A stretch of 64,000 nucleotides of DNA, taken from the NCBI GenBank assembly GCA_019247305.1, contig JAFAPC010000178.1, positions 1 to 64,000 on the forward strand, in the 5' to 3' direction. This stretch comes from Pseudonocardiales bacterium. Lineage in GTDB: Bacteria; Actinomycetota; Actinomycetes; Mycobacteriales; Pseudonocardiaceae. Shown here one piece after another: positions 1 to 64,000 of the stretch (the stretch's first letter is position 1; every line of letters starts with the position of its first letter). The notes beneath the pieces are model-generated. The model saw only the letters and a program-made list of their open reading frames with translations, did no database searches and was not told the DNA's origin. A program made the translations under genes and the position numbers.

Positions 1-1747
1 CAGCTTCCGCCTCCTGCAACTGCCCCAGCTCACGCAGCACGAGCGCGAGGTTGTTGCGGCTTTTCAGGGTGTCGGGATGCTCCTCACCCAACACCCGCCG
101 CCGGATCTGAAGCACAGCGCGGTGCTCAGCCTCCGCCTCCTCCCACCACCCCAAATCGCGCAGCACGTTCGCGAGGTTGTTGCGGTTGGTCAGGGTGTCG
201 GGATGCTCCTCACCCAACACCCGCCGCCGGATCTGAAGCACAGCGCGGTGCTCAGCCTCCGCCTCCTCCCACCGCCCCAGCTCGCCCAGCACGAGCGCGA
301 CGTTGTTGCGGCTTTTCAGGGTGTTCGGGTGCTCCTCGCCATGCTCGTCTCGTCGGGCGTCGTGTGCCTGGGTACAGGCTTGCGCGGCGAGGGGGTAGCG
401 GCCCTGGGTGTAGGCCACGTACGCGATGCTGTCGGCGTCATCTGCCGTGGCATGGCGTAACGCGCTGATCACTACCTGCTCCGGCACACGCTCGGTCTGA
501 TCCACTCTGCGCTGGGTCTGGTCGAGGAGGTAGTCGAACACCCGCACCGCATCGGTGTTGGTGTCGGTGATCGGTTGGAGTAGCGCGGTCGTGGAGCGTC
601 GGGGTCGGGTGGCCCAGGCCCACGCCTGCTCCAGGCTCTCGGGGCGCAGCCGGTGCCCACCCCGCTTCTCCAGATACCCCTCGTGCACCTCCGTCACCAA
701 CCCTCGGGGCAGAACACTCCCATATCCGGCGCGACGACAATCGATTGCTGCGGTCACCAAGGCGGCACCGCGCGGGTTCGCCCCAGCATCCCAAGCGTTG
801 TCCAGGTCTCGCAGCAGCTCTGGTCCGGCCGCGAGGTATTCTGCGATCCCGTACTCCCCGGCGTGCTCCAGCGCATCAGCGATTCGCCTATCCCAGGTGC
901 GGGCCCGAGCCCGGTCCTGCTCCGCCGGGCTGAACAGCCGCTCCAGCCCGATCCGCTCGGCCTGTTCCAGCGTTTGACGCACCTGGTGGATCATCTCCCG
1001 CGCGCTGGCCTCCACCGCCTCCGGGTCCTCGGCGAATCGGCGCTCCTCCACCGCTCGTAACGTCGCCAGAATCACCCGATGATGCCCCTCACCAGAGAGC
1101 ACGCGGCTGATTTGCGTCGGTGTCAGCCCCCCACCAGGACCCAGGAACTGCTCCAGATCATTGAGCCACAGCACACACTTCGTGGTCTGCGCGGCCCTTC
1201 CGACCGCAGCGCCCAGCGCGTCCCGATTGGCCGGGGCGATCACGACGTGATCGGCTAACGTGGCCGTCATCGCCTCGTAGGCGCTCCGGGACTTCCCCGC
1301 GGTGGAGTGCCCGACCACGAGCACAAACCCACCCCGGGCCAGGGCTTCCCGAAGCTGCTCATCCTTATCGCGCGGCACGTAGGCCGGCACCCGCGACCCC
1401 GCCGCCACCTCCCCACCACTCCCGCCCACCGGCTCAGCAGGAGCACTGGGATGCACCCCTAACCCAATCGGGTCCGTGATCTCCCGAACCCGTGGCATCC
1501 GACCCGAGGCCAGGACCCGACACCCGTCTTCGACCTTCCAGGACTGCTCATCGCGACGCTGCGCCACCCGCTTGTAGTGCTCCTGCCACCGGGCAGCTAC
1601 CGCCACCCCCACCCCGGCTATCACCGTCGCGCCGCTCAGCACCCACCCATTGGCCACGCCCGCAGCCCGCACCACCCCAGGAACCGCCGCCAGAACCGCC
1701 AGCCCGACCACCAGCAGCAGGACCCGACGCTCCCGCCACGTCCCCAT
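1..1747 (-). CDS. Membrane-anchored P-loop NTPase with TPR repeats (partial, C-terminus off the left edge)
   Basis: The gene reads leftward and leaves the window, so at least 582 codons are present and the C-terminus is unseen. I chose the ATG at 1747, and the frame stays open to the edge. Two hydrophobic segments lie at about residues 8-30 and 35-52, then a basic linker. A P-loop-like GHSTAGKS is at residues 146-153, just after VPRDKDEQLREAL, as in actinobacterial NTPase-TPR signalling proteins. From about residue 450 to the edge run tandem 42-residue repeats (126-bp units) with the RRRVLGEEHPDTL core of kinesin-light-chain-like TPRs. Neighbouring repeats are nearly identical in DNA, so copy number may vary. 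The role is probably protein-protein signalling; the substrate is unknown. It may be cargo of the integrative element to its right. A decayed relative lies at 42671-42930. Confidence 0.75.
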   Translation of the reverse strand, partial: MGTWRERRVLLLVVGLAVLAAVPGVVRAAGVANGWVLSGATVIAGVGVAVAARWQEHYKRVAQRRDEQSWKVEDGCRVLASGRMPRVREITDPIGLGVHPSAPAEPVGGSGGEVAAGSRVPAYVPRDKDEQLREALARGGFVLVVGHSTAGKSRSAYEAMTATLADHVVIAPANRDALGAAVGRAAQTTKCVLWLNDLEQFLGPGGGLTPTQISRVLSGEGHHRVILATLRAVEERRFAEDPEAVEASAREMIHQVRQTLEQAERIGLERLFSPAEQDRARARTWDRRIADALEHAGEYGIAEYLAAGPELLRDLDNAWDAGANPRGAALVTAAIDCRRAGYGSVLPRGLVTEVHEGYLEKRGGHRLRPESLEQAWAWATRPRRSTTALLQPITDTNTDAVRVFDYLLDQTQRRVDQTERVPEQVVISALRHATADDADSIAYVAYTQGRYPLAAQACTQAHDARRDEHGEEHPNTLKSRNNVALVLGELGRWEEAEAEHRAVLQIRRRVLGEEHPDTLTNRNNLANVLRDLGWWEEAEAEHRAVLQIRRRVLGEEHPDTLKSRNNLALVLRELGQLQEAEA

Positions 1748-2134
1748 CCACCCACTCCCACCACCCCACCAAGGGGAACGCCATCACCCACCGCATTACC
1801 CCATAGTCTGCCCACACCCCACACCATCTGCCCATACCGGTTGAACCGCCCCGATCTCCACCTCATCGACACAACCTCGCACCGGGTGCACAACCGATCA
1901 TCATCAACGAGCCATCAGCCGCAAGTCGCACTCCTAGTCGGAGTTCGTCGAACCTATGTCCGCTGACCGTGAGAGACGACGCACACATGAGGGCGGTATG
2001 GACGGACCTGAACTGAGATCCCGACTGAGACCTCGGCAGATGCCTATTGCACCGTTCACCGGGCCGTTGACCCCGCTGCCCGGGGGGCCAAGCAGTGTGT
2101 TCCGCCCCCGGAGGCTGATCATGGAACACCCGGT

Positions 2135-2315
2135 CAGGGCGCTACCCGGGTCGAGGGGGGAGGGGTCTACCGCCCCCGCTACCCGCACCCTGGGGACCGA
2201 CGAGGGGTAGCGGGGGGCGCTACCCCGGTAGACCCCCCGGGTAGCGGGGTCTGACCTGCGAGGTAGCGGGGGGTAGACCCCTGCCAGCGCTCCTCCGCCT
2301 GAGCCCGCTACCGCG
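2135..2315. repeat. Cluster of GGTAGCGGGG direct and inverted repeats
   Basis: At least three forward copies of GGTAGCGGGG (near 2207, 2240 and 2262) and several inverse copies of the form CCCGCTACC (near 2142, 2176, 2218 and 2304) crowd into about 180 bp. They are interleaved with GGTCTACC/GGTAGACC elements. Dense short repeats in both orientations next to a repressor gene look like a multi-site operator or a replication/transfer origin. The half-site GGTCTA also occurs in the gap in front of the GntR gene. Confidence 0.6.
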
Positions 2316-2589
2316 CTCTCACGGGGGGCGACGGGGACATCGGGGACGCCACCCAGGCCACCAACGGCTGGCGGCCACGGTGAATCGAGGCTTACCGCTG
2401 AGGATGGCGCCTCCGACCAGGCACGCCGTGGGTGGCAGGCCACGCCATGACCCCCGTGATCGCAACCAGAGAGCCGACGTATTCAGCGCCACCATGCTGA
2501 CACGGGGGGATGCCCGGCCGACCCGGACCGCGGGCAAGCGTTCCAACACGTCGAAAGGAGCACGAGAGCGCTTGCCCAGTGTCCCGCTG

Positions 2590-2800
2590 CCGCGACCGTG
2601 AGGTGAGGACGCCACGGGGAGTTGCCCGGGGAGGCGCCCGGGGAGCCGGGGAGTTCTCCCCGCCACCTCCCCGACCCCAACTCCCCCGCACGACCAGCCC
2701 AAACACCCACCGGGGAGGCGGCTGCCCGTCCCGTGAAAACCCCGCTGACACCCCAAAAACCGGGGTTGGGAGGAGGTGGTCTCAACCTCCCCCACCGAGG
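2590..2800. repeat. Non-coding module A, homologous to module B at 7540-7735
   Basis: In order the module has GGGGAGTTCTCCCC, then CCACCTCCC, then ACCCCAACTCCC, a CACAAACACCC-like stretch (AAACACCCACC here), GGGAGGC, and finally a small hairpin CCCCAAAAACCGGGG (2752-2766). Module B shows the same blocks in the same order. No coding potential is conserved between the two, so the similarity is at the DNA or RNA level: operator, leader RNA, or a single-strand/transfer origin. Confidence 0.6.
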
Positions 2801-2826
2801 AATCTGGTGGAAAGGAGCACGGGAGC

Positions 2827-2979
2827 ATGTCTCCACGTCCTCGCCCCCGTGACGAGCTGCTCAGGGCCCAGACGGGTGATCACCAAGAAGCCTCTACCTG
2901 GTCCCGCTGGGTAGGGGGTAAGGGGGAAAGCCCGGTGTTCTCCGCTCCACCTCTCTACGGCGCTCTCAGGACGCGCTGA
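2827..2979 (+). CDS. Possible 50-residue protein of unknown function
   Basis: An ATG at 2827 follows AAAGGAG at 2811 by about 10 bases and opens a 50-codon frame rich in Arg, Pro and Ser. It sits just downstream of module A, as the excisionase gene sits downstream of module B. I recognise no family. It may be only an accidental ORF in GC-rich DNA. Confidence 0.2.
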   Translation: MSPRPRPRDELLRAQTGDHQEASTWSRWVGGKGESPVFSAPPLYGALRTR

Positions 2980-3061
2980 GAGGCACCATGCCGCCCTACG
3001 TGGCCCACCCCGACCCACCCAGCTGGCAGGACAACACGTACCCGCACTACCGACCGCGATG

Positions 3062-3835
3062 TCAGTCAATGGGGACAACGTAGGCGAAGCTATGGCGGTC
3101 GGCAGCAAATAAGAAAATGGTCACTTCGACAGGTTTTTCCGTTTCGTCATAAATCGTTCGAACTAACTCGACTACTGGTGTACCCGGGACAAGCCGGAGG
3201 GCTACCGTCTCGTGCGGCGTCGGCATTCGCGCTACAAGTTCTTCGACGGCAACGTCGAGCGCGACCCCCAAATCCTCGGCGAGGTAGGCGTGAGTCCCGT
3301 TGGCAGGTTGAACGTGCTCAGCCAGTGTCGTTCCATCGACAAGCGCGTGAGTGAAGTAACTACGTGCGGTCTGGGCTACTTCCCCGTCGATTGACAATAC
3401 GTAGCTTCGCCGTACCACGTTTGTACCGTCAGGAACGCCCAAGCGTTCCGCCACCTCTTTCGGTGCGGACACGCTGGCGACCTCGGTCAGTTCGGAGGAC
3501 CGTTGGAAGCTTTGTGCGGCTGCTTCCGCTTCTAGCGGCGCCGTTGCTGGCGGGCGACGGGACCGAAGGTGCCTCGTGGAGCCCATCCGACGAAGCCTCC
3601 GGGGCCTGCGGACGAAGACGCCGCTGCCCTGCCTCGCTACGACCAGTCCCTCAGACTTGAGCTGGTCTAAGGCTTGCCGGACGGTTCCCTGGGCGGTGCC
3701 GAACTCGTCAACCAAGCTGCGGACGGACGGCAGGGCCGCGCCGTCGGGAAGGTCCCCGTCCGCAATTCTTCGTCGCAGAACGTCCGCGATCTGTAGGTAG
3801 GCGGGGGTCGGGTCGGACGGGTTGATGGTGCTCAC
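3062..3835 (-). CDS. GntR-family (HutC/UTRA) transcriptional repressor of the integrative element
   Basis: 257 residues. An N-terminal winged helix (about residues 8-75) carries the GntR signature LPSVRSLVDEFGTAQGTVRQ and GLVVARQGSGVFV. A basic Arg-rich linker and a UTRA-type effector domain (about residues 95-255) follow, the latter with VVRRSYVLSIDG and EELVARMPTPHE. The layout matches KorSA-like regulators of actinomycete integrative elements. The gene is divergent from the HTH operon that starts at 4032, and the 196-bp gap between them has palindromes that it may bind. By analogy it represses the replication/excision operon and itself; the ligand is unknown. Confidence 0.85.
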   Translation of the reverse strand: MSTINPSDPTPAYLQIADVLRRRIADGDLPDGAALPSVRSLVDEFGTAQGTVRQALDQLKSEGLVVARQGSGVFVRRPRRLRRMGSTRHLRSRRPPATAPLEAEAAAQSFQRSSELTEVASVSAPKEVAERLGVPDGTNVVRRSYVLSIDGEVAQTARSYFTHALVDGTTLAEHVQPANGTHAYLAEDLGVALDVAVEELVARMPTPHETVALRLVPGTPVVELVRTIYDETEKPVEVTIFLFAADRHSFAYVVPID

Positions 3836-3860
3836 GACGGATCAATCCTCCCACGCCTCA

Positions 3861-3930
3861 CTAGGACCTGGTCCAGCCTACTCGGCGTAGTTGACACAGA
3901 CACTGGTCTAGTGCACTATCACAGTTGACA
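3861..3930 (+). promoter_or_regulatory. Divergent promoter/operator region of the integrative element
   Basis: A -35 TTGACA (3891-3896), a 17-bp spacer and a -10 CACTAT (3914-3919) point rightward to the operon beginning at 4032. A second TTGACA follows at 3925. The perfect palindrome GGACCTGGTCC (3864-3874) and the imperfect CACTGGTCTAGTG (3901-3913), which lies within the spacer, are good candidate operators for the adjacent GntR protein. Confidence 0.6.
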
Positions 3931-4031
3931 CGGCCGCGATGCGAGCAGCTGCGGCCGTGGCAGGAGACAGAGAAGCCCCGGCGGTGTTGTGAGCACCGGC
4001 CGGGGCGTACATCGAGCTTGGAGGTTCATCG

Positions 4032-4424
4032 ATGCAGGTTGAGGATACCCGCAACTACCGGGTTGCGGAGGTGGCTGAGCACTTCAACGTGTCAGTCTCG
4101 ACGATCTACCGGGCGATTGAGTCCGGGCAGTTGGATGCGTTGCGATTGGGCACGGCGGTGCGGGTGCCCGGTTGGGCGGTGCTGGCCTACACGGAGGTGT
4201 GTGGCGAGGCGGCGTACCAGGCCGCCCTACCCCCCGTGCCAGCCAAGGGCGAGGCGGAGCTGACCCCACGGCAGGCGGATGGGATGGACTGCGTGCTCTG
4301 CGGAGCAGATTTCCTGACGACCGGGGTCTCGCATCAGCCGGTGGGCCGGTCAGAGGGTGGGTCGCAGGGGTTCGCCTGTACCCAGCACGACAGCGGTGAG
4401 GCCCGGGCGGAGGTGGCCCGGTGA
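4032..4424 (+). CDS. Excisionase/MerR-like helix-turn-helix protein with a C-terminal CxxC
   Basis: 130 residues. Residues 7-60 (YRVAEVAEHFNVSVSTIYRA, then GQLDALRLGTAVRVPGWAV) form an HTH_17 DNA-binding domain of the excisionase type. The tail has CVLC near residue 92 and a later Cys-His pair (CTQH), possibly a small metal site. It is the first gene of a tightly coupled rightward operon, and the next gene starts 4 bases before its stop. Because a second excisionase-like gene sits directly before the integrase, this one is more likely a transcription factor controlling the element. Start: ATG at 4032, 13 bases after a weak GGAGG. Confidence 0.7.
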   Translation: MQVEDTRNYRVAEVAEHFNVSVSTIYRAIESGQLDALRLGTAVRVPGWAVLAYTEVCGEAAYQAALPPVPAKGEAELTPRQADGMDCVLCGADFLTTGVSHQPVGRSEGGSQGFACTQHDSGEARAEVAR

Positions 4425-4822
4425 GCACCCTGGAGACGACTCAGGAGCATTTGACCACGGCGGCGCTGAACGGCCATTCGGTCGTGGTGCATCAGGCGCA
4501 CCGCATCGCCGGCCACCGGTACGGGCCGGTGCTGGTGACGGTGAGCGCCCCGGTCACGCTGACCCTGGAGGAAATGACCGCCCTGCTCTACACGTTGGCA
4601 ACCACGCACCGGTGGTCGGACGACCCACTAAAAGACCTCAACAACGACGCGACCGTCCGCGACTTCGTCGCCCACTCTCTGATCAACGACGGCTGCCTGG
4701 CGGTCGACGACGCCATGGCCGGAGCCTTCGGTGCGGGGGACGTGGACCTGCTGGGGTACTGCCGGGCGCGCGCCCTCACCGTCTTCACCTCCAGTGCGGA
4801 TGTGGGGGAGGTGGCTCGGTGA
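4421..4822 (+). CDS. Conserved element protein of unknown function (paralogue A)
   Basis: 133 residues; the GTG start overlaps the previous stop (GTGA). I do not recognise a named domain. Its core, GPVLVTVSAPVTLTLEEMTA followed by a short acidic helix and an YCRARALTVF ending, is shared with the next gene (TVTAPISLTPIDLA and YCHQRATTVF), so the two are tandem paralogues. It appears soluble with mixed alpha/beta composition. The operon position between an HTH gene and the replication ATPase suggests a role in maintenance or regulation of the element, but the sequence does not show which. Confidence 0.65.
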   Translation: MSTLETTQEHLTTAALNGHSVVVHQAHRIAGHRYGPVLVTVSAPVTLTLEEMTALLYTLATTHRWSDDPLKDLNNDATVRDFVAHSLINDGCLAVDDAMAGAFGAGDVDLLGYCRARALTVFTSSADVGEVAR

Positions 4823-5286
4823 AGACCCTCCCCCCGCAGGCGAAGCTCCTCGATCCGGGTGAGGAGTGCACCATCGCCTACGTCAACGGGCACGCCCTGT
4901 TCGCTGACCAGGAACACCGGTGGTGCGCCACCACCGATGCCTCGGGTGGGGGTGAGCCGGTGGTGTGCACGGTCACCGCCCCGATCAGCCTTACCCCCAT
5001 CGACCTGGCCGTGATCCTGTATCACTGGGGCACCGACTATGAGGACCTCGCCGCCGACGACACCGTGCGCACCCTGATCGCCGAAGCAGTCATCAACTGG
5101 GGCTCCCGCCACCTCGCCGACCTCCGAGCCGAGCTGCGCGCATCGCCCCCTAGCGGGGCGGATGCCCGGTTCTGGGCCTACTGCCACCAGCGGGCCACCA
5201 CCGTGTTCAGCACCACCCCCCAGGCACCCCACCAGGGGCAGCCCCCAGTGAGGGCCCCGAGGAGCACTCATGGGGTGGTGCGGTGA
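4819..5286 (+). CDS. Conserved element protein of unknown function (paralogue B)
   Basis: 155 residues from GTG at 4819, which overlaps the stop of paralogue A by four bases. The frame is open further upstream, but the overlap start gives the homologous alignment with paralogue A. Shared blocks are the N-terminal NGHAL/NGHSV segment, the TVTAPISLTP strand, an acidic segment around DTVRTLIAEAVIN and the YCHQRATTVF end. The last 25 residues are Pro/Gln rich. No catalytic motif is visible. Confidence 0.65.
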   Translation: MKTLPPQAKLLDPGEECTIAYVNGHALFADQEHRWCATTDASGGGEPVVCTVTAPISLTPIDLAVILYHWGTDYEDLAADDTVRTLIAEAVINWGSRHLADLRAELRASPPSGADARFWAYCHQRATTVFSTTPQAPHQGQPPVRAPRSTHGVVR

Positions 5287-5885
5287 TGGCTACCCCGTTG
5301 AAGGCCGCCCGACTCGCCCGGGGCTGGACTCACCCGCAGACGATCGAGCGGATGCGCCAGGTCGCCGCCACCCTGGGCGAGGAGATCCCGCTGCGGGGGA
5401 TGCGGGTGCAGCTGTCCACCTGGGAGAACGGACACCGCTACCCGTGTGCGTTCTACCGGCGGCTGTTCTGCCAGCTCTACCACCGCACCCCCGAACAACT
5501 CGGATTCTCACCCCCACACAGGGGAGCTGACACGCGGGGGGTGGGCATCGAGGTCATGACCGCCCTGCTCTACACCGCACCCCTCACCCTCGCCGAGCTG
5601 CGGGTCGTGCCCCCAGCCCGAGTGCGCCTCTACACCGACGTCGCCCTCGCCGATCCCCGCACCCCCACTCCGACGGAGCTCACCACGGGGCTGCGGCGGG
5701 CCTGTCGGGAGGGGCCGGCGTGGCTGGACTGGGAACGCCTGCGGGCCTGTGAGCACGCCGCCCACCGAGCCCACACCACAACCTGGCCCGTCCCCGTGGC
5801 GGGGCGGGTACCGGACTGGGTCACCAGCGGGCGACTCGTCGGCTCGGGCATCGCCGTGGCGGTGTTCACCACCGAGTCCGCCTGA
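5286..5885 (+). CDS. XRE-like helix-turn-helix protein of the integrative element
   Basis: 199 residues; ATG at 5286 overlaps the upstream stop (TGATG). The N-terminal 75 residues look like an XRE/lambda-repressor HTH with a widened loop: LKAARLARGWTHPQTIERM, then MRVQLSTWENGHRYP. The last part, GVIDxxRxG-like in ordinary XRE proteins, is here WENGHRYPCAFYRRLFCQLY. The remaining 120 residues are of unknown function. It is the last gene of the operon before the iteron-like repeats, so a regulator or initiator partner of the replication ATPase is plausible. Confidence 0.6.
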   Translation: MATPLKAARLARGWTHPQTIERMRQVAATLGEEIPLRGMRVQLSTWENGHRYPCAFYRRLFCQLYHRTPEQLGFSPPHRGADTRGVGIEVMTALLYTAPLTLAELRVVPPARVRLYTDVALADPRTPTPTELTTGLRRACREGPAWLDWERLRACEHAAHRAHTTTWPVPVAGRVPDWVTSGRLVGSGIAVAVFTTESA

Positions 5886-5898
5886 TCCCCCGGGCGGC

Positions 5899-5966
5899 GT
5901 TCACCACAGCCGTTCACCACACCGTTCACCAGGCCGTGTCCAAGACGGGCCCGCACCCGTTCACAC
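5899..5966. repeat. GTTCACCA iteron-like repeats upstream of the replication ATPase
   Basis: GTTCACCA occurs at 5899, 5912 and 5924, and a variant GTTCACAC at 5959. The first three are spaced 13 and 12 bp apart, about one helical turn. They fall in the only sizeable gap of the operon, just before the RepA-like ATPase gene. This is the usual place for iterons or an initiator-binding operator. Confidence 0.55.
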
Positions 5967-6051
5967 CCGCCTGAGCTCCGGATGCGCTGAACCCCGTGCT
6001 GACACGGGCTGGCTTGGCGACCGCTCTGCACTGTTCATGAAAGGAAGTGTT

Positions 6052-7464
6052 GTGCCTGCATCGACCAGTCCCGGGCCCTCGGGCCGGTGGTTGCGCGCCG
6101 TGGAGGACCACCCCCCAGCGTGCCAGCCCCACCCACCCCACGACCCGCTCCAGCCCGACCAGGGTGGGCCCGGGCGGGCCGGGGGCGGCTCGACGAGCGA
6201 GGAGCATGCGGGCCGGCGGGTGCGACTGACCCCGGCCTCGGCGATCCGGCTGCGGCGGGTGTCCTGGTTGTGGGAAGGGCGCATCCCGACCGGTGCGGTG
6301 ACGGTGGTCCCCGGCCGGGAAGGCACGGGAAAGTCGCTCCTGCTGGCGTGGCTCGCGGGACAGGTCACCCGGGGTGAGCTGCCTGGCTGCCGGGAGGGTG
6401 GTCCTCGGGCGGTGGTGTACGCGGCCAGTGAGGACTCCTGGGCCCACACCATCGCCCCCCGCCTGCACGCCGCGGGCGCGGACCTGGACCTGGTGTACCG
6501 GGTGGATGTGGAGCAGAACGGCAGGATTAGCCAGCTCACCCTCCCCCTGGACTGCGCCGGGCTCGCGACAGAGATTTCCGCCCGGGGGGCGGTGTTGCTG
6601 GCGGCAGATCCGTTGTTGTCCCTGATTCACTCCTCGATCGACACCCACCGAGACCGGGATTTACGCACCGCCTTAGAACCCCTCGTCGCCCTAGCGGACT
6701 CAACAGGGTGTGCGGTGGTCGGTTTGGCGCATTTCAACAAATCCGACAGCACCGACGCGCTGAACCTGATTACCGGCTCCCGAGCGTTCTCCGCCGTGGC
6801 CCGCGCCGTCATCGCGATCGCACGGGATACCGAGGCCGACGACGGCTCGTGTGTCCTGTCCCAAGCAAAAAACAACCTCGGTCGCCTGGATCTGCCCTCA
6901 CTCCGATATGTCATCGACAGTGTCGAGGTGGCCACGGAGGAGGGCCCGGCCAGTGTCGGACGAGTGCGATTTTCTGGGGAGTCCCCGCGCAGCGTGACCG
7001 ACATTCTGACTGCGGGCCACACCGATGAGGAATCCCGGGCGGAACGCCACGCTGCGGCCGACTGGCTGGCGGACTACCTCACTCAGTCCGGCGGAGCGGC
7101 CCCCTGGGCCGAGATCCGCACAGCCGCCCGGGCCGAGGGCATCACTCCCCGGACCCTGCAACGAGCCCGCCCCCGAGCCGGCGTCACCACGACCCGGGAG
7201 GGCTTCGGCTCCGGCGCGGTCTGGCGACTGGACCCCGACCCTCAATCGCGCCATTCGCGCCATTCGCGCCACGCTGCGGGAGCTGGCGCCAATGGCGCCA
7301 CTGTGGCGCCAATGGGGAGCACCCCGAACCCGCTCACCCCGCACCAGGCGCCATTCGCGCCACACTCGCGCCATTCGTGCCAGGACCCAGAACGTGGCGC
7401 GAATGGCGCGAATGGCGCCACTGGGCCCGACCCGAGCACCGGTGATCCTGCGGGCACGCCATGA
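6052..7464 (+). CDS. RepA-like AAA ATPase (putative replicative helicase/initiator of the element)
   Basis: I place the start at GTG 6052, 6 bases after AAAGGAAG; the frame is open upstream to 5749 but overlaps the previous gene. 470 residues. The RecA-like AAA_25 core has Walker A GREGTGKS, Walker B GAVLLAADPLLSL and the sensor region VVGLAHFNKSDSTDA followed by GSRAFSAVARAV, all typical of RepA-type hexameric helicases of plasmids and phages. A winged-helix-like segment follows (PWAEIRTAARAEGITPRTLQ). The last 100 residues are low complexity because the DNA consists of GCGCCATTC-type repeats. Together with the iterons upstream, it is the likely replication protein of this integrative element. 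Confidence 0.75.
   Translation: MPASTSPGPSGRWLRAVEDHPPACQPHPPHDPLQPDQGGPGRAGGGSTSEEHAGRRVRLTPASAIRLRRVSWLWEGRIPTGAVTVVPGREGTGKSLLLAWLAGQVTRGELPGCREGGPRAVVYAASEDSWAHTIAPRLHAAGADLDLVYRVDVEQNGRISQLTLPLDCAGLATEISARGAVLLAADPLLSLIHSSIDTHRDRDLRTALEPLVALADSTGCAVVGLAHFNKSDSTDALNLITGSRAFSAVARAVIAIARDTEADDGSCVLSQAKNNLGRLDLPSLRYVIDSVEVATEEGPASVGRVRFSGESPRSVTDILTAGHTDEESRAERHAAADWLADYLTQSGGAAPWAEIRTAARAEGITPRTLQRARPRAGVTTTREGFGSGAVWRLDPDPQSRHSRHSRHAAGAGANGATVAPMGSTPNPLTPHQAPFAPHSRHSCQDPERGANGANGATGPDPSTGDPAGTP
7245..7425. repeat. TGGCGCGAA/TTCGCGCCA repeat field within the 3' end of the ATPase gene
   Basis: TTCGCGCCA-type units (GCGCCATTC) recur at 7247, 7256 and 7359-7375. Near 7298-7315 the symmetric GGCGCCA form appears with AATGG/CTGTGG spacers. 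At 7394-7420 the inverse form (GGCGCGAATGG) appears three times. The repeats spoil the protein composition (runs of Ser-Arg-His and Gly-Ala-Asn), which suggests selection on DNA: an origin embedded in the rep gene, or a selfish repeat. Confidence 0.6.
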
Positions 7465-7539
7465 CCACTCACACCCCAACAGCCAATACGGGGGGCCCTG
7501 CACACACACGCCGACCCCGCGCCCAGAGCGGGTGGCACG

Positions 7540-7735
7540 CACCGTGACCACACCAGCAGGGAGGCACCCCAGGGAGGCCAGGGAGTTCTCCCTACCACCT
7601 CCCTCACCCCAACTCCCTGCCCTGACCTGCACAAACACCCCTCAGGGAGGCAGTCGCCACCCACCCGAACCCGGCTCACAGCCCCGAAATACGGGGTCAG
7701 GACCGCGGCAGGAAGAACTCCCTCCCTGACGTCAA
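7540..7735. repeat. Non-coding module B, homologous to module A at 2590-2800
   Basis: It carries the same ordered blocks as module A: GGGAGTTCTCCC (7580-7591), CCACCTCCC, ACCCCAACTCCC, ACAAACACCC, GGGAGGC and a terminal hairpin CCCCGAAATACGGGG (7682-7696). The loop sequence differs from module A but the stem is kept, so the structure is conserved more than the sequence. It lies directly upstream of the excisionase gene and may control excision. Confidence 0.6.
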
Positions 7736-7758
7736 CGCACGAAGACAAGGAACTCATC

Positions 7759-8016
7759 GTGACGGACAGTGACACCGGCACGCCCGGGGTGAGGCCAGCC
7801 CCCATGACCCCGATCACCACGGTAGAGGAGACCGACGTGCAGTTGTACCGGGTCGTGGATGCGATGCGGATCTTGAGCCTGAGCCGGACCGTCATCTTCG
7901 AGCAGATGCGCTCCGGCCGGCTTCGCTCGGTCAAGCAGGGACGTACCCGACTCATCCCCGCACCAGCCATCAAGGACTACGTGGCACTGCTCGAACAGGA
8001 GGCCAGGGCCGCCTGA
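7759..8016 (+). CDS. xis: Excisionase (Xis), HTH_17 family
   Basis: 85 residues from GTG 7759, preceded by AAGGA at 7746. Residues 29-80 (YRVVDAMRILSLSRTVIFEQ, then GRLRSVKQGRTRLIPAPAI) form a MerR/excisionase-type winged HTH. It ends one base into the integrase ATG (TGATG overlap), so the two are translationally coupled. It is expected to bind the att arms and direct the integrase toward excision. Confidence 0.85.
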   Translation: MTDSDTGTPGVRPAPMTPITTVEETDVQLYRVVDAMRILSLSRTVIFEQMRSGRLRSVKQGRTRLIPAPAIKDYVALLEQEARAA

Positions 8017-9170
8017 TGACCAAACGACGCAGCAGAGGCGACGGCGGCCTGCACTGGGACACCACACGCCAACGCTGGATCGCCACCGCCAGCCTCGGCT
8101 ACGCCCCGAATGGCAAACGGATCGTCAAACGCGGGAGCGGGAAGACGAAAACCGAGGCCAAAGCGAAACTCGCGGAAGTCCTCAGAGACCACAACGATGG
8201 GCTCGCCATCGCACCCACCGGCTACACCGTGGCCCACGCCATGACCGAATGGTTAGCCTACGGACTCAGCGGCCGTGATCAGAGCACCCTCACGACCTGC
8301 ACGATCCTGAGCACCACCCACATCATCCCCGCTCTGGGCGCCAGGAAACTCCGAGACCTCAGCGCGGAAGACGTCGAGACATGGCTCGCCGACAAGGCGA
8401 CAATACTCAGTACGCGAACCCTCCAGAGCCTGCGCTCATGCCTGAATCGTGCGATTAACCGCGCGATGGCCCGGGACAAGGTCAAACGGAACGTCGTCGC
8501 ACTCTGCTCCGTCCCCAAAGGCCAACCCGGCCGCCCGTCCAAAGCACTCACCCTCACCCAAGCCGAGAACGTGCTCGCTGCCGCCGAGCACACCCGGATG
8601 CGCGGATACATCGTGGTGTCCCTGCTCACCGGAGCCCGGACCGAAGAACTTCGCGCCCTGACCTGGGATCATGTGGACCTGACAGGCAACCCGGACGCTG
8701 ACCCACCGCTACCAGCGCACATCGAGGTGTGGCGGTCAGTCCGGACCGGAGGCGACACCAAAACCCGCAAATCACGACGCACCCTCGCACTACCCAAAAG
8801 ATGCGTCGAGGCCCTGGTCGCGCAACGCCAGCAACAAAACCAGGACCGCATCGCCGCCGGGCCACGCTGGCAGGAGCACGGTTTAGTCTTCGCGTCCAGA
8901 GTCGGTACACCACTTGACGCGTCCGATGTCCGGCGTGAGTTCCGACGGGCGATCCGCGACGCGAAAGAGCTGAACGCCACGGAGTGGACACCCCGGGAGT
9001 TACGCCACAGCTTCGTGTCCCTGCTCTCGGACAGCGGCGTCCCACTGGAAGAGATCTCCCCCCTCGTCGGCCACAGGAGCACAGCAGTGACGGAACTGGT
9101 GTACCGCAAGCAGATCCGCCCCGTGCTCCAGCGTGGAGCCACGGTCATGGACCAGATCTTCGAGTCATAG
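8016..9170 (+). CDS. int: Site-specific tyrosine recombinase (integrase)
   Basis: 384 residues. It has an N-terminal AP2-like arm-binding region (residues 1-60), a core-binding SAM-like domain (70-170) and a catalytic domain. The catalytic residues are visible: Arg in LLTGARTEELRALTW, Lys in the GDTKTRKSRRTLALP hairpin, the pair in PRELRHSF, His in LVGHRS and the nucleophile in ELVYRK. The gene ends 80 bp from the 3' end of tRNA-Val(CAC), the classic arrangement for an element integrated into a tRNA 3' end. The element therefore extends to the left of the tRNA; its far attachment site is not in the window. Confidence 0.95.
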   Translation: MTKRRSRGDGGLHWDTTRQRWIATASLGYAPNGKRIVKRGSGKTKTEAKAKLAEVLRDHNDGLAIAPTGYTVAHAMTEWLAYGLSGRDQSTLTTCTILSTTHIIPALGARKLRDLSAEDVETWLADKATILSTRTLQSLRSCLNRAINRAMARDKVKRNVVALCSVPKGQPGRPSKALTLTQAENVLAAAEHTRMRGYIVVSLLTGARTEELRALTWDHVDLTGNPDADPPLPAHIEVWRSVRTGGDTKTRKSRRTLALPKRCVEALVAQRQQQNQDRIAAGPRWQEHGLVFASRVGTPLDASDVRREFRRAIRDAKELNATEWTPRELRHSFVSLLSDSGVPLEEISPLVGHRSTAVTELVYRKQIRPVLQRGATVMDQIFES

Positions 9171-9189
9171 TCACGCAGTTAGTCACACA

Positions 9190-9238
9190 GCAGGTCAGGG
9201 CACCGGCCCGATCTCTCCGGGCCGGTGCCCTGACCTGC
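9190..9238. terminator. Perfect 21-bp stem-loop between integrase and tRNA-Val
   Basis: Positions 9190-9210 pair perfectly with 9218-9238 around a 7-base loop (ATCTCTC). The integrase and the tRNA are convergent here, so a bidirectional terminator is the simplest reading. There is no long T tract. Its place between int and the attachment site also allows a role as integrase arm site. Confidence 0.6.
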
Positions 9239-9249
9239 GATTTCGGGGG

Positions 9250-9321
9250 TGGGCGATACTGGGATCGAACCAGTGACCTCTTCGGTGTGAACGAAGCGCT
9301 CTCCCGCTGAGCTAATCGCCC
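9250..9321 (-). tRNA. tRNA-Val (anticodon CAC)
   Basis: On the minus strand a 7-bp acceptor stem GGGCGAT/ATCGCCC closes a complete cloverleaf. The anticodon stem CTTCG/CGAAG holds the loop TTCACAC, giving anticodon CAC. The T arm has GGTTCGATCCC. Discriminator A is at 9250 and CCA is not encoded. It is the probable integration site of the element to its left. Confidence 0.95.
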
Positions 9322-9344
9322 CTCGCTGGCCGGGCAGCGGGATC

Positions 9345-9350
9345 ACTATA
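9345..9350 (-). promoter_or_regulatory. -10 element (TATAGT) for tRNA-Val(CAC)
   Basis: On the minus strand TATAGT lies 24 bases upstream of the tRNA 5' end. I see no good -35 at the usual distance, so only the -10 is proposed. Confidence 0.35.
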
Positions 9351-9430
9351 CAGGATCGGGCCAACGGCGAACGCACCCGATCCTGCTTCCCGCTGTGGAC
9401 CGACTCATCCGGCGGCCGAGCCGACGGTGC

Positions 9431-10222
9431 TCACCTGCTCGTCGCCACGACGTCAGTCGGTGCCGCAGGGGCGTGCCGGCCTGGTTCCAGGGACACCGCG
9501 TAGCCGGTGAACGTTCCCGTTTCGGTACTAGCGGGTACCGCGTGCAGCCGGGGTGCCGGCGACACGACGTCAAACGAGGCCAGCGCAATGGGCGCTCCGG
9601 CAGTAAGCCCCCACAAAACGTAGGTCTGGTCTCTTACGTGATTGCTGGGCAAGCGGGTGGTGACGACAGAAACCCGATCCCCGCTCGCGAGCACCATGCC
9701 CACCACCGCACGGCCGTCCTTGGCCAATAAGGGTACTCGGACCGCCGCCGGGTCCGCAGCGCTTTGGAGCGCCTCGGAGACGTCGGTGATCTGGCCCTGC
9801 GCCTGGTCGAGCTCGCCGTTGAGCTGCACCACCCGGACGCCGAGCACCACCGCGGCGGCCACCAGAATCATCGCCGCAGCCAGCTCCGCGGTACGCAGCC
9901 ACGGTGGCTTGGCGATGTGTTGCGCCGGCGACGTCGAGGGTGCCGGAGTCGATGATGACAGTGGCACGGCCGGTGCTGCCCACCTGGCACCCGTGACACT
10001 GAGTATCCGCTGCTCTAGTGCGGCGCTGGGGATTTCCTCCGGGATGGAAAGGCCCAAGGTGGCGCCGACCTTCTCGGTCTCCGCGGCGGTATCGGTGCAG
10101 ATAGGGCATTCCGGCATATGGGCGGCGACCAGAGACTCCTCGGCAGGTTCAAGGGCGTGCAAGGCCCAGCCGACCGCCAGCTCGCGGTGCGGGCAGTTCA
10201 CCCCACGGTTCTGCTCGCTCAT
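9431..10222 (-). CDS. RskA-like membrane anti-sigma factor with zinc-binding N-terminus
   Basis: 263 residues. The cytoplasmic N-terminus has the ZAS-type pattern with His, Cys and Cys (CPHRELAVGWALHALEP, then AHMPECPIC). A Ser/Pro-rich linker leads to one membrane helix at about residues 112-132 (LAAAMILVAAAVVLGVRVVQ) and an extracytoplasmic RskA-type beta-rich domain (YVLWGLTAGAPIALASF). The start overlaps the stop of the ECF sigma gene (ATGA), and the pair forms one leftward operon. It is expected to hold the sigma factor at the membrane until a signal causes regulated proteolysis. Confidence 0.9.
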   Translation of the reverse strand: MSEQNRGVNCPHRELAVGWALHALEPAEESLVAAHMPECPICTDTAAETEKVGATLGLSIPEEIPSAALEQRILSVTGARWAAPAVPLSSSTPAPSTSPAQHIAKPPWLRTAELAAAMILVAAAVVLGVRVVQLNGELDQAQGQITDVSEALQSAADPAAVRVPLLAKDGRAVVGMVLASGDRVSVVTTRLPSNHVRDQTYVLWGLTAGAPIALASFDVVSPAPRLHAVPASTETGTFTGYAVSLEPGRHAPAAPTDVVATSR

Positions 10223-10929
10223 CGGTTCACCTTCCGCACCATGCGGGCCTCGGTGACCAGGGCGTCCGGCCCTAACTGATCGGTCAGCAGCGAACGCAAC
10301 CGCTGCACCGCGGTGAACATCCGAGATTTCACCGTGCCCAGCGGGACACCCATCAGCACTGCAATCTCACGCTGGGTATGCCCACCGAAGTAGGCCAGCG
10401 CAAGCACCTGACGCTGTTCGAGGGGCAGGCGATGCAGGGCCGCGTGCACCTGACCGGCCGCGACACGCGCCATCGCCGCCTGGTCGGCGCCCGGTACCGG
10501 AAGTGGCGACCAGTCCTCGCCCGCCTCCGGCGCAGCGACCATGCGCCGACGGATGGTGCTCTCCCTGCGCACCGCATCCACCGCTTTGTGGTGGATAAGC
10601 GTGAGGAGCCAGGTGGCGAAGCTACCCCGGGATGGGTCGAATCGGGTCGGATCACGCCACAGCGTCAGAAAGACCTCCTGCACCACGTCCTCGGCAAGCC
10701 CCTCGTCGGCACAGATCCGGCGGGCTAAGGAGTAGCACGGCCGACCAAAACGCTGATACAGCTGGGACAGTGCCGCGCCGTCGGCATCCCCGAGCCGTCG
10801 CACCAGCTCGGCGTCGGAAGGTCCCTCCTCCGTATTGAGAGCCGGCGGCACCGACTCCGATGTGTCGTGCCATCGGTCGGGCCGGGGGGTACTCGATCGA
10901 GCCTCATCGGCCACCAGAGAGATCCTCAC
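10219..10929 (-). CDS. ECF-family RNA polymerase sigma factor
   Basis: 236 residues with about 35 unstructured N-terminal residues. Region 2 is SQLYQRFGRPCYSLARRICA through DVVQEVFLTLWRDP and FATWLLTLIHHKAVDAVRR. Region 4 is LPLEQRQVLALAYFGGHTQ with REIAVLMGVPLGTVKSRMF. It resembles SigK/SigL-type sigmas, whose partner is an RskA-like anti-sigma as here. Translation of the anti-sigma is coupled through a 4-base overlap. The start could lie further inside the frame. Confidence 0.9.
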   Translation of the reverse strand: MRISLVADEARSSTPRPDRWHDTSESVPPALNTEEGPSDAELVRRLGDADGAALSQLYQRFGRPCYSLARRICADEGLAEDVVQEVFLTLWRDPTRFDPSRGSFATWLLTLIHHKAVDAVRRESTIRRRMVAAPEAGEDWSPLPVPGADQAAMARVAAGQVHAALHRLPLEQRQVLALAYFGGHTQREIAVLMGVPLGTVKSRMFTAVQRLRSLLTDQLGPDALVTEARMVRKVNR

Positions 10930-11168
10930 GTCGTACCTACGCCGGGCACCACCTGCTGGTTCAGGTTAGTTGCCTCAGCGTATCCCCGCAGACGGCGGTA
11001 GGGAGACACGATGTGCGACCAACCTGCCGCTTCAGGCCAGCGCTGGCGCCTCCGTCCGGGTGGTCTGCCATAGGCATCCGGGCGGAGTGCAGCCATCCCC
11101 GCGTCACAGCAGCCCAGGTCAATCGTTTCAGAGTGCAAGGCCCGAAAGGACAGAAAGGGGCGACAACG

Positions 11169-11594
11169 GTGCGTAACGATCACGTGACTCTCCGTTCATC
11201 GGCGGTCTTTGATCTGCTGGCGCCGCGCACTCCCGCGGTGCCTGTTCAGGTTGCGCTTCGTTACGACACTCGTGACCCGTACGCCATCGTCGCCGCCTTT
11301 CGCACCGGGCGGGCGGGCTGGGTGGAGTGGGTGTTCTCCCGGGACCTACTCGCCGACGGTCTGATCGCCGACGCGGGAGACGGCGACGTGCGCATCCGAC
11401 CGGGCTCGGGGGATCCTGAAATCGTCGTCGTGGAGCTCAGCTCCCCGTCAGGTCACGCCGTGTTCGAGGCCAACGCCCAGCGGCTCGCCGAGTTTCTGGA
11501 CGCCAGCTACGACATCGTCCTGCCGGGCAACGAGACTCTGTGGGTGAACCTCGACGACGCTCTCGACCAGTTGATCACCAACGACATGCCCTGA
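11169..11594 (+). CDS. SsgA-like protein (SALP), sporulation/cell division regulator
   Basis: 141 residues from GTG 11169 with GAAAGGGG 7 bases upstream; the longer open frame upstream has no such site. The sequence has SALP hallmarks: VPVQVALRYDTRDPYAIVAAF, then GWVEWVFSRDLLADGL, GDGDVRIRPG and a C-terminal acidic segment with VNLDDALDQLI. SALPs (SsgA, SsgB and others) help place FtsZ and start sporulation septation in morphologically complex actinomycetes, and SsgB is the most widespread. I cannot tell which subfamily this is without an alignment. It stands alone between the sigma operon and a tRNA cluster. Confidence 0.88.
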   Translation: MRNDHVTLRSSAVFDLLAPRTPAVPVQVALRYDTRDPYAIVAAFRTGRAGWVEWVFSRDLLADGLIADAGDGDVRIRPGSGDPEIVVVELSSPSGHAVFEANAQRLAEFLDASYDIVLPGNETLWVNLDDALDQLITNDMP

Positions 11595-11685
11595 GCCGGG
11601 GCCGATTTGATCTGGCTTCCCGAGTCCGCTACAGTTCTGACTCACAGCAGGGGCGGGGAGCCGGGCAAGTCCTCCTCGTGGTCAT

Positions 11686-11758
11686 GCGGACGTAGCGCAG
11701 CTGGTAGCGCATCACCTTGCCAAGGTGAGGGTCGCGGGTTCGAATCCCGTCGTCCGCT
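11686..11758 (+). tRNA. tRNA-Gly (anticodon GCC)
   Basis: 73 nt with acceptor stem GCGGACG/CGTCCGC and discriminator T. The anticodon stem TCACC/GGTGA encloses TTGCCAA, giving GCC. T-arm loop GGTTCGAATCC. It is the first of three tRNA genes in a row. Confidence 0.95.
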
Positions 11759-11888
11759 CTGAGTGGTCCGGTACACTGGGCCGCCACCAGGGGCGGGTCT
11801 TCAGCGGGTTTTTCCGAGGTGACGATCTGGAGACTGTCGGTCGTGGAAGCCCCTCCGGGGTACTGAGGTTCGGCCCCGGTCAAGGTTC

Positions 11889-11960
11889 GGCGGAGTGGCC
11901 GAGTGGCTTAGGCAAGGGCCTGCAAAGCCCTGTACGCGGGTTCGATTCCCGCCTCCGCCT
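11889..11960 (+). tRNA. tRNA-Cys (anticodon GCA)
   Basis: 72 nt with acceptor stem GGCGGAG/CTCCGCC and the Cys-typical discriminator T at 11960. The anticodon stem AGGGC/GCCCT encloses CTGCAAA, giving GCA. It is separated from the next tRNA by a single base. Confidence 0.95.
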
Positions 11961-11961
11961 C

Positions 11962-12033
11962 GGGCGATTAGCTCAGTGGGAGAGCGCTACCTTGACACGG
12001 TAGAGGTCACTGGTTCGATCCCAGTATCGCCCA
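11962..12033 (+). tRNA. tRNA-Val (anticodon GAC)
   Basis: 72 nt with acceptor stem GGGCGAT/ATCGCCC. The anticodon stem CTACC/GGTAG encloses TTGACAC, giving GAC. CCA is encoded (12034-12036). Its 3' half is repeated in degenerate form at 17764-17815, which marks it as the integration site of a second, decayed island. Confidence 0.95.
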
Positions 12034-12482
12034 CCAGCCCAAACGCGTGCTCCGGCGAGCTCATCCCGGAGAATATCCGCCCCCGCCATGCTCATGACAT
12101 CCGTGGTGGCGCATCTGTGCACGCTCGGCGACCTCCTGCGCCAAGCCCCGCACCCACGCAGCGGCGCTGGCGAACAGCTCAGGTCCGCACCGTATGGCCC
12201 GATCACGTCCTGGCTGGCAGCGGTGGAGTCGGAGATGCACTGTGAGCTCAACCTCACCTGCGACGTCCTCGCCACCTCCGAACCTACGAACCCGGCACCG
12301 CAGACCTCACGATTGACTCGCTCACCGAGTTACTCAATGCACTCAGGACATGGCCAGCCGACTGACACAAGCCCTTCAGACGCGCGCGACGCTCCTAGGT
12401 GACTCCGTGACTGAACTTGTTGACATCACATCATGCGCACTGGCATCATTCTCTCGTGGACTGCCGAGTTTTTCTCGGTGCA
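12034..12482. other. Gene-free start of the decayed island
   Basis: I find no supported gene, RNA or strong repeat here. The short ORFs lack ribosome binding sites and show no family features. It lies immediately inside the proposed left attachment site. Confidence 0.4.
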
Positions 12483-12725
12483 CTACTGTAAGTCGACAGT
12501 TTTTGCTCTCTCTGCGTATCCAGCCAGCATTTGCATCAGGCGCGCTGCCCCCGGGGGGTCTACGACTAGGTGTACCGGCAGCATGCCGTTGGGGATGCTG
12601 ATTGTCAGCAGTTTCCCGGTGTCTTTGATAATCTCCACTGTTGCATTGTTGGTGACTCTGGCTTCCACCAGCATCAGCTCATACCCCACTTCATAGATTG
12701 CGTGGACAAAGATGATGGAAAGCAC
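12483..12725 (-). CDS. Small hypothetical protein
   Basis: 80 residues, in DNA less GC-rich than its neighbours. The sequence looks folded rather than random: an alternating strand pattern (ELMLVEARVTNNATVEIIKD, then LLTISIPNGMLPVHLVVDPP) and a closing helix (AARLMQMLAGYAERAKTVDL). I do not recognise a family and see no clear ribosome binding site. It may be cargo of the decayed island. Confidence 0.4.
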   Translation of the reverse strand: MLSIIFVHAIYEVGYELMLVEARVTNNATVEIIKDTGKLLTISIPNGMLPVHLVVDPPGAARLMQMLAGYAERAKTVDLQ

Positions 12726-12792
12726 CGCAGGGGTCGGGTGGCGTCTTGCGAAACTGGCGGGCCGAGCGCCCTGAGTGGCAGGGTGATGGGCA

Positions 12793-13413
12793 TCAGCGGC
12801 CGTCTGGGGTGTTCAGGAGGCGCAGGTGCTGGGGTGGGATGGTCACCAAGTGCTGCCATCTCTGCTCGAAGACGACATAAACCCGGTTCCGGTCCCGACC
12901 GATGATCTTGCCGTAGTGATGCAACCAGGCACGCAACGCCCCATGATCCTCATCCACCGAAACCTGCTCAACCCGATCACCCAACGACAAGGTCCTGCCC
13001 TCAGCATCCTGCAACGGACAATCCGACACAGGACGGGAAGCACCTCCGGCGCTGCGCCGAAAGTTCTCCGGAGCGGATCGGGGTCGTGGGGTACGGGGCT
13101 CCATGGCGAATGTCCTCCTTCTTGAAAATTGGTGAAAAGCCGGCTGGCCGCTGGGAGCTGACACAGGAGCAGGGAGACTCAACCAACGGTCAGCCGGCGA
13201 TGAACGGGGACGACGCCCCGCGCGTTGGGGTCGGGTATCCCGGGGGGTCCCAGTGATGTAGGTCATGCGCAGCGCTCCCGCCGGACTCTTGGCGACAGTG
13301 CGGCCCCTAGAGGACAGTCGCACCTTCGCCTGGGCCAGCTCGCCGGAGAGGGCGCCGGAGCCGGTGGCGGTGACCAGCAGCCACCGCCGTGGCGGCGGCT
13401 CAGACGTGCTCAT
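12793..13413 (-). CDS. Unknown two-part protein of the island (possible second start at 13104)
   Basis: The ATG at 13413 overlaps the stop of the upstream gene (ATGA), giving 206 residues. The first 70 residues contain WLLVTATGSGALSGELAQ and KSPAGALRMTYITGTPRD. Inside the same frame an ATG at 13104 is preceded by a strong AAGGAGG and would give a separate 103-residue protein. That part ends in an SH3/KOW-like segment (GDRVEQVSVDEDHGALRAWL, then YGKIIGRDRNRVYVVFEQRW). Either two coupled genes have merged by loss of a stop, or both products are made. No known family. Confidence 0.45.
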   Translation of the reverse strand: MSTSEPPPRRWLLVTATGSGALSGELAQAKVRLSSRGRTVAKSPAGALRMTYITGTPRDTRPQRAGRRPRSSPADRWLSLPAPVSAPSGQPAFHQFSRRRTFAMEPRTPRPRSAPENFRRSAGGASRPVSDCPLQDAEGRTLSLGDRVEQVSVDEDHGALRAWLHHYGKIIGRDRNRVYVVFEQRWQHLVTIPPQHLRLLNTPDGR

Positions 13414-14072
13414 GCGCGACCCCCCAACACATGGCAGCGTTCGCAGGAGCGCCCGGGGGGAGTGACCATGCTGGCCACGTTGATCGTGAGCCCACACAAC
13501 ACCGAGTACCGTCCGGTGCGCTCCCGCAGTCCCTGCTCGAAACTCCCATCGGTGATGAGGTGCACCAACCCGTCGTACCCGTCGACAAGCGGGTTCAGGT
13601 GCACCGGTGGCGGACTCACCTGACGCCCTCGACCGCACAAACGCCGCCACAGGGCACCGAGACGCCACCACAGTGGCTTGCAGTGCTTGCCGCTCATGAC
13701 CGCGCTCCCCGCGCCCAGCCACCGGAGCGCCGCAGGGTCGTCCGTCCGGGAGGGGCTGCTCGGCTCCTCCCCCACGATTCCGCGACCCGCAGCCACAACG
13801 TCCGCGTCCGTCTCGGCGTTACGCCCGGTAGCCGATCGCAGGCACGCCGGGCAGTACGACAAATCCCAGTCACACTCCTGCGGGCACACCGCGTGCGGCA
13901 AATCCGCGTCGCTGACCACCTCCCCACACAAAGTCCAATACACCCGGGGCAGGCGCACACCCCCCTCATAACCCAGACCATCAACCGCCAACAGATGCAC
14001 CACCACCCGCAGCTCACACTGTGGCGGGGTTTCGCTGGGTCCATCCGGCTGACTGCTGCCAGGATTCGTCAT
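13410..14072 (-). CDS. Cys-rich hypothetical protein, possible zinc ribbon
   Basis: 220 residues from ATG 14072, preceded by AGGAGG about 10 bases upstream; a longer frame exists but lacks this site. The N-terminal half has a run of Cys pairs (LCGEVV, then VCPQECDWDLSYCPACL) that could bind zinc. The C-terminal half repeats parts of that layout (YSVLCGLTINVASMV, CERCHVLGG) without the full set. It is first in a leftward pair with the gene ending at 12793. Function not recognised. Confidence 0.5.
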   Translation of the reverse strand: MTNPGSSQPDGPSETPPQCELRVVVHLLAVDGLGYEGGVRLPRVYWTLCGEVVSDADLPHAVCPQECDWDLSYCPACLRSATGRNAETDADVVAAGRGIVGEEPSSPSRTDDPAALRWLGAGSAVMSGKHCKPLWWRLGALWRRLCGRGRQVSPPPVHLNPLVDGYDGLVHLITDGSFEQGLRERTGRYSVLCGLTINVASMVTPPGRSCERCHVLGGRA

Positions 14073-14160
14073 GGGTCCTTGACCTCCTGTTAGGTCTGGG
14101 ATCAAGGCCCCGCCGTGGTGTCGCGAGCACCCGGCGGGGCCGCCTCTCGGGTCAACCGTT

Positions 14161-14237
14161 GCAGTCGTCCGTATTCGTGGCAAACGTGGCAGAACGAGGG
14201 TATTCGCAGCAGTCATCTGTAATCGTCGTAAACGTGG
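14161..14237. repeat. Imperfect 27-bp direct repeat in front of the HTH gene
   Basis: CAGTC(G/A)TC(C/T)GTA(T/A)TCGT and AAACGTGGC occur in the same order at 14161-14187 and 14212-14238, 51 bp apart. They sit between the divergent Cys-rich and HTH genes and look like a two-site operator. Confidence 0.45.
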
Positions 14238-14416
14238 CCGTACTCGTCGCTACCGGCGTCGCCGCACGCGAGCTGGGCATCGACCGAGGAACCCTCGTGC
14301 GCTGGTGGCAGCACGGGCTCGTCACCCCGACCATCGTCACCGCCGGAGGACACGCCCGCTGGGACCTCCAGGAACTACGCCAGCAACTCAAAGACCGCCG
14401 CCAACGCGACAAGTAG
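14234..14416 (+). CDS. Small MerR/excisionase-like HTH protein
   Basis: About 60 residues from the likely GTG at 14234; the ribosome binding site is poor and the frame is open upstream. ATGVAARELGIDRGTLVRWW followed by GLVTPTIVTAGGHARWDL is a MerR-type HTH with the wing typical of HTH_17 proteins. Its last 25 codons are repeated, with mutations, at 16029-16102 as part of a segmental duplication. Confidence 0.55.
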   Translation: MAVLVATGVAARELGIDRGTLVRWWQHGLVTPTIVTAGGHARWDLQELRQQLKDRRQRDK

Positions 14417-14543
14417 AGCTGCCGAACACTCCCGGAAGCTGCGGTGGTCTCGCCCATGGTGAGCAATCCTCACCGATCAGCACCCGTCAAGGTCCATTCG
14501 GATGGACATAACAGCCCATACCGGTGGATACCACCCGGATGAG

Positions 14544-15749
14544 CTATACGGGCAAACCAGCCCGGTAGGCCATTCCCCTCAGCTCCACGCCTGCGGCATC
14601 CCGCCGTGAGCGCACAAGCAACTCACCGAGCACCTCACGGACGAACGGGTCCCGTACGTAGGCTGGCGAGATCAGCTCCGCCTTCCGCAGTGCCATCACC
14701 GCCTGATCCTGGCGTCCCCGCAGTCGGGCCAGCGCCCGACCGTAGTTGGACCAGTAGGTCGCCCGCCGTGCAGCGGAGGAGAGGAACTCGGGGTTCAGGC
14801 CTTCTCCGATGCTGACGGCCTTAGCGAAGTCGCGCACTTCCAGTGCCACCCCCATCCGCCACACCCCGACGTTGGTAGGCCCAAAACTAAGCCAGTAGGC
14901 GTTGCCCTCCCCGGTGCGGGCCGCCAGCTCGTCGGCGTACTCCAGCGGGGCCTCCACATCCGCGAGGCGCTTGTCTGCGGCGGCCACCAACGACCGGGAC
15001 AGGGCGAGCATGCCGTCAAGTTGTTCGGCCTGAACAGTAGTCGTTGGCACGGTCACCGAGTCCAGTTCGGCTAGCGCCTCGCCCAACTCCCCAGCAGCCA
15101 GCAGCCCATTAGCGGTGCCGAAGGTGGCCAACCCGAGGACCTCAGCTTCACCATGTTCCTGGGCGAACTGGCGGGCGAGTGTCGCAGTCTGCCACCGCAG
15201 ATCACCGGGCGCTCCCATGGCGGCGAGGAACCCGTGCGAGCCCTGGACGTGCAAGAGGACCCCCATCGCGAGCAACTCGCGGACGTCCCGCCCGGCGTCC
15301 ACGCTGGTATGCAGGTCACGGATCAGCGCGGGCAGCTCACGACCCACTGCCTCGTAATCGCACCGCTTCTGATCTATGACCAACGACTCGACCCGGGCGC
15401 GCAGCACATCAACCGGCATAACCTGCCCGGCCGGATTATTGTGGGTGACCGCGATCAGCGCACGGCGTACCGCCTTCACCGCCGGGCCTTCCCCGTTCCC
15501 GGTCGTGGGTTCCACCTGTCTGATCAGCTCGCTCGGTGCAACCTGGAGCACCTCAGCCAGGGCGACGATGTCCGAACGGCTGTCGAGCGCGACTTCGCCC
15601 CGCTCAATCAGCGACAGCTTCGACTTACTCATCCCCTTCGACTTACTCATCCCCGCCAAGCCAGCGACCACCCGCAGCGACTTACCCCGGCTGTTACGGA
15701 GCTGCCGCACCCGCCGACCGATCATGCGCGCGTCCTCGTCAACGTCCAC
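14544..15749 (-). CDS. XRE-family regulator with TPR-like C-terminus, copy 1 (HTH interrupted by a 6-residue insertion)
   Basis: 401 residues from GTG 15749, the position homologous to copy 2. The N-terminal HTH reads RRVRQLRNSRGKSLRVVAG, then GMSKSK twice, then LSLIERGE. The second GMSKSK comes from an 18-bp tandem duplication and lengthens the turn before the recognition helix, so DNA binding may be lost. The remaining 300 residues are helical with TPR-like spacing, as in other large actinobacterial XRE regulators. About two-thirds of the protein matches copy 2. Ligand and targets are unknown. Confidence 0.75.
   Translation of the reverse strand: MDVDEDARMIGRRVRQLRNSRGKSLRVVAGLAGMSKSKGMSKSKLSLIERGEVALDSRSDIVALAEVLQVAPSELIRQVEPTTGNGEGPAVKAVRRALIAVTHNNPAGQVMPVDVLRARVESLVIDQKRCDYEAVGRELPALIRDLHTSVDAGRDVRELLAMGVLLHVQGSHGFLAAMGAPGDLRWQTATLARQFAQEHGEAEVLGLATFGTANGLLAAGELGEALAELDSVTVPTTTVQAEQLDGMLALSRSLVAAADKRLADVEAPLEYADELAARTGEGNAYWLSFGPTNVGVWRMGVALEVRDFAKAVSIGEGLNPEFLSSAARRATYWSNYGRALARLRGRQDQAVMALRKAELISPAYVRDPFVREVLGELLVRSRRDAAGVELRGMAYRAGLPV
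15619..15654 (-). repeat. 18-bp tandem duplication inside the HTH of XRE copy 1
   Basis: TTCGACTTACTCATCCCC occurs twice without a spacer (15619-15636 and 15637-15654). The homologous position in copy 2 has one unit. It is in frame and adds six residues. Confidence 0.95.
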
Positions 15750-16028
15750 GGCGATTTCCCTCACCAAGCACCCCACCACTGCCCTGGGGAGCGCCCCGGG
15801 GCAGTGTACCTCGGTGAGGAAGTGATCACAGACTACGCGCTGCCCCCAGGCCTGCCGAACGCCAGATGTCAGGGTGCCGACCTGGGCAAACACAATCGAT
15901 CACGTGCAGAACGTCCCAGATCAGACCACCTCATGTCCGATTTTGTCGGTAGATCTTGGTTGACTGTCCAGATGGGTTTCGCCGGACGCAGGTGATCAGC
16001 GCCGTGACGTTGTCCACGGGGTGCTGTC

Positions 16029-16102
16029 AGGAGGACACGCCCGCTGAGACCTCACAGGAACTACGCCAACAACTCCAAGACCACCACCAACATGACGAAT
16101 AG
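16029..16102 (+). pseudogene. Fragment of the small HTH gene (duplicated 3' end)
   Basis: GGAGGACACGCCCGCTGAGA continues through CAGGAACTACGCCAACAACT to a TAG. This matches the last 25 codons of the HTH gene at 14234-14416, but TGG has become TGA. No start or HTH remains. It marks the left boundary of duplication unit 2. Confidence 0.8.
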
Positions 16103-16207
16103 AACCACCGGACGCTCCCGTGATGTGTGGTGGTCTCGCCCATGATCGGTAATTCTTGCCGATCAGTACCCGCCGAGTTCCATTCGGTTGGACGCCCCCC
16201 GCGGGGG

Positions 16208-17407
16208 CTATACGGACAGACCTGCCCGGTGGGCCATGCCCCGCAGCTCCACGCCTAGGGCATCCCGGCGCCCTCGCCGTGCGAGCAACTCGGCGAGGAC
16301 ATCGCGGGCGAACGGGTTGCGCTGGAGGTGCAGCGCAGAGAGCTCCTCGCCGCGGCGCAAGGCCATCACCGCATCGTCCTGCCGTCCCCGCAGCCGAGCC
16401 AACGCACGGCCGTAGTCGATCCAGTAAACAGCTCGGCGGGTAATATTCGGATGCACCTCCGGCTGCAAGGTCGTAGCCACGGCAGCCGCCCGTTCGTAAT
16501 CGCCGACCTCCAACGCCCCGGCCATTCGCCAGAGTCCGACGTTCGTGGGACCAAACCCCATCCAGTAGGCGTTGCCCTCCCCGGTGTGCTGAGCCAGCTC
16601 GCCCGCGTACTCCACCGCGGCGTCAACGTCGGCAGGCCGCCGATCCGCGGCGGCCACCAGGGAACGAGACAACGCAAGCATGCCCGCGAGCTGAGCCGAC
16701 TCTGCGCTGGCCGTCGGGACAGCCACCGAGTCAAGCTCGCCCAGGACCAAATCCAAGGTCCCCGCAGCGAGCATCACGCCCACCGTGCCGACCGTGGCGA
16801 TCCCCCGAGCGGTCGGGGTGTCGCGGTCGTGCGCGGCCTGGCGGGCCAGCCGGGCCGCATCCCGCCGCAGATCCAACGGGCCACCCACCCAACGCAGCCA
16901 TGCACCGGTGCCTTGGGTGTGCAGCAGGACCGCCAGATCGAGCAACTCGGCCACATCGCGACCGGCCGCGAGGCTGGTGTGCAGATCCCTGATCAGACTG
17001 GGCAGGACCGCAGCGGCCTCGTTTTGCTGGTCACGGCGGCAGCGAAGGTCCACGACCGCAAACACCCTGGTACGCACTGCCTCCACCGGCAGGACCTCGC
17101 CACCGGGCTGGTCGTGGTCAACCGCCATGAACGCGACGCGGACTGCCTCAACGGCCCTGTCGGTCACCCCATCACCGGGTGCGGGGATATCCAGCTTGGT
17201 CAGCTCAGACGGGGCGACCTTGAGGACGTTGGCCAGGGCGATGATGTCCGAGCGGCTGTCGAGCGCGACTTCGCCCCGCTCGATCAACGACAGCTTCGAC
17301 TTACTCATCCCCGCCAAGCCAGCGACCACCCGCAGCGACTTACCCCGGCTGTTACGGAGCTGCCGCACCCGCCGGCCCATCATGCGCGCATCCTCGCCAA
17401 CGTCCAC
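16208..17407 (-). CDS. XRE-family regulator with TPR-like C-terminus, copy 2
   Basis: 399 residues from GTG 17407 with GAGGGGG seven bases upstream. The HTH is intact: RRVRQLRNSRGKSLRVVAG, GMSKSKLSLIERGE, then LDSRSDIIALANVLKVAPSE. The C-terminal helical region contains LLHTQGTGAWLRWVGG, GEGNAYWMGFGPTNVGLWRM and RAVYWIDYGRALARLRGRQD, also found in copy 1. Being intact, this copy probably retains the ancestral function, which I cannot assign. Confidence 0.8.
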   Translation of the reverse strand: MDVGEDARMMGRRVRQLRNSRGKSLRVVAGLAGMSKSKLSLIERGEVALDSRSDIIALANVLKVAPSELTKLDIPAPGDGVTDRAVEAVRVAFMAVDHDQPGGEVLPVEAVRTRVFAVVDLRCRRDQQNEAAAVLPSLIRDLHTSLAAGRDVAELLDLAVLLHTQGTGAWLRWVGGPLDLRRDAARLARQAAHDRDTPTARGIATVGTVGVMLAAGTLDLVLGELDSVAVPTASAESAQLAGMLALSRSLVAAADRRPADVDAAVEYAGELAQHTGEGNAYWMGFGPTNVGLWRMAGALEVGDYERAAAVATTLQPEVHPNITRRAVYWIDYGRALARLRGRQDDAVMALRRGEELSALHLQRNPFARDVLAELLARRGRRDALGVELRGMAHRAGLSV

Positions 17408-17954
17408 AAAGATCCCCCTCATCGAGTCCCTCACCGAAGCCCCGAGGAGCGACCCAGGGCATCGGTGAGGAGGTGACTCAAGGCTACGCGCTGCCCCCAG
17501 CGGACCTATCGGGCGCCAGATGCCAGGGCACCGACCTGGGCACACACGATCGATCACATGCAGAACGTCCCAGGCCAGATTCCCTCATGCCCGACGTTGT
17601 CAGTTGACGTCGGAGATCGTTCTTTGTGGGGCGCCAGGGAAGCCTAAAAGGAAGCCAACCGCGGCGGATTTCCCCGAACTCGCCCGGCTGGGTCAGAAGT
17701 CCGAAAACAGCTCTACTAGCGACTTCGTCTACGTTCGCGATCTTATGCGGACGAGTCGGGGTTCCTTGACACGGTATGAGGTCACTGGATCAACCCCAAG
17801 CAGTACCGCCCACCAGCGCCGCTCCCCTGTAACCCAGGGCGACGCGTCGAGTTCACGACGTTAAGCGGTGTGCCCGCTGCGGAGGGTGACCCAGCTCGGG
17901 TGGCGGCGAAGTTGTTGTTTGATCGCGACCCGTTCGAGACTATGCTCGACCGCT
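17408..17954. other. Spacer containing the right island boundary
   Basis: Left of 17600 the sequence is the duplicated upstream region of the XRE gene. 17764-17815 is the tRNA-derived repeat. I see no gene between. Confidence 0.4.
17764..17815 (+). repeat. Degenerate copy of the tRNA-Val(GAC) 3' half (attachment-site remnant)
   Basis: CCTTGACACGGTA, GAGGTCACTGG and CGCCCACCAG appear in the same order and nearly the same spacing as in tRNA-Val(GAC) (11989-12037). There is one inserted T and several substitutions in the T arm. Such a direct repeat of a tRNA 3' end is the signature of an integrase-generated attachment site. It delimits an island of about 5.8 kb. Confidence 0.75.
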
Positions 17955-18938
17955 GTGCGCGGATCCCGGGATGATGACTTAGTGCCTCTGCACCAGCCGT
18001 TCGAGACCGCACTGCGCGGATTCAACCGAAGACAGGTCTTGGAGCACCTCGAATCGCTCGATGGCCGCATCGCGATGGTGACGGCCGATCGGGATGCGGC
18101 TCTGACCCAGGTCACCGAGCTCAGCAAGGTGCTGAATCACCTTCGGTTAGAAAGCGAGTTGCTTGAGCATCTGCGCCAGGAGGCGGATGCGGCAACGTCG
18201 CGGGTTGAGCGCATCCTGGCTACCCCGATGACCGAGGCCAGCGCCCGGATCCAGCGCATCCTGCGGCTAGCCGAGGACGAGGTAGCCGAGCTCAAGGCCC
18301 ACGCCGAGGCAGAGATTGCGGCGCGGATTGCCCACACCGAGGCGGACATCGCCAATCAGAGGGCCCGCGCCGACGAGGAGATCACGAGGCTGCGAGCGCG
18401 GGCCAGCCAGGAGGCTAAGTCGCTCCTGGAACACGCAAAGCGGCAATGCGATCAGCTTGAGGCGGACTCCGCCGCGCGCCGGAAGGCCGCCGAGCAGGAT
18501 GCGGCGCAAGCGATCGCGCAACGGGAGTCGGCGGCGAACGCCCAGATCCGGGACCGGGAGGTGCGCAGCATCGCCAGCGTGCGCCTCATGCTCCAAGTGG
18601 TTGGCGAGCAGCTGTCGGCCCGGGTCTGCGCGATCGACCGCGATAAGTCGGCGCTGCGTGAGCTGCACGGTCAGGTTGCCGACGAGACGACCGCACTTGA
18701 GGCGCTGCGCCTCGAGGTCACCGCTGCGGTGGCCGCCGCACACCAGCTCTTGGTGGAGGCGCTCGGGCAGGTCAACCGGGACCCGGCGCACAAGAGCGCT
18801 GTCGAGCACTCCGAGGTTCCTGTACCCCAGGTACCGAACCAGCCCCAGGTACCGAACCAGCGCGGTGCCGAGAGCGGGACGATGCATCTTCTAAAAGCCA
18901 GCGCCGAGGAGCGGAGATCGCCGCGCACGTCCCGCTGA
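17955..18938 (+). CDS. DivIVA-like coiled-coil protein
   Basis: The start is uncertain: GTG 17955 (or GTG 17982) puts the DivIVA-like motif HQPFETALRGFNRRQVLEHL at the N-terminus, where it belongs. The next 260 residues are almost pure coiled coil rich in Ala, Glu, Arg and Gln (ATSRVERILATPMTEASARI and following). A Pro/Gln-rich tail has PQVPNQ twice. There are no membrane helices. DivIVA/Wag31 relatives form curved scaffolds at poles and septa; this is a shorter, non-essential-looking paralogue. The stop overlaps the proposed CTG start of rocD. Confidence 0.7.
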   Translation: MRGSRDDDLVPLHQPFETALRGFNRRQVLEHLESLDGRIAMVTADRDAALTQVTELSKVLNHLRLESELLEHLRQEADAATSRVERILATPMTEASARIQRILRLAEDEVAELKAHAEAEIAARIAHTEADIANQRARADEEITRLRARASQEAKSLLEHAKRQCDQLEADSAARRKAAEQDAAQAIAQRESAANAQIRDREVRSIASVRLMLQVVGEQLSARVCAIDRDKSALRELHGQVADETTALEALRLEVTAAVAAAHQLLVEALGQVNRDPAHKSAVEHSEVPVPQVPNQPQVPNQRGAESGTMHLLKASAEERRSPRTSR

Positions 18939-20134
18939 CCGTTACCGACTTCATCGACGCCGACGAGCAGTGGAGTACGCACAACTACCACCCGCTCCCG
19001 GTGGTGATCACCTCTGGTGAGGGTGCCTGGGTCACTGACGTGACCGGTCGGCGTTACCTTGATTTCCTCGCCGGCTATTCGGCGCTGAACTTCGGGCACC
19101 GGCATCCGGCCTTAGTGGCCGCCGCCGTGGACCAGCTAGGGCGGGTGACGCTGACCTCGCGGGCGTTTCACCACAACCTGTTCGGCGTGTTTTGCCGGGA
19201 GCTTGCCCAGCTGACCGGAACCGAGATGGTGCTTCCGATGAACACCGGTGTCGAGGCCGTCGAGTCCGCGATCAAAGTGGCTCGGCTGTGGGCTCACCGG
19301 GTCAAGGGTGTCCCGGACGAGACCGCCGAGATCGTGGTCATGGGTGGGAACTTTCACGGCCGCACCACCACCATCGTCTCGTTTTCCACCGACGAGGTGG
19401 CCCGGGCTGGGTTCGGCCCGTTCACCCCTGGCTTCGTCGTGGTGCCCTACGGCGACCTCGACGCGCTCCGCGGCGCGATGACACCCCGGACCGCAGCGGT
19501 GCTCGTCGAGCCAGTGCAGGGCGAAGGAGGAGTGCTGGTTCCGCCACCGGGCTACTTGGCCGGAGTCCGCGCGGCCTGCGACGACGCGGGCGCGCTGCTG
19601 ATCGCCGATGAGATCCAATCCGGGTTGGCTCGCACCGGAGAGCTGTTGGCCCTGGACCATGACGGGGTGCGGGCCGACCTGTATACCCTGGGCAAAGCAC
19701 TGGGTGGGGGGATCCTGCCGGTCTCAGCCGTCGTGGGACGGCGCGCGGTGCTGGGTGTCCTGCGCCCCGGGGAGCACGGATCAACCTTCGGCGGCAACCC
19801 GCTGGCCTGCGCGGTCGGTCGTGCGGTGATCACCCTGCTGGCGAGCGGCGAGTTCCAGGTTCACTCCCGGGAGCTGGGCGCGCACCTGCACGACCGGCTG
19901 CGCACGCTGGTCGGGCACGGGGTCACTCAGGTCACCGGCCGCGGACTGTGGGCCGGCGTGCACCTCGCTCCCGGCGGATTAACCGGACGCAGGGCGGCGG
20001 AGGCACTGCTGACCCGCGGCGTACTCTGCAAGGAAACCCACCGCACCACCTTGCGGATCGCTCCCCCCTTGGTCATCACCCGCGAAGAGCTGGACCTCGC
20101 CCTCGACGCCATCACCGACGTACTCACCCACTGA
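18935..20134 (+). CDS. rocD: Ornithine aminotransferase
   Basis: PLP-dependent class III aminotransferase converting ornithine and 2-oxoglutarate to glutamate semialdehyde and glutamate. Family motifs are clear: GRRYLDFLAGYSALNFGHRH, NTGVEAVESAIKVAR, GNFHGRTTTIVS, the PLP loop LIADEIQSGLARTG, the Schiff-base lysine in TLGKALGGG and STFGGNPLA. Conserved N-terminal residues (EQWSTHNYHPLPVV) lie before the first GTG (19001), and no ATG, GTG or TTG exists in frame upstream. The best fit is a CTG at 18935 overlapping the stop of the DivIVA-like gene (CTGA). With GTG 19001 the protein would lose 22 conserved residues. Confidence 0.85.
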   Translation: MTVTDFIDADEQWSTHNYHPLPVVITSGEGAWVTDVTGRRYLDFLAGYSALNFGHRHPALVAAAVDQLGRVTLTSRAFHHNLFGVFCRELAQLTGTEMVLPMNTGVEAVESAIKVARLWAHRVKGVPDETAEIVVMGGNFHGRTTTIVSFSTDEVARAGFGPFTPGFVVVPYGDLDALRGAMTPRTAAVLVEPVQGEGGVLVPPPGYLAGVRAACDDAGALLIADEIQSGLARTGELLALDHDGVRADLYTLGKALGGGILPVSAVVGRRAVLGVLRPGEHGSTFGGNPLACAVGRAVITLLASGEFQVHSRELGAHLHDRLRTLVGHGVTQVTGRGLWAGVHLAPGGLTGRRAAEALLTRGVLCKETHRTTLRIAPPLVITREELDLALDAITDVLTH

Positions 20135-20163
20135 GCCACCAGCGACCGCCATGAGGAGAGTCT

Positions 20164-21723
20164 GTGGGCCACCGGATCCTGCGGTGTCTGGGGGTGCCGG
20201 TGATGCTGCTGGCGGCGCTGATCGGCGGCTGCACCGCGGGCCCCTCGAACCGACCCGGTGTGGCGGTGCGGGACACTAACCTACCCCCGCCACGCTTCCC
20301 CCAGACTCCACCCACCAGCCCGCCGCTGCCACCGGCCGGCCAGTACTCCCGTGATTCACTCCTCTGGCGGGACTGCACCGGCGCGACCGGCGCGGCGCTC
20401 GGCGCGGCGAGTCCACGACGCGTGGAGTGTACCGAACTTCGGGTCGACGCCACGGTGGCGACACCAGCGCTCGGGAACCTCCTCAAACTGGACCTCAGCA
20501 GGGTCGGTTCCGGCCCGGCTCCGCTGGTGGTGCTGGGCGAGGCGTCCGAGGAGCCCGGAACCCTCCGGGCCGTCCGGCTCGTCCAGCAGCTGCCGCCCGT
20601 TCTCCTGGATCGTTTCACCGTGATCGGGCTGGCCCGCCGCGGCACCGGCCCCAGTGAGCCGCTGGACTGCATACCAACGGCCACCCGCAACCAGCTCGTC
20701 GGCGCCGATCCCGACACCAGCCAGACTCCAGAGCTGGATTCGCTGCTCGACACTACCCGCGCGGCGATCCAGACCTGCGTGCAGAACCTTGGCGAGGTGC
20801 TCACCACGATCAACTCCACAGGTACCGCTGACGACCTTGAGCAGCTCCGGGTTGCCCTGAAAGCCCCCGTGCTCAACCTCATCGCGCACGGTGCGGCGTC
20901 CCGGGCGGTGATTGAGTTTCTCCGCCGGTATCCCAGCTCCGTTGGGCGGGTTGTGCTCGATGGAGCCGTTGATCCCACCCTGGATGACGTGAGCGCAACC
21001 GAGGCCGTACTCCTCGCCACCGACGCTGGCTACACCGCATTCGCCGCCGACTGCGTGGCCCGCGGATGCCCGCTGGGACCCGACCCTCGGAGCGCCCTGG
21101 TGGCCTTGGCCGAGGCGCTGCGTCGGGCTCCGCTGCAGGTCGGCTGGCAGCGGATCACCGCGGGCATCGCCTTCCAAGCAGTGCTGGAGACGGTCGGTGA
21201 CCCCCAGCGCTGGCCGCAGCTGTCCCACGCGCTGGCGGCCGCTCGCGACGGGGATGGGGCCGAGCTGGCCGCGCTCGTGGCGCCGGTGCTGGCCAAAGAC
21301 CGCGGGCTGCCGGCACGCTTCGACCCCGCGCTGGCAACGCACTGCAACGACACCCCGACCCGGGTGCCACCCGAGCGTACCCAGCAGCTGGCGCACCAGT
21401 GGCAGCAGCGCTCCGAACTGTTCGGTCCGCTGTTCGCGGCACGACTGCTGTGGTGCAGCGCGTGGCCGGTGCCCGCGTCGTCATCGGGAGGATCGGAGGA
21501 CCGGGCGCTGCCGCCGGTGCTGGTGGTGGCCACCACCGGTGACCCGGTGACCCCCGCCGAAGGGGCCAGGCGCACCGCGCAGTCACTGCCGTCTGGAATT
21601 CTGGTGAGCTGGCAGGGCCAGGCGCATGGCGCGCTACCGCGCAGTTCCTGCATCGTCGATCTGGTCACCCGCTTCCTCATGGATGCCTCGATACCCAGGC
21701 AAGGCACACTGTGTCCACCGTAA
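20164..21723 (+). CDS. Secreted lipoprotein, alpha/beta-hydrolase (TAP-like) fold, nucleophile apparently lost
   Basis: 519 residues. It has a lipoprotein signal with lipobox LIGGC (Cys about residue 20) and a Pro-rich linker. The alpha/beta-hydrolase body resembles the mycobacterial CaeA/Streptomyces tripeptidyl aminopeptidase group (FTVIGLARRGTGPSEPLDC, VVLDGAVDPTLDD). The C-terminal TAP domain has VVATTGDPVTPAEGARR and the late histidine in GQAHGAL. The nucleophile elbow, normally GxSxG, reads IAHGAAS, so the catalytic serine seems to be Gly. Asp and His are kept. It may bind rather than cleave. It stands between rocD and the metal ATPase in the same direction. Confidence 0.75.
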   Translation: MGHRILRCLGVPVMLLAALIGGCTAGPSNRPGVAVRDTNLPPPRFPQTPPTSPPLPPAGQYSRDSLLWRDCTGATGAALGAASPRRVECTELRVDATVATPALGNLLKLDLSRVGSGPAPLVVLGEASEEPGTLRAVRLVQQLPPVLLDRFTVIGLARRGTGPSEPLDCIPTATRNQLVGADPDTSQTPELDSLLDTTRAAIQTCVQNLGEVLTTINSTGTADDLEQLRVALKAPVLNLIAHGAASRAVIEFLRRYPSSVGRVVLDGAVDPTLDDVSATEAVLLATDAGYTAFAADCVARGCPLGPDPRSALVALAEALRRAPLQVGWQRITAGIAFQAVLETVGDPQRWPQLSHALAAARDGDGAELAALVAPVLAKDRGLPARFDPALATHCNDTPTRVPPERTQQLAHQWQQRSELFGPLFAARLLWCSAWPVPASSSGGSEDRALPPVLVVATTGDPVTPAEGARRTAQSLPSGILVSWQGQAHGALPRSSCIVDLVTRFLMDASIPRQGTLCPP

Positions 21724-21745
21724 TTGGGAGGTGAGCTCGACAGTC

Positions 21746-24070
21746 ATGCCGGTGACCTCGTCGGTTGATTCGCCCTCGTCCGCCATGCGGTCGGTTGAGC
21801 TGTCCATCGGAGGGATGACGTGCGCAGCCTGCGCGGCGCGAGTGGAGCGCAAGCTCAACAAGCTGGACGGCGTGCACGCCAGCGTGAACTACGCAAGCGA
21901 GAAAGCCAGCGTGGCCCTCGCCGCTGAGGTAGAGATCGCAGAGTTGATCGCGCAAGTGGAGCGCGCCGGCTACCGCGCCACGCCGATCGAGCCCGAGGCG
22001 ACGCCGCACGACGAGCAGACCGACGCCCCGGTTCGGTCTCTGTTGCGTCGGCTGGTGGTGGCGCTGCTACTCGGGGTGCCGCTGGGGGATCTGTCCCTGA
22101 CGGTGGTGTTCCTGCCGTCCTCGCGGTTCACCGGGTGGCAATGGGTGCTGCTGGCGATGACCTTGCCGGTAGTGACGTGGTGCGCCTGGCCGTTTCACCG
22201 CAAGGCCATCGTCGCCGCTAGACATGGTTCGACCTCGATGGACACTCTGGTGTCGTTGGGCATCACCGCGGCTAGCTGCTGGTCGGTGTACACCATGTTC
22301 GCCAACACCGGCGCGGAGCAACGGGGCGAGGGTGGTTGGGGACTCATCTTCCGGCCCGCTGGCTCCATCTACCTCGACGTGGCCGTCGGCGTGACGATCT
22401 TCCTGCTCGGTGGACGGCTGTTCGAGGCGCAGGCCAAGCGGCGGGCCGGCGGTGCGCTCAGCGGATTGGCCAAGATCGGTGCGCGAGACGTGTCTGTGCG
22501 GCGCGACGACGGGCAGGAGTACCGCATCCCGGTCACGCAGCTACGCCTGGGCGATCACTTCGTGGTTCGCCCTGGCGAGACCATCGCGACCGACGGCGAG
22601 GTGGTGCTGGGGCACAGCGGGGTGGACAGCAGCGCGATGACCGGAGAATCAGCGCCCATCGAGGTATCCCAGGGCAGTCCGGTCATCGGCGGCACCATCG
22701 CCCTGAACGGCCGGCTGGTCATCCGCGCCACCGCCGTGGGCAAAGACACTCAGCTAGCCCAACTGGTGCGGTTGGTCGAGCACGCGCAGCATGACAAGGC
22801 CAGCGTGCAGCGGCTCGCGGACCGCATCTGCGGGGTGTTCGTTCCGGTCGTGCTCACCTTGGCGATCTTGACCTTCCTCGGGTGGCTGGTCATCGACGGG
22901 TCGATCGAGCACGCGTTCAGTTCAGCGCTGGCAGTGCTGATCATCGCTTGTCCGTGCGCGCTGGGGCTGGCTACGCCGACGGCGCTCCTGGTGGCCTCCG
23001 GGCGCGGAGCGGAACTGGGCATCTTCATCAAGGGTCACCAGGCGTTGGAGTCGGCCAAAGCCATCGACACGGTGGTGTGGGACAAGACGGGAACCCTCAC
23101 CACCGGCCGGATGACGGTAGTCGATATTGCCCTGGTCGATGGGACCCTGGTGGAGGGGACCCTGGTGGACGGGATCCGGGGCGCGGGCGCCGAGCTGGAC
23201 ACGCTGCTGCGCCACGCCGGTGCCGTGGAGGACGCCTCCGAGCATGTCGTCGCCGCGGCGATCAGCGCGCTGGCCCGGGCCGGGCTGGGGAGCCTCCCTC
23301 CGGTCGCGGAGTTCACCAGCCTGTCCGGTCTCGGCGCCCGGGGCGTGGTTGACGGCCAGGACGTGCTGGTCGGATCGGCCCGACTGCTAACGGCGCACGG
23401 CATCCCGGTGCCCACCGCGCTGGAGGAGCGGCGGCTGCGCTGGGAACAACAGGGCTGCACGACCGTGGTGGTGGCTGCGGACGGAGTGGCCGAAGGCGCC
23501 TTCGCGCTGGCCGACACCGTGCGGCCCAGCGCGGCCGGGGCAGTCACCGAGCTGCTCCGACTCGGGCTGCGCACGGTACTGCTCACCGGCGACAACGCGG
23601 CCACCGCCCGGGCAGTCGCCGCGCAGGCCGGCATCGACGAGGTCATCGCTGAGGTGCTGCCGCAGGACAAAGCCGCCGTGATCGAGACGCTGCAGGCTCA
23701 GGGGCATTCCGTGGCCATGGTCGGCGACGGCGTCAACGACGCACCCGCGCTGGCCCGCGCCAACCTCGGCTTGGCGGTCGTCTCCGGCACCGACGTCGCG
23801 CTCGGCGCCGCCGATCTGATCCTGATGCGTACTGACCTCACCGTGGTGCCCAACGCGATCACGCTGGCCCGAAGCACCCTGCGCACCATTCACAGCAACC
23901 TTGCCTGGGCGTTCAGCTACAACATCGCCGCGCTGCCGCTCGCGGCCCTCGGCCTGCTCAATCCCCTGATCGCCGGTGGTGCCATGACGATGTCCTCGCT
24001 GTTCGTCGTGTCGAACAGCCTGCGCCTACGCAGGTTCGGGCGAGTCTTGGGGGCGTCAAACAGCCACTGA
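21746..24070 (+). CDS. Heavy-metal (copper-type) P1B ATPase
   Basis: 774 residues from ATG 21746, preceded by GGGAGGTGAG. It has an N-terminal metal-binding domain with GGMTCAACAARV, about eight membrane helices and the transport motif ACPCALGLATP typical of Cu+ exporters. The actuator site is MTGESAP, the phosphorylation site DKTGTLTTG, and the hinge MVGDGVNDAPAL. The nucleotide-domain His-Pro signature (SEHPxA in the family) reads SEHVVA. The C-terminal helices have YNIAALPLAALGLLNP and MTMSSLFVVSNSLRLRR, again typical of CopA/CtpV. It probably exports Cu+. No CsoR or chaperone gene is adjacent. Confidence 0.92.
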   Translation: MPVTSSVDSPSSAMRSVELSIGGMTCAACAARVERKLNKLDGVHASVNYASEKASVALAAEVEIAELIAQVERAGYRATPIEPEATPHDEQTDAPVRSLLRRLVVALLLGVPLGDLSLTVVFLPSSRFTGWQWVLLAMTLPVVTWCAWPFHRKAIVAARHGSTSMDTLVSLGITAASCWSVYTMFANTGAEQRGEGGWGLIFRPAGSIYLDVAVGVTIFLLGGRLFEAQAKRRAGGALSGLAKIGARDVSVRRDDGQEYRIPVTQLRLGDHFVVRPGETIATDGEVVLGHSGVDSSAMTGESAPIEVSQGSPVIGGTIALNGRLVIRATAVGKDTQLAQLVRLVEHAQHDKASVQRLADRICGVFVPVVLTLAILTFLGWLVIDGSIEHAFSSALAVLIIACPCALGLATPTALLVASGRGAELGIFIKGHQALESAKAIDTVVWDKTGTLTTGRMTVVDIALVDGTLVEGTLVDGIRGAGAELDTLLRHAGAVEDASEHVVAAAISALARAGLGSLPPVAEFTSLSGLGARGVVDGQDVLVGSARLLTAHGIPVPTALEERRLRWEQQGCTTVVVAADGVAEGAFALADTVRPSAAGAVTELLRLGLRTVLLTGDNAATARAVAAQAGIDEVIAEVLPQDKAAVIETLQAQGHSVAMVGDGVNDAPALARANLGLAVVSGTDVALGAADLILMRTDLTVVPNAITLARSTLRTIHSNLAWAFSYNIAALPLAALGLLNPLIAGGAMTMSSLFVVSNSLRLRRFGRVLGASNSH

Positions 24071-24088
24071 CCGATTCGCCGTTGTGGC

Positions 24089-24943
24089 TTACTCATTACC
24101 ACCCTGCTCACCCATAGCATATTTGTAATATTCAGACGGAAAAGGTGTGGTGCAACCACAATTTTCATCCGACACCGAAGGCACAATATTACGGAGTAGA
24201 AGTTTGAGTGTCTGGACATTAAGATGGAAGATTTTCAGTACGTCGGCGAATAAGCTACCAGCTTGCAACTCTCGCTTGACGCGAGACACGCCAACGTCGT
24301 AGTCAGTGATCATCGCCAGGGTCGCGTAACAGATGCCGCTCTCCCGAGCGTAGTAGCACTCCGGGTACTGGGTCATGTTCACGATCGACCATCCTTGCTT
24401 TGAAAACCAGCGACTCTCAGCGCGAGACGAGAAACGTGGACCTTGTATAACCACTACGGTGCCACCGTTGTGCACCCGCACCTTCATCGTCCTGGCGCGA
24501 CAGCACATCACCATTCTTAAAGTCGGACAATAAGGCTCAGCAAAAGGCAGGTGTATTGGTGGCCCATCCTGATGCTGGTCTCTACCCCAGGTGAGGTTTA
24601 CTAGCTGATCGGGTACGACCAAGTCAGTCGGATGTATCTTGCGGCGTAAGCTGCCAGCGATACAGGTTGCGATAATCTGACGTACGCCGAGTGATTGCAG
24701 CGCTGCGATGTTTGCCCGGTATGGAACGGCGTGCGGCGCAAGCGAGTGGTCGACATCGTGCCGTGGCAGAAACGCGGCTTTACGCGTGCTGTTATCCCAG
24801 CCCGGCACTTCGCAGATGCTGATCTCGCCAGAGGGATACCCAAACCGAGTGAGCGGCTTGACACGCCTGACGACTGGGAACACGTCCTGGTAGCACAATC
24901 CTGAGCCGCCGATAATGGCGAGCCGTATTTTTTCCTCAGCCAC
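24089..24943 (-). CDS. 5'-methylthioadenosine phosphorylase/PNP-family enzyme paired with a radical SAM enzyme
   Basis: 284 residues from GTG 24943, overlapping the end of the radical SAM gene by 8 bases. MTAP/PNP type-II features: phosphate loop IIGGSG, FLPRH (the family RHGxxH is altered to RHDVDH), YRANIAALQSLGVRQIIATC, DLVVPDQLVNLTWGR, IQGPRFSSRAESR, VNMTQYPECYYARE and TDYD. The family phosphorolyses 5'-methylthioadenosine, and some members accept 5'-deoxyadenosine, the by-product of radical SAM catalysis. Coupling to the radical SAM gene suggests removal of that inhibitory product. The 3' end is AT-rich relative to the genome, a sign of transfer. Confidence 0.85.
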   Translation of the reverse strand: MAEEKIRLAIIGGSGLCYQDVFPVVRRVKPLTRFGYPSGEISICEVPGWDNSTRKAAFLPRHDVDHSLAPHAVPYRANIAALQSLGVRQIIATCIAGSLRRKIHPTDLVVPDQLVNLTWGRDQHQDGPPIHLPFAEPYCPTLRMVMCCRARTMKVRVHNGGTVVVIQGPRFSSRAESRWFSKQGWSIVNMTQYPECYYARESGICYATLAMITDYDVGVSRVKRELQAGSLFADVLKIFHLNVQTLKLLLRNIVPSVSDENCGCTTPFPSEYYKYAMGEQGGNE

Positions 24944-26318
24944 TGTTGTCCACTTCGGGGCACATAGTCCAGATGAGACGGTCGAACATCTTTAGCGTGA
25001 AGACGCAGGCAGCGTCGTCAATCGCGAACGGATCACCCTTCAGCTCCAGCGTGTTCCAGGGGCAGCCACCACCACAGATACTCTTTGCATCGCAGGGGAG
25101 GCAGGCGGGGTTATAGAGAGGCAACCGCTGACGCCAAGCCCGCACTTCAGGCACATCTGACAGACGCATGCCACCTTGTAATTGCGTGACCATACCTGTA
25201 CCGGTGTCAATGAAGGGGCAGTTTCCAACCCGACCCCAAGGATCGATCACAATCTGGTTCCCGTAGGCGTTGCAGTCAGTCGGGAAGAAATGACGCTCGA
25301 AGAAGGCTTGATATTTTCGCTCCACCTGGGCCTCCAGGTGCCGTTTGCCAAAATTGTCGAAATTGGCCAAAATGCCTGCCGCAGCCCGTTCATAATAGGC
25401 AGACAAGTCTTCTCTTCGCATCAACGTGAAAAGCAGTTTACCGCGCAGGAAATTGAAGCCGAACTTCACTACCCCGACATTCTCAAAAAAGGCCGAGTAG
25501 TTTTCGATGTGGTCGAGATTTTCCGGTGTGACACTGACCGAGGCAAAGGTCTGTACACCTTCAGCGACTAATAGTCGAATGCTACGTTCCACTTCGGCGA
25601 ATGTCGTTTGACCGTTCGCTGCGCGACGGTGGGCATCGTGAAACTCAGCCGGGCCGTCACAGCCAACGGCGACGCTGACACCGTGCTGTGCCAAGAAGCG
25701 CACGTAGCCGGGATCAAGCAAAACGCCGTTAGTCGAGAGTATTAGTTTGACGTTTGCTCGCGGAAGCGCGCCCACCGCTTGCAAGTGCCTGACATACTCG
25801 ACGCCAGCCGTCACGGCTTCGCGATTCAATAGTGGCTCGCCACCGTAGAAGATGACGGCATAATCATTGCCTGGGGCAAAATCAGTCTTGATGTCATCAA
25901 CCCAGGAGTCTATGGCCACGCGTAGGGTATCCATTGACATGTACGCTTCGCCCTTGTCGCGGACCAGGCTAGGAATGGGACAGTAGTTGCAGGCGAAGTT
26001 GCAGCCCCGAGCCATAATCAGGTAGAGAATGCTGGCACGGTCGAGTCGTCGTTCCAGTTCGACCCGGGCTTCGGTCAGCGCCTCAGCGTCCTCAGTAAAG
26101 TTATCGATAAGAAGACCACGGACACGCAGCTCTCGGCGGAGGACGGGTGCGAGAATAGCCGGTCTATCCCGGATGCTGCGCCACTGATCGGTCTTCAGAT
26201 AAACCGGATCAGGATGCAGTTCATGGAATACAACCGTCAACTCACCCCGCTCTCGACACCGTAGATAGCTCGAGTAACGCACGCGCGCGGACCCACTTAG
26301 GCCAGCTCGCCCCGCCAC
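24936..26318 (-). CDS. Radical SAM/SPASM enzyme, putative peptide-modifying maturase
   Basis: 460 residues from GTG 26318; a GTG at 26282 is an alternative. The radical SAM cluster motif is CNFACNYC near residue 109. The barrel follows with YAVIFYGGEPLLNRE (GGEP motif), LSTNGVLL and VAVGCDGP. The C-terminal SPASM domain carries further Cys ligands (VGNCPFID, CLPCDAKSICGGGCPWN, DAACVF) for auxiliary Fe-S clusters, as in maturases of ribosomal peptides such as AlbA, MftC and anSME. About 100 N-terminal residues precede the barrel and may bind the substrate. The small ORF immediately upstream is the natural substrate candidate. Confidence 0.9.
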   Translation of the reverse strand: MAGRAGLSGSARVRYSSYLRCRERGELTVVFHELHPDPVYLKTDQWRSIRDRPAILAPVLRRELRVRGLLIDNFTEDAEALTEARVELERRLDRASILYLIMARGCNFACNYCPIPSLVRDKGEAYMSMDTLRVAIDSWVDDIKTDFAPGNDYAVIFYGGEPLLNREAVTAGVEYVRHLQAVGALPRANVKLILSTNGVLLDPGYVRFLAQHGVSVAVGCDGPAEFHDAHRRAANGQTTFAEVERSIRLLVAEGVQTFASVSVTPENLDHIENYSAFFENVGVVKFGFNFLRGKLLFTLMRREDLSAYYERAAAGILANFDNFGKRHLEAQVERKYQAFFERHFFPTDCNAYGNQIVIDPWGRVGNCPFIDTGTGMVTQLQGGMRLSDVPEVRAWRQRLPLYNPACLPCDAKSICGGGCPWNTLELKGDPFAIDDAACVFTLKMFDRLIWTMCPEVDNSG

Positions 26319-26482
26319 ACCTTATGCAGGAGATCAGCCCACTGGTCTTCGGTGAGCTGGACGCGGCCTCCGAAGTCATCCCGCAGCACGATCCCGAGCC
26401 CACTGAACTCGACAGTTGGACAGCAACCTTGCACTCCGCACAGGGTAACAACCCGGCCGCTGCGCTCGTCCCCTGTGAGCAT
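26297..26482 (-). CDS. 61-residue Cys-containing peptide, candidate substrate of the radical SAM enzyme
   Basis: ATG 26482 with GAGGGG about 11 bases upstream. The stop (26297) overlaps the start region of the radical SAM gene. The N-terminal half is VVTLCGVQGCCPTVEF, with three Cys in seven residues. The C-terminal half is charged and helical (GGRVQLTEDQWADLLHKVWR). I do not recognise a described RiPP precursor family. The order, size and coupling fit a precursor, but it could also be a small partner or regulator protein. No gly-gly or other cleavage motif is obvious. Confidence 0.6.
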   Translation of the reverse strand: MLTGDERSGRVVTLCGVQGCCPTVEFSGLGIVLRDDFGGRVQLTEDQWADLLHKVWRGELA

Positions 26483-26536
26483 GGTACAGTATTCCCCTCG
26501 TTACCAGACTGACGATAACCCGGGCTGAAAATAGGA

Positions 26537-26565
26537 AGTATAGCATAAGTAACATGGCACGACAA
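26537..26565 (-). promoter_or_regulatory. Sigma70-type promoter for the peptide/radical SAM operon
   Basis: On the minus strand -35 TTGTCG (26565-26560), a 17-bp spacer and -10 TATACT (26542-26537) lie about 55 bp upstream of the peptide start. This gap is AT-rich compared with the genome and is shared with the divergent ABC-F gene. Confidence 0.6.
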
Positions 26566-26579
26566 GAGCGGGGTCGGTC

Positions 26580-28244
26580 ATGCCCCTGACCGCCAACGGC
26601 ATCAAAAAGAGTTACGGCCCCCGAGAGGTACTCTCGGGTATCAGCCTGGGGCTAAACGCCGGGGATCGTCTGGCTCTCATCGGCGCTAACGGCGTCGGAA
26701 AATCCACATTACTCCGCATCCTTGCCAGCCTTGAGGAGCCCGACGAAGGTAGCGTCACACACTCGACGAGAGACGAGATCGGCTACCTCGCGCAGACAGT
26801 CCCTTCCGTCTCCGGTGAAACCATCCAAGACGTGGTTGCCACATCGGTGGCCGGCTTGCGAGCACTGGAAGAGCGCATGCGTGAGTTGGAGCAGCTCATG
26901 GCCGACGGAGTCGTTGACCAGGCGGCACTCGATGAATATGGCGATGTCTCCCATCACTTCGAAAGCCGTGGCGGCTATGAGCTGGACTCGAACATTGATC
27001 GTGTGCTGGCCGGCCTGGGTGTCGGCTACCTAACCCGTAGTCGCCGCTTAGATCAGCTCTCTGGCGGCGAGAAGGCACGCGTCGCTTTGGCAGCGCTGCT
27101 GCTTTCAGCTCCCGATGTGCTTCTCCTCGATGAGCCAACAAACGACCTGGACGACCGTATGCTGGCTTGGCTTGAGGACTATCTGGCGCATTACGGTGGC
27201 GGCATACTCTTCACCAGTCACGACCGCGATTTCATCGATAGCATCGCCACGAGCATCTTGGAACTGGACGAACATATGCGGACCCTCGTGCGCTACGAAG
27301 GAAATTACGAACGATATTTGCAGGCCAAGCAGGCCGCTCGCGTGCGCGCACAGCAGGAGTATGACACCCAGCAAGAAGAGATCGCCGAGCTCAAAGAGAA
27401 GCTTCATTCGACCGCGCGTTCCGTCGGGCACAGCCGGATGGCGAAGGACCATGATAAGCATGTCTATAACTTTCGCGGGGCGGGCGTTGAGAGAGCTGTT
27501 AGTCGCAACATCCGAAACGCACAGGAACGCCTTGAACGTATCGAGGCCAACCTGCTGCGGCCGCCAGCCGAGCCGCTTCAATTCAAGGCATCGTTTGGAG
27601 CAGCACAGCTGCCCAAGGGCGCAACTGTTGTCGAGGGCCGCGACATAGACTTGCGCTACGGCGACCGAGTAATACTCGATCATGTCTCGTGCGCCCTCGA
27701 CGTAGGAGACCGAGTCTGCCTTATCGGGCCCAACGGCGCAGGAAAGTCAAGCCTTGTGAAGCTGCTAGTCGGAGTAGTCACGCCCGACGCAGGCACAGTG
27801 ACATGGCGTAAGGGCGTGCGCGTAGGCTACCTACCCCAAGAACCTCAGCTACCTGACCTGAACCAGTCCGTCGCCGCGAACGTCACCCTTGGCTTGCAAA
27901 AGGCAGGCCTCGAAGGAGTCACCGACCAAGCACGCGGCTGGTTAGTGCGGTGGGGTCTACTGGAGCGTGACGATCTCCGCAAACGAGCCGACGATCTATC
28001 AACGGGACAGCAACGAAAAGTCGAGCTGGGAATCCTCATCGGCTCGAACCCCGACATTCTCTTGCTCGATGAGCCTACCAATCATCTGTCGTTCGACGTG
28101 CTCGAGTCCTTGCAGTCGGCTCTTGGTGACTTCGATGGTCCGGTGCTGGTTGTGACGCATGATCGACGCTTGATCCGGCAATTCCCGACCATCCTATGGT
28201 CGCTGGAGCAAGGAAAACTTCTCGTCTCAGACCCGGATCGATGA
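26580..28244 (+). CDS. ABC-F family ATPase (ribosome protection/translation factor type)
   Basis: 554 residues with two ABC domains and no membrane part. Domain 1: GANGVGKST, LSGGEKARVALAALL, LLLDEPTNDLDD. Domain 2: GPNGAGKSS, LSTGQQRKVELG, LLLDEPTNHLSF. Between them (about residues 245-330) is the helical P-site tRNA-interaction linker. Length and layout match the actinobacterial antibiotic-resistance ABC-F proteins (OleB, TlrC, CarA) as well as housekeeping members. It starts 97 bp from the peptide gene, in the opposite direction, and shares its less GC-biased composition. Self-protection against a ribosome-targeting product is therefore an attractive but unproven idea. Confidence 0.9.
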   Translation: MPLTANGIKKSYGPREVLSGISLGLNAGDRLALIGANGVGKSTLLRILASLEEPDEGSVTHSTRDEIGYLAQTVPSVSGETIQDVVATSVAGLRALEERMRELEQLMADGVVDQAALDEYGDVSHHFESRGGYELDSNIDRVLAGLGVGYLTRSRRLDQLSGGEKARVALAALLLSAPDVLLLDEPTNDLDDRMLAWLEDYLAHYGGGILFTSHDRDFIDSIATSILELDEHMRTLVRYEGNYERYLQAKQAARVRAQQEYDTQQEEIAELKEKLHSTARSVGHSRMAKDHDKHVYNFRGAGVERAVSRNIRNAQERLERIEANLLRPPAEPLQFKASFGAAQLPKGATVVEGRDIDLRYGDRVILDHVSCALDVGDRVCLIGPNGAGKSSLVKLLVGVVTPDAGTVTWRKGVRVGYLPQEPQLPDLNQSVAANVTLGLQKAGLEGVTDQARGWLVRWGLLERDDLRKRADDLSTGQQRKVELGILIGSNPDILLLDEPTNHLSFDVLESLQSALGDFDGPVLVVTHDRRLIRQFPTILWSLEQGKLLVSDPDR

Positions 28245-28400
28245 GCAGCGCCGCGGTTGATCTCCGGCTAAAATTACGCCGCTCAGGCGGGCATCGCTGG
28301 CTCGGTGGGGCACACCTCGCGGGTAGCTGAGGCGACGGCTTCATCGCCGCCGCCCTGCTGGGCTGACGCTGGCGAGCGCTGCTCGCGTAGCGTGTTGGCT

Positions 28401-28838
28401 ATGAATCCGGTTCAGGGCGTGACACCCAAGGTCGTCAAGTCTGACGCCCAGTGGCGCGAGCAGCTCACTCCGCAGGAGTACGCCGTGTTGCGCCGAGCAG
28501 CCACCGAACCACCGGGGACCGGCGAGTACGAGCACACCAAAACCCGCGGGGTGTACCAGTGCCGGGCCTGCGGAGCCGAGCTGTTCCGCAGCGACCACAA
28601 GTTCGAGTCGCACTGCGGGTGGCCGTCGTTTTTCACTCCACTGGCCGGCGACGCGGTGCTGCTGCGTGAGGACCGCAGCCTGTTCACCAAGCGCGTCGAA
28701 GTGCTCTGCGCCACCTGCCACAGCCATCTCGGGCACGTCTTCGACGGCGAGGGGTACCCGACGCCCACCGATCAGCGCTACTGCGTCAACTCGATCTCGC
28801 TGCGGCTGGTGCCCGACGAGAGCCCCGACGACAGCTAG
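28401..28838 (+). CDS. msrB: Peptide-methionine (R)-S-oxide reductase MsrB
   Basis: 145 residues from ATG 28401. It reduces methionine-R-sulfoxide in proteins. Four zinc cysteines (CRAC and CATC), the substrate pocket [17 protein letters not shown] and the catalytic cysteine in RYCVNS are all present, so it is of the thioredoxin-dependent zinc class. Its stop overlaps the convergent hemQ stop. It begins the conserved block known from mycobacteria (msrB-hemQ-hemY-hemE). Confidence 0.95.
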
Positions 28839-29530
28839 GGCAGCCCAGCGACCAGTTCAGCGACCGGCACCCGGGGACCGGTGAAGAACGGCACCTCCTC
28901 GCGGACGTGCCGCCGGGCCCGGCTGGCCCGTAGCGCGCGCATCAGGTCGACGATGCGATGCAGCTCGTCAGCCTCGAACGCAAGGATCCACTCGTAGTCA
29001 CCCAACGCGAAAGAGGCGACCGTGTTGGCCCGCACGTCGGGATACTCGCGCGCCTGCATGCCGTGCTCAGCGAGCAGCTCACGGCGCTGCGCGTCCGGCA
29101 GCAGGTACCACTCGTAGGAGCGCACGAACGGGTAGACGCAGAGATACCGCCGGGGCTGCTCACCGGCCAGGAACGCCGGCACGTGGCTCTTGTTGAACTC
29201 CGCGGGGCGGTGCAGCGCCACCGTTGACCACACCGGTCGGCTGGCCCGGCCTAGGGCGGTGGTGCGGCGCAGGTCGGCGTACCCGGCCTGCAGCGCCTCG
29301 ATCTCCGGTGCGTGCCACCAGATCATCCAGTCCGCGTCGGCACGCAGGCCGGCGAGGTCATAGACTCCGCGCACCGCCACGCCTTTGCCCTCCAGTGCCT
29401 CAAGGTAGTGCTGCGCCTCGCGGGCAGGCTCAGCACGGTCGGCGGGCAGCCGTCCTGGCTCAACCCGGAAGACCGACCACATCGTGTAGCGAATAGTGGA
29501 GTTCAGCGCGGCGTAGTCCAGGCGGGTCAC
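28835..29530 (-). CDS. hemQ: Coproheme decarboxylase HemQ (chlorite dismutase-like)
   Basis: 231 residues. It makes haem b from coproheme with peroxide in the actinobacterial/firmicute route. Family features: YTMWSVF at the N-terminus, [15 protein letters not shown], the SHVPAF region, the catalytic Tyr region [13 protein letters not shown], the proximal His in AEHGMQ and the C-terminal [15 protein letters not shown]. Last gene of a three-gene leftward operon; its start overlaps the hemY stop by 4 bases. Confidence 0.95.
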
Positions 29531-30996
29531 GCTCCTATGGTGCCACCGTGCGCCGCGGCGGGTGCGGGGACGCCAGTCAGGTACTCAGCGATGCGGCGGG
29601 CGGCGGCGTCAGCGGTCGCGATGCAGGCGGGCAGGCCAACCCCGTGCAGGGTGGCGCCGGCCACGGCGAGACCAGCGGCGGCGGCCACCTCCCGCTCCAG
29701 GGCGGCAACGGCGTCAAGGTGCCCCGGCGCGTACTGCGGCAGTCCGCCACCCCAACGGGCCACCACGGTGGCTACCGGCCTGGCGGTGATCCCGGTGAGC
29801 GCAGCCAGATCGGCGCGGACCGCATCGAGGAGTTCCGCGTCGTCCCGCTGCAGCATTCGGGCTTCACCGTGGCGGCCCAGCGAGGCCCGGATGAGCAGCA
29901 CCTCCGCTGAACGGGCGTGTGCCCACTTACGCCCGGAGAAGGTGAACGCCTTGACCGAGAGCGGCTCGCTGGCGGCCACCAGCACGCCGGAGGCCTTCGG
30001 CAGCGCCTGCGCGGCGGCCAGCGGCAGCGCGAGACCCACCACCGCGCAGGAGGCCACCTCGACCCGGCCCGCAGCAGCCGAAGCGAGCGGCAGCGGATCG
30101 GCCAGCAACCGCCGCAACGCCGGTGCCGGGACGGCCAGCAGGACCGCGTCAGCGTCGAGGTGCTCGGTCTGCCCAGCGCTGCCCAGCACCAGCCGCCAAC
30201 CCTCGGGGGTACGGACCAGCTCACGAACCGGTAGCCCGAGCCGCAGACGCACCGCTGCGGCGGCCACCAGAGCGTCCACCACAACGCTGAGCCCGTCGCG
30301 CAGGGTGCCGAACGCCGGAGGGGATGGAGCGCCGCTGGCAGGCAGCCCGGGAGACAGCACTGCGCTGGCCGCAGCCAACAGCGACCCAGCGCCGCGGTCC
30401 AGCGCAGCGGCCACGCCGGGCAGGGTAGCCCGCAACCCCAGCGCATCCGCGCGCCCGGCGTACACCCCACCCAGCAGCGGGTCGACCAGCCGCTCGACCA
30501 GCTCGTCACCAGCCCGCTCGCGCAGCAACATCCCGACTGCGGCGTCCTGCCCGGGCTCCCAGCACAGCGCCGTCGTGGGTTCCGCGGCCACCCGCGCCAC
30601 TGCCGGCGCGGACAGCAGGCCGGCGACGTCGGCAGCCGCGGCGGGCAGGCCCAGCACGGTGCGCGGGGGCAGTGGCACAGTGCGCCCACCGGCCCGCACG
30701 GTGGGCGTCACCGGAGTGGGGTACCTCAGCTGCCCGCCCAGGCCCAGCTCCGTGACCAGCCGCAGCGCCTCGGGCCGGCGGATGAGGAAAGCCTCCGCGC
30801 CCACATCGAGCGCCACACCGCCGAGCTCGACGGTGCGTACCGCCCCGCCGAGTCGCCGTGAACCGTCCACGAGGACGATCTCGGCGGTCGGGCCGAGCAG
30901 CGTGCGCAACCGGTACGCCGCAGCCAACCCGGAGATCCCTGCCCCGACCACGGCAACGCGGGAAGCGGCCAGCAGGGGGGCTCGGGTGCTGCTCAC
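29527..30996 (-). CDS. hemY: Coproporphyrinogen III oxidase (HemY/CgoX-type)
   Basis: 489 residues. An FAD-dependent oxidase with dinucleotide motif [15 protein letters not shown] at the N-terminus, followed by [20 protein letters not shown] as in the protoporphyrinogen oxidase family. The C-terminal FAD loop is [18 protein letters not shown]. In bacteria with hemQ the substrate is coproporphyrinogen III. It overlaps hemE upstream and hemQ downstream by four bases each, so the three genes are translationally coupled. Confidence 0.93.
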
Positions 30997-32063
30997 CGCG
31001 AGTGCACCAGCTCCACGATGCGGGTCAGCATGTCCGGGTCGGTTTCTGGCAGGACGCCGTGACCGAGGTTGAGCACGTGGGCGTCAGCCGCGCTCCCCTC
31101 AGCGATCACCCGAAGTACCTCTCGCTCCACCGCCGGCCAGCCGGCCAGCAAGGCTGCTGGGTCGAGGTTGCCCTGGAGCACGATCGGGCCGTGCTCTCGG
31201 GCGGCCCGGACCCGCTGCGCGGCAACGTCCAGGGGAATCCGCCAGTCCACCCCGACGACATCGGCGCCGGCGTGGGCCATCGCACCGAGCAGCTCTCCGG
31301 TACCCACCCCGAAATGGATTCGCGGCACGCCGGTGCCGGCCAGGCCGGCCAGCACCCGCGCCGAGTGCGGGAACACGAACTGCCGGTACTCCCGCTGCGA
31401 GAGCGCACCCGCCCAGGAGTCGAACAGCTGGAGGGCGTCTACCCCGGCGGCTGCCTGGACCTTCAGGAAGGTCAGGGTGAGCTCAGCGAGTCGACCCAGA
31501 AGCGCGTGCCAGAGGTCGGGCTCGGCGTGCATGAGCGCCTTAGTGTGCTCATGGTGCCGGCTCGGACCGCCCTCGACCAGATAGGAGGCAAGGGTAAATG
31601 GGGCACCAGCGAAGCCGATCAACGGGGTCTGACCCAGCTCGGCGACCAGCAGCCGCACCGCAGCGGCAACCGGCTCTACCGCATCGGGTTCCAGGACCGG
31701 CAACGCCATGATCTCGGAGGCACTGCGCACCGGGCGCTCCACCACCGGCCCGGTGCCTGGCACGATGTCCAGCCCGACTCCGGCAGCATGCAGCGGCACC
31801 ATGATGTCGCTGAACAGGATCGCCGCGTCCACCCCATGCCGACGCACCGGCTGCAGCGTGATCTCGCAGACGAGCTCGGGAGTCATGCAGGCCCGCAGCA
31901 TCGGCTGATCAGCTCGCAGTTTGCGGTACTCGGGCAGCGACCGCCCGGCCTGCCTCATGAACCACACCGGCTGACGGTTCGGGCGCTCACCCCGGGCGGC
32001 GAGCAGCAGCGGGGCGTCGGGAAGCAGCCGGCGGGCGGTGGCCGGTGCGCCTGTTTTGGTCAT
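30993..32063 (-). CDS. hemE: Uroporphyrinogen decarboxylase
   Basis: 356 residues from ATG 32063, which has GGGAAC close upstream; in-frame starts at 32075 and 32120 are possible. It decarboxylates uroporphyrinogen III to coproporphyrinogen III. Signatures: [60 protein letters not shown] and GVDWRIPL. First gene of the hemE-hemY-hemQ operon. Confidence 0.95.
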
Positions 32064-32180
32064 CTCAGTTCCCATCGTTGCACGGGCTGGTCCCTGATTG
32101 GGTAACCGCCCCACGTCCAACGCTGTGGGCAGCGGCGTTTCGGCGAGACTGCCAGCGCTGGTCCTCCTACAGTTGCGGGT

Positions 32181-32741
32181 GTGCCCGACCAGGCGGACGC
32201 CCCGGAGATTTTCCGCAAAGCAGTGGCCTCACTCAACGCCGTGCGGCCTCGCTCCGAGATGCGGTTCGAGCCGATCTCGGCCCCGCGTCGGCTTGCGCCC
32301 TGGGCATACGCCTGGGGTCTTGAACTCCCCGGCGCCGGCCACCCATCGGCGACCGGTCGGCTGGTGCTCCTGCACGACCCGGCGGGTCAAGACGGCTGGA
32401 ACGGCACCCTGCGGCTGGCCGGCTTCGTCCGCGCCGAACTGGACATCGAGTTGGCTAGTGACCCGCTGCTTGCTGCGGTGAGCTGGTCCTGGCTGGCTGA
32501 GGCGCTGAGCAGTTCGGGAGCCGACTATACCGCCCTCGGGGGCACCGTCACCCAGACCTCCTCAGCCCGGTTCGGCGCTCTCGCAGGACCTGAGCGGGCC
32601 CACCACCTTGAGCTGCGAGCGTCGTGGACCCCGGTGGGCGAGGGTCTGCTGGCGCATGCCGAGGCTTTCTGTGAGCTGATGGCGGCAGCCACCGGGCTGC
32701 CCCCGGTCGGAGTGGTGACCCTCAGCAAGCGGCTCGGTTGA
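32181..32741 (+). CDS. DUF3000 family protein
   Basis: 186 residues from GTG 32181. Conserved actinobacterial family of unknown function, usually next to RNase D. Typical parts are [57 protein letters not shown] and the C-terminal [15 protein letters not shown]. It is divergent from hemE, as in mycobacteria. Confidence 0.9.
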
Positions 32742-33033
32742 GTCTGCCGCCGCGTCCGGCGCGCACAATTGACCTGTCGTTATGCCTTAATTAAGCTAAA
32801 TCGTCCAGCATGGCACTGGCGTTACCTCGCCTTGCCAAGTCTCGCCTGATCGGGCGACCTCCGATGGCGGCTTTGCGGGCAGATCGGCAAGAAGCTTCAC
32901 ACCAGGCCCCCGTTCGGCCGCTCAGGCAGCTAGTCTGCCCCGTACACACCATCCTCGCTCGAGTGGCGGCGCGGTTACTCGGACGAGGTCCCGGTGCGGT
33001 CGGGGGCACGACCGACTCCAGGGAGGTAGCTAC

Positions 33034-33750
33034 GTGGCTGCTGTCGGATACGGCGCGGCCGTCAGGTCGGCACCATCCGGTGCCGTGCCGGCGTCATTAG
33101 TCCCGCATCCGCGGGAAGAACTGTTTACGGTGCTGGTAGTCGACGACCATCCGTTACTGCGTGAGGCCATCGCCTCACGTTTGGTGACGATGGGAGCCGT
33201 TACCGTGCATGAGGCCGCATCGGTAGCCGAGGCGAGGACCCGCGCCCTGGCCTCGGGCCCATGCGATCTGGCAATACTCGATCTGACCCTGCCCGACGGC
33301 AGTGGGCTCGACCTGATCGGCGAGCTGCGCGGATGGGGCTGGACCCGCATCGTCGTGTTGGCCTCATCCGACGACCCGCACGCCGTACGCACCGCGTTCC
33401 AGACTGGTGCGCAGGCCTATCTGCTCAAATCGGCGTCCCCTTCGGTGGTCACCGATGGCGTGCGCCGGGTGCTGGAGGGCGGGGTCTACGCCGACCCGTC
33501 GGTGGCGCCGATCCTGGCGTCCGGCACGCGGGTAGCGGGAACCGACAACACGCCGCGCGAACTGTCCGCCAGGGAGGTGGAAGTGCTCCAACTGGTCGCC
33601 GACGGCCAGTCCAACAAGGAGATCGGCGAAGCGCTGAGCCTGTCCGCGCTCACTGTCAAAAGCCACCTCTCCCGAATCGGGCGCAAGCTCGGCACCGGCG
33701 ACCGAGCGCAGATGGTCGCGCTTGCGATGCGTGCGGGGGTCATCCGCTGA
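33034..33750 (+). CDS. NarL/FixJ-type response regulator
   Basis: 238 residues from GTG 33034 with GGGAGG seven bases upstream. The receiver domain (residues 30-145) has the acidic pair in VLVVDDHPLL, phospho-acceptor Asp in AILDLTLPDG and Lys in LLKSASP. The C-terminal LuxR HTH is LSAREVEVLQLVADGQSNKE with SALTVKSHLSRIGRKL. No kinase gene is adjacent. It lies between DUF3000 and rnd and its stop overlaps the proposed rnd start. The signal is unknown. Confidence 0.92.
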   Translation: MAAVGYGAAVRSAPSGAVPASLVPHPREELFTVLVVDDHPLLREAIASRLVTMGAVTVHEAASVAEARTRALASGPCDLAILDLTLPDGSGLDLIGELRGWGWTRIVVLASSDDPHAVRTAFQTGAQAYLLKSASPSVVTDGVRRVLEGGVYADPSVAPILASGTRVAGTDNTPRELSAREVEVLQLVADGQSNKEIGEALSLSALTVKSHLSRIGRKLGTGDRAQMVALAMRAGVIR

Positions 33751-34985
33751 CCGAAACCACTCCGGTCCCGCTGCTGGAGCCAGCCGCCGGGGTGCCACCG
33801 GTCGTCACCACTGCGGGGGCCTTGGACGCCGCAGCCGCGATGCTCGGCGGCGGCACCGGCCCGGTAGCCGTGGACACCGAACGCGCATCGGGCTATCGGT
33901 ACTGGCAGCGTGCCTACCTGGTACAGCTGCGCCGAGAGGACGCGGGCACCGTGCTCCTCGACCCGACCGGTCTTGCTGACCTATCCCCGCTGGCGGGCGT
34001 GCTCAACCCCCTGGAATGGGTTCTTCACGCCGCGTCCCAAGACCTGCCTTGTCTGGCTGAGCTGGGCCTGAGGCCCGCCGCGGTATTCGATACCGAGCTG
34101 GCCGCCCGGCTGGCCGGACTCGAGCGGGTGGGCCTGGCGGCGCTGGTCGAAGACCTGTTGGGTTACCACCTGCAGAAGGGGCATGGTGCCGCCGACTGGT
34201 CTCGTCGGCCGCTGCCCGCGGAATGGCTGACCTACGCCGCGCTCGATGTCGAGCTGCTGCTGCCGCTGCGGGCCGCGCTCGCCGCCGAACTGGATGCCCA
34301 AGGCAAGTCGAGCTGGGCCGCGGAGGAGTTCGAGGCAGTACGCAATGCTGGCCCGCCAGTTCCCCGGACTGACCCATGGCGGCGGACCTCGGGACTGCAT
34401 CGCATCCGCCAGCCCCGTGAATTGGCCGCAGTGCGTGAGCTGTGGTACGCCCGCGACCAGCTGGCCCAGCAGCGGGACATCGCCCCGGGTCGGGTGCTGC
34501 CCGATGCCGCGATCATCGACGCAGCGCTGACCGACCCACCGGACGAGGCCGCGCTGCTGTCTCGTCCGGTGTTCAGTGGCCGCTCGCAGCGTCGACACGT
34601 CAAGACGTGGCTGGCCGCGATCCAGACCGCGAGGGTCTTGCCAGAGAGCGAGCTGCCATCGCTGCGGGTCCAGGGCGGGGGTCCGCCCCCGCTGAACCGC
34701 TGGCCAGACCGGGATCCGGCCGCGGCGGCCCGGCTCACCGCAGCGCGGGCGACGCTGACCGAGATTGCCGAGCGGCACCAGCTGCCGGTGCAGAATCTGC
34801 TGGCACCCGAGGTCCTCCGCCGGCTGTGCTGGGAGCCCCCTGAAAACCTCGACGCCGCCGCCGTGGAGCGGGAGCTCCTCGCCGGTGGGGCCCGGCGGTG
34901 GCAATGCGACCTGACCGCGCACCCCCTGGCCACGGCCCTCACCCCCGCCCCCGGTAGCTCTTCAAGTACCACCAACCCCCGGTAA
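33747..34985 (+). CDS. rnd: Ribonuclease D (3'-5' exonuclease with HRDC domain)
   Basis: About 412 residues. The DEDD exonuclease core is visible: VAVDTERASGYRY, HAASQDLPCLAELGL, VFDTELAARLAGLERVGLA and the Tyr/Asp pair in YAALDVELLLPL. An HRDC domain (WYARDQLAQQRDIAPGRVLP) and a C-terminal helical domain follow. N-terminal residues recalled from homologues (PVPLLEPAAGVPPVV) extend upstream of the first GTG (33792), yet no ATG/GTG/TTG precedes them in a sensible place. CTG 33747, overlapping the regulator stop as CTGA, gives the expected N-terminus. It trims RNA 3' ends, especially tRNA precursors. Confidence 0.9.
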   Translation: MTETTPVPLLEPAAGVPPVVTTAGALDAAAAMLGGGTGPVAVDTERASGYRYWQRAYLVQLRREDAGTVLLDPTGLADLSPLAGVLNPLEWVLHAASQDLPCLAELGLRPAAVFDTELAARLAGLERVGLAALVEDLLGYHLQKGHGAADWSRRPLPAEWLTYAALDVELLLPLRAALAAELDAQGKSSWAAEEFEAVRNAGPPVPRTDPWRRTSGLHRIRQPRELAAVRELWYARDQLAQQRDIAPGRVLPDAAIIDAALTDPPDEAALLSRPVFSGRSQRRHVKTWLAAIQTARVLPESELPSLRVQGGGPPPLNRWPDRDPAAAARLTAARATLTEIAERHQLPVQNLLAPEVLRRLCWEPPENLDAAAVERELLAGGARRWQCDLTAHPLATALTPAPGSSSSTTNPR

Positions 34986-35090
34986 AGGGCAACGTTAACG
35001 ACTACCAACCCCAGGACACACCATTGACCGTAAAGATCACCTACTAGGCGCACGGAACGGGAGAAAAATGGCAGTGAGTGTTCAGGGGCC

Positions 35091-35310
35091 TTAGACGGTG
35101 TGGGGGTCGCCGAGCACCAGGGAGAACTGGACGTCGTCAGTGGGCTGGAAGTAGGTGCCTAAGAGTCGGCGGTGCACGAGGCCCTGCTGTTGGAGCTGCA
35201 TCGCGGCCAAGGCGCCGAGGTCGACCGTGAACTCGGACTACAGGCCCTTGAGCAGGGCGATCGCATACACGGCGCAGGCGGAGGCCTCGCCCAGTGGCTC
35301 CCAGCGCCAC
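35091..35310 (-). pseudogene. Broken ORF of unknown family
   Basis: In one minus-strand frame the reading is WRWEPLGEASACAVYAIALL, KGL, stop (TAG near 35237), then SEFTVDLGALAAMQLQQQGL and LLGTYFQPTDDVQFSLVLGD, stop. Both halves look protein-like and lie in the same frame, so this is probably a gene remnant cut by a nonsense mutation and lacking its 5' end. No family recognised. The rest of the 34986-35508 gap holds nothing I can name. Confidence 0.4.
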
Positions 35311-35508
35311 GGTGCTCTGGTGCAGCGTTAAGCGTTGGGCCGGAGTGAGCTAGCCCATGACGGGGACGCAGACCGTTGGTTTTTTGTTTCGCGGCATGTA
35401 GCGGTGACCGCGATTTGCGATCGTCTCAGCAGGGTGCTGGAATTCGCACTGGGGAGCTTCAGTGTCTTGCGGATCCGCTGACATGCCCTCCCCCGACAGG
35501 GTTGTGGA

Positions 35509-36447
35509 TCAGGCAGCTCGCCGAAGCAGGGTGCGCTGCACAATCGCGGCAACTCCATCAGGATCACGCATCACATCCCACCAGGTGAAGCGGAGCACAG
35601 TCCAACCCAATTCAGGCAGGCCGTTCTGGCGCCACCGGTCGCGGAAGACGGCTTCAGGCAGCCCGTGGGGGTCCGCGCCGTCATATTCCAAGGCCACCTT
35701 CTCGCGCAGGTAGGCACCATCGAGCCGAGCCACCAAGGTGCCATTCGGTGATCGCAGCTCGTGCTGCGGGATCGGCAATGGCACCCCGCGATCGCGTAGC
35801 ACCAGGCGGCCCGCCGTCTCCAGGATCGACTCCGCTACCCCGTCGGCCTCGTCAAGCCGCTCCCGCGCCGATACACAGCCGGCACCGCCGCGCCACCGCT
35901 TGATGACGGCGAGGACCTCCGCCTTGAGGCACAACCGCCGACGCAGAGCGTCGTCTATCGCCCATACCGCGCGCAGGCGCTCCAGGCTTGTCGCCAGGTC
36001 GGCCAGTGTGCGGGCGACAGAAGTCACCGGCACGCCGTCGCGTCTCTCAACCTCCCCGCGGCCGATCGATCGAGTGTGGAAGTGCAGATCCGGGCGATTG
36101 CGGCGACGCTGTTCCCTCGTCACCGTCACATGTTCCACGCGGCGTTCCTCCGGCACCGCGATCTGGTGCACCCGAGCTGCAGTCGCGTGACTGGGAACCG
36201 CACCGACCACCCCGGAGCTGAGCAGCGCGGCCCGCGCTAGCACGGACGGGGTCGCCTCGATCCGCCTAGGAAGATAGATCCCGCGCTGGATCCGCCGCAA
36301 CCGGCCGGACCGCAACGCCGTCAACAGGTCATCTGGGTCAACGGCGATGAGCGCTTGGTCGCGCAGCAACAGCCCGTCTGGCTCCAGCAGGGGAACCCAC
36401 CATTCGTGCATAGGCTTCAGCCTGACGTCCGGCGGACTAGAGGCCAA
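35509..36447 (-). CDS. AbiEi-like N-terminus fused to a DUF559/Vsr-like PD-(D/E)XK domain
   Basis: 312 residues; an internal ATG at 36411 (MHEWWVP) is a possible start. The N-terminal half has a winged-helix layout with DLLTALRSGRLRRIQRGIYL and GAVPSHATAARVH, similar to AbiEi-type antitoxin/regulator proteins of actinobacteria. The C-terminal half has the nuclease-like sequence GTLVARLDGAYLREKVALEY, DGADPH, then RDRWRQNGLPELGWTVLRFT with WWDVMRDP, as in DUF559 proteins. The Asp and Glu-x-Asp residues of a PD-(D/E)XK site are present. These proteins are common orphans in high-GC actinobacteria, and their function is not established. Confidence 0.7.
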   Translation of the reverse strand: MASSPPDVRLKPMHEWWVPLLEPDGLLLRDQALIAVDPDDLLTALRSGRLRRIQRGIYLPRRIEATPSVLARAALLSSGVVGAVPSHATAARVHQIAVPEERRVEHVTVTREQRRRNRPDLHFHTRSIGRGEVERRDGVPVTSVARTLADLATSLERLRAVWAIDDALRRRLCLKAEVLAVIKRWRGGAGCVSARERLDEADGVAESILETAGRLVLRDRGVPLPIPQHELRSPNGTLVARLDGAYLREKVALEYDGADPHGLPEAVFRDRWRQNGLPELGWTVLRFTWWDVMRDPDGVAAIVQRTLLRRAA

Positions 36448-36566
36448 TCAGTGACGCTCAACACTGTGGATACCACGGCGCCTGTGGACAACCATCACCG
36501 TGCGCATGGCAGTTGGTAACGGTTATGGACACGACAGGGCCCGGTTGGTAGGCCTTGAAGGGCCGA

Positions 36567-37691
36567 CTACGCGGCCGGTAGGTGCACTGTCACCGCGAGC
36601 CCACCGCCGAGGACGGGCTCGGCGTGCACCGTGCCAGTGTGCGCGGCCACCACAGCGCGGACGATCGACAGACCCAATCCGGCCCCCTCATGGGAGGTCC
36701 GGGCCACTCCGCCGCGGTGGAAAGGTTCGAACAGCGCGGTCACCACCTCGGGTGCGACCACCTCCCCTGAGCTGCTGACCCGCAGCATCACCTGCCCTCC
36801 CGCCAGACCGGTGCAGACCTCCACCCAGCCGCCGCCCACGTTATGCCGCACCGCGTTCTCCACCAGGTTGCCCACCACCCGCTCCAGCAGCGCAGGGTCC
36901 CCTACCGTCACCGCTGGCGTCAGCCGCGTGGTCACCCGTAAGCCCCGGCTGCCCGCCTCGGGCGCGACGATCCGCAGCGCGGCCTGCGCCAGGCTGGCCA
37001 GATCGGCCAGTTCCCGGGTCCGAAGCGCGCCGCCCTCAGTTCGGGCCAGCACCAGCAGGCCGTCTACCAGCTGCTGAGCCCGCAACGTCGCGTCCCGGAT
37101 CACCGTGGCCATCCGGCGCAGCTCGTCCGCGTCCGCAGCGGGATCCGCGAGCGTAACCTCCACTTCGGTGCGCACAACCGCCAATGGGGTGCGCAGCTCA
37201 TGGCTGGCATTGGCGACAAATCGGCGCTGCGCCTGGAAGGCGGCTTGCAGCCGGTCGAGCATCGCGTCGAAGGTGTCGGCCAGCTCAGCCACCTCATCCC
37301 GGGGCCCCGGCAGCCGCAGCCGCTCGTCCAGCGACTCCGCGGAGAGCCGGCGCGCGGTGGCAGTCACCTCATGCAGCGGCCGCAGCACCTGGCCGGTGAT
37401 CATCCAAGCCAGCAGCACGGTCGCGGTCACCGCCAGTAAGAAGGCCACCGACCCGGCCTGCAGCACGCGCTGCCTGGCCGCCTCCCGCAGCGCCTCTCCG
37501 AGCGCTCGGGCGGCCACCGGCACACCATCGACCTGCACGATGCTCCCCGGCGGCAGGTCCGGCACCGCGGCCACCACCCCGCCGACCAGCAACCAGCCCA
37601 ACCACAGCAGCAGCGCACTCACTGCCGCGGACAACCCGGTAGCGAGCAAGGTGAGCCGGGCCCGCAGCCCCGGCCCGCGGCGAGACCTCAC
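36567..37691 (-). CDS. Two-component sensor histidine kinase
   Basis: 374 residues from GTG 37691, seven bases after the stop of the response regulator gene; the open frame upstream overlaps that gene. It has two membrane helices (about residues 11-32 and 75-95) flanking a short periplasmic loop, then HAMP. The HisKA phosphorylation site is FVANASHELRTPLAVVRTEV, and the HATPase domain carries VVGNLVENAVRHN, then GAGLGLSIVRAVVAAH. It is the cognate kinase of the OmpR-type regulator upstream. The small sensor loop suggests an envelope or ion signal, which the sequence does not specify. Confidence 0.92.
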   Translation of the reverse strand: MRSRRGPGLRARLTLLATGLSAAVSALLLWLGWLLVGGVVAAVPDLPPGSIVQVDGVPVAARALGEALREAARQRVLQAGSVAFLLAVTATVLLAWMITGQVLRPLHEVTATARRLSAESLDERLRLPGPRDEVAELADTFDAMLDRLQAAFQAQRRFVANASHELRTPLAVVRTEVEVTLADPAADADELRRMATVIRDATLRAQQLVDGLLVLARTEGGALRTRELADLASLAQAALRIVAPEAGSRGLRVTTRLTPAVTVGDPALLERVVGNLVENAVRHNVGGGWVEVCTGLAGGQVMLRVSSSGEVVAPEVVTALFEPFHRGGVARTSHEGAGLGLSIVRAVVAAHTGTVHAEPVLGGGLAVTVHLPAA

Positions 37692-37698
37692 CAAGAGC

Positions 37699-38394
37699 TC
37701 AGCCGGATGCCAGCTCGGCGCTGGGCACCCGGTAACCGGACCCGACCACGGTCTCGATGATGCCCGGCTCACCGAGCTTCTTCCGCAAGGTCATCACGGT
37801 GACCCGCACCGTGGTGGTGAACGGATCGGCGTGCTCGTCCCACACCCGCTCCAGCAGCTCCTCGCTACTGACCACCCCGCCGCCGGCGGCAAGGAGCACC
37901 TCCAGTACCCCGAACTCCTTTCGGGTGAGCTCGACTGGAGTGCCGGACCGGCTGGCGGTGCGCCGGGACGGATCGAGCACCACATCTCCGGCACTGAGCA
38001 CGGGGGGCACCGCGGGGGTGGCGCGGCGACCCAACGCCCGGAGCCGGGCTACCAGCTCGGGGAACGCAAACGGCTTGGACAAATAGTCATCGGCTCCCAA
38101 AGATAGCCCGGCAACCCGATCGGACACGGTGCCGCTGGCCGTGAGCATCAGCACTCGAGTCACCGCCCCGGATCCCGCGATCTCGGCGCACAGCCGGTCA
38201 CCCGACATTCCGGGCAGGTCGCGGTCGAGTACCACCACGTCGTACCGGGTCACCGCAGCCTTTTCATGCCCGCTGTCGCCGTCGTAGGCAATGTCCACGG
38301 CCATGCCTTCACGGCGCAAGCCACGAGCAACCGCATCGGCCAGCGGCTGCTCGTCCTCGACGATCAGAATGCGCACCCTCCCACGGTGCCACAA
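37699..38394 (-). CDS. OmpR/PhoB-type response regulator
   Basis: 231 residues from a TTG at 38394, or 225 from GTG 38376. The receiver has VRILIVEDEQPLADAV, phospho-acceptor in VVLDRDLPGMSGD, and Lys in YLSKPF. The C-terminal winged helix has RKEFGVLEVLLAAGGGVVSS and TVRVTVMTLRKKLGEPG. First gene of a two-gene operon with the kinase. Confidence 0.93.
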   Translation of the reverse strand: MWHRGRVRILIVEDEQPLADAVARGLRREGMAVDIAYDGDSGHEKAAVTRYDVVVLDRDLPGMSGDRLCAEIAGSGAVTRVLMLTASGTVSDRVAGLSLGADDYLSKPFAFPELVARLRALGRRATPAVPPVLSAGDVVLDPSRRTASRSGTPVELTRKEFGVLEVLLAAGGGVVSSEELLERVWDEHADPFTTTVRVTVMTLRKKLGEPGIIETVVGSGYRVPSAELASG

Positions 38395-38437
38395 CCCCCT
38401 CTCACCACGACAACGGGCAGCGAGCGCGTCAGGGCCG

Positions 38438-40366
38438 CTATGCGGTGGTCTCCGGGGTGTGGACCGCGGTGGGTTCGCCGCTAGACCTGATCAGCCCGGC
38501 CGCCCAACCGGTCACCGCCCGGGCGACACCCTGTGCGGTCAGATTCAGATCCGCGAGCACCTCATCGCGAGAGCCGTGGGCGAGGAACCGCTGCGGTATA
38601 CCGAGATCACGGTACGGCACGTCGATCTCAGCATCGCGCAGGGCAGCAGCCAGCGACCAGCCGAAACCACCATGCCGGCCACCGTCCTCCACGCTGACGA
38701 CCAGTCGGTGGCGCCCCGCCATCCGCACCAGCACCTCAGGCACCGGCAGCACCCAGCGAGGGTCGACGACGGTGACCCCGATGCCCTGGTCGGCGAGCCG
38801 TCCGGCAGCCGCCACGGCGAGCGCGGCGAACGCGCCAACACCCACCAGCAGCACGTCGTCTCCCTCCGTCGGAGCGGGCCGGGCCAGCACGTCCACCCCC
38901 TCGACGCGCTCCAGCGCGGGCACTGCCTCGATCACCGGGCCCTTGGGGAACCGCACGGCGGTCGGTCTGTCATCTACCGCGATCGCCTCGCGCAGTTCCT
39001 CACGCAGCGTCTCGGCGTCTCGGGGGGCGGCCACCTTGATTCCCGGCACGATGCCCAACACGGACAGGTCCCACATGCCGTTGTGGCTGGCACCGTCATC
39101 ACCGGTGATGCCGGCCCGATCCAGGGTGATGGTGACGGGGACGCTCAGCAGTGCCACGTCCATCAGCAGCTGGTCAAACGCCCGGTTGAGGAAAGTGGAA
39201 TACAGCGCTACCACCGGGTGTAACCCACCCAGTGCCAGTCCCGCTGCGGAGGTGACCGCATGCTGCTCCGCGATGCCGACATCGAAGCAGCGGTCCGGGA
39301 AATGCTGGGCGAAGGCGGCCAGGCCGGTCGGACCGGGCATCGCCGCGGTGATCGCGACCAGGTCTGTGCGCTCGCCAGCTAACCTGATCAGCTCCTCGGT
39401 GAAGACGTTGGTCCAGGACAGGGCGACCGGCCCGAGCGGCGCACCGGTCTCGGGGTCCATCACCTTCACCTGGTGCATCAGCTCGGCGGCGTCGTTCTCC
39501 GCGGGCGGGTAACCATTGCCCTTGCGGGTCACCGCATGCACGATCACCGGCCCCCCGAAGTCCTTGGCCCGGCGCAGGGCGGCCTCCATGGCGCGCAGGT
39601 CGTGCCCGTCGACCGGACCCAGGTACTTTAGCCCGAGGTCCTCGAAGAGGACCTGCGGAGCCAGGGCGTCCTTCAGGCCTCGTTTCGCCGCGTGTAGACC
39701 AGCATAGATTGCCCGCCCCACCACCGGGGTGGCCTGCAGAGCCTGCTTGCCGGTGCGCAGCACCCGCTCGTAGCTCGGCTGCAGCCGCAGCATGGACAGG
39801 TGATCGGCGAATCCCCCGATGGTCGGTGAGTACGACCGGCCGTTGTCGTTGACCACAATGATCACCGAGCGGTCCTTGCCGGCGGCGATGTTGTTGAGCG
39901 CCTCCCAGCACATTCCCCCGGTCAGCGCGCCGTCACCGACCACCGCGACGACGTGCCGGCGCGATCCGTCCTGCGCGAACGCTTTGGCCAGCCCGTCGGC
40001 GTAGGACAGCGCGGCCGAGGCGTGGCTGGACTCCACCCAGTCGTGCTCACTCTCCGCACGGCAGGGGTAACCGGATAAGCCGCCCCGCTTGCGCAACCGG
40101 TCGAACCCTGCAGCACGCCCGGTGACGATCTTGTGTACATAAGCCTGGTGACCGGTGTCGAAGAGCACCGGATCACGCGGGGAGTCGAACACCCGATGTA
40201 CCGCCAGGGTGAGCTCCACCGCGCCGAGGTTGGGACCAAGGTGACCTCCGGTGCGCGCGACCTTCTCCACCAGGAATCTGCGGATTTCACTGGCCAACCG
40301 GACCAGGGCAGCCATATCGAGGCGCTTAATGTCTTGTGGGCTGTGCACGGACTGCAAAAGAGTCAC
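38438..40366 (-). CDS. dxs: 1-deoxy-D-xylulose-5-phosphate synthase
   Basis: 642 residues, the normal length. It is the thiamine-diphosphate enzyme that starts the MEP isoprenoid pathway from pyruvate and glyceraldehyde-3-phosphate. Visible features: [33 protein letters not shown], the ThDP motif [18 protein letters not shown] with NDN, and [14 protein letters not shown]. Later come [20 protein letters not shown] and [15 protein letters not shown]. Monocistronic and convergent with nothing nearby; its position near rnd is as in other actinobacteria. Confidence 0.97.
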
Positions 40367-40496
40367 CGGATCCCCCAGCTTGCTCGACCCCGCTCGTCAG
40401 CAGCCAGTCTACGGGCGGGCCACCGCCCCCGATGGCAACCGGGCGGCCCAGTCTAGGAGAGAGCATCAGCAAGCCAGCACGGCCCACGGACGAGGG

Positions 40497-40712
40497 CTAC
40501 CAGTTTTCGGGGGATACGTAGGGACAAGTCCAGACGGTGACGCGCAGCATGATCGCTTTGGTCCAGGCGGCGTGCATCTTCTCGACGTCCTCGGCCGAGC
40601 GCCCCTGGCGGGCTAGGTAGTCGCGGGCGTTGACCAGGACGACGGCGGTAAAGGCCAGCAGATAGCGCAGCGGGATGTGGTCTACGGATTCGACTAGAAG
40701 ATCAGCCTCGCA
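40497..40712 (-). pseudogene. Protein-like extension in frame after the glycosylase stop codon
   Basis: Directly after the TAG of the glycosylase gene the same frame continues for about 70 codons: CEADLLVESVDHIPLRYLLA, then NARDYLARQGRSAEDVEKMH and TVWTCPYVSPENW, ending in TAG at 40497. The composition is protein-like, but there is no start codon of its own in that frame. It may be a gene remnant whose 5' part was lost. Its family is not recognised. Confidence 0.35.
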
Positions 40713-41630
40713 CTACGCGATCACGGCCGGCAACGGGCGTGCGCAGGTCTCCAACACCAACTGTTGAGCGATGTGGGCGGCCGTTCCCCAGTGCGCGGTC
40801 AACTCCCGCACCTCGGGTTCGGTGGGCATGGCGACGCCGTAAAGCCGGCCGACCGCCTTGCGCAGCCCAATGTCGCCGGCCACCACCACCGGCCGGCCAA
40901 GGACCCTGACGGCGAACCACTCGGCCGTCCACCGGCCAATGCCGCGCAGCCGGGTCATTGTGTGCAGGTACTCGTCGTCTGTCAGCGCGGCCAGCGCGAG
41001 GACATTCAGCCGGCCATCCAGGATCGCTTCTGCGGTGCTGATCAGGTAGCTGGCCTTACGTTCGGACAGCTGTAGGCCTCGCAGCGTGGAGACGGCGGCA
41101 CCGGCCAGCGCCTCAGGCTCAAGCGCGAATACCGGTTCACCGTCAACCCGGTATTCGCACCCAAAGCGCTGGGCCAGCCGGGCCCGAATCGCGGTGGCGA
41201 AGGCGAGGTTCACCTGCTGCGCGGTGATCGCTCTGACCAGTGCATAAAATGGATCAGTGAGGCGCAGCGGCCTGATCGCAGGTGATCGGGCGGACAGCGC
41301 GGCCAAGGCCGGATCGGCGTCAAGGAGGACGGCCCACGACGGCGGCGGCACGGCGAACTGGGCTGCCACGGCCGCGCGAAACGCGTCCTGGTCGAGTTCG
41401 GCCGCCACGGCTGCGGGCACGGTGGCCACCAGGCTCGGCGCAGCCGGAGGGCCAGTCGGGCGCATCGCCACAGGCACGCGCCTGCCGTGCAGGGTCAGGA
41501 CCCTGACGAGCCGAGTACCGTCCCAGCGGTCGAGCAGGTCGTCGCCATTGCGGCGGAGAAACTCCGCTGAGGCCGGCACATCGACCGGGCCGGGAAGCTC
41601 GGCGGTGAGGTAGATCGTGGCTTGGGTCAT
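40713..41630 (-). CDS. DNA-3-methyladenine glycosylase II-like (HhH-GPD) protein
   Basis: 305 residues. An N-terminal domain of about 100 residues precedes a helix-hairpin-helix GPD domain: DPFYALVRAITAQQVNLAFA, then LRGIGRWTAEWFAVRVLG with GDIGLRKA, where the Asp is the likely catalytic residue. It would excise alkylated purines during base excision repair. It lacks the [4Fe-4S] cysteines of EndoIII. It stands alone on the minus strand beside decayed DNA. Confidence 0.85.
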   Translation of the reverse strand: MTQATIYLTAELPGPVDVPASAEFLRRNGDDLLDRWDGTRLVRVLTLHGRRVPVAMRPTGPPAAPSLVATVPAAVAAELDQDAFRAAVAAQFAVPPPSWAVLLDADPALAALSARSPAIRPLRLTDPFYALVRAITAQQVNLAFATAIRARLAQRFGCEYRVDGEPVFALEPEALAGAAVSTLRGLQLSERKASYLISTAEAILDGRLNVLALAALTDDEYLHTMTRLRGIGRWTAEWFAVRVLGRPVVVAGDIGLRKAVGRLYGVAMPTEPEVRELTAHWGTAAHIAQQLVLETCARPLPAVIA

Positions 41631-41896
41631 GAGTGGTGCTCTTGCAGGCTCCGGCTTCGTACGGCGATGCGGTCCTCACGCCAGGCGACGACGGAGGCAA
41701 CCGTCTCGCCGCCGCTAACGTAGTCAGGTGGCGATGGTGAAGTCCAGCCCGGTGAACCCTTGCGCCACCGCTTGTCCATGGTCTGCCTGGTCCGCCGGGA
41801 ACGACAAGTACACGCGACCTCCCAACGGGATCGTCGCAGTTGCCGCGATCTGGCTACTAGCGTAGGCCATCCCGAAGAGCTGCCAATGCCCATGGC

Positions 41897-42075
41897 CTAC
41901 CGCCCCAGCGGCATGCCGGTCGTCTTAGAGGTAACCGGCACGGTGCGGTTGGTGCGCGGATCGACCGCGAACTGGATGGCGGTCAGGAAGCCGGCGGTCA
42001 GCGACTCCAAGTACGTCCGGTCGGCGACCTCCGGATCCATCATGATCGTTGCCGGGCCACCCTGACCCTGCTCGG
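41897..42075 (-). pseudogene. Remnant of carbamoyl-phosphate synthase large subunit (carB)
   Basis: Read leftward, GGPATIMMDPEVADRTYLES resembles the CarB N-terminal segment SNPATIMTDPE.ADATYxEP. It runs straight into IQFAVDPRTNRTVPV and TSKTTGMPLGR, which resemble the much later CarB segment around IQFAxxP and NPRVSRSSALASKATGxPIA. So this is probably a carB copy reduced by large internal deletions. I recalled the CarB sequence from memory. Confidence 0.5.
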
Positions 42076-42132
42076 CCTCACCGATACCTGACTTTGCCAG
42101 GATCTTGGGGGAAGGACTGTCGCAGCGTGCGG

Positions 42133-42182
42133 GTGTGCCGGAGCCGGCAACTGTGGGCGAAAAGTTGCCGGCTCCGGCACAC
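42133..42182. repeat. Perfect 20-bp inverted repeat (stem-loop) in decayed DNA
   Basis: 42133-42152 pairs without mismatch with 42163-42182 around GTGGGCGAAA. No gene ends close by. It could be an orphan terminator, the end of a lost mobile element, or a REP-like sequence. Confidence 0.75.
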
Positions 42183-42670
42183 TCCGCAACGGATCCACAG
42201 ACCTCACCACTGAGACAGGAGAAGCTGAAGAGAAAAGCATTAAGACGACGGTCGGCCCACCCGGGTACCGTCTTGATGCGCCACCACAGGTGGAGGTATA
42301 CGGTGCGTTGCCTTTCTGCGGGGAACAGAGCCACCGTGCTGGCGCTGGCCGACCGTGTCAACGCCGATGGTGACGCATTTCTGTGACTCAGCGGTTCTCG
42401 TCCTTATCCTGCTGAGGTGCAGCACCACTGTTTTTCGTGACGGCACTCGGGGGACCTCAGGTCTCCAGCGTTTCTCTCCCTGCGGTTTTTCCGAGCGCGC
42501 TGATTTAATCTTGGGCTACTGACCCCGAAGGCCTCGCCACCAACACCCAGATATCGCCGGAAGCCCTGGTCGACCACGCCGCTAGTCGGGACGTAGGTAC
42601 CTTGGTCCACGTGGTAGCGGCGACAACAAGATCACGGCCAGTGTCGGTAAGCACCACGTCTATGACCTGT

Positions 42671-42930
42671 GTGGCTTGTCGACTCCAAAACGACATCCTC
42701 ACCCGCAGCCGCCGGGTGCTAGGCGACGACCACCCAAGAAACCCTCACCTCGGCCAGCAGGCTCGCAGCCGGTCTGCGTGAGCTGGACGAGTATCAGCAG
42801 GCCGGCGCACTCGACGAGGACACCCTGGCCCGCCGCCGGGTGCTGGGTAACGACCACCCCGACACCCTCATCTCGGCCAATAACCTTGCAGCCGACCTGC
42901 GCGAGCTGGGCGAGCCCGAGGAAACGTGCA
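42671..42930 (+). pseudogene. Remnant of a TPR-repeat gene
   Basis: Two repeat units are recognisable: TRSRRVLGDDHP followed by a frameshift, then LARRRVLGNDHPDTLISANN with LAADLRELGEPEE. These match the kinesin-light-chain-like TPR units of the gene at the left edge. Stops and frame changes interrupt them and no start remains. Confidence 0.7.
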
Positions 42931-42959
42931 ACCCGGCTGCCTCGCAGCCTTCTCTCCGC

Positions 42960-43540
42960 AGCGGACGGGGCAGGGTCATTCTTCGACCGCCAGCGACGAG
43001 CGCCGCGCCAGCCGGGCAGCCTCGGCGCCGAGTCGCCCCGGACCTGCTGCAAGTAGAGGGTGAACACGAAGAGCTGCCCGTAGAAGCCAAGGTTCATCAG
43101 GCAGCCGACGGCGGTCGCCGCCGACAGCTCGCGGCTGCGAAACAGCGACAGCGGGACCATCGGGGCGGCGACACGGGGCCTCCACGAGGAGAAAGGCCCG
43201 TCTGCACCCAGCGCGCCCTCAGCAACATCCCGGCGATGCCGACTGGCACGTTCACAAAGAAGATCCACCGCCAACCCAGGCTGGACACCAGGATGCCACC
43301 GAATAGCGGACCGGACCCCGATGCAAAGCCGCCGACCATCGCCCAGATGCCGATGGTGCGAGCGCGGCTGCTGCGGTCGTCGTAGCTGGCCTGCAGCAGC
43401 GCCAGTGACGACGGCACCAGCAGCGCCGAACCCCTTGCCAAGCTGCGGCAGCGCCACACTGACGATCGTCGCGTCGACCATCACCATGAACCAGCCGAAG
43501 CAGATCGCGATCAGCGGACGCTTTTCGAAGCACATTCGCC
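42960..43540 (-). pseudogene. MFS (DHA2/EmrB-QacA-like) drug transporter remnant
   Basis: Pieces in different minus-strand frames follow the order of a DHA2 transporter. First is RPLIAICFGWFMVMVDATIV with SVALPQLGKG. A frame change leads to SSLALLQASYDDRSSRARTI, GIWAMVGGFASGSGPLFGG and LGWRWIFFVNVPVGIAGML. After another change come VPLSLFRSRELSAATAVGCL and MNLGFYGQLFVFTLYLQQVR. At least two frameshifts and a large deletion show it is dead. Confidence 0.8.
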
Positions 43541-43817
43541 CTCCCCAGTGCCGGCTTCGCGCGTACCGGTGGCTGGATAGCCGTTCGGATGGCCGGCCCA
43601 CCATCAGCCGAGGTTCCGCATATCCCACACACGCGGTTCGAAATCCCCGGCGCGCGTCCTCGGCCGTCAGCAAACGATCACCGGGGTGACGATCAACGCG
43701 CTTCGGTGGCCGGCGACCGAGTGACGTGAGCGTCAGGTCGGGTGCCAGCCCGGCGTGGGATTGCGGTGGCATCGGCGATACGGTTTGTCCGGCAGCCGTC
43801 GAGCCAGGAGTGACCGC

Positions 43818-44483
43818 GTGCACGTCGTGATCATGGGTTGTGGCCGGGTGGGTACCGGTCTGGCACTGGCGCTGGAACGGCTCGGCCACGGGGTGGCGGT
43901 GATCGACCAGAATCTGCAGGCCTTCCGCAGGCTCGGCGCTGACTTTCACGGCCAGCAAGTTCGCGGTGGCGGCTTTGATCGTCAGGTCCTGATCGAGGCC
44001 GGGATCGAGCAGGCGGGGGCGTTCGCCGCAGTGTCCAACGGGGACAACTCCAACATCATCTCTGCCCGGGTTGCCCGGGAGACCTTCGGGGTGGCGCGCG
44101 TCGTCGCCAGGATTTACGACCCCAAACGGGCTGCGGTCTACGAACGGCTCGGTATCCCGACCGTGGCTACGGTGCCCTGGACCACTGACCGCTTCCTGCG
44201 GATGCTGCTGCCTGGCGGCGTGGCAGCCGCGTGGCACGACCCCTCCGGCACGGCGGCGGTGTTGCAGCTGCCGCTGCATGAGAGGTGGGCCGGGCACACC
44301 GTCGGTGAGGTGGAGGAGCACACCGGTGCGCGGATCGCCTTCATCGTCCGATTCGGGACTGGAGTGTTGCCGAACCACAACACCGTGGTGCAGGCCGATG
44401 ATCAAGTGTACGCCGCCGCCATGTCCGGCACTGTCACCGAGGTCACCACCGCAGCAGCCATCGCGCCGGCAACGACTAGCTGA
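43818..44483 (+). CDS. ceoB: Trk/Ktr potassium uptake regulator, TrkA family (first copy)
   Basis: 221 residues from GTG 43818 with AGGAG eight bases upstream. RCK-N Rossmann domain: VVIMGCGRVGTGLALALERL and DNSNIISARVARETFG; then an RCK-C domain. It binds nucleotides and gates a K+ uptake system. It pairs with the next gene, as ceoB-ceoC in mycobacteria. No membrane Trk subunit is in the window. Confidence 0.92.
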   Translation: MHVVIMGCGRVGTGLALALERLGHGVAVIDQNLQAFRRLGADFHGQQVRGGGFDRQVLIEAGIEQAGAFAAVSNGDNSNIISARVARETFGVARVVARIYDPKRAAVYERLGIPTVATVPWTTDRFLRMLLPGGVAAAWHDPSGTAAVLQLPLHERWAGHTVGEVEEHTGARIAFIVRFGTGVLPNHNTVVQADDQVYAAAMSGTVTEVTTAAAIAPATTS

Positions 44484-44517
44484 ACGAGTGAGCCACTCCA
44501 CCGACCTGGGAGCTCCC

Positions 44518-45183
44518 ATGCGCGTGACCATCGCCGGAGCGGGCGCGGTGGGCCGCTCCATCGCGGCTGAACTGCTCGAATTCGGCCACCAGGTGATGCT
44601 TATCGAACGAGATCCCGATCAGCTTGACCCGCACGAGATCGAGGGCGCCGAATGGGTTCTCGCCGACGCCTGCGAGCTGACCTCGCTGGAGGAGGCCCAG
44701 CTGGAGCGCTCCGACGTCGTGATCGCGGCGACCGGCGACGACAAGGTCAACCTGGTGGTCTCGCTGCTGGCCAAGACCGAGTTCGCGGTACGTCGGGTGG
44801 TGGCCCGGGTCAACAACCCGCGAAACGAGTGGCTGTTCACCGAGGCATGGGGGGTGGACGTCGCGGTGTCGACCCCTCGGATGCTCGCCGCGATGGTGGA
44901 GGAAGCGGTCTCCGTCGGCGATCTGGTGCGGCTGATGACCCTCCGACAGGGGCAGGCAAACCTGGTCGAGGTCACCCTGCCGGCGAATACGCCACTGGCC
45001 GGAGCGCCGGTGCGCCATCTGCAGTTGCCCGCCGACGCCGCGCTGGTCACCATCCTGCGGGGTGGCCGAGTGATCGTCCCGCAGGCCGATGACGCCCTGG
45101 AAGGTGGGGACGAGCTGCTCTTCGTCGCTGCTGCGGAGGTAGAGCCCGAGGTGCGGGCGGCGCTGAACCGTCAGCGACCCTAG
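44518..45183 (+). CDS. ceoC: Trk/Ktr potassium uptake regulator, TrkA family (second copy)
   Basis: 221 residues from ATG 44518. RCK-N domain with MRVTIAGAGAVGRSIAAELL, the nucleotide-binding Glu in LIERDPDQLD, and DKVNLVVSLLAKTEFAVRRV. The RCK-C domain has LPADAALVTILRGGRVIVPQ and GGDELLFVAA. It lies 34 bp after the first copy in the same operon and probably forms a mixed octameric ring with it. Confidence 0.93.
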   Translation: MRVTIAGAGAVGRSIAAELLEFGHQVMLIERDPDQLDPHEIEGAEWVLADACELTSLEEAQLERSDVVIAATGDDKVNLVVSLLAKTEFAVRRVVARVNNPRNEWLFTEAWGVDVAVSTPRMLAAMVEEAVSVGDLVRLMTLRQGQANLVEVTLPANTPLAGAPVRHLQLPADAALVTILRGGRVIVPQADDALEGGDELLFVAAAEVEPEVRAALNRQRP

Positions 45184-45197
45184 AAGAGTCAGTGACC

Positions 45198-45890
45198 CTA
45201 GCCCGTCACCCGCGCGGCACGGCGGATAGCCCAGACGGTGACCAGCGCGGCCACCACGGTCAGCGGCAGGCCCATCGCCAGCCGGGCCACCCCGAGCCAG
45301 TTTGCCTGCCGCAGGTCATACAGGTGGTGCTGGACGCTGAAACGGGCCAGCAAGAAGACCGCCCACACCATGGTCGCCACGTCGAAGCCGAATTGGGCGC
45401 GACGGTTCGTGCGCCAGCCGAACCCAGCGCCATTGAGCACCGACCACAGCACACCAACCAGCGGCCGGCGCACCACCACCGACACCATCAGCATCAACCC
45501 GGTGAGGAGGCTGGACCAGATGCCGTACAGGAAAAAGCCCCGTGCCTGCCCGGTGTGGTAGGCGATGACGGCGCAGACGACCACACCCAGGATCCCGGAG
45601 ACGGCCGGCTGGAGGGGCTCCCGGCGCAGCCGCCGCCACACCCCGACCGCGACCGCGACACCCAGCGATGCCCAGATCGCCGGTTGCAGTCCGGCCACCA
45701 GGTTCATCGCGACGAAGGCCGCCGTGGGGACGGCGGAGAACACCAGCCCCCCGACGCCACCCAGCTGGTCCAGCAGAGTAGGGGTGCGCACCGCCGAGCC
45801 GGTCAAGGTCCCGATGGTCGGGTGCTCCGTGGTGGCATGCCCGGTCGTGGCATGCCCCGTGGCCGGGGGCTCGGGTAAGGGTTGCGTCAT
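45198..45890 (-). CDS. DUF3159 membrane protein
   Basis: 230 residues with a His/Thr-rich N-terminus, two near-identical GHATTGHATTEH units and about five membrane helices (VFSAVPTAAFVAMNLVAGLQ and others). It carries the family piece HLYDLRQANWLGVARLAMGL. Function unknown. Convergent with ceoC, and its start overlaps the stop of the OB-fold gene by four bases, as in the mycobacterial order. Confidence 0.88.
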   Translation of the reverse strand: MTQPLPEPPATGHATTGHATTEHPTIGTLTGSAVRTPTLLDQLGGVGGLVFSAVPTAAFVAMNLVAGLQPAIWASLGVAVAVGVWRRLRREPLQPAVSGILGVVVCAVIAYHTGQARGFFLYGIWSSLLTGLMLMVSVVVRRPLVGVLWSVLNGAGFGWRTNRRAQFGFDVATMVWAVFLLARFSVQHHLYDLRQANWLGVARLAMGLPLTVVAALVTVWAIRRAARVTG

Positions 45891-46264
45891 GAACTCCGCT
45901 GCAGCTCATAGTAGGGGTTGTAGAGGACCTTGCGGCCGTCCCGAACGGCGATCCGGCCCGACGCCTTCACGGTGCGACCGGGCTCGATACCGGGGATTTG
46001 TCGCCGCCCCAGCCACACCAGAATAATCCCCTCGGAACCATCGAACAGCTCGGCCTCCAGGGTGGCCACCGCCGCCTTGGGGCGGTGCTCCACGCTGCGC
46101 AGCCGGCCCAGGACAGTGACCGCCTGACCGGAGTTGCATTCGCTGGCACGTCGTGCACCAGACTGTTCAACCTGGCGGGACAGGTCCTGCGCGTCCAGAT
46201 CAAGGACATCGCTGGTGAGCTGGCGGACGAGTCGCCGCCAGTAGCCGGGGGCCGCACCGCTCAT
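45887..46264 (-). CDS. OB-fold nucleic-acid-binding protein
   Basis: 125 residues from ATG 46264 with GGAGAG six bases upstream; a longer frame starts at 46312. The OB-fold region (about residues 45-120) reads AVTVLGRLRSVEHRPKAAVA, then FDGSEGIILVWLGRRQIPGI and VKASGRIAVRDGRKVLYNPY, as in the tRNA_anti-like/RecG-wedge type. Conserved partner of DUF3159 and DUF3710 in actinobacteria. Binding target not known. Confidence 0.85.
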   Translation of the reverse strand: MSGAAPGYWRRLVRQLTSDVLDLDAQDLSRQVEQSGARRASECNSGQAVTVLGRLRSVEHRPKAAVATLEAELFDGSEGIILVWLGRRQIPGIEPGRTVKASGRIAVRDGRKVLYNPYYELQRSS

Positions 46265-46375
46265 GTCGATCTCTCCGACTGCGATCACGGGTACCTCACC
46301 GGACCCGCTCAAGGCCCAGAGTAGCCCGATGGCACCGCGACTGGGCTCGGCCGCAGCTGATGTCGCCCATCTGGT

Positions 46376-47071
46376 TCAGCCCTGCTGGTAGGCGGCCCCG
46401 CCGCCAGCGGCATTGACCAGCTCGGCGGTGGCCTGCCTGAGTTGCTCTCCCAGCGGCCCGGGCAGCTGCAGAGGCAACGGGCTGCGCACCGGCAGCGGCT
46501 CCAGACCACGCACCACCACGGTCTGCCGGACGACATCGCGCAGCAACACGGCCCGAGCGGGCGCATGTTCAGCAGGCCCAGCCGCCACGCCGCGCAGCAT
46601 CCACCGGGGTCCATCCACCGCCAGGAACCGCAGCACCCCCTGCCCGGTCACGGCCTCAATCTCCTCGCCCCACTCGCCAGCGGCCAGCTCGACCTGTGCG
46701 CCCTCAGCTCGCAGCCGGCTCACCAACTCGGGGGTGACCTCACGCCACAAGCCGCCACTGCGGGGAGCGGCGAAAGCGGCGATCGTGAACTGGCCGAGAC
46801 CGGTCATCAGGTGCACCGCGCGCACCGGACCGGAACTGTCCACCTCGACCTGCAGTTGTGCTCCCTCCGGCACCGGCAGCCGCAGGGAGCCGAGATCCAG
46901 CCTGACCCACCCGTCCTCGGGTGCCTCGTCTACGTCATAGGGCCCGCACGCTGGTCGTGCGTCGGTACCGTCGTCGGGGACCTCATCGGGCACCTCCACG
47001 CCTTCGTCGTCAAGCTGCGGTCGGGCCCCGGTGCGGGCCCTAGTCTGGGTCTTGCTGCGACGTCCGAACAC
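46376..47071 (-). CDS. DUF3710 family protein
   Basis: 231 residues. A basic/acidic N-terminal segment (MFGRRSKTQTRARTGARPQL) precedes the conserved domain with GWVRLDLGSLRLPVPEGAQL, MTGLGQFTIAAFAAPRSGGL and VDGPRWMLRGVAAGPAEHAP. It is normally encoded immediately after dut. Here dut is missing and the next gene upstream is DUF3093. Function unknown. Confidence 0.9.
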   Translation of the reverse strand: MFGRRSKTQTRARTGARPQLDDEGVEVPDEVPDDGTDARPACGPYDVDEAPEDGWVRLDLGSLRLPVPEGAQLQVEVDSSGPVRAVHLMTGLGQFTIAAFAAPRSGGLWREVTPELVSRLRAEGAQVELAAGEWGEEIEAVTGQGVLRFLAVDGPRWMLRGVAAGPAEHAPARAVLLRDVVRQTVVVRGLEPLPVRSPLPLQLPGPLGEQLRQATAELVNAAGGGAAYQQG

Positions 47072-47221
47072 TGCTCAGCACTCTCCTGCCAGGTTGTCCC
47101 GCCCTGCTTGGTCCCGCCCTGCTTGGTCCCGGTTGAGCCGTAACCGTTCGTGGCCCGCGGTGAGTCCGCCGCACGCGGTCACCTTCAGGCGAACACGGGC
47201 GGCGAGACTACCCTCGGTCCC

Positions 47222-47713
47222 GTGCCCGATCAGCACGCCCCGCACCGCTGCGCGCCCGGCGTCGAGCCGGTCTTCGATGAGCGTCTCACCGTGCCGTTGT
47301 GGTGGTGGCCGCTGGGTTTCGGGGTGGCCACGTTGCTGGCGGCCGAGGTGCACATGGGATACCCCGGGGTGCGCGCCTGGCTGCCGTACCTGCTGACAGT
47401 GCCGCTGGCCAGCGTGGTGCTGATACGGATGGGCCGGCATCGGGTTGCGCTGCGCGGCGGCGTGCTGTGGGTGGGCCCGGCGCACATCCCCGTTCGCCAT
47501 CTGGGACAGATCCAGCTGATCCACCCGGACGCCAAACGGCGCGCGCTGGGCCCAGACCTGGACCCAGCGGCGTTTGTGCTGCACACCGGGTGGGTGGGAC
47601 CCGTGTTACGGATCACGATCACCGATCCAGCAGACCCCACCCCCTACTGGATCTTCAGCGTCCGCCGGGCCGAGACACTCACCGCCCTGCTGCGAGGCAA
47701 CACCGATTCTTGA
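47222..47713 (+). CDS. DUF3093 membrane protein
   Basis: 163 residues from GTG 47222. It has two membrane helices (WWWPLGFGVATLLAAEVHMG and AWLPYLLTVPLASVVLIRMG), then a soluble domain with RHLGQIQLIHPDAKRRALGP, the family motif AFVLHTGWVGPVLRITITDP and WIFSVRRAETLTALL. Function unknown. In the usual gene order it is divergent from dut; here it is divergent from DUF3710. Confidence 0.9.
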   Translation: MPDQHAPHRCAPGVEPVFDERLTVPLWWWPLGFGVATLLAAEVHMGYPGVRAWLPYLLTVPLASVVLIRMGRHRVALRGGVLWVGPAHIPVRHLGQIQLIHPDAKRRALGPDLDPAAFVLHTGWVGPVLRITITDPADPTPYWIFSVRRAETLTALLRGNTDS

Positions 47714-47720
47714 GGCCCGC

Positions 47721-48023
47721 TCAGGCCGCGCAGTCCCGGCAGACCATCTGTCCGTTACGTTGCTCGGCTAGCCTGCTGCGGTGATGGACCAGGAAGCAGC
47801 TTGAACACGTGAACTCATCGGCCTGCTTGGGCAGCACTCGAACGATCAGCTCCTCGCCGGACAGGTCAGCGCCAGGCAACTCGAAGTTCTCCGCGGACTC
47901 CGACTCGTCGACGTCAACCGACCCGGACTGCGCCTCGTTTCGTCTCGCCTTGAGCTCGTCCAGCGAGTCTTCGACAAGCTCATCCGCTTCGCTCCGCCGG
48001 GGAGCGTCGTAGTCGGTCGCCAT
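47721..48023 (-). CDS. DUF4193 small zinc-ribbon-like protein
   Basis: 100 residues from ATG 48023. MATDYDAPRR at the start, an acidic middle and the C-terminal pairs FTCSSCFLVHHRSRLA and MVCRDCA, a likely zinc site. Highly conserved in actinobacteria next to cei and DUF3093; function unknown. Confidence 0.93.
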   Translation of the reverse strand: MATDYDAPRRSEADELVEDSLDELKARRNEAQSGSVDVDESESAENFELPGADLSGEELIVRVLPKQADEFTCSSCFLVHHRSRLAEQRNGQMVCRDCAA

Positions 48024-48083
48024 GATTTCCACCCCTGAGTCGTACGGGTCGTGCCGCAGCACAAACGCACAGGCACGGTGATT

Positions 48084-48174
48084 TGTGCCCGAGACGTCGG
48101 TCACACTGAGACAATGTGGGCCCAAGACGTCGGCCACACTGTCATGTCTTGTGCCCGAGGTCTCGGCCACGCTG
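48084..48174. repeat. Three imperfect 25-27-bp direct repeats upstream of DUF4193/cei
   Basis: Copies at about 48084, 48115 and 48150 follow the consensus TGTGCCCGAGACGTCGG followed by CCACACTG, spaced 31-35 bp. The centre GACGTC is palindromic in copies 1 and 2. They lie 60-150 bp upstream of the DUF4193 start and may be operator sites for it or for cei on the other side. The rest of the 48024-48425 gap shows nothing else. Confidence 0.6.
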
Positions 48175-48425
48175 GGACGCTGCGGGTACGGCCCTGGTAC
48201 CTCCTACCGTGAGCCGCTGGGCGGCGCCAGAGGGGCGCGAGACTAGCTCGCCGACCAGCCCAGGACGGGGATTTCTCCGGCGTGTCTCATTCGGAGCAGG
48301 TCTGCTGTGGCGACCAGCTTAGGAAAACCCGACGTCGGAGACCCTGCGGCCGGCTGCGCCGCTCCCGTCCCGGGCTTACGCTCAAGGTTCGGGGGCTGGC
48401 CAGGTCATCCAGGGAGGACGGGGCC

Positions 48426-49094
48426 GTGGCTGCGGTAGACGGGCCAAGCGCGCGGGTGCCGGGTTATCGCCCACGCAGATCGATGCCCGCGGTCCTGCTG
48501 GCCGTGATCCTCAGCACGGTGGCTGGGCTGGTCTGGTTCAGCGTGTTGCATCAGACTACGGATAGCTGCCCCGCCCCAGCCACCCCCAGCCAGCGGCTCC
48601 CGGCCGATGGCCTGGAGGGGGTGGCGCCTGAGCCACCCCAGTTCATCCGAGTGGACGTGCTCAACGCGGGCGGCGTACGCGGCGAAGCGACCGTTGTCGA
48701 CGGCGCGCTGACCCAGCTGGGGTTTGCCCCGACCACGCCTGCGAACGATCCGCAATACCCTGCCTTTGACCTGCACTGCTACGGGGAGATCCGCTTCGGC
48801 GCCGCTGGGCAGGCTGCGGCCCGAACGCTGAGCTTAGCCCTCCCGTGCGCCGAACTCGTCCGTGACAACCGCTCCGACGCACACGTGGACCTGGCATTGG
48901 GCACCACGTTCATCGCCCTAGGACCCAACGACGCGGCTCGCACGGCCTTACGGGAGCTAGCCAGACTCAGGCAGCCGGTGCCGGCTGGACCTTCCCGCGG
49001 CGGCCTGGCCGCCCAGGTCGGACCCCCGTCCATCACCCAGTCACCCGTGGTGAATCCGGACCTCCTTCGCCGGGCCCGTCAGGTGACGTGCTGA
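48426..49094 (+). CDS. cei: Cell envelope integrity protein Cei (LytR C-terminal domain protein)
   Basis: 222 residues from GTG 48426 with AGGGAGGA upstream. One membrane helix near the N-terminus (MPAVLLAVILSTVAGLVWFS) leads to an exported LytR_C domain: FIRVDVLNAGGVRGEATVVD, FDLHCYGEIRFGAAGQAAAR and DLALGTTFIAL. It lacks the LCP catalytic domain, as in mycobacterial Rv2700. Convergent with suhB and divergent from DUF4193, matching the mycobacterial arrangement. Confidence 0.88.
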   Translation: MAAVDGPSARVPGYRPRRSMPAVLLAVILSTVAGLVWFSVLHQTTDSCPAPATPSQRLPADGLEGVAPEPPQFIRVDVLNAGGVRGEATVVDGALTQLGFAPTTPANDPQYPAFDLHCYGEIRFGAAGQAAARTLSLALPCAELVRDNRSDAHVDLALGTTFIALGPNDAARTALRELARLRQPVPAGPSRGGLAAQVGPPSITQSPVVNPDLLRRARQVTC

Positions 49095-49101
49095 CGCGCC
49101 G

Positions 49102-49905
49102 TCAGACCGCATCAGCGCCGCATTGCGCCGCCAGGTCCGCCAGCGCGTCGATGATCCCCGGTGTGGCCGCCAGCACAAGGTCTGACCCGCGCTGCGGCAA
49201 CCGGACCACCGCGCCGGCCTCGGCCGCGATCAGCGCACCTGCCGCCCAGTCCCAGTGGCGCAAGCCGTGCTCGGCGAAACCGTCCAACCAGCCGGATGCA
49301 ACAGAGCACAGATCCAGGGCAGCCGAGCCAGCGCGGCGCACATCCCGGATCTTCGGCAGCATGCCGGCGACCATGGCTGCCTGCCGCGCCCGTCGCTCGG
49401 GCCGGTAGGAGAACCCAGTGCCGATCAGCGACAGCTCCAGCTGGGTAGCCTCGCTGACCCGCAATGCGGCTCCGTCGCAGTCGGCTCCGCAACCGCGCGC
49501 CGCGCTCCACAGCCGGCCCGCGGCAGGCTGCCCCACCGCAGCGGCTAGGGACTGCCCATCCCGCAGGGCTGCCACCGAAACCGCATACCAAGGCAGCCCG
49601 TAGAGGTAGTTCACCGTGCCGTCGATGGGGTCGACCACCCAGTACAGGCCTCCCGGCTGCGGGCCAGCGCCGCCCTCTTCCTCGCCCAGCACCGGCTCAC
49701 CTGGCCGCCACTGCGCAAGCAGTCGCCGGGCTAACCGCTCGGCCGCGGTGTCGGCGACAGTAACCACGTCGGTGGCACTGGTTTTGGTCCCCACCTGCCC
49801 GGCGCCCGCGACCCGCATTCGCACGACCAGGTCGCCGACCTGGTGGACCACCGCCACTGCGGTGGCCCGCAACTGCTCGACGTCGTCCCCACGAACGCTT
49901 GGCAC
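49102..49905 (-). CDS. suhB: Inositol monophosphatase family protein (SuhB-like)
   Basis: 267 residues from GTG 49905, which has GGAGGA five bases upstream; the frame is open to 49983. A Mg2+-dependent phosphatase: GEEEGG, the metal motif WVVDPIDGTVNYLYGLPWYA, and the C-terminal WDWAAGALIAAEAGAVVRLP. In mycobacteria the orthologue (Rv2701c) dephosphorylates inositol phosphate. Divergent from ppgK. Confidence 0.93.
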   Translation of the reverse strand: MPSVRGDDVEQLRATAVAVVHQVGDLVVRMRVAGAGQVGTKTSATDVVTVADTAAERLARRLLAQWRPGEPVLGEEEGGAGPQPGGLYWVVDPIDGTVNYLYGLPWYAVSVAALRDGQSLAAAVGQPAAGRLWSAARGCGADCDGAALRVSEATQLELSLIGTGFSYRPERRARQAAMVAGMLPKIRDVRRAGSAALDLCSVASGWLDGFAEHGLRHWDWAAGALIAAEAGAVVRLPQRGSDLVLAATPGIIDALADLAAQCGADAV

Positions 49906-50056
49906 TGCGTCCTCCGACCAGTTTTTGGGCCTTGCGACCTCATCGTGGGCCCTCCGAGTAGACCCCGGGTCATCCGACCACACTCTGGCAACGAGATCCG
50001 GACTAGGGTCAGATCCGACCGGTAGCCTTACCGCGGACGATCAGGAGAGAACACGG

Positions 50057-50809
50057 ATGGCCAGGACACCCGGATTTGGGGTGGACATTGGCGGGTCCGG
50101 CATCAAAGGCGCCACGGTGGATCTGAGCAGCGGGGTACTGGCTGACCGGCGAGTCCGCGTCCCCACCCCGCAACCCGCCACACCAGAGGCGGTAGCGGAG
50201 CTGGTCGCCGTCATCACCAGCGAGTTCGCCTGGCACGACCCCATGGGAGTCACCCTGCCCAGCGTTCTCAAGCGCGGCATCGCCCGCACCGCGGCCCACT
50301 TAGACCCGTCATGGAAGGGCTTAGCCGCGAACGAGCTGTTCTCCGAGTACTGCCGAGTGCCGGTCACCGTGCTCAACGACGCCGACGCGGCCGGGTTAGC
50401 CGAGATGCGGTTCGGTGCGGGCCGCAACCAGGACGGCGTGGTCGTGCTGCTCACGTTCGGGACTGGCATCGGAAGCGCGCTGTTCGTCGATGGGGAGCTG
50501 GTGCCCAACACCGAACTGGGCCACCTTCCGCTCGACGGGGCCGACGCCGAGATCCGAGCAGCCGCCGCAGCGCGGGACCACGAAGCACTCTCATGGGCGG
50601 ACTGGGCCGCCCGAGTATCCCGCTATCTGCAAGTTCTGGAAGATCTGATCTGGCCCGATCTGATCATCGCAGGCGGCGGGATCAGCCGGAAGGCCGACAA
50701 ATGGTTGCCCCTGCTGGAGTGCCGAACTCCCGTGGTGGCGGCTGGGTTGCGCAACGACGCCGGCATCGTCGGTGCTGCGGCAGCCGCGGCGCGCCAGCGC
50801 GGGCGATAA
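50057..50809 (+). CDS. ppgK: Polyphosphate glucokinase
   Basis: 250 residues from ATG 50057 with AGGAGAG six bases upstream. A ROK/ASKHA kinase that phosphorylates glucose with polyphosphate or [58 protein letters not shown] and ELGHLPLDG. It lies between suhB and sigA, as in mycobacteria. Confidence 0.95.
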
Positions 50810-51057
50810 GCGCTAGGGCGCAGCACCCCGGTGAAGCGATCGGCGCCGTCCCGATGCCCCCCGCCGTCCCGATGCCCCCGCCGTTACACTGTCTGAGTCG
50901 TACACTGGAACGTGGCACCGTCCCGAGCACCCTGGACCGCACCGCCAGAATCCGGCAGGCCGCCGTGATTATCAGCGCTGGCTCCAGCGGCGGGCTCGCC
51001 GACGGGGACCCTATTCCGCACCGCGCCCGAACACCGAACTGTTCCGAAAGGCCGTCC

Positions 51058-52488
51058 GTGGCAGCCGCAGAACCCGCATCCCGTCGCGCCGCAGCCTCGA
51101 ACCCCGCAGCTTCGAACCCCGCAGCTTCGAACCCCGCAGCTTCGGACCCCGCAGCTTCGGACCCCGCAGCTTCGAACCCCGCAGCCTCGGACCCCGCTGC
51201 TTCGAACCCCGCAGCCTCGACCCCCGGGACTGAGAAGAAGAAGCCCGCCTCCCGCAACAGCGCTGCGCGCAGTCGGGCGAAAACCGCCAGCAGCACTACC
51301 AAGACGGGCACCAAACCCGCCACCGGGGCAAAATCCACAGCCGCCAAGGGAGGCAGCACCGGAGCCGACCTGGGCGCCGATGCCGGGGTCGACATCGAGA
51401 GTGGCCCAGCTGCCGAAGACCTCGCCGACGTTGAGGTCGAGGTCGACGAGATCACCGTGGAGGCCGAGGAGGCGGAGGCGGCCAGTGGTCCCGGCGCGGA
51501 GGACTTCGTCTGGGATGAGGAGGAGTCCGAAGCGCTGCGGCAGGCTCGCAAGGATGCCGAGCTCACCGCCTCGGCCGATTCGGTACGCGCGTATCTCAAG
51601 CAGATCGGCAAGGTTGCCCTGCTCAACGCCGAGGAGGAAGTGGAGCTCGCCAAGCGCATCGAGGCTGGGCTCTATGCCGCCGAGCGGGTACGCAGGTCCG
51701 AGGACGCGACCGACAAGCTCTCTCCGCAGCTGCGTCGGGATCTGCGCTGGATCATCCGCGACGGTGAGCGCGCCAAGAACCACCTGCTAGAGGCCAACCT
51801 TCGCCTCGTTGTGTCGCTGGCCAAGCGCTACACCGGTCGCGGCATGGCATTCCTGGACCTGATCCAGGAGGGCAACCTGGGTCTGATCCGCGCGGTGGAG
51901 AAGTTCGATTACACCAAGGGCTACAAGTTCTCCACCTACGCCACATGGTGGATCCGGCAGGCTATCACCCGAGCAATGGCCGACCAGGCCCGCACCATCC
52001 GAATTCCGGTGCACATGGTCGAGGTGATTAACAAGCTAGGTCGCATCCAGCGTGAGCTGCTCCAGGACCTGGGGCGCGAGCCCACCCCCGAAGAGCTGGC
52101 CAAAGAGATGGACATCAGCCCGGAAAAGGTGCTGGAAATCCAGCAGTACGCTCGGGAGCCCATCTCGCTGGACCAGACCATCGGCGACGAGGGCGACTCT
52201 CAGCTCGGCGATTTCATCGAGGACTCCGAGGCTGTGGTCGCGGTGGACGCGGTCTCGTTCACGCTGCTCCAGGACCAGCTGCAATCCGTGCTGGCCACCC
52301 TCTCCGAACGGGAAGCCGGTGTGGTGCGACTGCGATTCGGGCTCACCGACGGTCAACCACGCACACTCGATGAGATCGGGCAGGTCTACGGGGTCACCCG
52401 AGAACGCATCCGCCAGATCGAATCCAAGACGATGTCCAAGCTGCGTCACCCTTCCCGTTCCCAAGTCCTGCGCGACTACCTAGACTAA
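51058..52488 (+). CDS. sigA: Principal RNA polymerase sigma factor
   Basis: 476 residues from GTG 51058, seven bases after GAAAGG. About 150 disordered N-terminal residues (a 5-residue repeat tract, then Lys/Ala- and acid-rich segments) precede region 1.2 ([20 protein letters not shown]). Region 2 is [20 protein letters not shown] and [20 protein letters not shown]; region 3 is [20 protein letters not shown]. Region 4 is [20 protein letters not shown] with [20 protein letters not shown]. It directs housekeeping transcription (HrdB/SigA group). Confidence 0.98.
51097..51216 (+). repeat. 15-bp tandem repeat in sigA (eight units)
   Basis: Eight 15-bp units of TCG(A/G)ACCCCGCAGC(T/C) code for SNPAA or SDPAA. 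A partial ninth unit follows. Units differ by 1-2 bases. Copy number could vary between strains without breaking the frame. Confidence 0.95.
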
Positions 52489-52546
52489 CCAGTTGGACGC
52501 TCTTCAAGGACTACCAACCCCGGTTACGCTGATCTTCAACGGCCCC

Positions 52547-52860
52547 CAACCCAACGCGTGCAATCTTTGATTCGAGGTCCCGTTGAGTTGCTGGCAGGAA
52601 TTCCGCTGGGGCCAAGCGCCAGCACCCTGCTGCCGGGCGCCGAGCGGCGGGAGCCCGGTTACGGTAGGCAGATCAGTACGGTTGCCCCGGGCGGTCATGC
52701 GCGGCGGCGAATTTCCGGGCCCCGCCGTGGCGGTTGTCGGTGTCACCGAGGGCAGGCTAGCGCGGCGGGCTGCGGTCGTCGGCGCCGGAACTCCACCACG
52801 GCACCAGCGCCCGACTTGCTGAAACGAAGATCCACAACTCACACCGGTAGCGGGTGACAT
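52547..52860 (-). pseudogene. Decayed partial copy of bioD
   Basis: 52547-52690 aligns with the 3' end of bioD (53672-53815): GCAATC, CGTTGAGTTGCTGGCAGGAA against CGTCGGGCTACTGGGAGGAA, then GGCAGATCA. The next part, GGTGTCACCGAGGGCAGGCT with AGCGCGGCGGGC, matches bioD about 220 bp further inside (54090-54130). So this is a bioD copy with an internal deletion and many substitutions. Between it and 53125 I see no other gene. Confidence 0.7.
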
Positions 52861-53125
52861 CCCGCGCGGCCGACGGAGGGACAGGGGCGACACGGTGCTG
52901 GGGCGGATCGTCTCCGAGACGTGGCCTCTCTGACTACCCGACCGGGTCGCCGCCCGCTCGATGATCCCCTCGCTCCGCGTATTCTCCCACAACACCGTGA
53001 CCTCCCCGTCGTCCGTGGTAACCACCCCGGAGAGTCGCCCGCCAGAGCCGCACGGGAGCGACCTCAGCAGGCAATCACCCCAAACTTTCAATCCGGAATG
53101 GGCCACCCGACAGGGCGACCAGCGG

Positions 53126-53533
53126 CTAATGGTGAAAGTCACAGTGACAAGAACTGCTCGGACAAATCCAGCAGCGGGGGCGATCTTTACAACAATCATA
53201 ACAACGATGCCATCCCGACTGACAAACTGGCTTCGTGTGAAACTCCCGCTGCTGATCCGAAACACTTTCGTCACACGGTTCGCCACAGGTCACACAGCGA
53301 CGACTCCCCGCGCTTATCTTTACTTTTATACTCTTCTTGTCATGGTGAGGTTCACAGTGACAAAGGGGGTCCGGACATTCCCGACATTGGGGAGTCCCGC
53401 GACACTTAGTACAAATTCTAACAGAAAATTTAAAACGACAAGAAGAATAAACAAGCGCCGTGTGAAACTTACGCTCCTCCTCATCCTCGTCGTTGTACTC
53501 GACGTTACAGGTCCCGCACTTTTGAACCTTCAC
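53126..53533 (-). CDS. Tandem Cys/His-cluster protein of unknown function
   Basis: 135 residues from GTG 53533 with AAAGGTGG five bases upstream; the longer frame upstream overlaps the bioD end. Two homologous units are seen. Unit 1: CGTCNVEYNDEDEEERKFHT, RICTKCRG, QCRECPDPLCHCEPHH. Unit 2: CVTCGEPCDESVSDQQREFH, RCYDCCKD, RCWICPSSSCHCDFHH. Each has about eight Cys and a closing CHCxxHH, enough for two zinc sites. The DNA is much less GC-rich than its surroundings and lies between a dead and a live bioD, so it was probably acquired. Cytoplasmic, as no signal peptide is visible. I do not recognise the family. Confidence 0.7.
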   Translation of the reverse strand: MKVQKCGTCNVEYNDEDEEERKFHTALVYSSCRFKFSVRICTKCRGTPQCRECPDPLCHCEPHHDKKSIKVKISAGSRRCVTCGEPCDESVSDQQREFHTKPVCQSGWHRCYDCCKDRPRCWICPSSSCHCDFHH

Positions 53534-53652
53534 CCAACCACCTTTCCGCACGCGCTGCCGTCGACTCAGGTGCTGTGGCCCTGATCCAGCGCGTCGCCGC
53601 CGAGCTGCGAGACTGCTCGGGAGGAAGCTCGTCACGGGACCACCAATCCTGG

Positions 53653-54414
53653 TCACGCCAGTCTCCAAGACCAACCCAGCGCTTGCAATCCTCGTTCGAG
53701 TCCCCGTCGGGCTACTGGGAGGAACTCCGCCGGAGCGAGACGGCCAGCGCCCTCTCGCAGCACGCCGAGGAGCGGCAGACCAGTCACGGCAGGCAGATCA
53801 ACGAGGTTGCACTGGGCGGCCAGGTCCGGCTCGGCGGGCCACGCACCGATCACCACCCCGACACAGCCCAGGCTGCGGGTGCGCAGCGCCTCGACGGTGA
53901 GTGCGGTGTGGTTGAGCGTGCCCAGCCCGGCGGCGGCTACCACGAGCACCGGAGCGGCCAGGGCAGCGGCGACATCGGTGAGCGTTCCCCCCCTGTCATC
54001 CAGGGGTACCAGCAACCCTCCCGTCCCCTCGATCAGCACCAGGTCATGTTCTGCGGCAAGTTCCCGGATCGCCGCGATAGCGGTTGCCGGCGTCACCGGG
54101 GCCAGGCCAGCGCGGCGGGCCGCCGTCGCCGGTGCCACCGGATCAGGGTAGCGGGCCAGCTCCCGGCACGTGACCGAGGGACCGACCAGACGTCGCACGT
54201 CCTCGACGTCACCTGGCTGACCTGTATAGACGCCGGTTTGCGCGACTTTGAGCACCGCTACTCGGCACCCGGCGGCGGCGGCGAGCGCAGCGAGGGCCGA
54301 CGTCACCACCGTCTTGCCGACCCCGGTACCCGTCCCGGTCACCACCAGCACGGTCACCCTGTCGTCTGGCGCCCATGGAGTCGAGATGGCGCCGTGCCGT
54401 GCGTCGGCGGTCAT
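53653..54414 (-). CDS. bioD: Dethiobiotin synthetase
   Basis: 253 residues from ATG 54414, overlapping the bioF stop (ATGA). P-loop TGTGTGVGKTVVTSAL, then KVAQTGV, the DLVLIEGTGGLLVPLDDRGG loop and VVAAAGLGTLNHTALTVEAL are diagnostic. It closes the ureido ring of biotin using CO2 and ATP. Second gene of a bioF-bioD operon; bioA and bioB are not in the window. Confidence 0.95.
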   Translation of the reverse strand: MTADARHGAISTPWAPDDRVTVLVVTGTGTGVGKTVVTSALAALAAAAGCRVAVLKVAQTGVYTGQPGDVEDVRRLVGPSVTCRELARYPDPVAPATAARRAGLAPVTPATAIAAIRELAAEHDLVLIEGTGGLLVPLDDRGGTLTDVAAALAAPVLVVAAAGLGTLNHTALTVEALRTRSLGCVGVVIGAWPAEPDLAAQCNLVDLPAVTGLPLLGVLREGAGRLAPAEFLPVARRGLERGLQALGWSWRLA

Positions 54415-55604
54415 GTCGCTGCTCCGGCCCCTACGGTAGCGAGCACCTGCGCCACCTGCGCCAGGTCCGGATCGGTCAGCGCGGCGTGGGCACTCAGTCG
54501 CAGCCTGCTGGTTCCGGTAGGTACTGACGGCGGACGCAGGCAGCCCACCCGCACGCCATGACGCAGACACTCCGCGGCCGTCTCGACCGCGCGCTGCGGC
54601 GTACCGAGGATGATCGAGACCACCGCGGAGCACGGCGCAGGCGCGCCAGCCGCGGTGGCGATGGCGGCGGCAGCGTCGAGTACCCGACCCGGCAGCGTCG
54701 GCTCGGCGCGCAGCACCCGCAGCGCGGCCAATGCCCCACCAGCAGCGGGTGGGGCCAGAGCGGTATCGAAAACGAAGCTGCGCGCCGTGTTGACGAGGTG
54801 GTCGATCACCGCACGAGAACCCAGGACGGCACCGCCCTGGCTGCCCAACGACTTCGACAGCGAGACGGTGGCCACCACATCGGGCTCACCGGCCAGGCCA
54901 TGTTCCGCGAGCAGTCCCCGCCCGCCGGTCCCCCGCACCCCGAGACCGTGCGCCTCATCGGCCAGCAGAACCGCCCCGTGCCGCCGGCACACCGCGTGCA
55001 GCTCAGCGAGCGGCGCGAGCTCACCGCTCACGCTAACCACCGAATCGGTGACGACCAGCGCGCGCCGCTCGGACCGGGCAGCCAGCACAGCATCCACTGC
55101 CCCGACATCGGTATGCGGGGTGACGACGACTCGGGCCCGGGACAGCCGGCATGCGTCCACCAACGAGGCGTGGCTGGCGGCGTCGGACACGACCAGAGCT
55201 CCCCGACCGGACAGCGCCGTCACCGCGCCGAGATTGGCAGTATAGCCCGAGGAGAACACCAGGGCCGCCGCCATGCCACAAAACGCGGCGAGTTCCTCCT
55301 CCAGCTCGGCATGCAGCTCAGTGGAGCCGGTGACCAGGCGGGATCCAGTCGACCCGGTACCCCAGGTGTGCGCCGCATGGACTGCGCCGTGCACCACCCG
55401 GGGGTCTCTGGCCAAACCCAGGTAGTCGTTGGACGCCAGGTCGATCACCGACTCCCGCGCTGGCCTGGGCCGTAGCACGCGCCGCAGCCCCGCGGTCCGG
55501 CGAACGGCAGCCGCATCGTCTAACCAGTCCAGGGCCCCAGTGGCCTGTGGAAGTACCGTCACGACCAGCGAGCCTACGACGCGCGGGCCAGCACCCGTTG
55601 GCAT
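54411..55604 (-). CDS. bioF: 8-amino-7-oxononanoate synthase
   Basis: 397 residues. A PLP enzyme joining L-alanine and pimeloyl-thioester. Motifs: DLASNDYLGLARDPRV, TWGTGSTGSRLVTGSTELHA, FSSGYTANLGAV, LLADEAHGLGVRGTGGRGL and the PLP lysine in TVSLSKSLGSQGGAVLG. Operon with bioD. Confidence 0.95.
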   Translation of the reverse strand: MPTGAGPRVVGSLVVTVLPQATGALDWLDDAAAVRRTAGLRRVLRPRPARESVIDLASNDYLGLARDPRVVHGAVHAAHTWGTGSTGSRLVTGSTELHAELEEELAAFCGMAAALVFSSGYTANLGAVTALSGRGALVVSDAASHASLVDACRLSRARVVVTPHTDVGAVDAVLAARSERRALVVTDSVVSVSGELAPLAELHAVCRRHGAVLLADEAHGLGVRGTGGRGLLAEHGLAGEPDVVATVSLSKSLGSQGGAVLGSRAVIDHLVNTARSFVFDTALAPPAAGGALAALRVLRAEPTLPGRVLDAAAAIATAAGAPAPCSAVVSIILGTPQRAVETAAECLRHGVRVGCLRPPSVPTGTSRLRLSAHAALTDPDLAQVAQVLATVGAGAAT

Positions 55605-55663
55605 GCACGTTATGGCATCGCCCCACAGACCGAAGCCCGGATCACCGGTCGGTACGGATGCGG

Positions 55664-56614
55664 CTAGCCACCCGACCCGGCACCGAGTGAGTTTTGCCTT
55701 CCGCCGGGAACGACTAGGCCGTCGGGCAGATAGTCGTCGGGCACCGGCACAAAGCGGGCTGCTTCGGGGTCGAGTAGGAGCAGCCGGGCCGTGCGGATGT
55801 CCAGGAACAGGCCGGTTACCTGTACCCGGCCTGCCGCGACGGCAGCGCGCACCGCAGAGTGCTTACCGATCGCCTCGACCTGACGAGCCACGTTGACCAT
55901 CGAGAGCTGATCAACCTCGTTGCGCCCCTCCTCGGCGGCGGCAATACCCACCGAGTGACCGTCGCGCAGCGCTTGCAAGCTCGGCAGGCCCCAGCGCAGC
56001 CATCGGCCCAGCGAACCGTTGGCAGTCGCGCCGTCGAGCAGCCCGTGCATCGCTGTGCAGCCGGAATGTCCACATACCAGGATCGACGGCACTGCGAGGT
56101 AGTTCACCGCGTACTCCAGCGACGCGGCGACCGACGAGTCTCTCTCCAACGGCGGCACCAAGTTACCGATATTGCGCACCGTGTAGAGGTCGCCAGGCCC
56201 ACTACTAGTGATCATATTTGGCACCCCCCGCGAGTCGGCGCAGGTGAGAAAGAGTGCCCGGGGACACTGCTGGTCCACCAACTGGGTCAGGTACTGCCCT
56301 ACCTCCGGCACCGACCGTCGGTGGTATTCCCGCACCCCGGCGAGCAACGGCCGCAGCACACCACGGCCGTCGTCCTTGTGCTTGGCTTGCCACACCCACC
56401 ATGGCGAGAAGGCGCGCGCCACGGCAGGCATCCACACTCGTCGGACGAGGCCATCGCCGTCGCCGCCGGTGCGCCGAGCCGGCCCGACTTCGTCGACGAC
56501 GACGGTGCCACCGGAAGCCTCGTGCTGCTGTTGCCAGGTGGCGAGGTGGTCGTAAGCGGCGTGGTCAAGGAAGTCGACAACCATCTCCACCACAACGGTG
56601 CTGCCGCGCGGCAC
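55664..56614 (-). CDS. Beta-carbonic anhydrase with a STAS-domain end in front (C-terminal half of a split SulP fusion)
   Basis: 316 residues from the GTG that directly follows an in-frame TAG (56615-56617). The first 45 residues (GSTVVVEMVVDFLDHAAYDH, GGTVVVDEVG) are the second half of a SulP STAS domain. A beta-carbonic anhydrase follows, with zinc motif CADSRG and HSGC and the SLEYAVNYLAVPSILVCGHS segment. In transporters such as mycobacterial Rv3273 these parts are fused to SulP. Here the STAS-domain beginning lies in another frame upstream (VVEGTLSFLSILRLSRVLA, then TAG). The carbonic anhydrase could still be made independently if a ribosome starts at 56614. Confidence 0.8.
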   Translation of the reverse strand: MPRGSTVVVEMVVDFLDHAAYDHLATWQQQHEASGGTVVVDEVGPARRTGGDGDGLVRRVWMPAVARAFSPWWVWQAKHKDDGRGVLRPLLAGVREYHRRSVPEVGQYLTQLVDQQCPRALFLTCADSRGVPNMITSSGPGDLYTVRNIGNLVPPLERDSSVAASLEYAVNYLAVPSILVCGHSGCTAMHGLLDGATANGSLGRWLRWGLPSLQALRDGHSVGIAAAEEGRNEVDQLSMVNVARQVEAIGKHSAVRAAVAAGRVQVTGLFLDIRTARLLLLDPEAARFVPVPDDYLPDGLVVPGGRQNSLGAGSGG

Positions 56615-56655
56615 CTACGCCAGCACCCGGGACAACCGAAGGATGGACAAGAAAC

Positions 56656-58023
56656 TTAGGGTTCCCTCAACCACACTCGCCAGCAAGCCGGGACATCATC
56701 TAACCCCGGCCGTACCTGTTGCGCGTACACCCCTGACCAGACGACCCGGCGCAGCACCAACAGCAGCGACAGCCCTAGCCCGATGAGCACGCCTTCCAGC
56801 AGGTTCAGCAACACCACGCCGGCCAAGGTGACCAGGTAGATCGTCAGCTCGCCCTGCCTGAAGGCACGGCGCAGGTCAGCGAGCTTGACCAGACGCAGGC
56901 CGATCACTACCAGCAGCCCGGCGAGCGCGGCCAGAGGGATCAACTCGATCAACCCGACGAACAGCACCGTGAACACAATCACCCAGACACCGTGCGCAAT
57001 AGTCGACGCCCTGGTCCGCGCGCCGGCCGCGACGTTGGCCGAACTCCGGACGATCACACCGGTCACTGGTAGGCCACCGAGCATTCCGGATATTGTGTTT
57101 GCGGCCCCTTGGCCGAGAAGTTCCCGATCGAAGTTAGTGGTCCCGCTTGCGCTGAGCTTGTCCACCGCGACCGCCGACAACAGACTTTCCACGCTGGCGA
57201 TCAGTGCTACGGTCAAGACGCCAGTAAGCACGCCACCCCAGGCGCCACCAGGTATATCCGGCAGGCTCAATGAGTCGAGCAACGAACCGGGCAGGGCGAC
57301 CCGCTCGACTTCGAGCGTGAGTATCGTGGCAAGCACCGTGGCACCGACCACGGCCACTAGCGGTGCCGGGATGTGCAACAGCGGACGGGGCAGCCGCGGC
57401 CAAATCAACACCACAGCAATCACCACGAGACCCACCAGCGCCGCCGGATAATGGATAGCCGCGATCTGGGCTGGCAGTTCGGCAATGTTCGTGATCGCAT
57501 TGGCGCCGGCCGTCCCGCCGAGGAGCACGTGCAGCTGACTCAGCGAAATGGTGATCCCAATACCGGCGAGCATCGCGTGTACCACGGCTGGGGAGATCGC
57601 CAAAGCCGCCCGGGCCACCCGGCTGACTCCGAAAATCATCTGAAGCAGCCCGGCGGCCACCGTGATCGCACACATGACGCCCCAGCCATATTTCGCGATA
57701 AGGTCGGCCACCACCACGGTGAGCCCTGCGGCGGGACCGCTGACCTGCAGCCGAGACCCACCGAGCAATCCGGCCACGATCCCGCCGACAGCCGCAGCAA
57801 TGAGCCCGGCCATCACTGGTGCGCCCGAGGCGAGCGCGATCCCCAGCGACAGCGGTATGGCGACCAGCAACACCACTAAAGAAGCGGGTAAGTCGTACCG
57901 CAGTGCAGTCCACGCGCGTCGGTGCGCGGCGGGCAGCGCGACAGGGTAGCGATGGGGGGTCGCATGCGACGGCCTCCGGATCAGCGATTGTGCGAGCAGT
58001 CGGCACCGGTCCGCCAGCTGCAC
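56656..58023 (-). CDS. SulP-family anion transporter (truncated before its STAS domain by a frameshift)
   Basis: 455 residues with 10-12 membrane helices and the SulP pieces YDLPASLVVLLVAIPLSLGI, GIVAGLLGGSRLQVSGPAAG, DRELLGQGAANTISGMLGGL and VWVIVFTVLFVGLIELIPLA. Such proteins take up bicarbonate or sulfate. The ORF ends WRVWLREP-stop just where STAS should begin. Reading on in the next frame gives the STAS start. An extra TG within GTGTGG (about 56675) explains the shift. With the TAG at 56615 the original fusion has two lesions. Confidence 0.85.
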   Translation of the reverse strand: MQLADRCRLLAQSLIRRPSHATPHRYPVALPAAHRRAWTALRYDLPASLVVLLVAIPLSLGIALASGAPVMAGLIAAAVGGIVAGLLGGSRLQVSGPAAGLTVVVADLIAKYGWGVMCAITVAAGLLQMIFGVSRVARAALAISPAVVHAMLAGIGITISLSQLHVLLGGTAGANAITNIAELPAQIAAIHYPAALVGLVVIAVVLIWPRLPRPLLHIPAPLVAVVGATVLATILTLEVERVALPGSLLDSLSLPDIPGGAWGGVLTGVLTVALIASVESLLSAVAVDKLSASGTTNFDRELLGQGAANTISGMLGGLPVTGVIVRSSANVAAGARTRASTIAHGVWVIVFTVLFVGLIELIPLAALAGLLVVIGLRLVKLADLRRAFRQGELTIYLVTLAGVVLLNLLEGVLIGLGLSLLLVLRRVVWSGVYAQQVRPGLDDVPACWRVWLREP

Positions 58024-58634
58024 GGTGCATCGCCGCGCTGCGATACCCCACGATTGCCGGGCCTTCCAGGGCGGCGACCGTCATTGGCCGGCACAACCCT
58101 AGTTCCTCACCATACCCAACTCATTAGACGATCAAATACGACATCTAGGTAAAATTAGGCTAAATTATCCAAAGTTCACTTTCGGTGCCGGTCACCCAAG
58201 TGACCAGGAAGACCCGGGTAGCCAGACAAGTGTCGTCATGGCAGTCACCTCGCCAGGTGAGCAGCCAAGGTTCGCCGGGGCGCCCACGCGAGCACTAGCA
58301 CCGCAGGCACATCTTGATCGCGACCTCTACGAGGGATCGACCCGCCCCCGCAGAGTGCCACACGCGCGGGCAGCAGACAGCGGGCAGCTGGTACACCGAG
58401 CCCACTGCTCGCGAACTGAGGAGCGCGGGCGATCGAGACCGCAAATATATACGCAGAGTGACGATAGTGACGGAACGTACTCGGTGTAACACTGTGAGCT
58501 GTGGGGGCGATGACAAGCTGTACAGGGTCCCCCTAGGGATCCTGCGGTGTGGTTCTCAGGAACCACCCGTAAGGGGCAGCAGGGCGCGTTCAACCGTCTG
58601 AGATGAATGTCGATCGCACGTTCATCGCTGGCAC
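58024..58634. other. Regulatory gap between the SulP gene and the RamR-like gene
   Basis: No gene supported. 58140-58180 is unusually AT-rich for this genome, as expected for the leftward SulP promoter. GGTCACCCAAGTGACC (58188-58203) is a small inverted repeat. GTGGTTC TCAG GAACCAC (58549-58566) is a perfect hairpin upstream of the RamR-like gene. Confidence 0.4.
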
Positions 58635-59465
58635 GTGGGGAGGGGACAGCCCAATGGCAGCATGTTGGCGACCATGCACGTTCCGCAGCCGAGTCGATCT
58701 TGTTCGCATCTCATGATCTCACAACACCGGGGACCGCGAACTCTCACGGCGAGCACCGTTACCGCGGGTGATGAGTACGCCGGTATCCCCCAGCTCCCGT
58801 CAACCCAACCCTCGGCGGTAGTCCGCTGTTCGGCTCAGACACCGGGTCCGGACCCGAAACCAATTCGGGTACTCCTCGTCATCGACATGAGCCTGCTTCG
58901 GGGAGCACTTGCCGCCCTGCTGTCCAGCGAGGACGACATCGACGTGGTGGCCGGAATAGCAGCGGGCGACCGCGTGGTCCCGACCGCGATCCGGCATCAA
59001 CCCGACATCGCTGTGCTGGACGTCGACCAGGGTGGATCGGAGGTGCTCGCGAGCGCCCAGGCGTTGCACGAGCGGTTGCCCGAATGTCGGGTGGTCGTGC
59101 TCGCCGCAGCCCAACGACCGGGTTTGGTCCGCCGGGCACTGGATGTGCCGGTGGCGGGAGCGGTGGACAAGGACTCGCAGCCCCGGCGATTGCTGACCAC
59201 TATCCGCCAGGTCGCCAGGGGAAAGCGGACCATCGATCCTGCCCTCGCGGTTGCCGCGATCGGCGTGGCCGGTAGCCCACTGACACCCCGGGAACTCACC
59301 GTGCTCGACCTCGCCTCAGGTGGGGCGTCGCCGGCCGAGATCGCCCAACGGCTCTTTCTCAGCCGCGGGACGGTATGCAACTACCTTTCGCGCATCATGA
59401 CCAAGCTGGAGGCCCGGACCCGGATTGATGCTATTCGCATCGCTGCCGAGGCGGGCTGGATCTGA
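58635..59465 (+). CDS. ramR: LuxR-type response regulator of the class III lanthipeptide locus (RamR/AmfR-like)
   Basis: 276 residues; the first 75 look unstructured and a later start is possible. The receiver (about 77-195) begins RVLLVIDMSLLRGALAALLS, so the usual Asp-Asp pair is Ile-Asp. The phospho-acceptor is in VLDVDQG and the Lys in GAVDKD. The C-terminal LuxR HTH is LTPRELTVLDLASGGASPAE with LSRGTVCNYLSRIMTKLEAR. The RG-ALAALLS-EDDI pattern is that of RamR/AmfR regulators. It converges on the exporter genes. It probably activates the lanthipeptide operon, possibly without phosphorylation. Confidence 0.8.
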   Translation: MGRGQPNGSMLATMHVPQPSRSCSHLMISQHRGPRTLTASTVTAGDEYAGIPQLPSTQPSAVVRCSAQTPGPDPKPIRVLLVIDMSLLRGALAALLSSEDDIDVVAGIAAGDRVVPTAIRHQPDIAVLDVDQGGSEVLASAQALHERLPECRVVVLAAAQRPGLVRRALDVPVAGAVDKDSQPRRLLTTIRQVARGKRTIDPALAVAAIGVAGSPLTPRELTVLDLASGGASPAEIAQRLFLSRGTVCNYLSRIMTKLEARTRIDAIRIAAEAGWI

Positions 59466-59497
59466 CAGTTTTGGTGACGACGGGCCGCTGGCAACAC

Positions 59498-61288
59498 TCA
59501 GCTCCGGCCCGTCGTCACCAAGGCCAATGCTCCCTGGCTAAGGGCCCCTTGGCCACCGTCCCACTGGCCGACCAGGTCGCGGTACAACGGCGTCGTCGCG
59601 AGCAGCTGCCGGTGTGTGCCCGTTATCATCCCGGCACCGTTCATCAGCACGATCCGTTGTGCTCGCAGCGCGGAGCTGATCCGATGTGCAACGACGATGA
59701 GGGTGCCACCGCGACCCGCCAGAACCCGCTCTACGCGTTCCTCGGCGACTGGGTCGAGGTGGCAGGTGGCCTCGTCCAGGATCAGCACGGGCGCTGGGGT
59801 GAGGTGGGCCCTGGCCACGGCGATGAGTTGCCGTTCCCCAGCCGAGAGCATTCCGGAGTCGAGCGCGGCGTCATATCCACCGATGCGGGCCACCATGGAG
59901 CGCAGGCCCAACGCGTCGACCACGGTGTCAAGCTCAGCGCAGGTAGCAGCGGGATGCAGGTAACGCAAGTTCTCGCCGAGGGTCCCGGCGAAGATGTAGG
60001 CCTCCTGGGGGATCAGCACCCGGTGGCTGGCCAGGGTGTGCGGGTCGAAATCCCGCACCGGCACCCCGCCCAGGCGAACCTCGCCGCCGTCGGGGATGTG
60101 CGTCGCGGCGAGCAGCCCGGCCAGGGTGGACTTCCCCGCACCGCTGGGACCGACCATGGCTAGGTGCTGGCCCTCCGGGATCATCAGGTGCGCATGGTTT
60201 ACCACCGGCTCAGCGTGGCGGCCATAACTGAACGTGACATTATCGATCACCAGGTCATGTCCCTGGGGAGTGCCCCGTGGTGCCGGCTTAGCGGGCATCG
60301 GGCGCTCCCCCGCCTCGATGAGCCGACCCAGGGTGACCACCAACCGCAGGCCTCCCGCCCCCAAACCATCGACCAGCGACTTCAGCGCCGGAAGCAGGCC
60401 CTGGGTCAGGTAGACCAGAGCGCCGGTGATCGTGCCCAGCGTCGCGCCGCTCGCGTGCAGCCAGGGCGCCCCCACCAGCAGGCCTACCGCCGGCAACCAG
60501 CCACCGATCGCCACCGACAGCGTACGAAGGGCCGCCATCCGGGCCAGCGTGCGTTCGGCTTCCGCATGCGCGTCGACCTGGCGTTGCACCTGCGCGCAGG
60601 CCTGGTCCTCGGCACCGCAGGCGACCACATCGCGCAAGCTGCGCGCGACAGTGCTGGCGGACTCGGCGACCCCTTCATCGGTGAGCACGTAATCGCGCTG
60701 CCGAGTCATCATGGAGCGTAAGGAAGTGAGAAAAAAAGCCAAACCCGCCAGCAGCGGCGGCAGGACCAGGAGGCCGACAACCCCGGTCAGGGCGGCTATC
60801 CCGATTACTGCGCCGACCGCGCTGACCACAAAGCCCCGGACGAGGAGGAGCAAGCCGGCGAACGTGTCCCGCACCACCTCAACCTGGTGGGTGAGTCGGG
60901 CGACCGCGCCCGAATCAGGTCGTCCACCGAGCACGGTAGAGCGCTGCAGCGCACCCCCCACCACGCTGCCCACCAGGTCATCACGGAACGGCTCGACGAT
61001 CTCAGCGAGAATCCGGTAGACGTGTCGGGTGGCCAGTGCCCCGGCGAGCACCGCTACCGCCAGCACGCCAAGCCACCCCAACCCGGCCCCAGGCCGGCCA
61101 ACAAGGAATCCGTCATCCAGCGCGCGGGCCACGCTGTAGCCGGACAGCAACAGAGGAAGCACCTCCAGCACTGACCACGCCGCCAACCACACCAGCGCCC
61201 GGGGGCGCCGACGTAAGGCGGCGAGCAGCACCCGGGACACAGTGTTCGTGGCTGATGTCAGGTCTGCTGAGGTCATCTCGGGGGTCAT
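59498..61288 (-). CDS. ramB: ABC exporter (permease-ATPase fusion), second of a pair
   Basis: 596 residues. Six-helix membrane domain (about 1-310), then an ATPase: Walker A GPSGAGKST, signature LSAGERQLIAVARAH, Walker B VLILDEATCHLDP and switch His in VVAHR. The ATG overlaps the stop of the previous exporter gene (ATGA). Membership in a ram/amf-type cluster indicates export or processing of the lanthipeptide as a heterodimer with its partner. Confidence 0.88.
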   Translation of the reverse strand: MTPEMTSADLTSATNTVSRVLLAALRRRPRALVWLAAWSVLEVLPLLLSGYSVARALDDGFLVGRPGAGLGWLGVLAVAVLAGALATRHVYRILAEIVEPFRDDLVGSVVGGALQRSTVLGGRPDSGAVARLTHQVEVVRDTFAGLLLLVRGFVVSAVGAVIGIAALTGVVGLLVLPPLLAGLAFFLTSLRSMMTRQRDYVLTDEGVAESASTVARSLRDVVACGAEDQACAQVQRQVDAHAEAERTLARMAALRTLSVAIGGWLPAVGLLVGAPWLHASGATLGTITGALVYLTQGLLPALKSLVDGLGAGGLRLVVTLGRLIEAGERPMPAKPAPRGTPQGHDLVIDNVTFSYGRHAEPVVNHAHLMIPEGQHLAMVGPSGAGKSTLAGLLAATHIPDGGEVRLGGVPVRDFDPHTLASHRVLIPQEAYIFAGTLGENLRYLHPAATCAELDTVVDALGLRSMVARIGGYDAALDSGMLSAGERQLIAVARAHLTPAPVLILDEATCHLDPVAEERVERVLAGRGGTLIVVAHRISSALRAQRIVLMNGAGMITGTHRQLLATTPLYRDLVGQWDGGQGALSQGALALVTTGRS

Positions 61289-63129
61289 GCCGGTACTCCG
61301 ACGGATCCGGTGGGCACACCGTGCCCTTCATAGCGTGGCTCAGCGGGCCTGAATGGCCCCATGGGCACTGCCTCGGCACCGAACAAAGCGCGATAGTCCG
61401 GATCGCGCCACAGCTCGCTATGGGGACGCAGACTGCGCAGTGTGCCCCGCTCAAGCCAGGCGACCAGATCCGTCCGGGCAGCCGTGGCCGCGCGATGCGC
61501 GATGATCAGTCGGGTTTGGCCCCGGGCTCCGCTAGCCAGCACGGCACTGACCTGCCGCTCGGTCACGGTGTCCAGGCTGGAGGTCGCGTCGTCGAGGATG
61601 AGCACCCGGTAAGGGTGCGCGAAGGCTCTGGCCAAACCGAGCCGCTGCATCTCACCGCCGGACAGCGGGGCCGTGGCCAGTTCAGTCTGGTATCCCTCCG
61701 GCAACCTCTCGACGAACGTGTCCGCGCGCGCAGTGGCAGCGGCCTCGCGGACCTTCGCTTCGGTGCAACCGGGGAATCCGAAGCTGATCACTTCTTCGAT
61801 CGTGTCACCCACCAGCGCTGGGCGCTCAAAGGCAAAACCCACCGCGCTGCGTAACTCCTCCCGGGAGAGGTCCGGCAGCGCCACCCCGTCGAGCAGCACC
61901 TGTCCCCGCTCCGGATCGGCGAGCCGACCGGCCAACGCGGCAAGCAGAGACTTACCTGTTCCGGATCGGCCGACCACAGCCACTGCGGCACCGGCCGGGA
62001 TAACGAGGTCAAGCCCGTCGATGACTGTTTCTCCAGCAGCGGACACCCGGATTCCGCGGAACTCAAGCCAGCCACCTGCCCCACCGTGGTCAGGCGAATC
62101 CCTGTCAGATAAGTCGGGCAGCTTCGCGTCGCCGTATTGGGTCACTGGCTCGGTGAGCACCTCAGCCGCGCGCCGGCCACCAGCTCTGACCCGGGACAGC
62201 TTGTTCAGGAACCCCACCGCCGAGCCGATGCCGGCGGCCATCACCGCATACCGGCTCGCGGCGTAAAGCTCGCCGACACTGAGCCGGCCGGCGACCACCC
62301 CAAACCCGGCGACACCGACCACCGACAGCTGCAGCAGCGGCCCAATCACGGCGGCCTGGCCGGTTATCCGCACCTGGTTGCGCCACATCCGCACGCCGTG
62401 CTCGCGCAGCCCGGGCAATGGCTGGAGGATCCGTCGTCGCTCGCGTTCGATGCTGCCGGCGGCGGCGATCGTGCGGGCTCCGGACAACGCATCGAACAGC
62501 CGCGCCGCGATCAGCCCTTGGCTATGCAGGTAGCCCCTGATGGTCTCGGTGTTGTCGCGGACGAATACCCGGAGCAACCCAGCCATCGCCAACAGACCGG
62601 CCAACGCGGTGAGCCCCACCCAGGGATCGATCAACGCCAAGGCGATAATGCTGCCGACCGGCGGGATCAGGCCGACACCGACCATCACCGCCGTTACCCC
62701 GGCCTGGCCCGCCTCGCTGGCGTTACGGGTCACCCGGGTCACCAAGTCTCCGGGTTCGAAGCGGCGGGTAACCGCCGGGCCGATCGCGACAAGATGCTGG
62801 ATGAGCCTCATGCGCAGCCAGGCTGTGCACCGGGCGTTGCTCGCTCCGGTGGCGATGTCAGTGATCACTTTCCCGGCCACCGTGATGACGATCAGCGCGA
62901 CGCAGGCCAGGAGTGCCCCGGTGATGTGGCCACCACCGCGCAGCGCGTCCAGAGCGTGACCGAGTGCGGCAGGCAGCAGGATGTCCACCCCCGCACCGAC
63001 CAGCGTGGCCAGCGCCAGAGACCAGATCCACAACCCACCCCGGCGACCCGTCGAGACCAGCAAATGGTCAGCGTGCCTGGACATCGGATCGTGCGGACCC
63101 TCCGACACCCCGGGCGGATTGCTGTTCAC
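61285..63129 (-). CDS. ramA: ABC exporter (permease-ATPase fusion), first of a pair
   Basis: 614 residues from GTG 63129, five bases after GGAGG; the frame is open to 63249, but that part overlaps a hairpin and has no such site. Membrane domain, then ATPase: Walker A GRSGTGKS, signature LSGGEMQRLGLARAF, Walker B VLILDDATSSLDT and IIAHRA. The Walker B Glu is Asp (DD), so this half may be the degenerate catalytic site of the heterodimer. It follows the precursor gene by 136 bp with a strong stem-loop between. Confidence 0.88.
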   Translation of the reverse strand: MNSNPPGVSEGPHDPMSRHADHLLVSTGRRGGLWIWSLALATLVGAGVDILLPAALGHALDALRGGGHITGALLACVALIVITVAGKVITDIATGASNARCTAWLRMRLIQHLVAIGPAVTRRFEPGDLVTRVTRNASEAGQAGVTAVMVGVGLIPPVGSIIALALIDPWVGLTALAGLLAMAGLLRVFVRDNTETIRGYLHSQGLIAARLFDALSGARTIAAAGSIERERRRILQPLPGLREHGVRMWRNQVRITGQAAVIGPLLQLSVVGVAGFGVVAGRLSVGELYAASRYAVMAAGIGSAVGFLNKLSRVRAGGRRAAEVLTEPVTQYGDAKLPDLSDRDSPDHGGAGGWLEFRGIRVSAAGETVIDGLDLVIPAGAAVAVVGRSGTGKSLLAALAGRLADPERGQVLLDGVALPDLSREELRSAVGFAFERPALVGDTIEEVISFGFPGCTEAKVREAAATARADTFVERLPEGYQTELATAPLSGGEMQRLGLARAFAHPYRVLILDDATSSLDTVTERQVSAVLASGARGQTRLIIAHRAATAARTDLVAWLERGTLRSLRPHSELWRDPDYRALFGAEAVPMGPFRPAEPRYEGHGVPTGSVGVPA

Positions 63130-63213
63130 GCGACCTCCGCATTGTCGTGATGGAGCATTGTCGTGATGGCCTGGTGAGTCATGTGGGTGGCTGACATCAT
63201 TGGTTAAGCCATT

Positions 63214-63251
63214 GGGTGGTCCGGGGCAACGCCGGCTGCCCCGGACCACCC
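63214..63251 (-). terminator. Attenuator-like stem-loop between the lanthipeptide precursor and the exporter genes
   Basis: GGGTGGTCCGGGGCA (63214-63228) pairs perfectly with TGCCCCGGACCACCC (63237-63251). No T tract follows on the minus strand, so partial termination or mRNA 3'-end protection of the abundant precursor message is likely. Confidence 0.75.
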
Positions 63252-63264
63252 AGCGATTGACACA

Positions 63265-63384
63265 TCAGCAGCAGAGCAGCAGGCTGAGGTCACTTGCACA
63301 GCGACGGCCGCGGTCGCGGTCGCCGTAGTCGCCGTAGTCTTCGCAGCCGTTCAGCTCCAGAGCCTGAAGGTCAAGAAGCGCCAT
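63265..63384 (-). CDS. ramS: Class III lanthipeptide precursor peptide (SapB/AmfS-like)
   Basis: 39 residues from ATG 63384, with GGAGGTGAA five bases upstream that lies inside the end of the synthetase gene. The leader starts MALLDLQALEL, carrying the LDLQ box recognised by LanKC enzymes. An unusual spacer GDYGDYGDRDRGRR follows. The C-terminus CASDLSLLLCC contains one SxxSxxxC motif, the substrate for lanthionine or labionin ring formation. SapB-type peptides usually have two such motifs; this one has one, with extra Cys on both sides. The product may be a surface-active peptide for aerial growth. Confidence 0.85.
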   Translation of the reverse strand: MALLDLQALELNGCEDYGDYGDRDRGRRCASDLSLLLCC

Positions 63385-63389
63385 TGTGT

Positions 63390-64000
63390 TCACCTCCCTC
63401 CGTATGTCGATGCGGATACCAATCCGTTCCTCCCCACCAGCACCGCCGGCACGGGGACATCGTGCGGCAGGGGCTGCTTGGGTTCACGAAGGAACGGCAG
63501 ACCTACGGGGTGCTCAAGCACAGCCGCACCCAGCGCGAGCAAAACGCCTGCGGCGCCGCTCGCCAAATCCATTGACAGCCGAAGCAGCTGCTCACCAGGA
63601 AAAGCGAGGTGACCCTGGTAATCAACGCGATGCCAAGCAAGGCGCCGGATCTGGGCAGCCACCTCCTGGTTCCAGATCGCGTGTCCAGGCGGGTATGCCC
63701 GGCTGAGGTAGAGAATCATTCCGGCCCGGCCGTTGAAGAGACCCGGCTGTACATAGAATCGGGCCCGCGCGGCGCGGCGAATGGCGGCTGCGGCGCTGAA
63801 GAACTCGTCATCGGCCCGGTGCATGAGATACTCGTCAAGGACCATGCCGATGCCCGCGCTGCCCCGGCTCAAGTAGGGCATCGTTCGCCAGCCCTCGTTG
63901 ACCGCTATCGAGCCGTCGTCACGCGTCATGCAGCGACGCAGGTCTTGGCGTAGCGCGGTCGCGGACAGGTCGAGGAATCCGCGGTCACCGGTGTGCTCGT
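63390..64000 (-). CDS. ramC: Class III lanthionine synthetase LanKC (RamC/AmfT-like), C-terminal part
   Basis: The gene enters from the right edge, so only the last 203 residues are visible. They form the end of the LanC-like cyclase domain: DLRRCMTRDDGSIAVNEGWR, TMPYLSRGSAGIGMVLDEYL, LFNGRAGMILYLSRAYPPG and LSMDLASGAAGVLLALG. The kinase and lyase domains should lie beyond the window. It is five bases upstream of the precursor gene, in the typical ramC-ramS order. Zinc-binding Cys-His ligands of LanC are not seen in this part, as expected for class III. Confidence 0.9.
   Translation of the reverse strand, partial: EHTGDRGFLDLSATALRQDLRRCMTRDDGSIAVNEGWRTMPYLSRGSAGIGMVLDEYLMHRADDEFFSAAAAIRRAARARFYVQPGLFNGRAGMILYLSRAYPPGHAIWNQEVAAQIRRLAWHRVDYQGHLAFPGEQLLRLSMDLASGAAGVLLALGAAVLEHPVGLPFLREPKQPLPHDVPVPAVLVGRNGLVSASTYGGR

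What the first reader, a model, noticed from the sequence alone, without database searches (positions are those of the whole stretch)
24089..28244. Peptide + radical SAM/SPASM + MTA-phosphorylase operon with a divergent ABC-F gene: candidate undescribed peptide-modifying system
A 61-residue peptide with three Cys in seven residues, a radical SAM/SPASM enzyme and an MTAP/PNP-family enzyme form one operon with overlapping genes behind a good promoter. Radical SAM reactions release 5'-deoxyadenosine (or methylthioadenosine), and MTAP-type enzymes can split such nucleosides, so the third gene may be a dedicated by-product scavenger. An ABC-F protein of the ribosome-protection size is divergent from it. 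The block is less GC-rich than its flanks, between two conserved regions, which suggests acquisition as a unit. I do not recognise the peptide from any named RiPP class.
Basis: partly seen in the sequence, partly recalled or inferred. Interest (0 to 1): 0.82.

Follow-up and report, generated by a model that had tools for sequence, protein, structure and literature searches.

The report
Peptide-modifying cassette with ribosome-protection gene
A small cysteine-rich peptide, an enzyme likely to modify it and a nucleoside-splitting enzyme, mostly with a ribosome-protection-type protein, recur together in very distant bacteria, which suggests an undescribed way of making a peptide-derived, antibiotic-like compound.

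Summary
The window's 61-aa peptide, radical SAM/SPASM enzyme and MTAP-type phosphorylase recur in the same order in eight Patescibacteria-type genomes. All nine peptides carry CGxxGCCP: six-frame search finds it once in each of the nine loci and in none of 33 other records. The nine radical SAM proteins form one clade, as do the nine phosphorylases. ABC-F adjoins 7 of 9 loci but is not one lineage: the window's groups with Streptomyces ABC-Fs, the six Patescibacterial ones form another clade. Both loci without ABC-F carry related nucleotidyltransferases; three loci carry a P-loop kinase. In the window the block replaced most of a LigD gene that 9 of 10 genus-mates keep. Best reading: a minimal RiPP-like cassette with a dedicated phosphorylase, whose ABC-F, nucleotidyltransferase and kinase genes give self-protection. 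Whether the phosphorylase clears 5'-deoxyadenosine or strips adenine from an adenosyl-modified peptide is open. No Pfam or NCBIfam family matches the peptide. Structure prediction never ran. Chemistry and antibiotic role are inferred.

The parts
26297..26482 (-). 61-aa precursor-like peptide, core VVTLCGVQGCCPTVE, conserved C-terminal part GIVLRDDFGGRVQLTEDQW
   Evidence: nine-member alignment; C15, G16, G19, C20, C21, P22, D36, V41, L43, Q47 invariant; motif once per locus
24936..26318 (-). Radical SAM/SPASM enzyme, 460 aa, CxxxCxxC at C106/C110/C113, all seven SPASM Cys positions (C349, C367, C406, C409, C415, C419, C438)
24089..24943 (-). MTAP-type nucleoside phosphorylase, 284 aa
26580..28244 (+). 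ABC-F protein of ribosome-protection type, 554 aa, divergent from the operon
   Evidence: NF000355 385.2 bits, cutoff 380
24043..28270 (.). Inserted block holding all four genes; left edge in the 3' end of the copper-ATPase-like gene, right edge in a LigD-gene remnant
   Evidence: similarity to genus-mates stops at 24042 (L096) or 24038 (L103) and, for L096, resumes at 28271
28271..28326 (.). 56-bp remnant of the LigD primase-polymerase gene that 9 of 10 genus-mates keep beside msrB
   Evidence: 89% identical to L096 1115-1169; PF21686 286.2 bits for the L096 protein
26537..26565 (-). weak sigma-70-like promoter match upstream of the peptide gene
   Evidence: 3 matches found in the region, mean 1.7 in shuffles

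Best explanation
A mobile, minimal peptide-modification cassette. SHOWN by sequence: a small peptide with an invariant CGxxGCCP core and a conserved C-terminal part, a radical SAM enzyme and an MTAP-type phosphorylase stand together in fixed order in two phyla, with ABC-F (7 of 9 loci) or a nucleotidyltransferase beside them. INFERRED: (1) the radical SAM enzyme recognises the C-terminal part and modifies the CGxxGCCP core (about 0.8); (2) the phosphorylase is a dedicated step of the same pathway: either it splits the 5'-deoxyadenosine released at each turnover, relieving product inhibition, or it removes adenine from a 5'-deoxyadenosyl group that the radical SAM enzyme has placed on the peptide, leaving a 5-linked ribose-1-phosphate (scavenging somewhat more likely); (3) the product acts on translation, and ABC-F, nucleotidyltransferase and P-loop kinase are interchangeable self-protection genes: ribosome protection, adenylylation, phosphorylation (about 0.55).
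For: Nine loci with peptide, radical SAM and MTAP in that order. CGxxGCCP once in each of the nine and in 0 of 33 other records, 446,398 bases six-frame in all. Nine radical SAM proteins one clade against 14 others, 100/100; nine MTAPs one clade against 12 others, 100/99; L051 with L022+L065 in both trees. The window block replaced most of a LigD gene kept by 9 of 10 genus-mates. ABC-Fs reach the NCBIfam ribosomal-protection cutoff of 380 bits in 6 of 6 scanned (window 385.2; five others 390.4-418). ABC-F paired twice: window with four Streptomyces ABC-Fs 100/100, six Patescibacterial ones apart 100/100. L050 and L065, in different radical SAM subclades, have no ABC-F in their genomes at E<=1e-50 and carry related nucleotidyltransferases, 29% over 258 residues, E 3e-36. 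P-loop kinase beside L051, L069 and L070.
Against: No exporter or dedicated protease lies in the window block, and none was recognised by eye in the other stretches, unusual for a secreted RiPP. ABC-F may serve translation rather than immunity. The nucleotidyltransferases and kinase have only weak family links; the nucleotidyltransferase profile has no PDB match better than E 0.26; another nucleotidyltransferase lies near a different radical SAM locus (L066), so that adjacency is less telling. The cassette is rare: 1 of 396 Actinomycetota sampled, the window itself. No structure was obtained.
Confidence: 0.55

Rival explanations
1. Scavenger model with an ordinary thioether RiPP: the radical SAM enzyme makes a sactipeptide- or ranthipeptide-type thioether from the Cys residues, and the MTAP only clears 5'-deoxyadenosine, which inhibits the enzyme (inhibition recalled).
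For: Best PDB match of the radical SAM profile is 5wgg, recalled as the thioether maturase CteB. In the window genome and in 7 of 8 Patescibacteria carriers the cassette MTAP is the only homologue found at E<=1e-3 (G901 has a second, E 4.9e-6), so the host seems to lack another MTAP-type outlet. Residues recalled as phosphate- and adenine-binding (S14, R61, H62, T191, D214) and H131 are invariant.
Against: 10 of 13 Patescibacteria with related SPASM enzymes but no cassette have no MTAP homologue. Cassette MTAPs share Q167 (9 of 9; 0 of 12 others), N116 (8 of 9; 0 of 12) and C196 (9 of 9; 0 of 12), not expected of a plain scavenger. MTAN nucleosidase was not searched for.
Confidence: 0.35
2. 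Adenosyl-tailoring model: the radical SAM enzyme adds 5'-deoxyadenosine to a peptide residue, perhaps a Cys; the phosphorylase removes adenine by arsenosugar-like logic, leaving a peptide-linked ribose-1-phosphate that kinase or nucleotidyltransferase may act on.
For: 3 of 10 fetched plasmid MTAP regions look like arsenosugar neighbourhoods: B. glumae, MTAP followed by TIGR04283 and TIGR04282 glycosyltransferases, ArsS about 6 kb away on the other strand; Rhodococcus, MTAP followed by epimerase, glycosyltransferase and DUF2064, no radical SAM annotated in the stretch; Acinetobacter, TIGR04282 gene about 2.2 kb away on the other strand. Radical SAM adenosylation of arsenic is stated in PMC12159101 (passages). 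Phosphorylases act in related pathways: NucPNP on MTA and adenosine, FlB on 5'-fluoro-5'-deoxyadenosine (PMC8694150, passages). Clade-specific residues.
Against: No adenosylating SPASM peptide maturase turned up in the searches; arsenosugar-type MTAPs do not group with the cassette MTAPs; none of the three shows radical SAM and MTAP in one operon; the pocket residue H131 is of the ordinary type.
Confidence: 0.25
3. Translation or redox module, not an antibiotic: the matured peptide stays in the cell as a cofactor-like or metal-binding protein, and ABC-F is a translation factor for its stress function.
For: The conserved C-terminal part and the lack of a recognised exporter look more like a retained small protein; radical SAM enzymes also mature cofactor peptides such as those of PQQ and mycofactocin (recalled).
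Against: Replacement of ABC-F by nucleotidyltransferases and addition of kinases resemble resistance genes more than cofactor metabolism; rarity and mobility do not suit a housekeeping cofactor.
Confidence: 0.2
4. Anti-phage defence module.
For: L036 lies beside what reads as a DNA-methyltransferase gene (by eye). Weak PADLOC matches: radical SAM to prokaryotic viperin 30.3 bits; nucleotidyltransferases of L050 and L052 to PDC-S09, 24.2 and 26 bits; ABC-F to several ATPase models, best mad3 158.3 bits.
Against: No PADLOC match for peptide, MTAP or kinase; the ABC-F passes the ribosomal-protection cutoff; no relatives in viral contigs.
Confidence: 0.07

Closest known systems
SPASM radical SAM peptide maturases (FibroRumin TIGR04136; CteB-type thioether maturases)
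   Same: Radical SAM core plus SPASM next to a small Cys-containing peptide; TIGR04136 is the best NCBIfam match; 5wgg the best PDB match
   Different: 142.6 bits against a cutoff of 400; the two FibroRumin-annotated peptides in L049 have many Cys and no CGxxGCCP; MTAP and ABC-F added; 0 of 8 Patescibacterial members keep C406, C409 or C438, 2 of 8 keep C415 (recalled as ligands of cluster AuxII)
Arsenosugar gene neighbourhoods (ArsS radical SAM, MTAP, glycosyltransferases)
   Same: Radical SAM enzyme and MTAP-type phosphorylase in one neighbourhood in B. glumae, about 6 kb apart on opposite strands
   Different: No peptide, other radical SAM family, glycosyltransferases; MTAPs not in the cassette clade
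Nucleocidin and fluorometabolite phosphorylases NucPNP and FlB
   Same: Nucleoside phosphorylase as a pathway step; the nucleocidin cluster also has NucJ, annotated radical SAM (PMC8694150, passages)
   Different: Small-molecule nucleoside pathways without a peptide
TlrC/CarA/OleB/SrmB producer ABC-F self-resistance proteins
   Same: Window ABC-F scores 455.5 bits to NF000171 and groups with Streptomyces plasmid ABC-Fs
   Different: Below the 800-bit cutoff; no macrolide-type biosynthetic gene among the four genes of the block
Graspetide loci of Candidate Phyla Radiation bacteria (PMC8939145, passages)
   Same: Predicted RiPP loci in the same kind of small-genome bacteria, many Branch 2 loci with SPASM maturases
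   Different: ATP-grasp based; no MTAP or ABC-F mentioned in the passages seen

Membership tests
SPASM radical SAM peptide maturase | CxxxCxxC and GGEP motifs of the radical SAM core | tested here: met
   CxxxCxxC Cys 9 of 9; YGGEPLLN 7 of 7 aligned
SPASM radical SAM peptide maturase | seven-Cys SPASM motif for two auxiliary clusters | tested here: inconclusive
   Window has all seven. 8 of 8 Patescibacterial members keep C349, C367, C419 and have C351; 0 of 8 keep C406, C409 or C438; 2 of 8 (L050, L070) keep C415
SPASM radical SAM peptide maturase | adjacent small peptide with conserved modifiable residues | tested here: met
   9 of 9 loci, C15, C20, C21 invariant
FibroRumin system (TIGR04136) | score above the NCBIfam cutoff of 400 | tested here: not met
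   142.6 bits
Sactipeptide or ranthipeptide | Cys-to-backbone or side-chain thioether | not testable with these tools
   needs mass spectrometry
MTAP (TIGR01694) | score above the NCBIfam cutoff of 274.85 | tested here: not met
   222.5 bits; PRK07823 268.7 of 306; PF01048 passes
MTAP (TIGR01694) | phosphate- and adenine-binding residues (recalled from human MTAP) | tested here: met
   S14, R61, H62, T191, D214 9 of 9; D216 8 of 9, Ala in L052
Ribosome-protection ABC-F (NF000355) | score above the cutoff of 380 | tested here: met
   6 of 6 scanned of the seven cassette ABC-Fs; the L069 protein was not scanned
Ribosome-protection ABC-F (NF000355) | protects ribosomes from an antibiotic | not testable with these tools
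   needs a translation assay
TlrC/CarA producer ABC-F (NF000171) | score above the cutoff of 800 | tested here: not met
   window 455.5; five others 261.7-312.4
Arsenosugar neighbourhood | ArsS and TIGR04282/TIGR04283 glycosyltransferases | tested here: not met
   The block holds only the four genes; no ArsS model among the 25 of 73 NCBIfam rows shown for the radical SAM
Known anti-phage system | PADLOC match beyond single shared domains | tested here: not met
   no match for peptide, MTAP, kinase; single-domain matches for the rest

The most novel reading that the evidence does not exclude
The radical SAM enzyme writes a 5'-deoxyadenosyl group onto the CGxxGCCP core and the MTAP homologue then strips adenine, leaving a peptide-linked ribose-1-phosphate (a peptide sugar-phosphate made from SAM). 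The finished product inhibits translation, and ABC-F, nucleotidyltransferase or kinase protect the producer: a new RiPP class of reduced-genome Patescibacteria that is also found, on a transferred block, in an actinobacterium.
Probability: 0.15. Interest if true: 0.93.

Novelty: new variant of a known kind. Interest (0 to 1): 0.78.

Why it matters
It links three things seldom seen together: a radical SAM peptide maturase, a dedicated nucleoside phosphorylase and swappable translation-resistance-type genes, in a cassette of three or four genes. If the product targets the ribosome, this is a very small antibiotic-like cluster in Patescibacteria, whose means of interaction with other bacteria are poorly known, and it gives a direct test of whether 5'-deoxyadenosine removal or adenosyl tailoring is built into radical SAM peptide pathways. 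The ABC-F/nucleotidyltransferase swap gives a sequence-only clue to the target that can be checked in cell-free translation.

Tried and rejected
A DUF397-like reading of the peptide C-terminus (recalled): no Pfam match at E<=1, no PDB match to the profile at E<=10. FibroRumin membership: failed cutoff and different peptides. Alternative genetic code for G273: listed with table 25, dropped because table 11 gives complete genes. ABC-F as an ancestral core gene: rejected by the tree. Grouping of cassette MTAPs with arsenosugar-type MTAPs: not found. Defence: little support. Viral contigs: five scans, no relatives at tblastn E<=1e-3. Plasmids: radical SAM matches all under 60% identity, the best-ranked 26% over 95% of the query; peptide: no match better than E 0.7. 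Papers: nine searches listed no description of this cassette, judged by titles and starts of abstracts; open-licence PMC papers only, no preprints. Only passages of PMC12159101, PMC12608789, PMC8694150 and PMC8939145 were seen.

Not done: MTAN search, PHROGs search, any search beyond the sampled genomes and the one pattern scan of species genomes, a formal test of chance adjacency. Structure prediction never ran: 17 attempts met a full queue.


Full report
OBSERVATION. The four genes are present at the stated places with the stated domains. The peptide has no Pfam or NCBIfam match at E<=1. The radical SAM passes no cutoff among the 25 of 73 NCBIfam rows shown (best TIGR04136, 142.6 of 400). 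The MTAP homologue is below the MTAP cutoffs (TIGR01694 222.5 of 274.85; PRK07823 268.7 of 306). The ABC-F passes the general ribosomal-protection cutoff (385.2 of 380). The promoter match is ordinary.

HOW RARE. Among 61 genomes, the window's own included, only the window genome has this radical SAM at full score; 13 of 61 had some match at E<=1e-3, the best outside the window genome 65.6 bits. Among 396 Actinomycetota 1 of 396 at E<=1e-45, the window's own. One scan of species genomes for exact 8-residue stretches gave 6 radical SAM loci; one of them, from a Parcubacteria MAG (L022), has all four genes, the other five have neither peptide nor MTAP. Profile searches around it: 7 of 286 genomes of its phylum passed E<=1e-30, 2 of them cassettes, centre included; 11 of 285 of the class of G273 passed 1e-60, 4 cassettes, centre included; 3 of 334 of the class of L022's genome passed 1e-75, 2 cassettes, centre included; 1 of 10, the centre; 5 of 41, centre included. 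These samples overlap. Nine distinct carriers result: window, L022, L036, L050, L051, L052, L065, L069, L070. The last seven are unnamed; I call them Patescibacteria because the tool drew them from the phylum, class or order of L022's genome or of one another. One locus that passed (G236, L032, 3.8-kb contig) was not checked for the peptide.

ANATOMY. Order peptide, radical SAM, MTAP on one strand in 9 of 9. With the starts used the peptide-to-radical-SAM gap is 62 to 136 nt in the eight Patescibacteria and -22 in the window, and radical SAM and MTAP overlap in 8 of 9 (L052: 10 nt apart). Three of those starts are alignment starts, not start codons (MTAP of L051 and L052, radical SAM of L065), so spacing is approximate. 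ABC-F follows on the same strand in 6 of 8 Patescibacteria and is divergent in the window. CGxxGCCP occurs once in each of the nine loci and in none of 33 other records (446,398 bases in all 42). The 33 are controls of convenience: other radical SAM, ABC-F and MTAP loci. Invariant peptide positions: M1, C15, G16, G19, C20, C21, P22, D36, V41, L43, Q47.

CO-INHERITANCE. The nine radical SAM proteins form one clade (100/100) against 14 others, the window branching first (95/94 for the other eight); L053, without the peptide, is their sister (99/98). Several outgroup branches are long. The nine MTAPs form one clade (100/99) against 12 others. L051 groups with L022 and L065 in both trees; L036 with L069 for radical SAM and ABC-F, while for MTAP these two lie in one supported group with L050 and L070. 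Cassette MTAPs share residues that the 12 others lack: Q167 9 of 9 against 0 of 12, N116 8 of 9 against 0 of 12, C196 9 of 9 against 0 of 12. Residues recalled as catalytic are kept, except D216, Ala in L052. The window keeps all seven SPASM Cys; 0 of 8 Patescibacterial enzymes keep C406, C409 or C438 and 2 of 8 keep C415. If these are the AuxII ligands (recalled), the system spans enzymes with two and probably one auxiliary cluster.

ACCESSORY GENES. The ABC-F tree of 18 proteins puts the window with four Streptomyces plasmid ABC-Fs (100/100) and the six Patescibacterial ones in another clade (100/100); well-supported branches force two origins. L050 and L065 have no ABC-F in the genome at E<=1e-50 (the assemblies may be incomplete); both carry a nucleotidyltransferase of one family (29% over 258 residues, E 3e-36), although they lie in different radical SAM subclades. 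L052 has ABC-F and another nucleotidyltransferase (PF01909 28.0 bits, streptomycin adenylyltransferase 25.1 bits). L051, L069 and L070 carry a related P-loop kinase (34-52%). Thus 9 of 9 loci have ABC-F or a nucleotidyltransferase. Against over-reading: a nucleotidyltransferase related to that of L052 lies near another radical SAM locus (L066), and no match shows that these enzymes act on antibiotics.

MOBILITY. In genus-mate G010 (L096) the copper-ATPase-like gene is followed by a LigD primase-polymerase gene (PF21686, 286.2 bits) and then msrB. That gene stands beside msrB in 9 of 10 genus-mates; G003 (L103) lacks it but has the copper-ATPase end about 1.1 kb from msrB. In the window similarity to the mates stops at 24038-24042 and resumes at 28271, with a 56-bp LigD remnant (89% to L096; shorter matches in five other mates) before msrB. 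So the whole block, ABC-F included, most likely replaced most of the LigD gene. Only L096 shows both flanks with the LigD gene between them.

MECHANISM. Peptide modification by the radical SAM enzyme follows from the conserved gene pair. For the phosphorylase two roles remain. Scavenging is favoured by the cassette copy being the only MTAP homologue found in 8 of 9 carriers. Tailoring is favoured by the absence of an MTAP homologue in 10 of 13 Patescibacteria with related SPASM enzymes, by clade-specific residues, and by the arsenosugar precedent: 3 of 10 fetched plasmid MTAP regions look like arsenosugar neighbourhoods, one of them with ArsS about 6 kb away. A review states that a radical SAM enzyme adenosylates arsenic there (PMC12159101, passages); that a phosphorylase then removes adenine is recalled, not read. 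FlB and NucPNP are phosphorylases of other special pathways (PMC8694150, passages). Self-protection is the simplest reason for ABC-F to be paired twice and to be replaced by a nucleotidyltransferase, but a translation role that is not immunity cannot be excluded.

VERDICT. A real, conserved and, within nine searches of one open library, undescribed cassette. It works like a radical SAM RiPP pathway with added phosphorylase and resistance-type genes; product and target are unknown.

Noticed in passing
L021 5998-8133, L053 7999-10077, L066 5428-7650: Other radical SAM/SPASM loci of Patescibacteria lie beside a protein with a helix resembling a zinc-protease HExxH or HELLH motif (by eye; Peptidase_M78 18.1 bits, below its cutoff, for L021; no Pfam match for L053); L021 also has a Cys-rich small ORF upstream. 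Possibly another undescribed peptide system.
   Followed up: no
L053 4330-5320: C-terminal remnant of a cassette-type ABC-F (56% to L022) followed by the same kinase family, without the cassette peptide or MTAP in the stretch; its radical SAM is the sister of the cassette clade. Possibly a decayed or resistance-only copy.
   Followed up: partly
L112, L113, L114: MTAP homologues in arsenosugar-type neighbourhoods on plasmids of Rhodococcus, Burkholderia glumae and Acinetobacter; the actinobacterial one groups apart from the two proteobacterial ones.
   Followed up: partly
L036 2552-4509: Near the G273 cassette lie a DNA-methyltransferase-like gene and a neighbour that reads like a restriction enzyme (by eye, not searched).
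   Followed up: no
L022 3526-4110 and 4571-5050: Two similar proteins of unknown kind upstream of the L022 peptide.
   Followed up: no
Radical SAM proteins of the eight Patescibacterial loci: None keeps C406, C409 or C438 and two keep C415, all have C351, while the window enzyme keeps the whole SPASM set: a natural comparison for the role of the second auxiliary cluster.
   Followed up: partly
L103 (G003), between about 380 and 1500: This genus-mate has the copper-ATPase end and msrB but no LigD gene between them; what fills the 1.1 kb was not examined.
   Followed up: no
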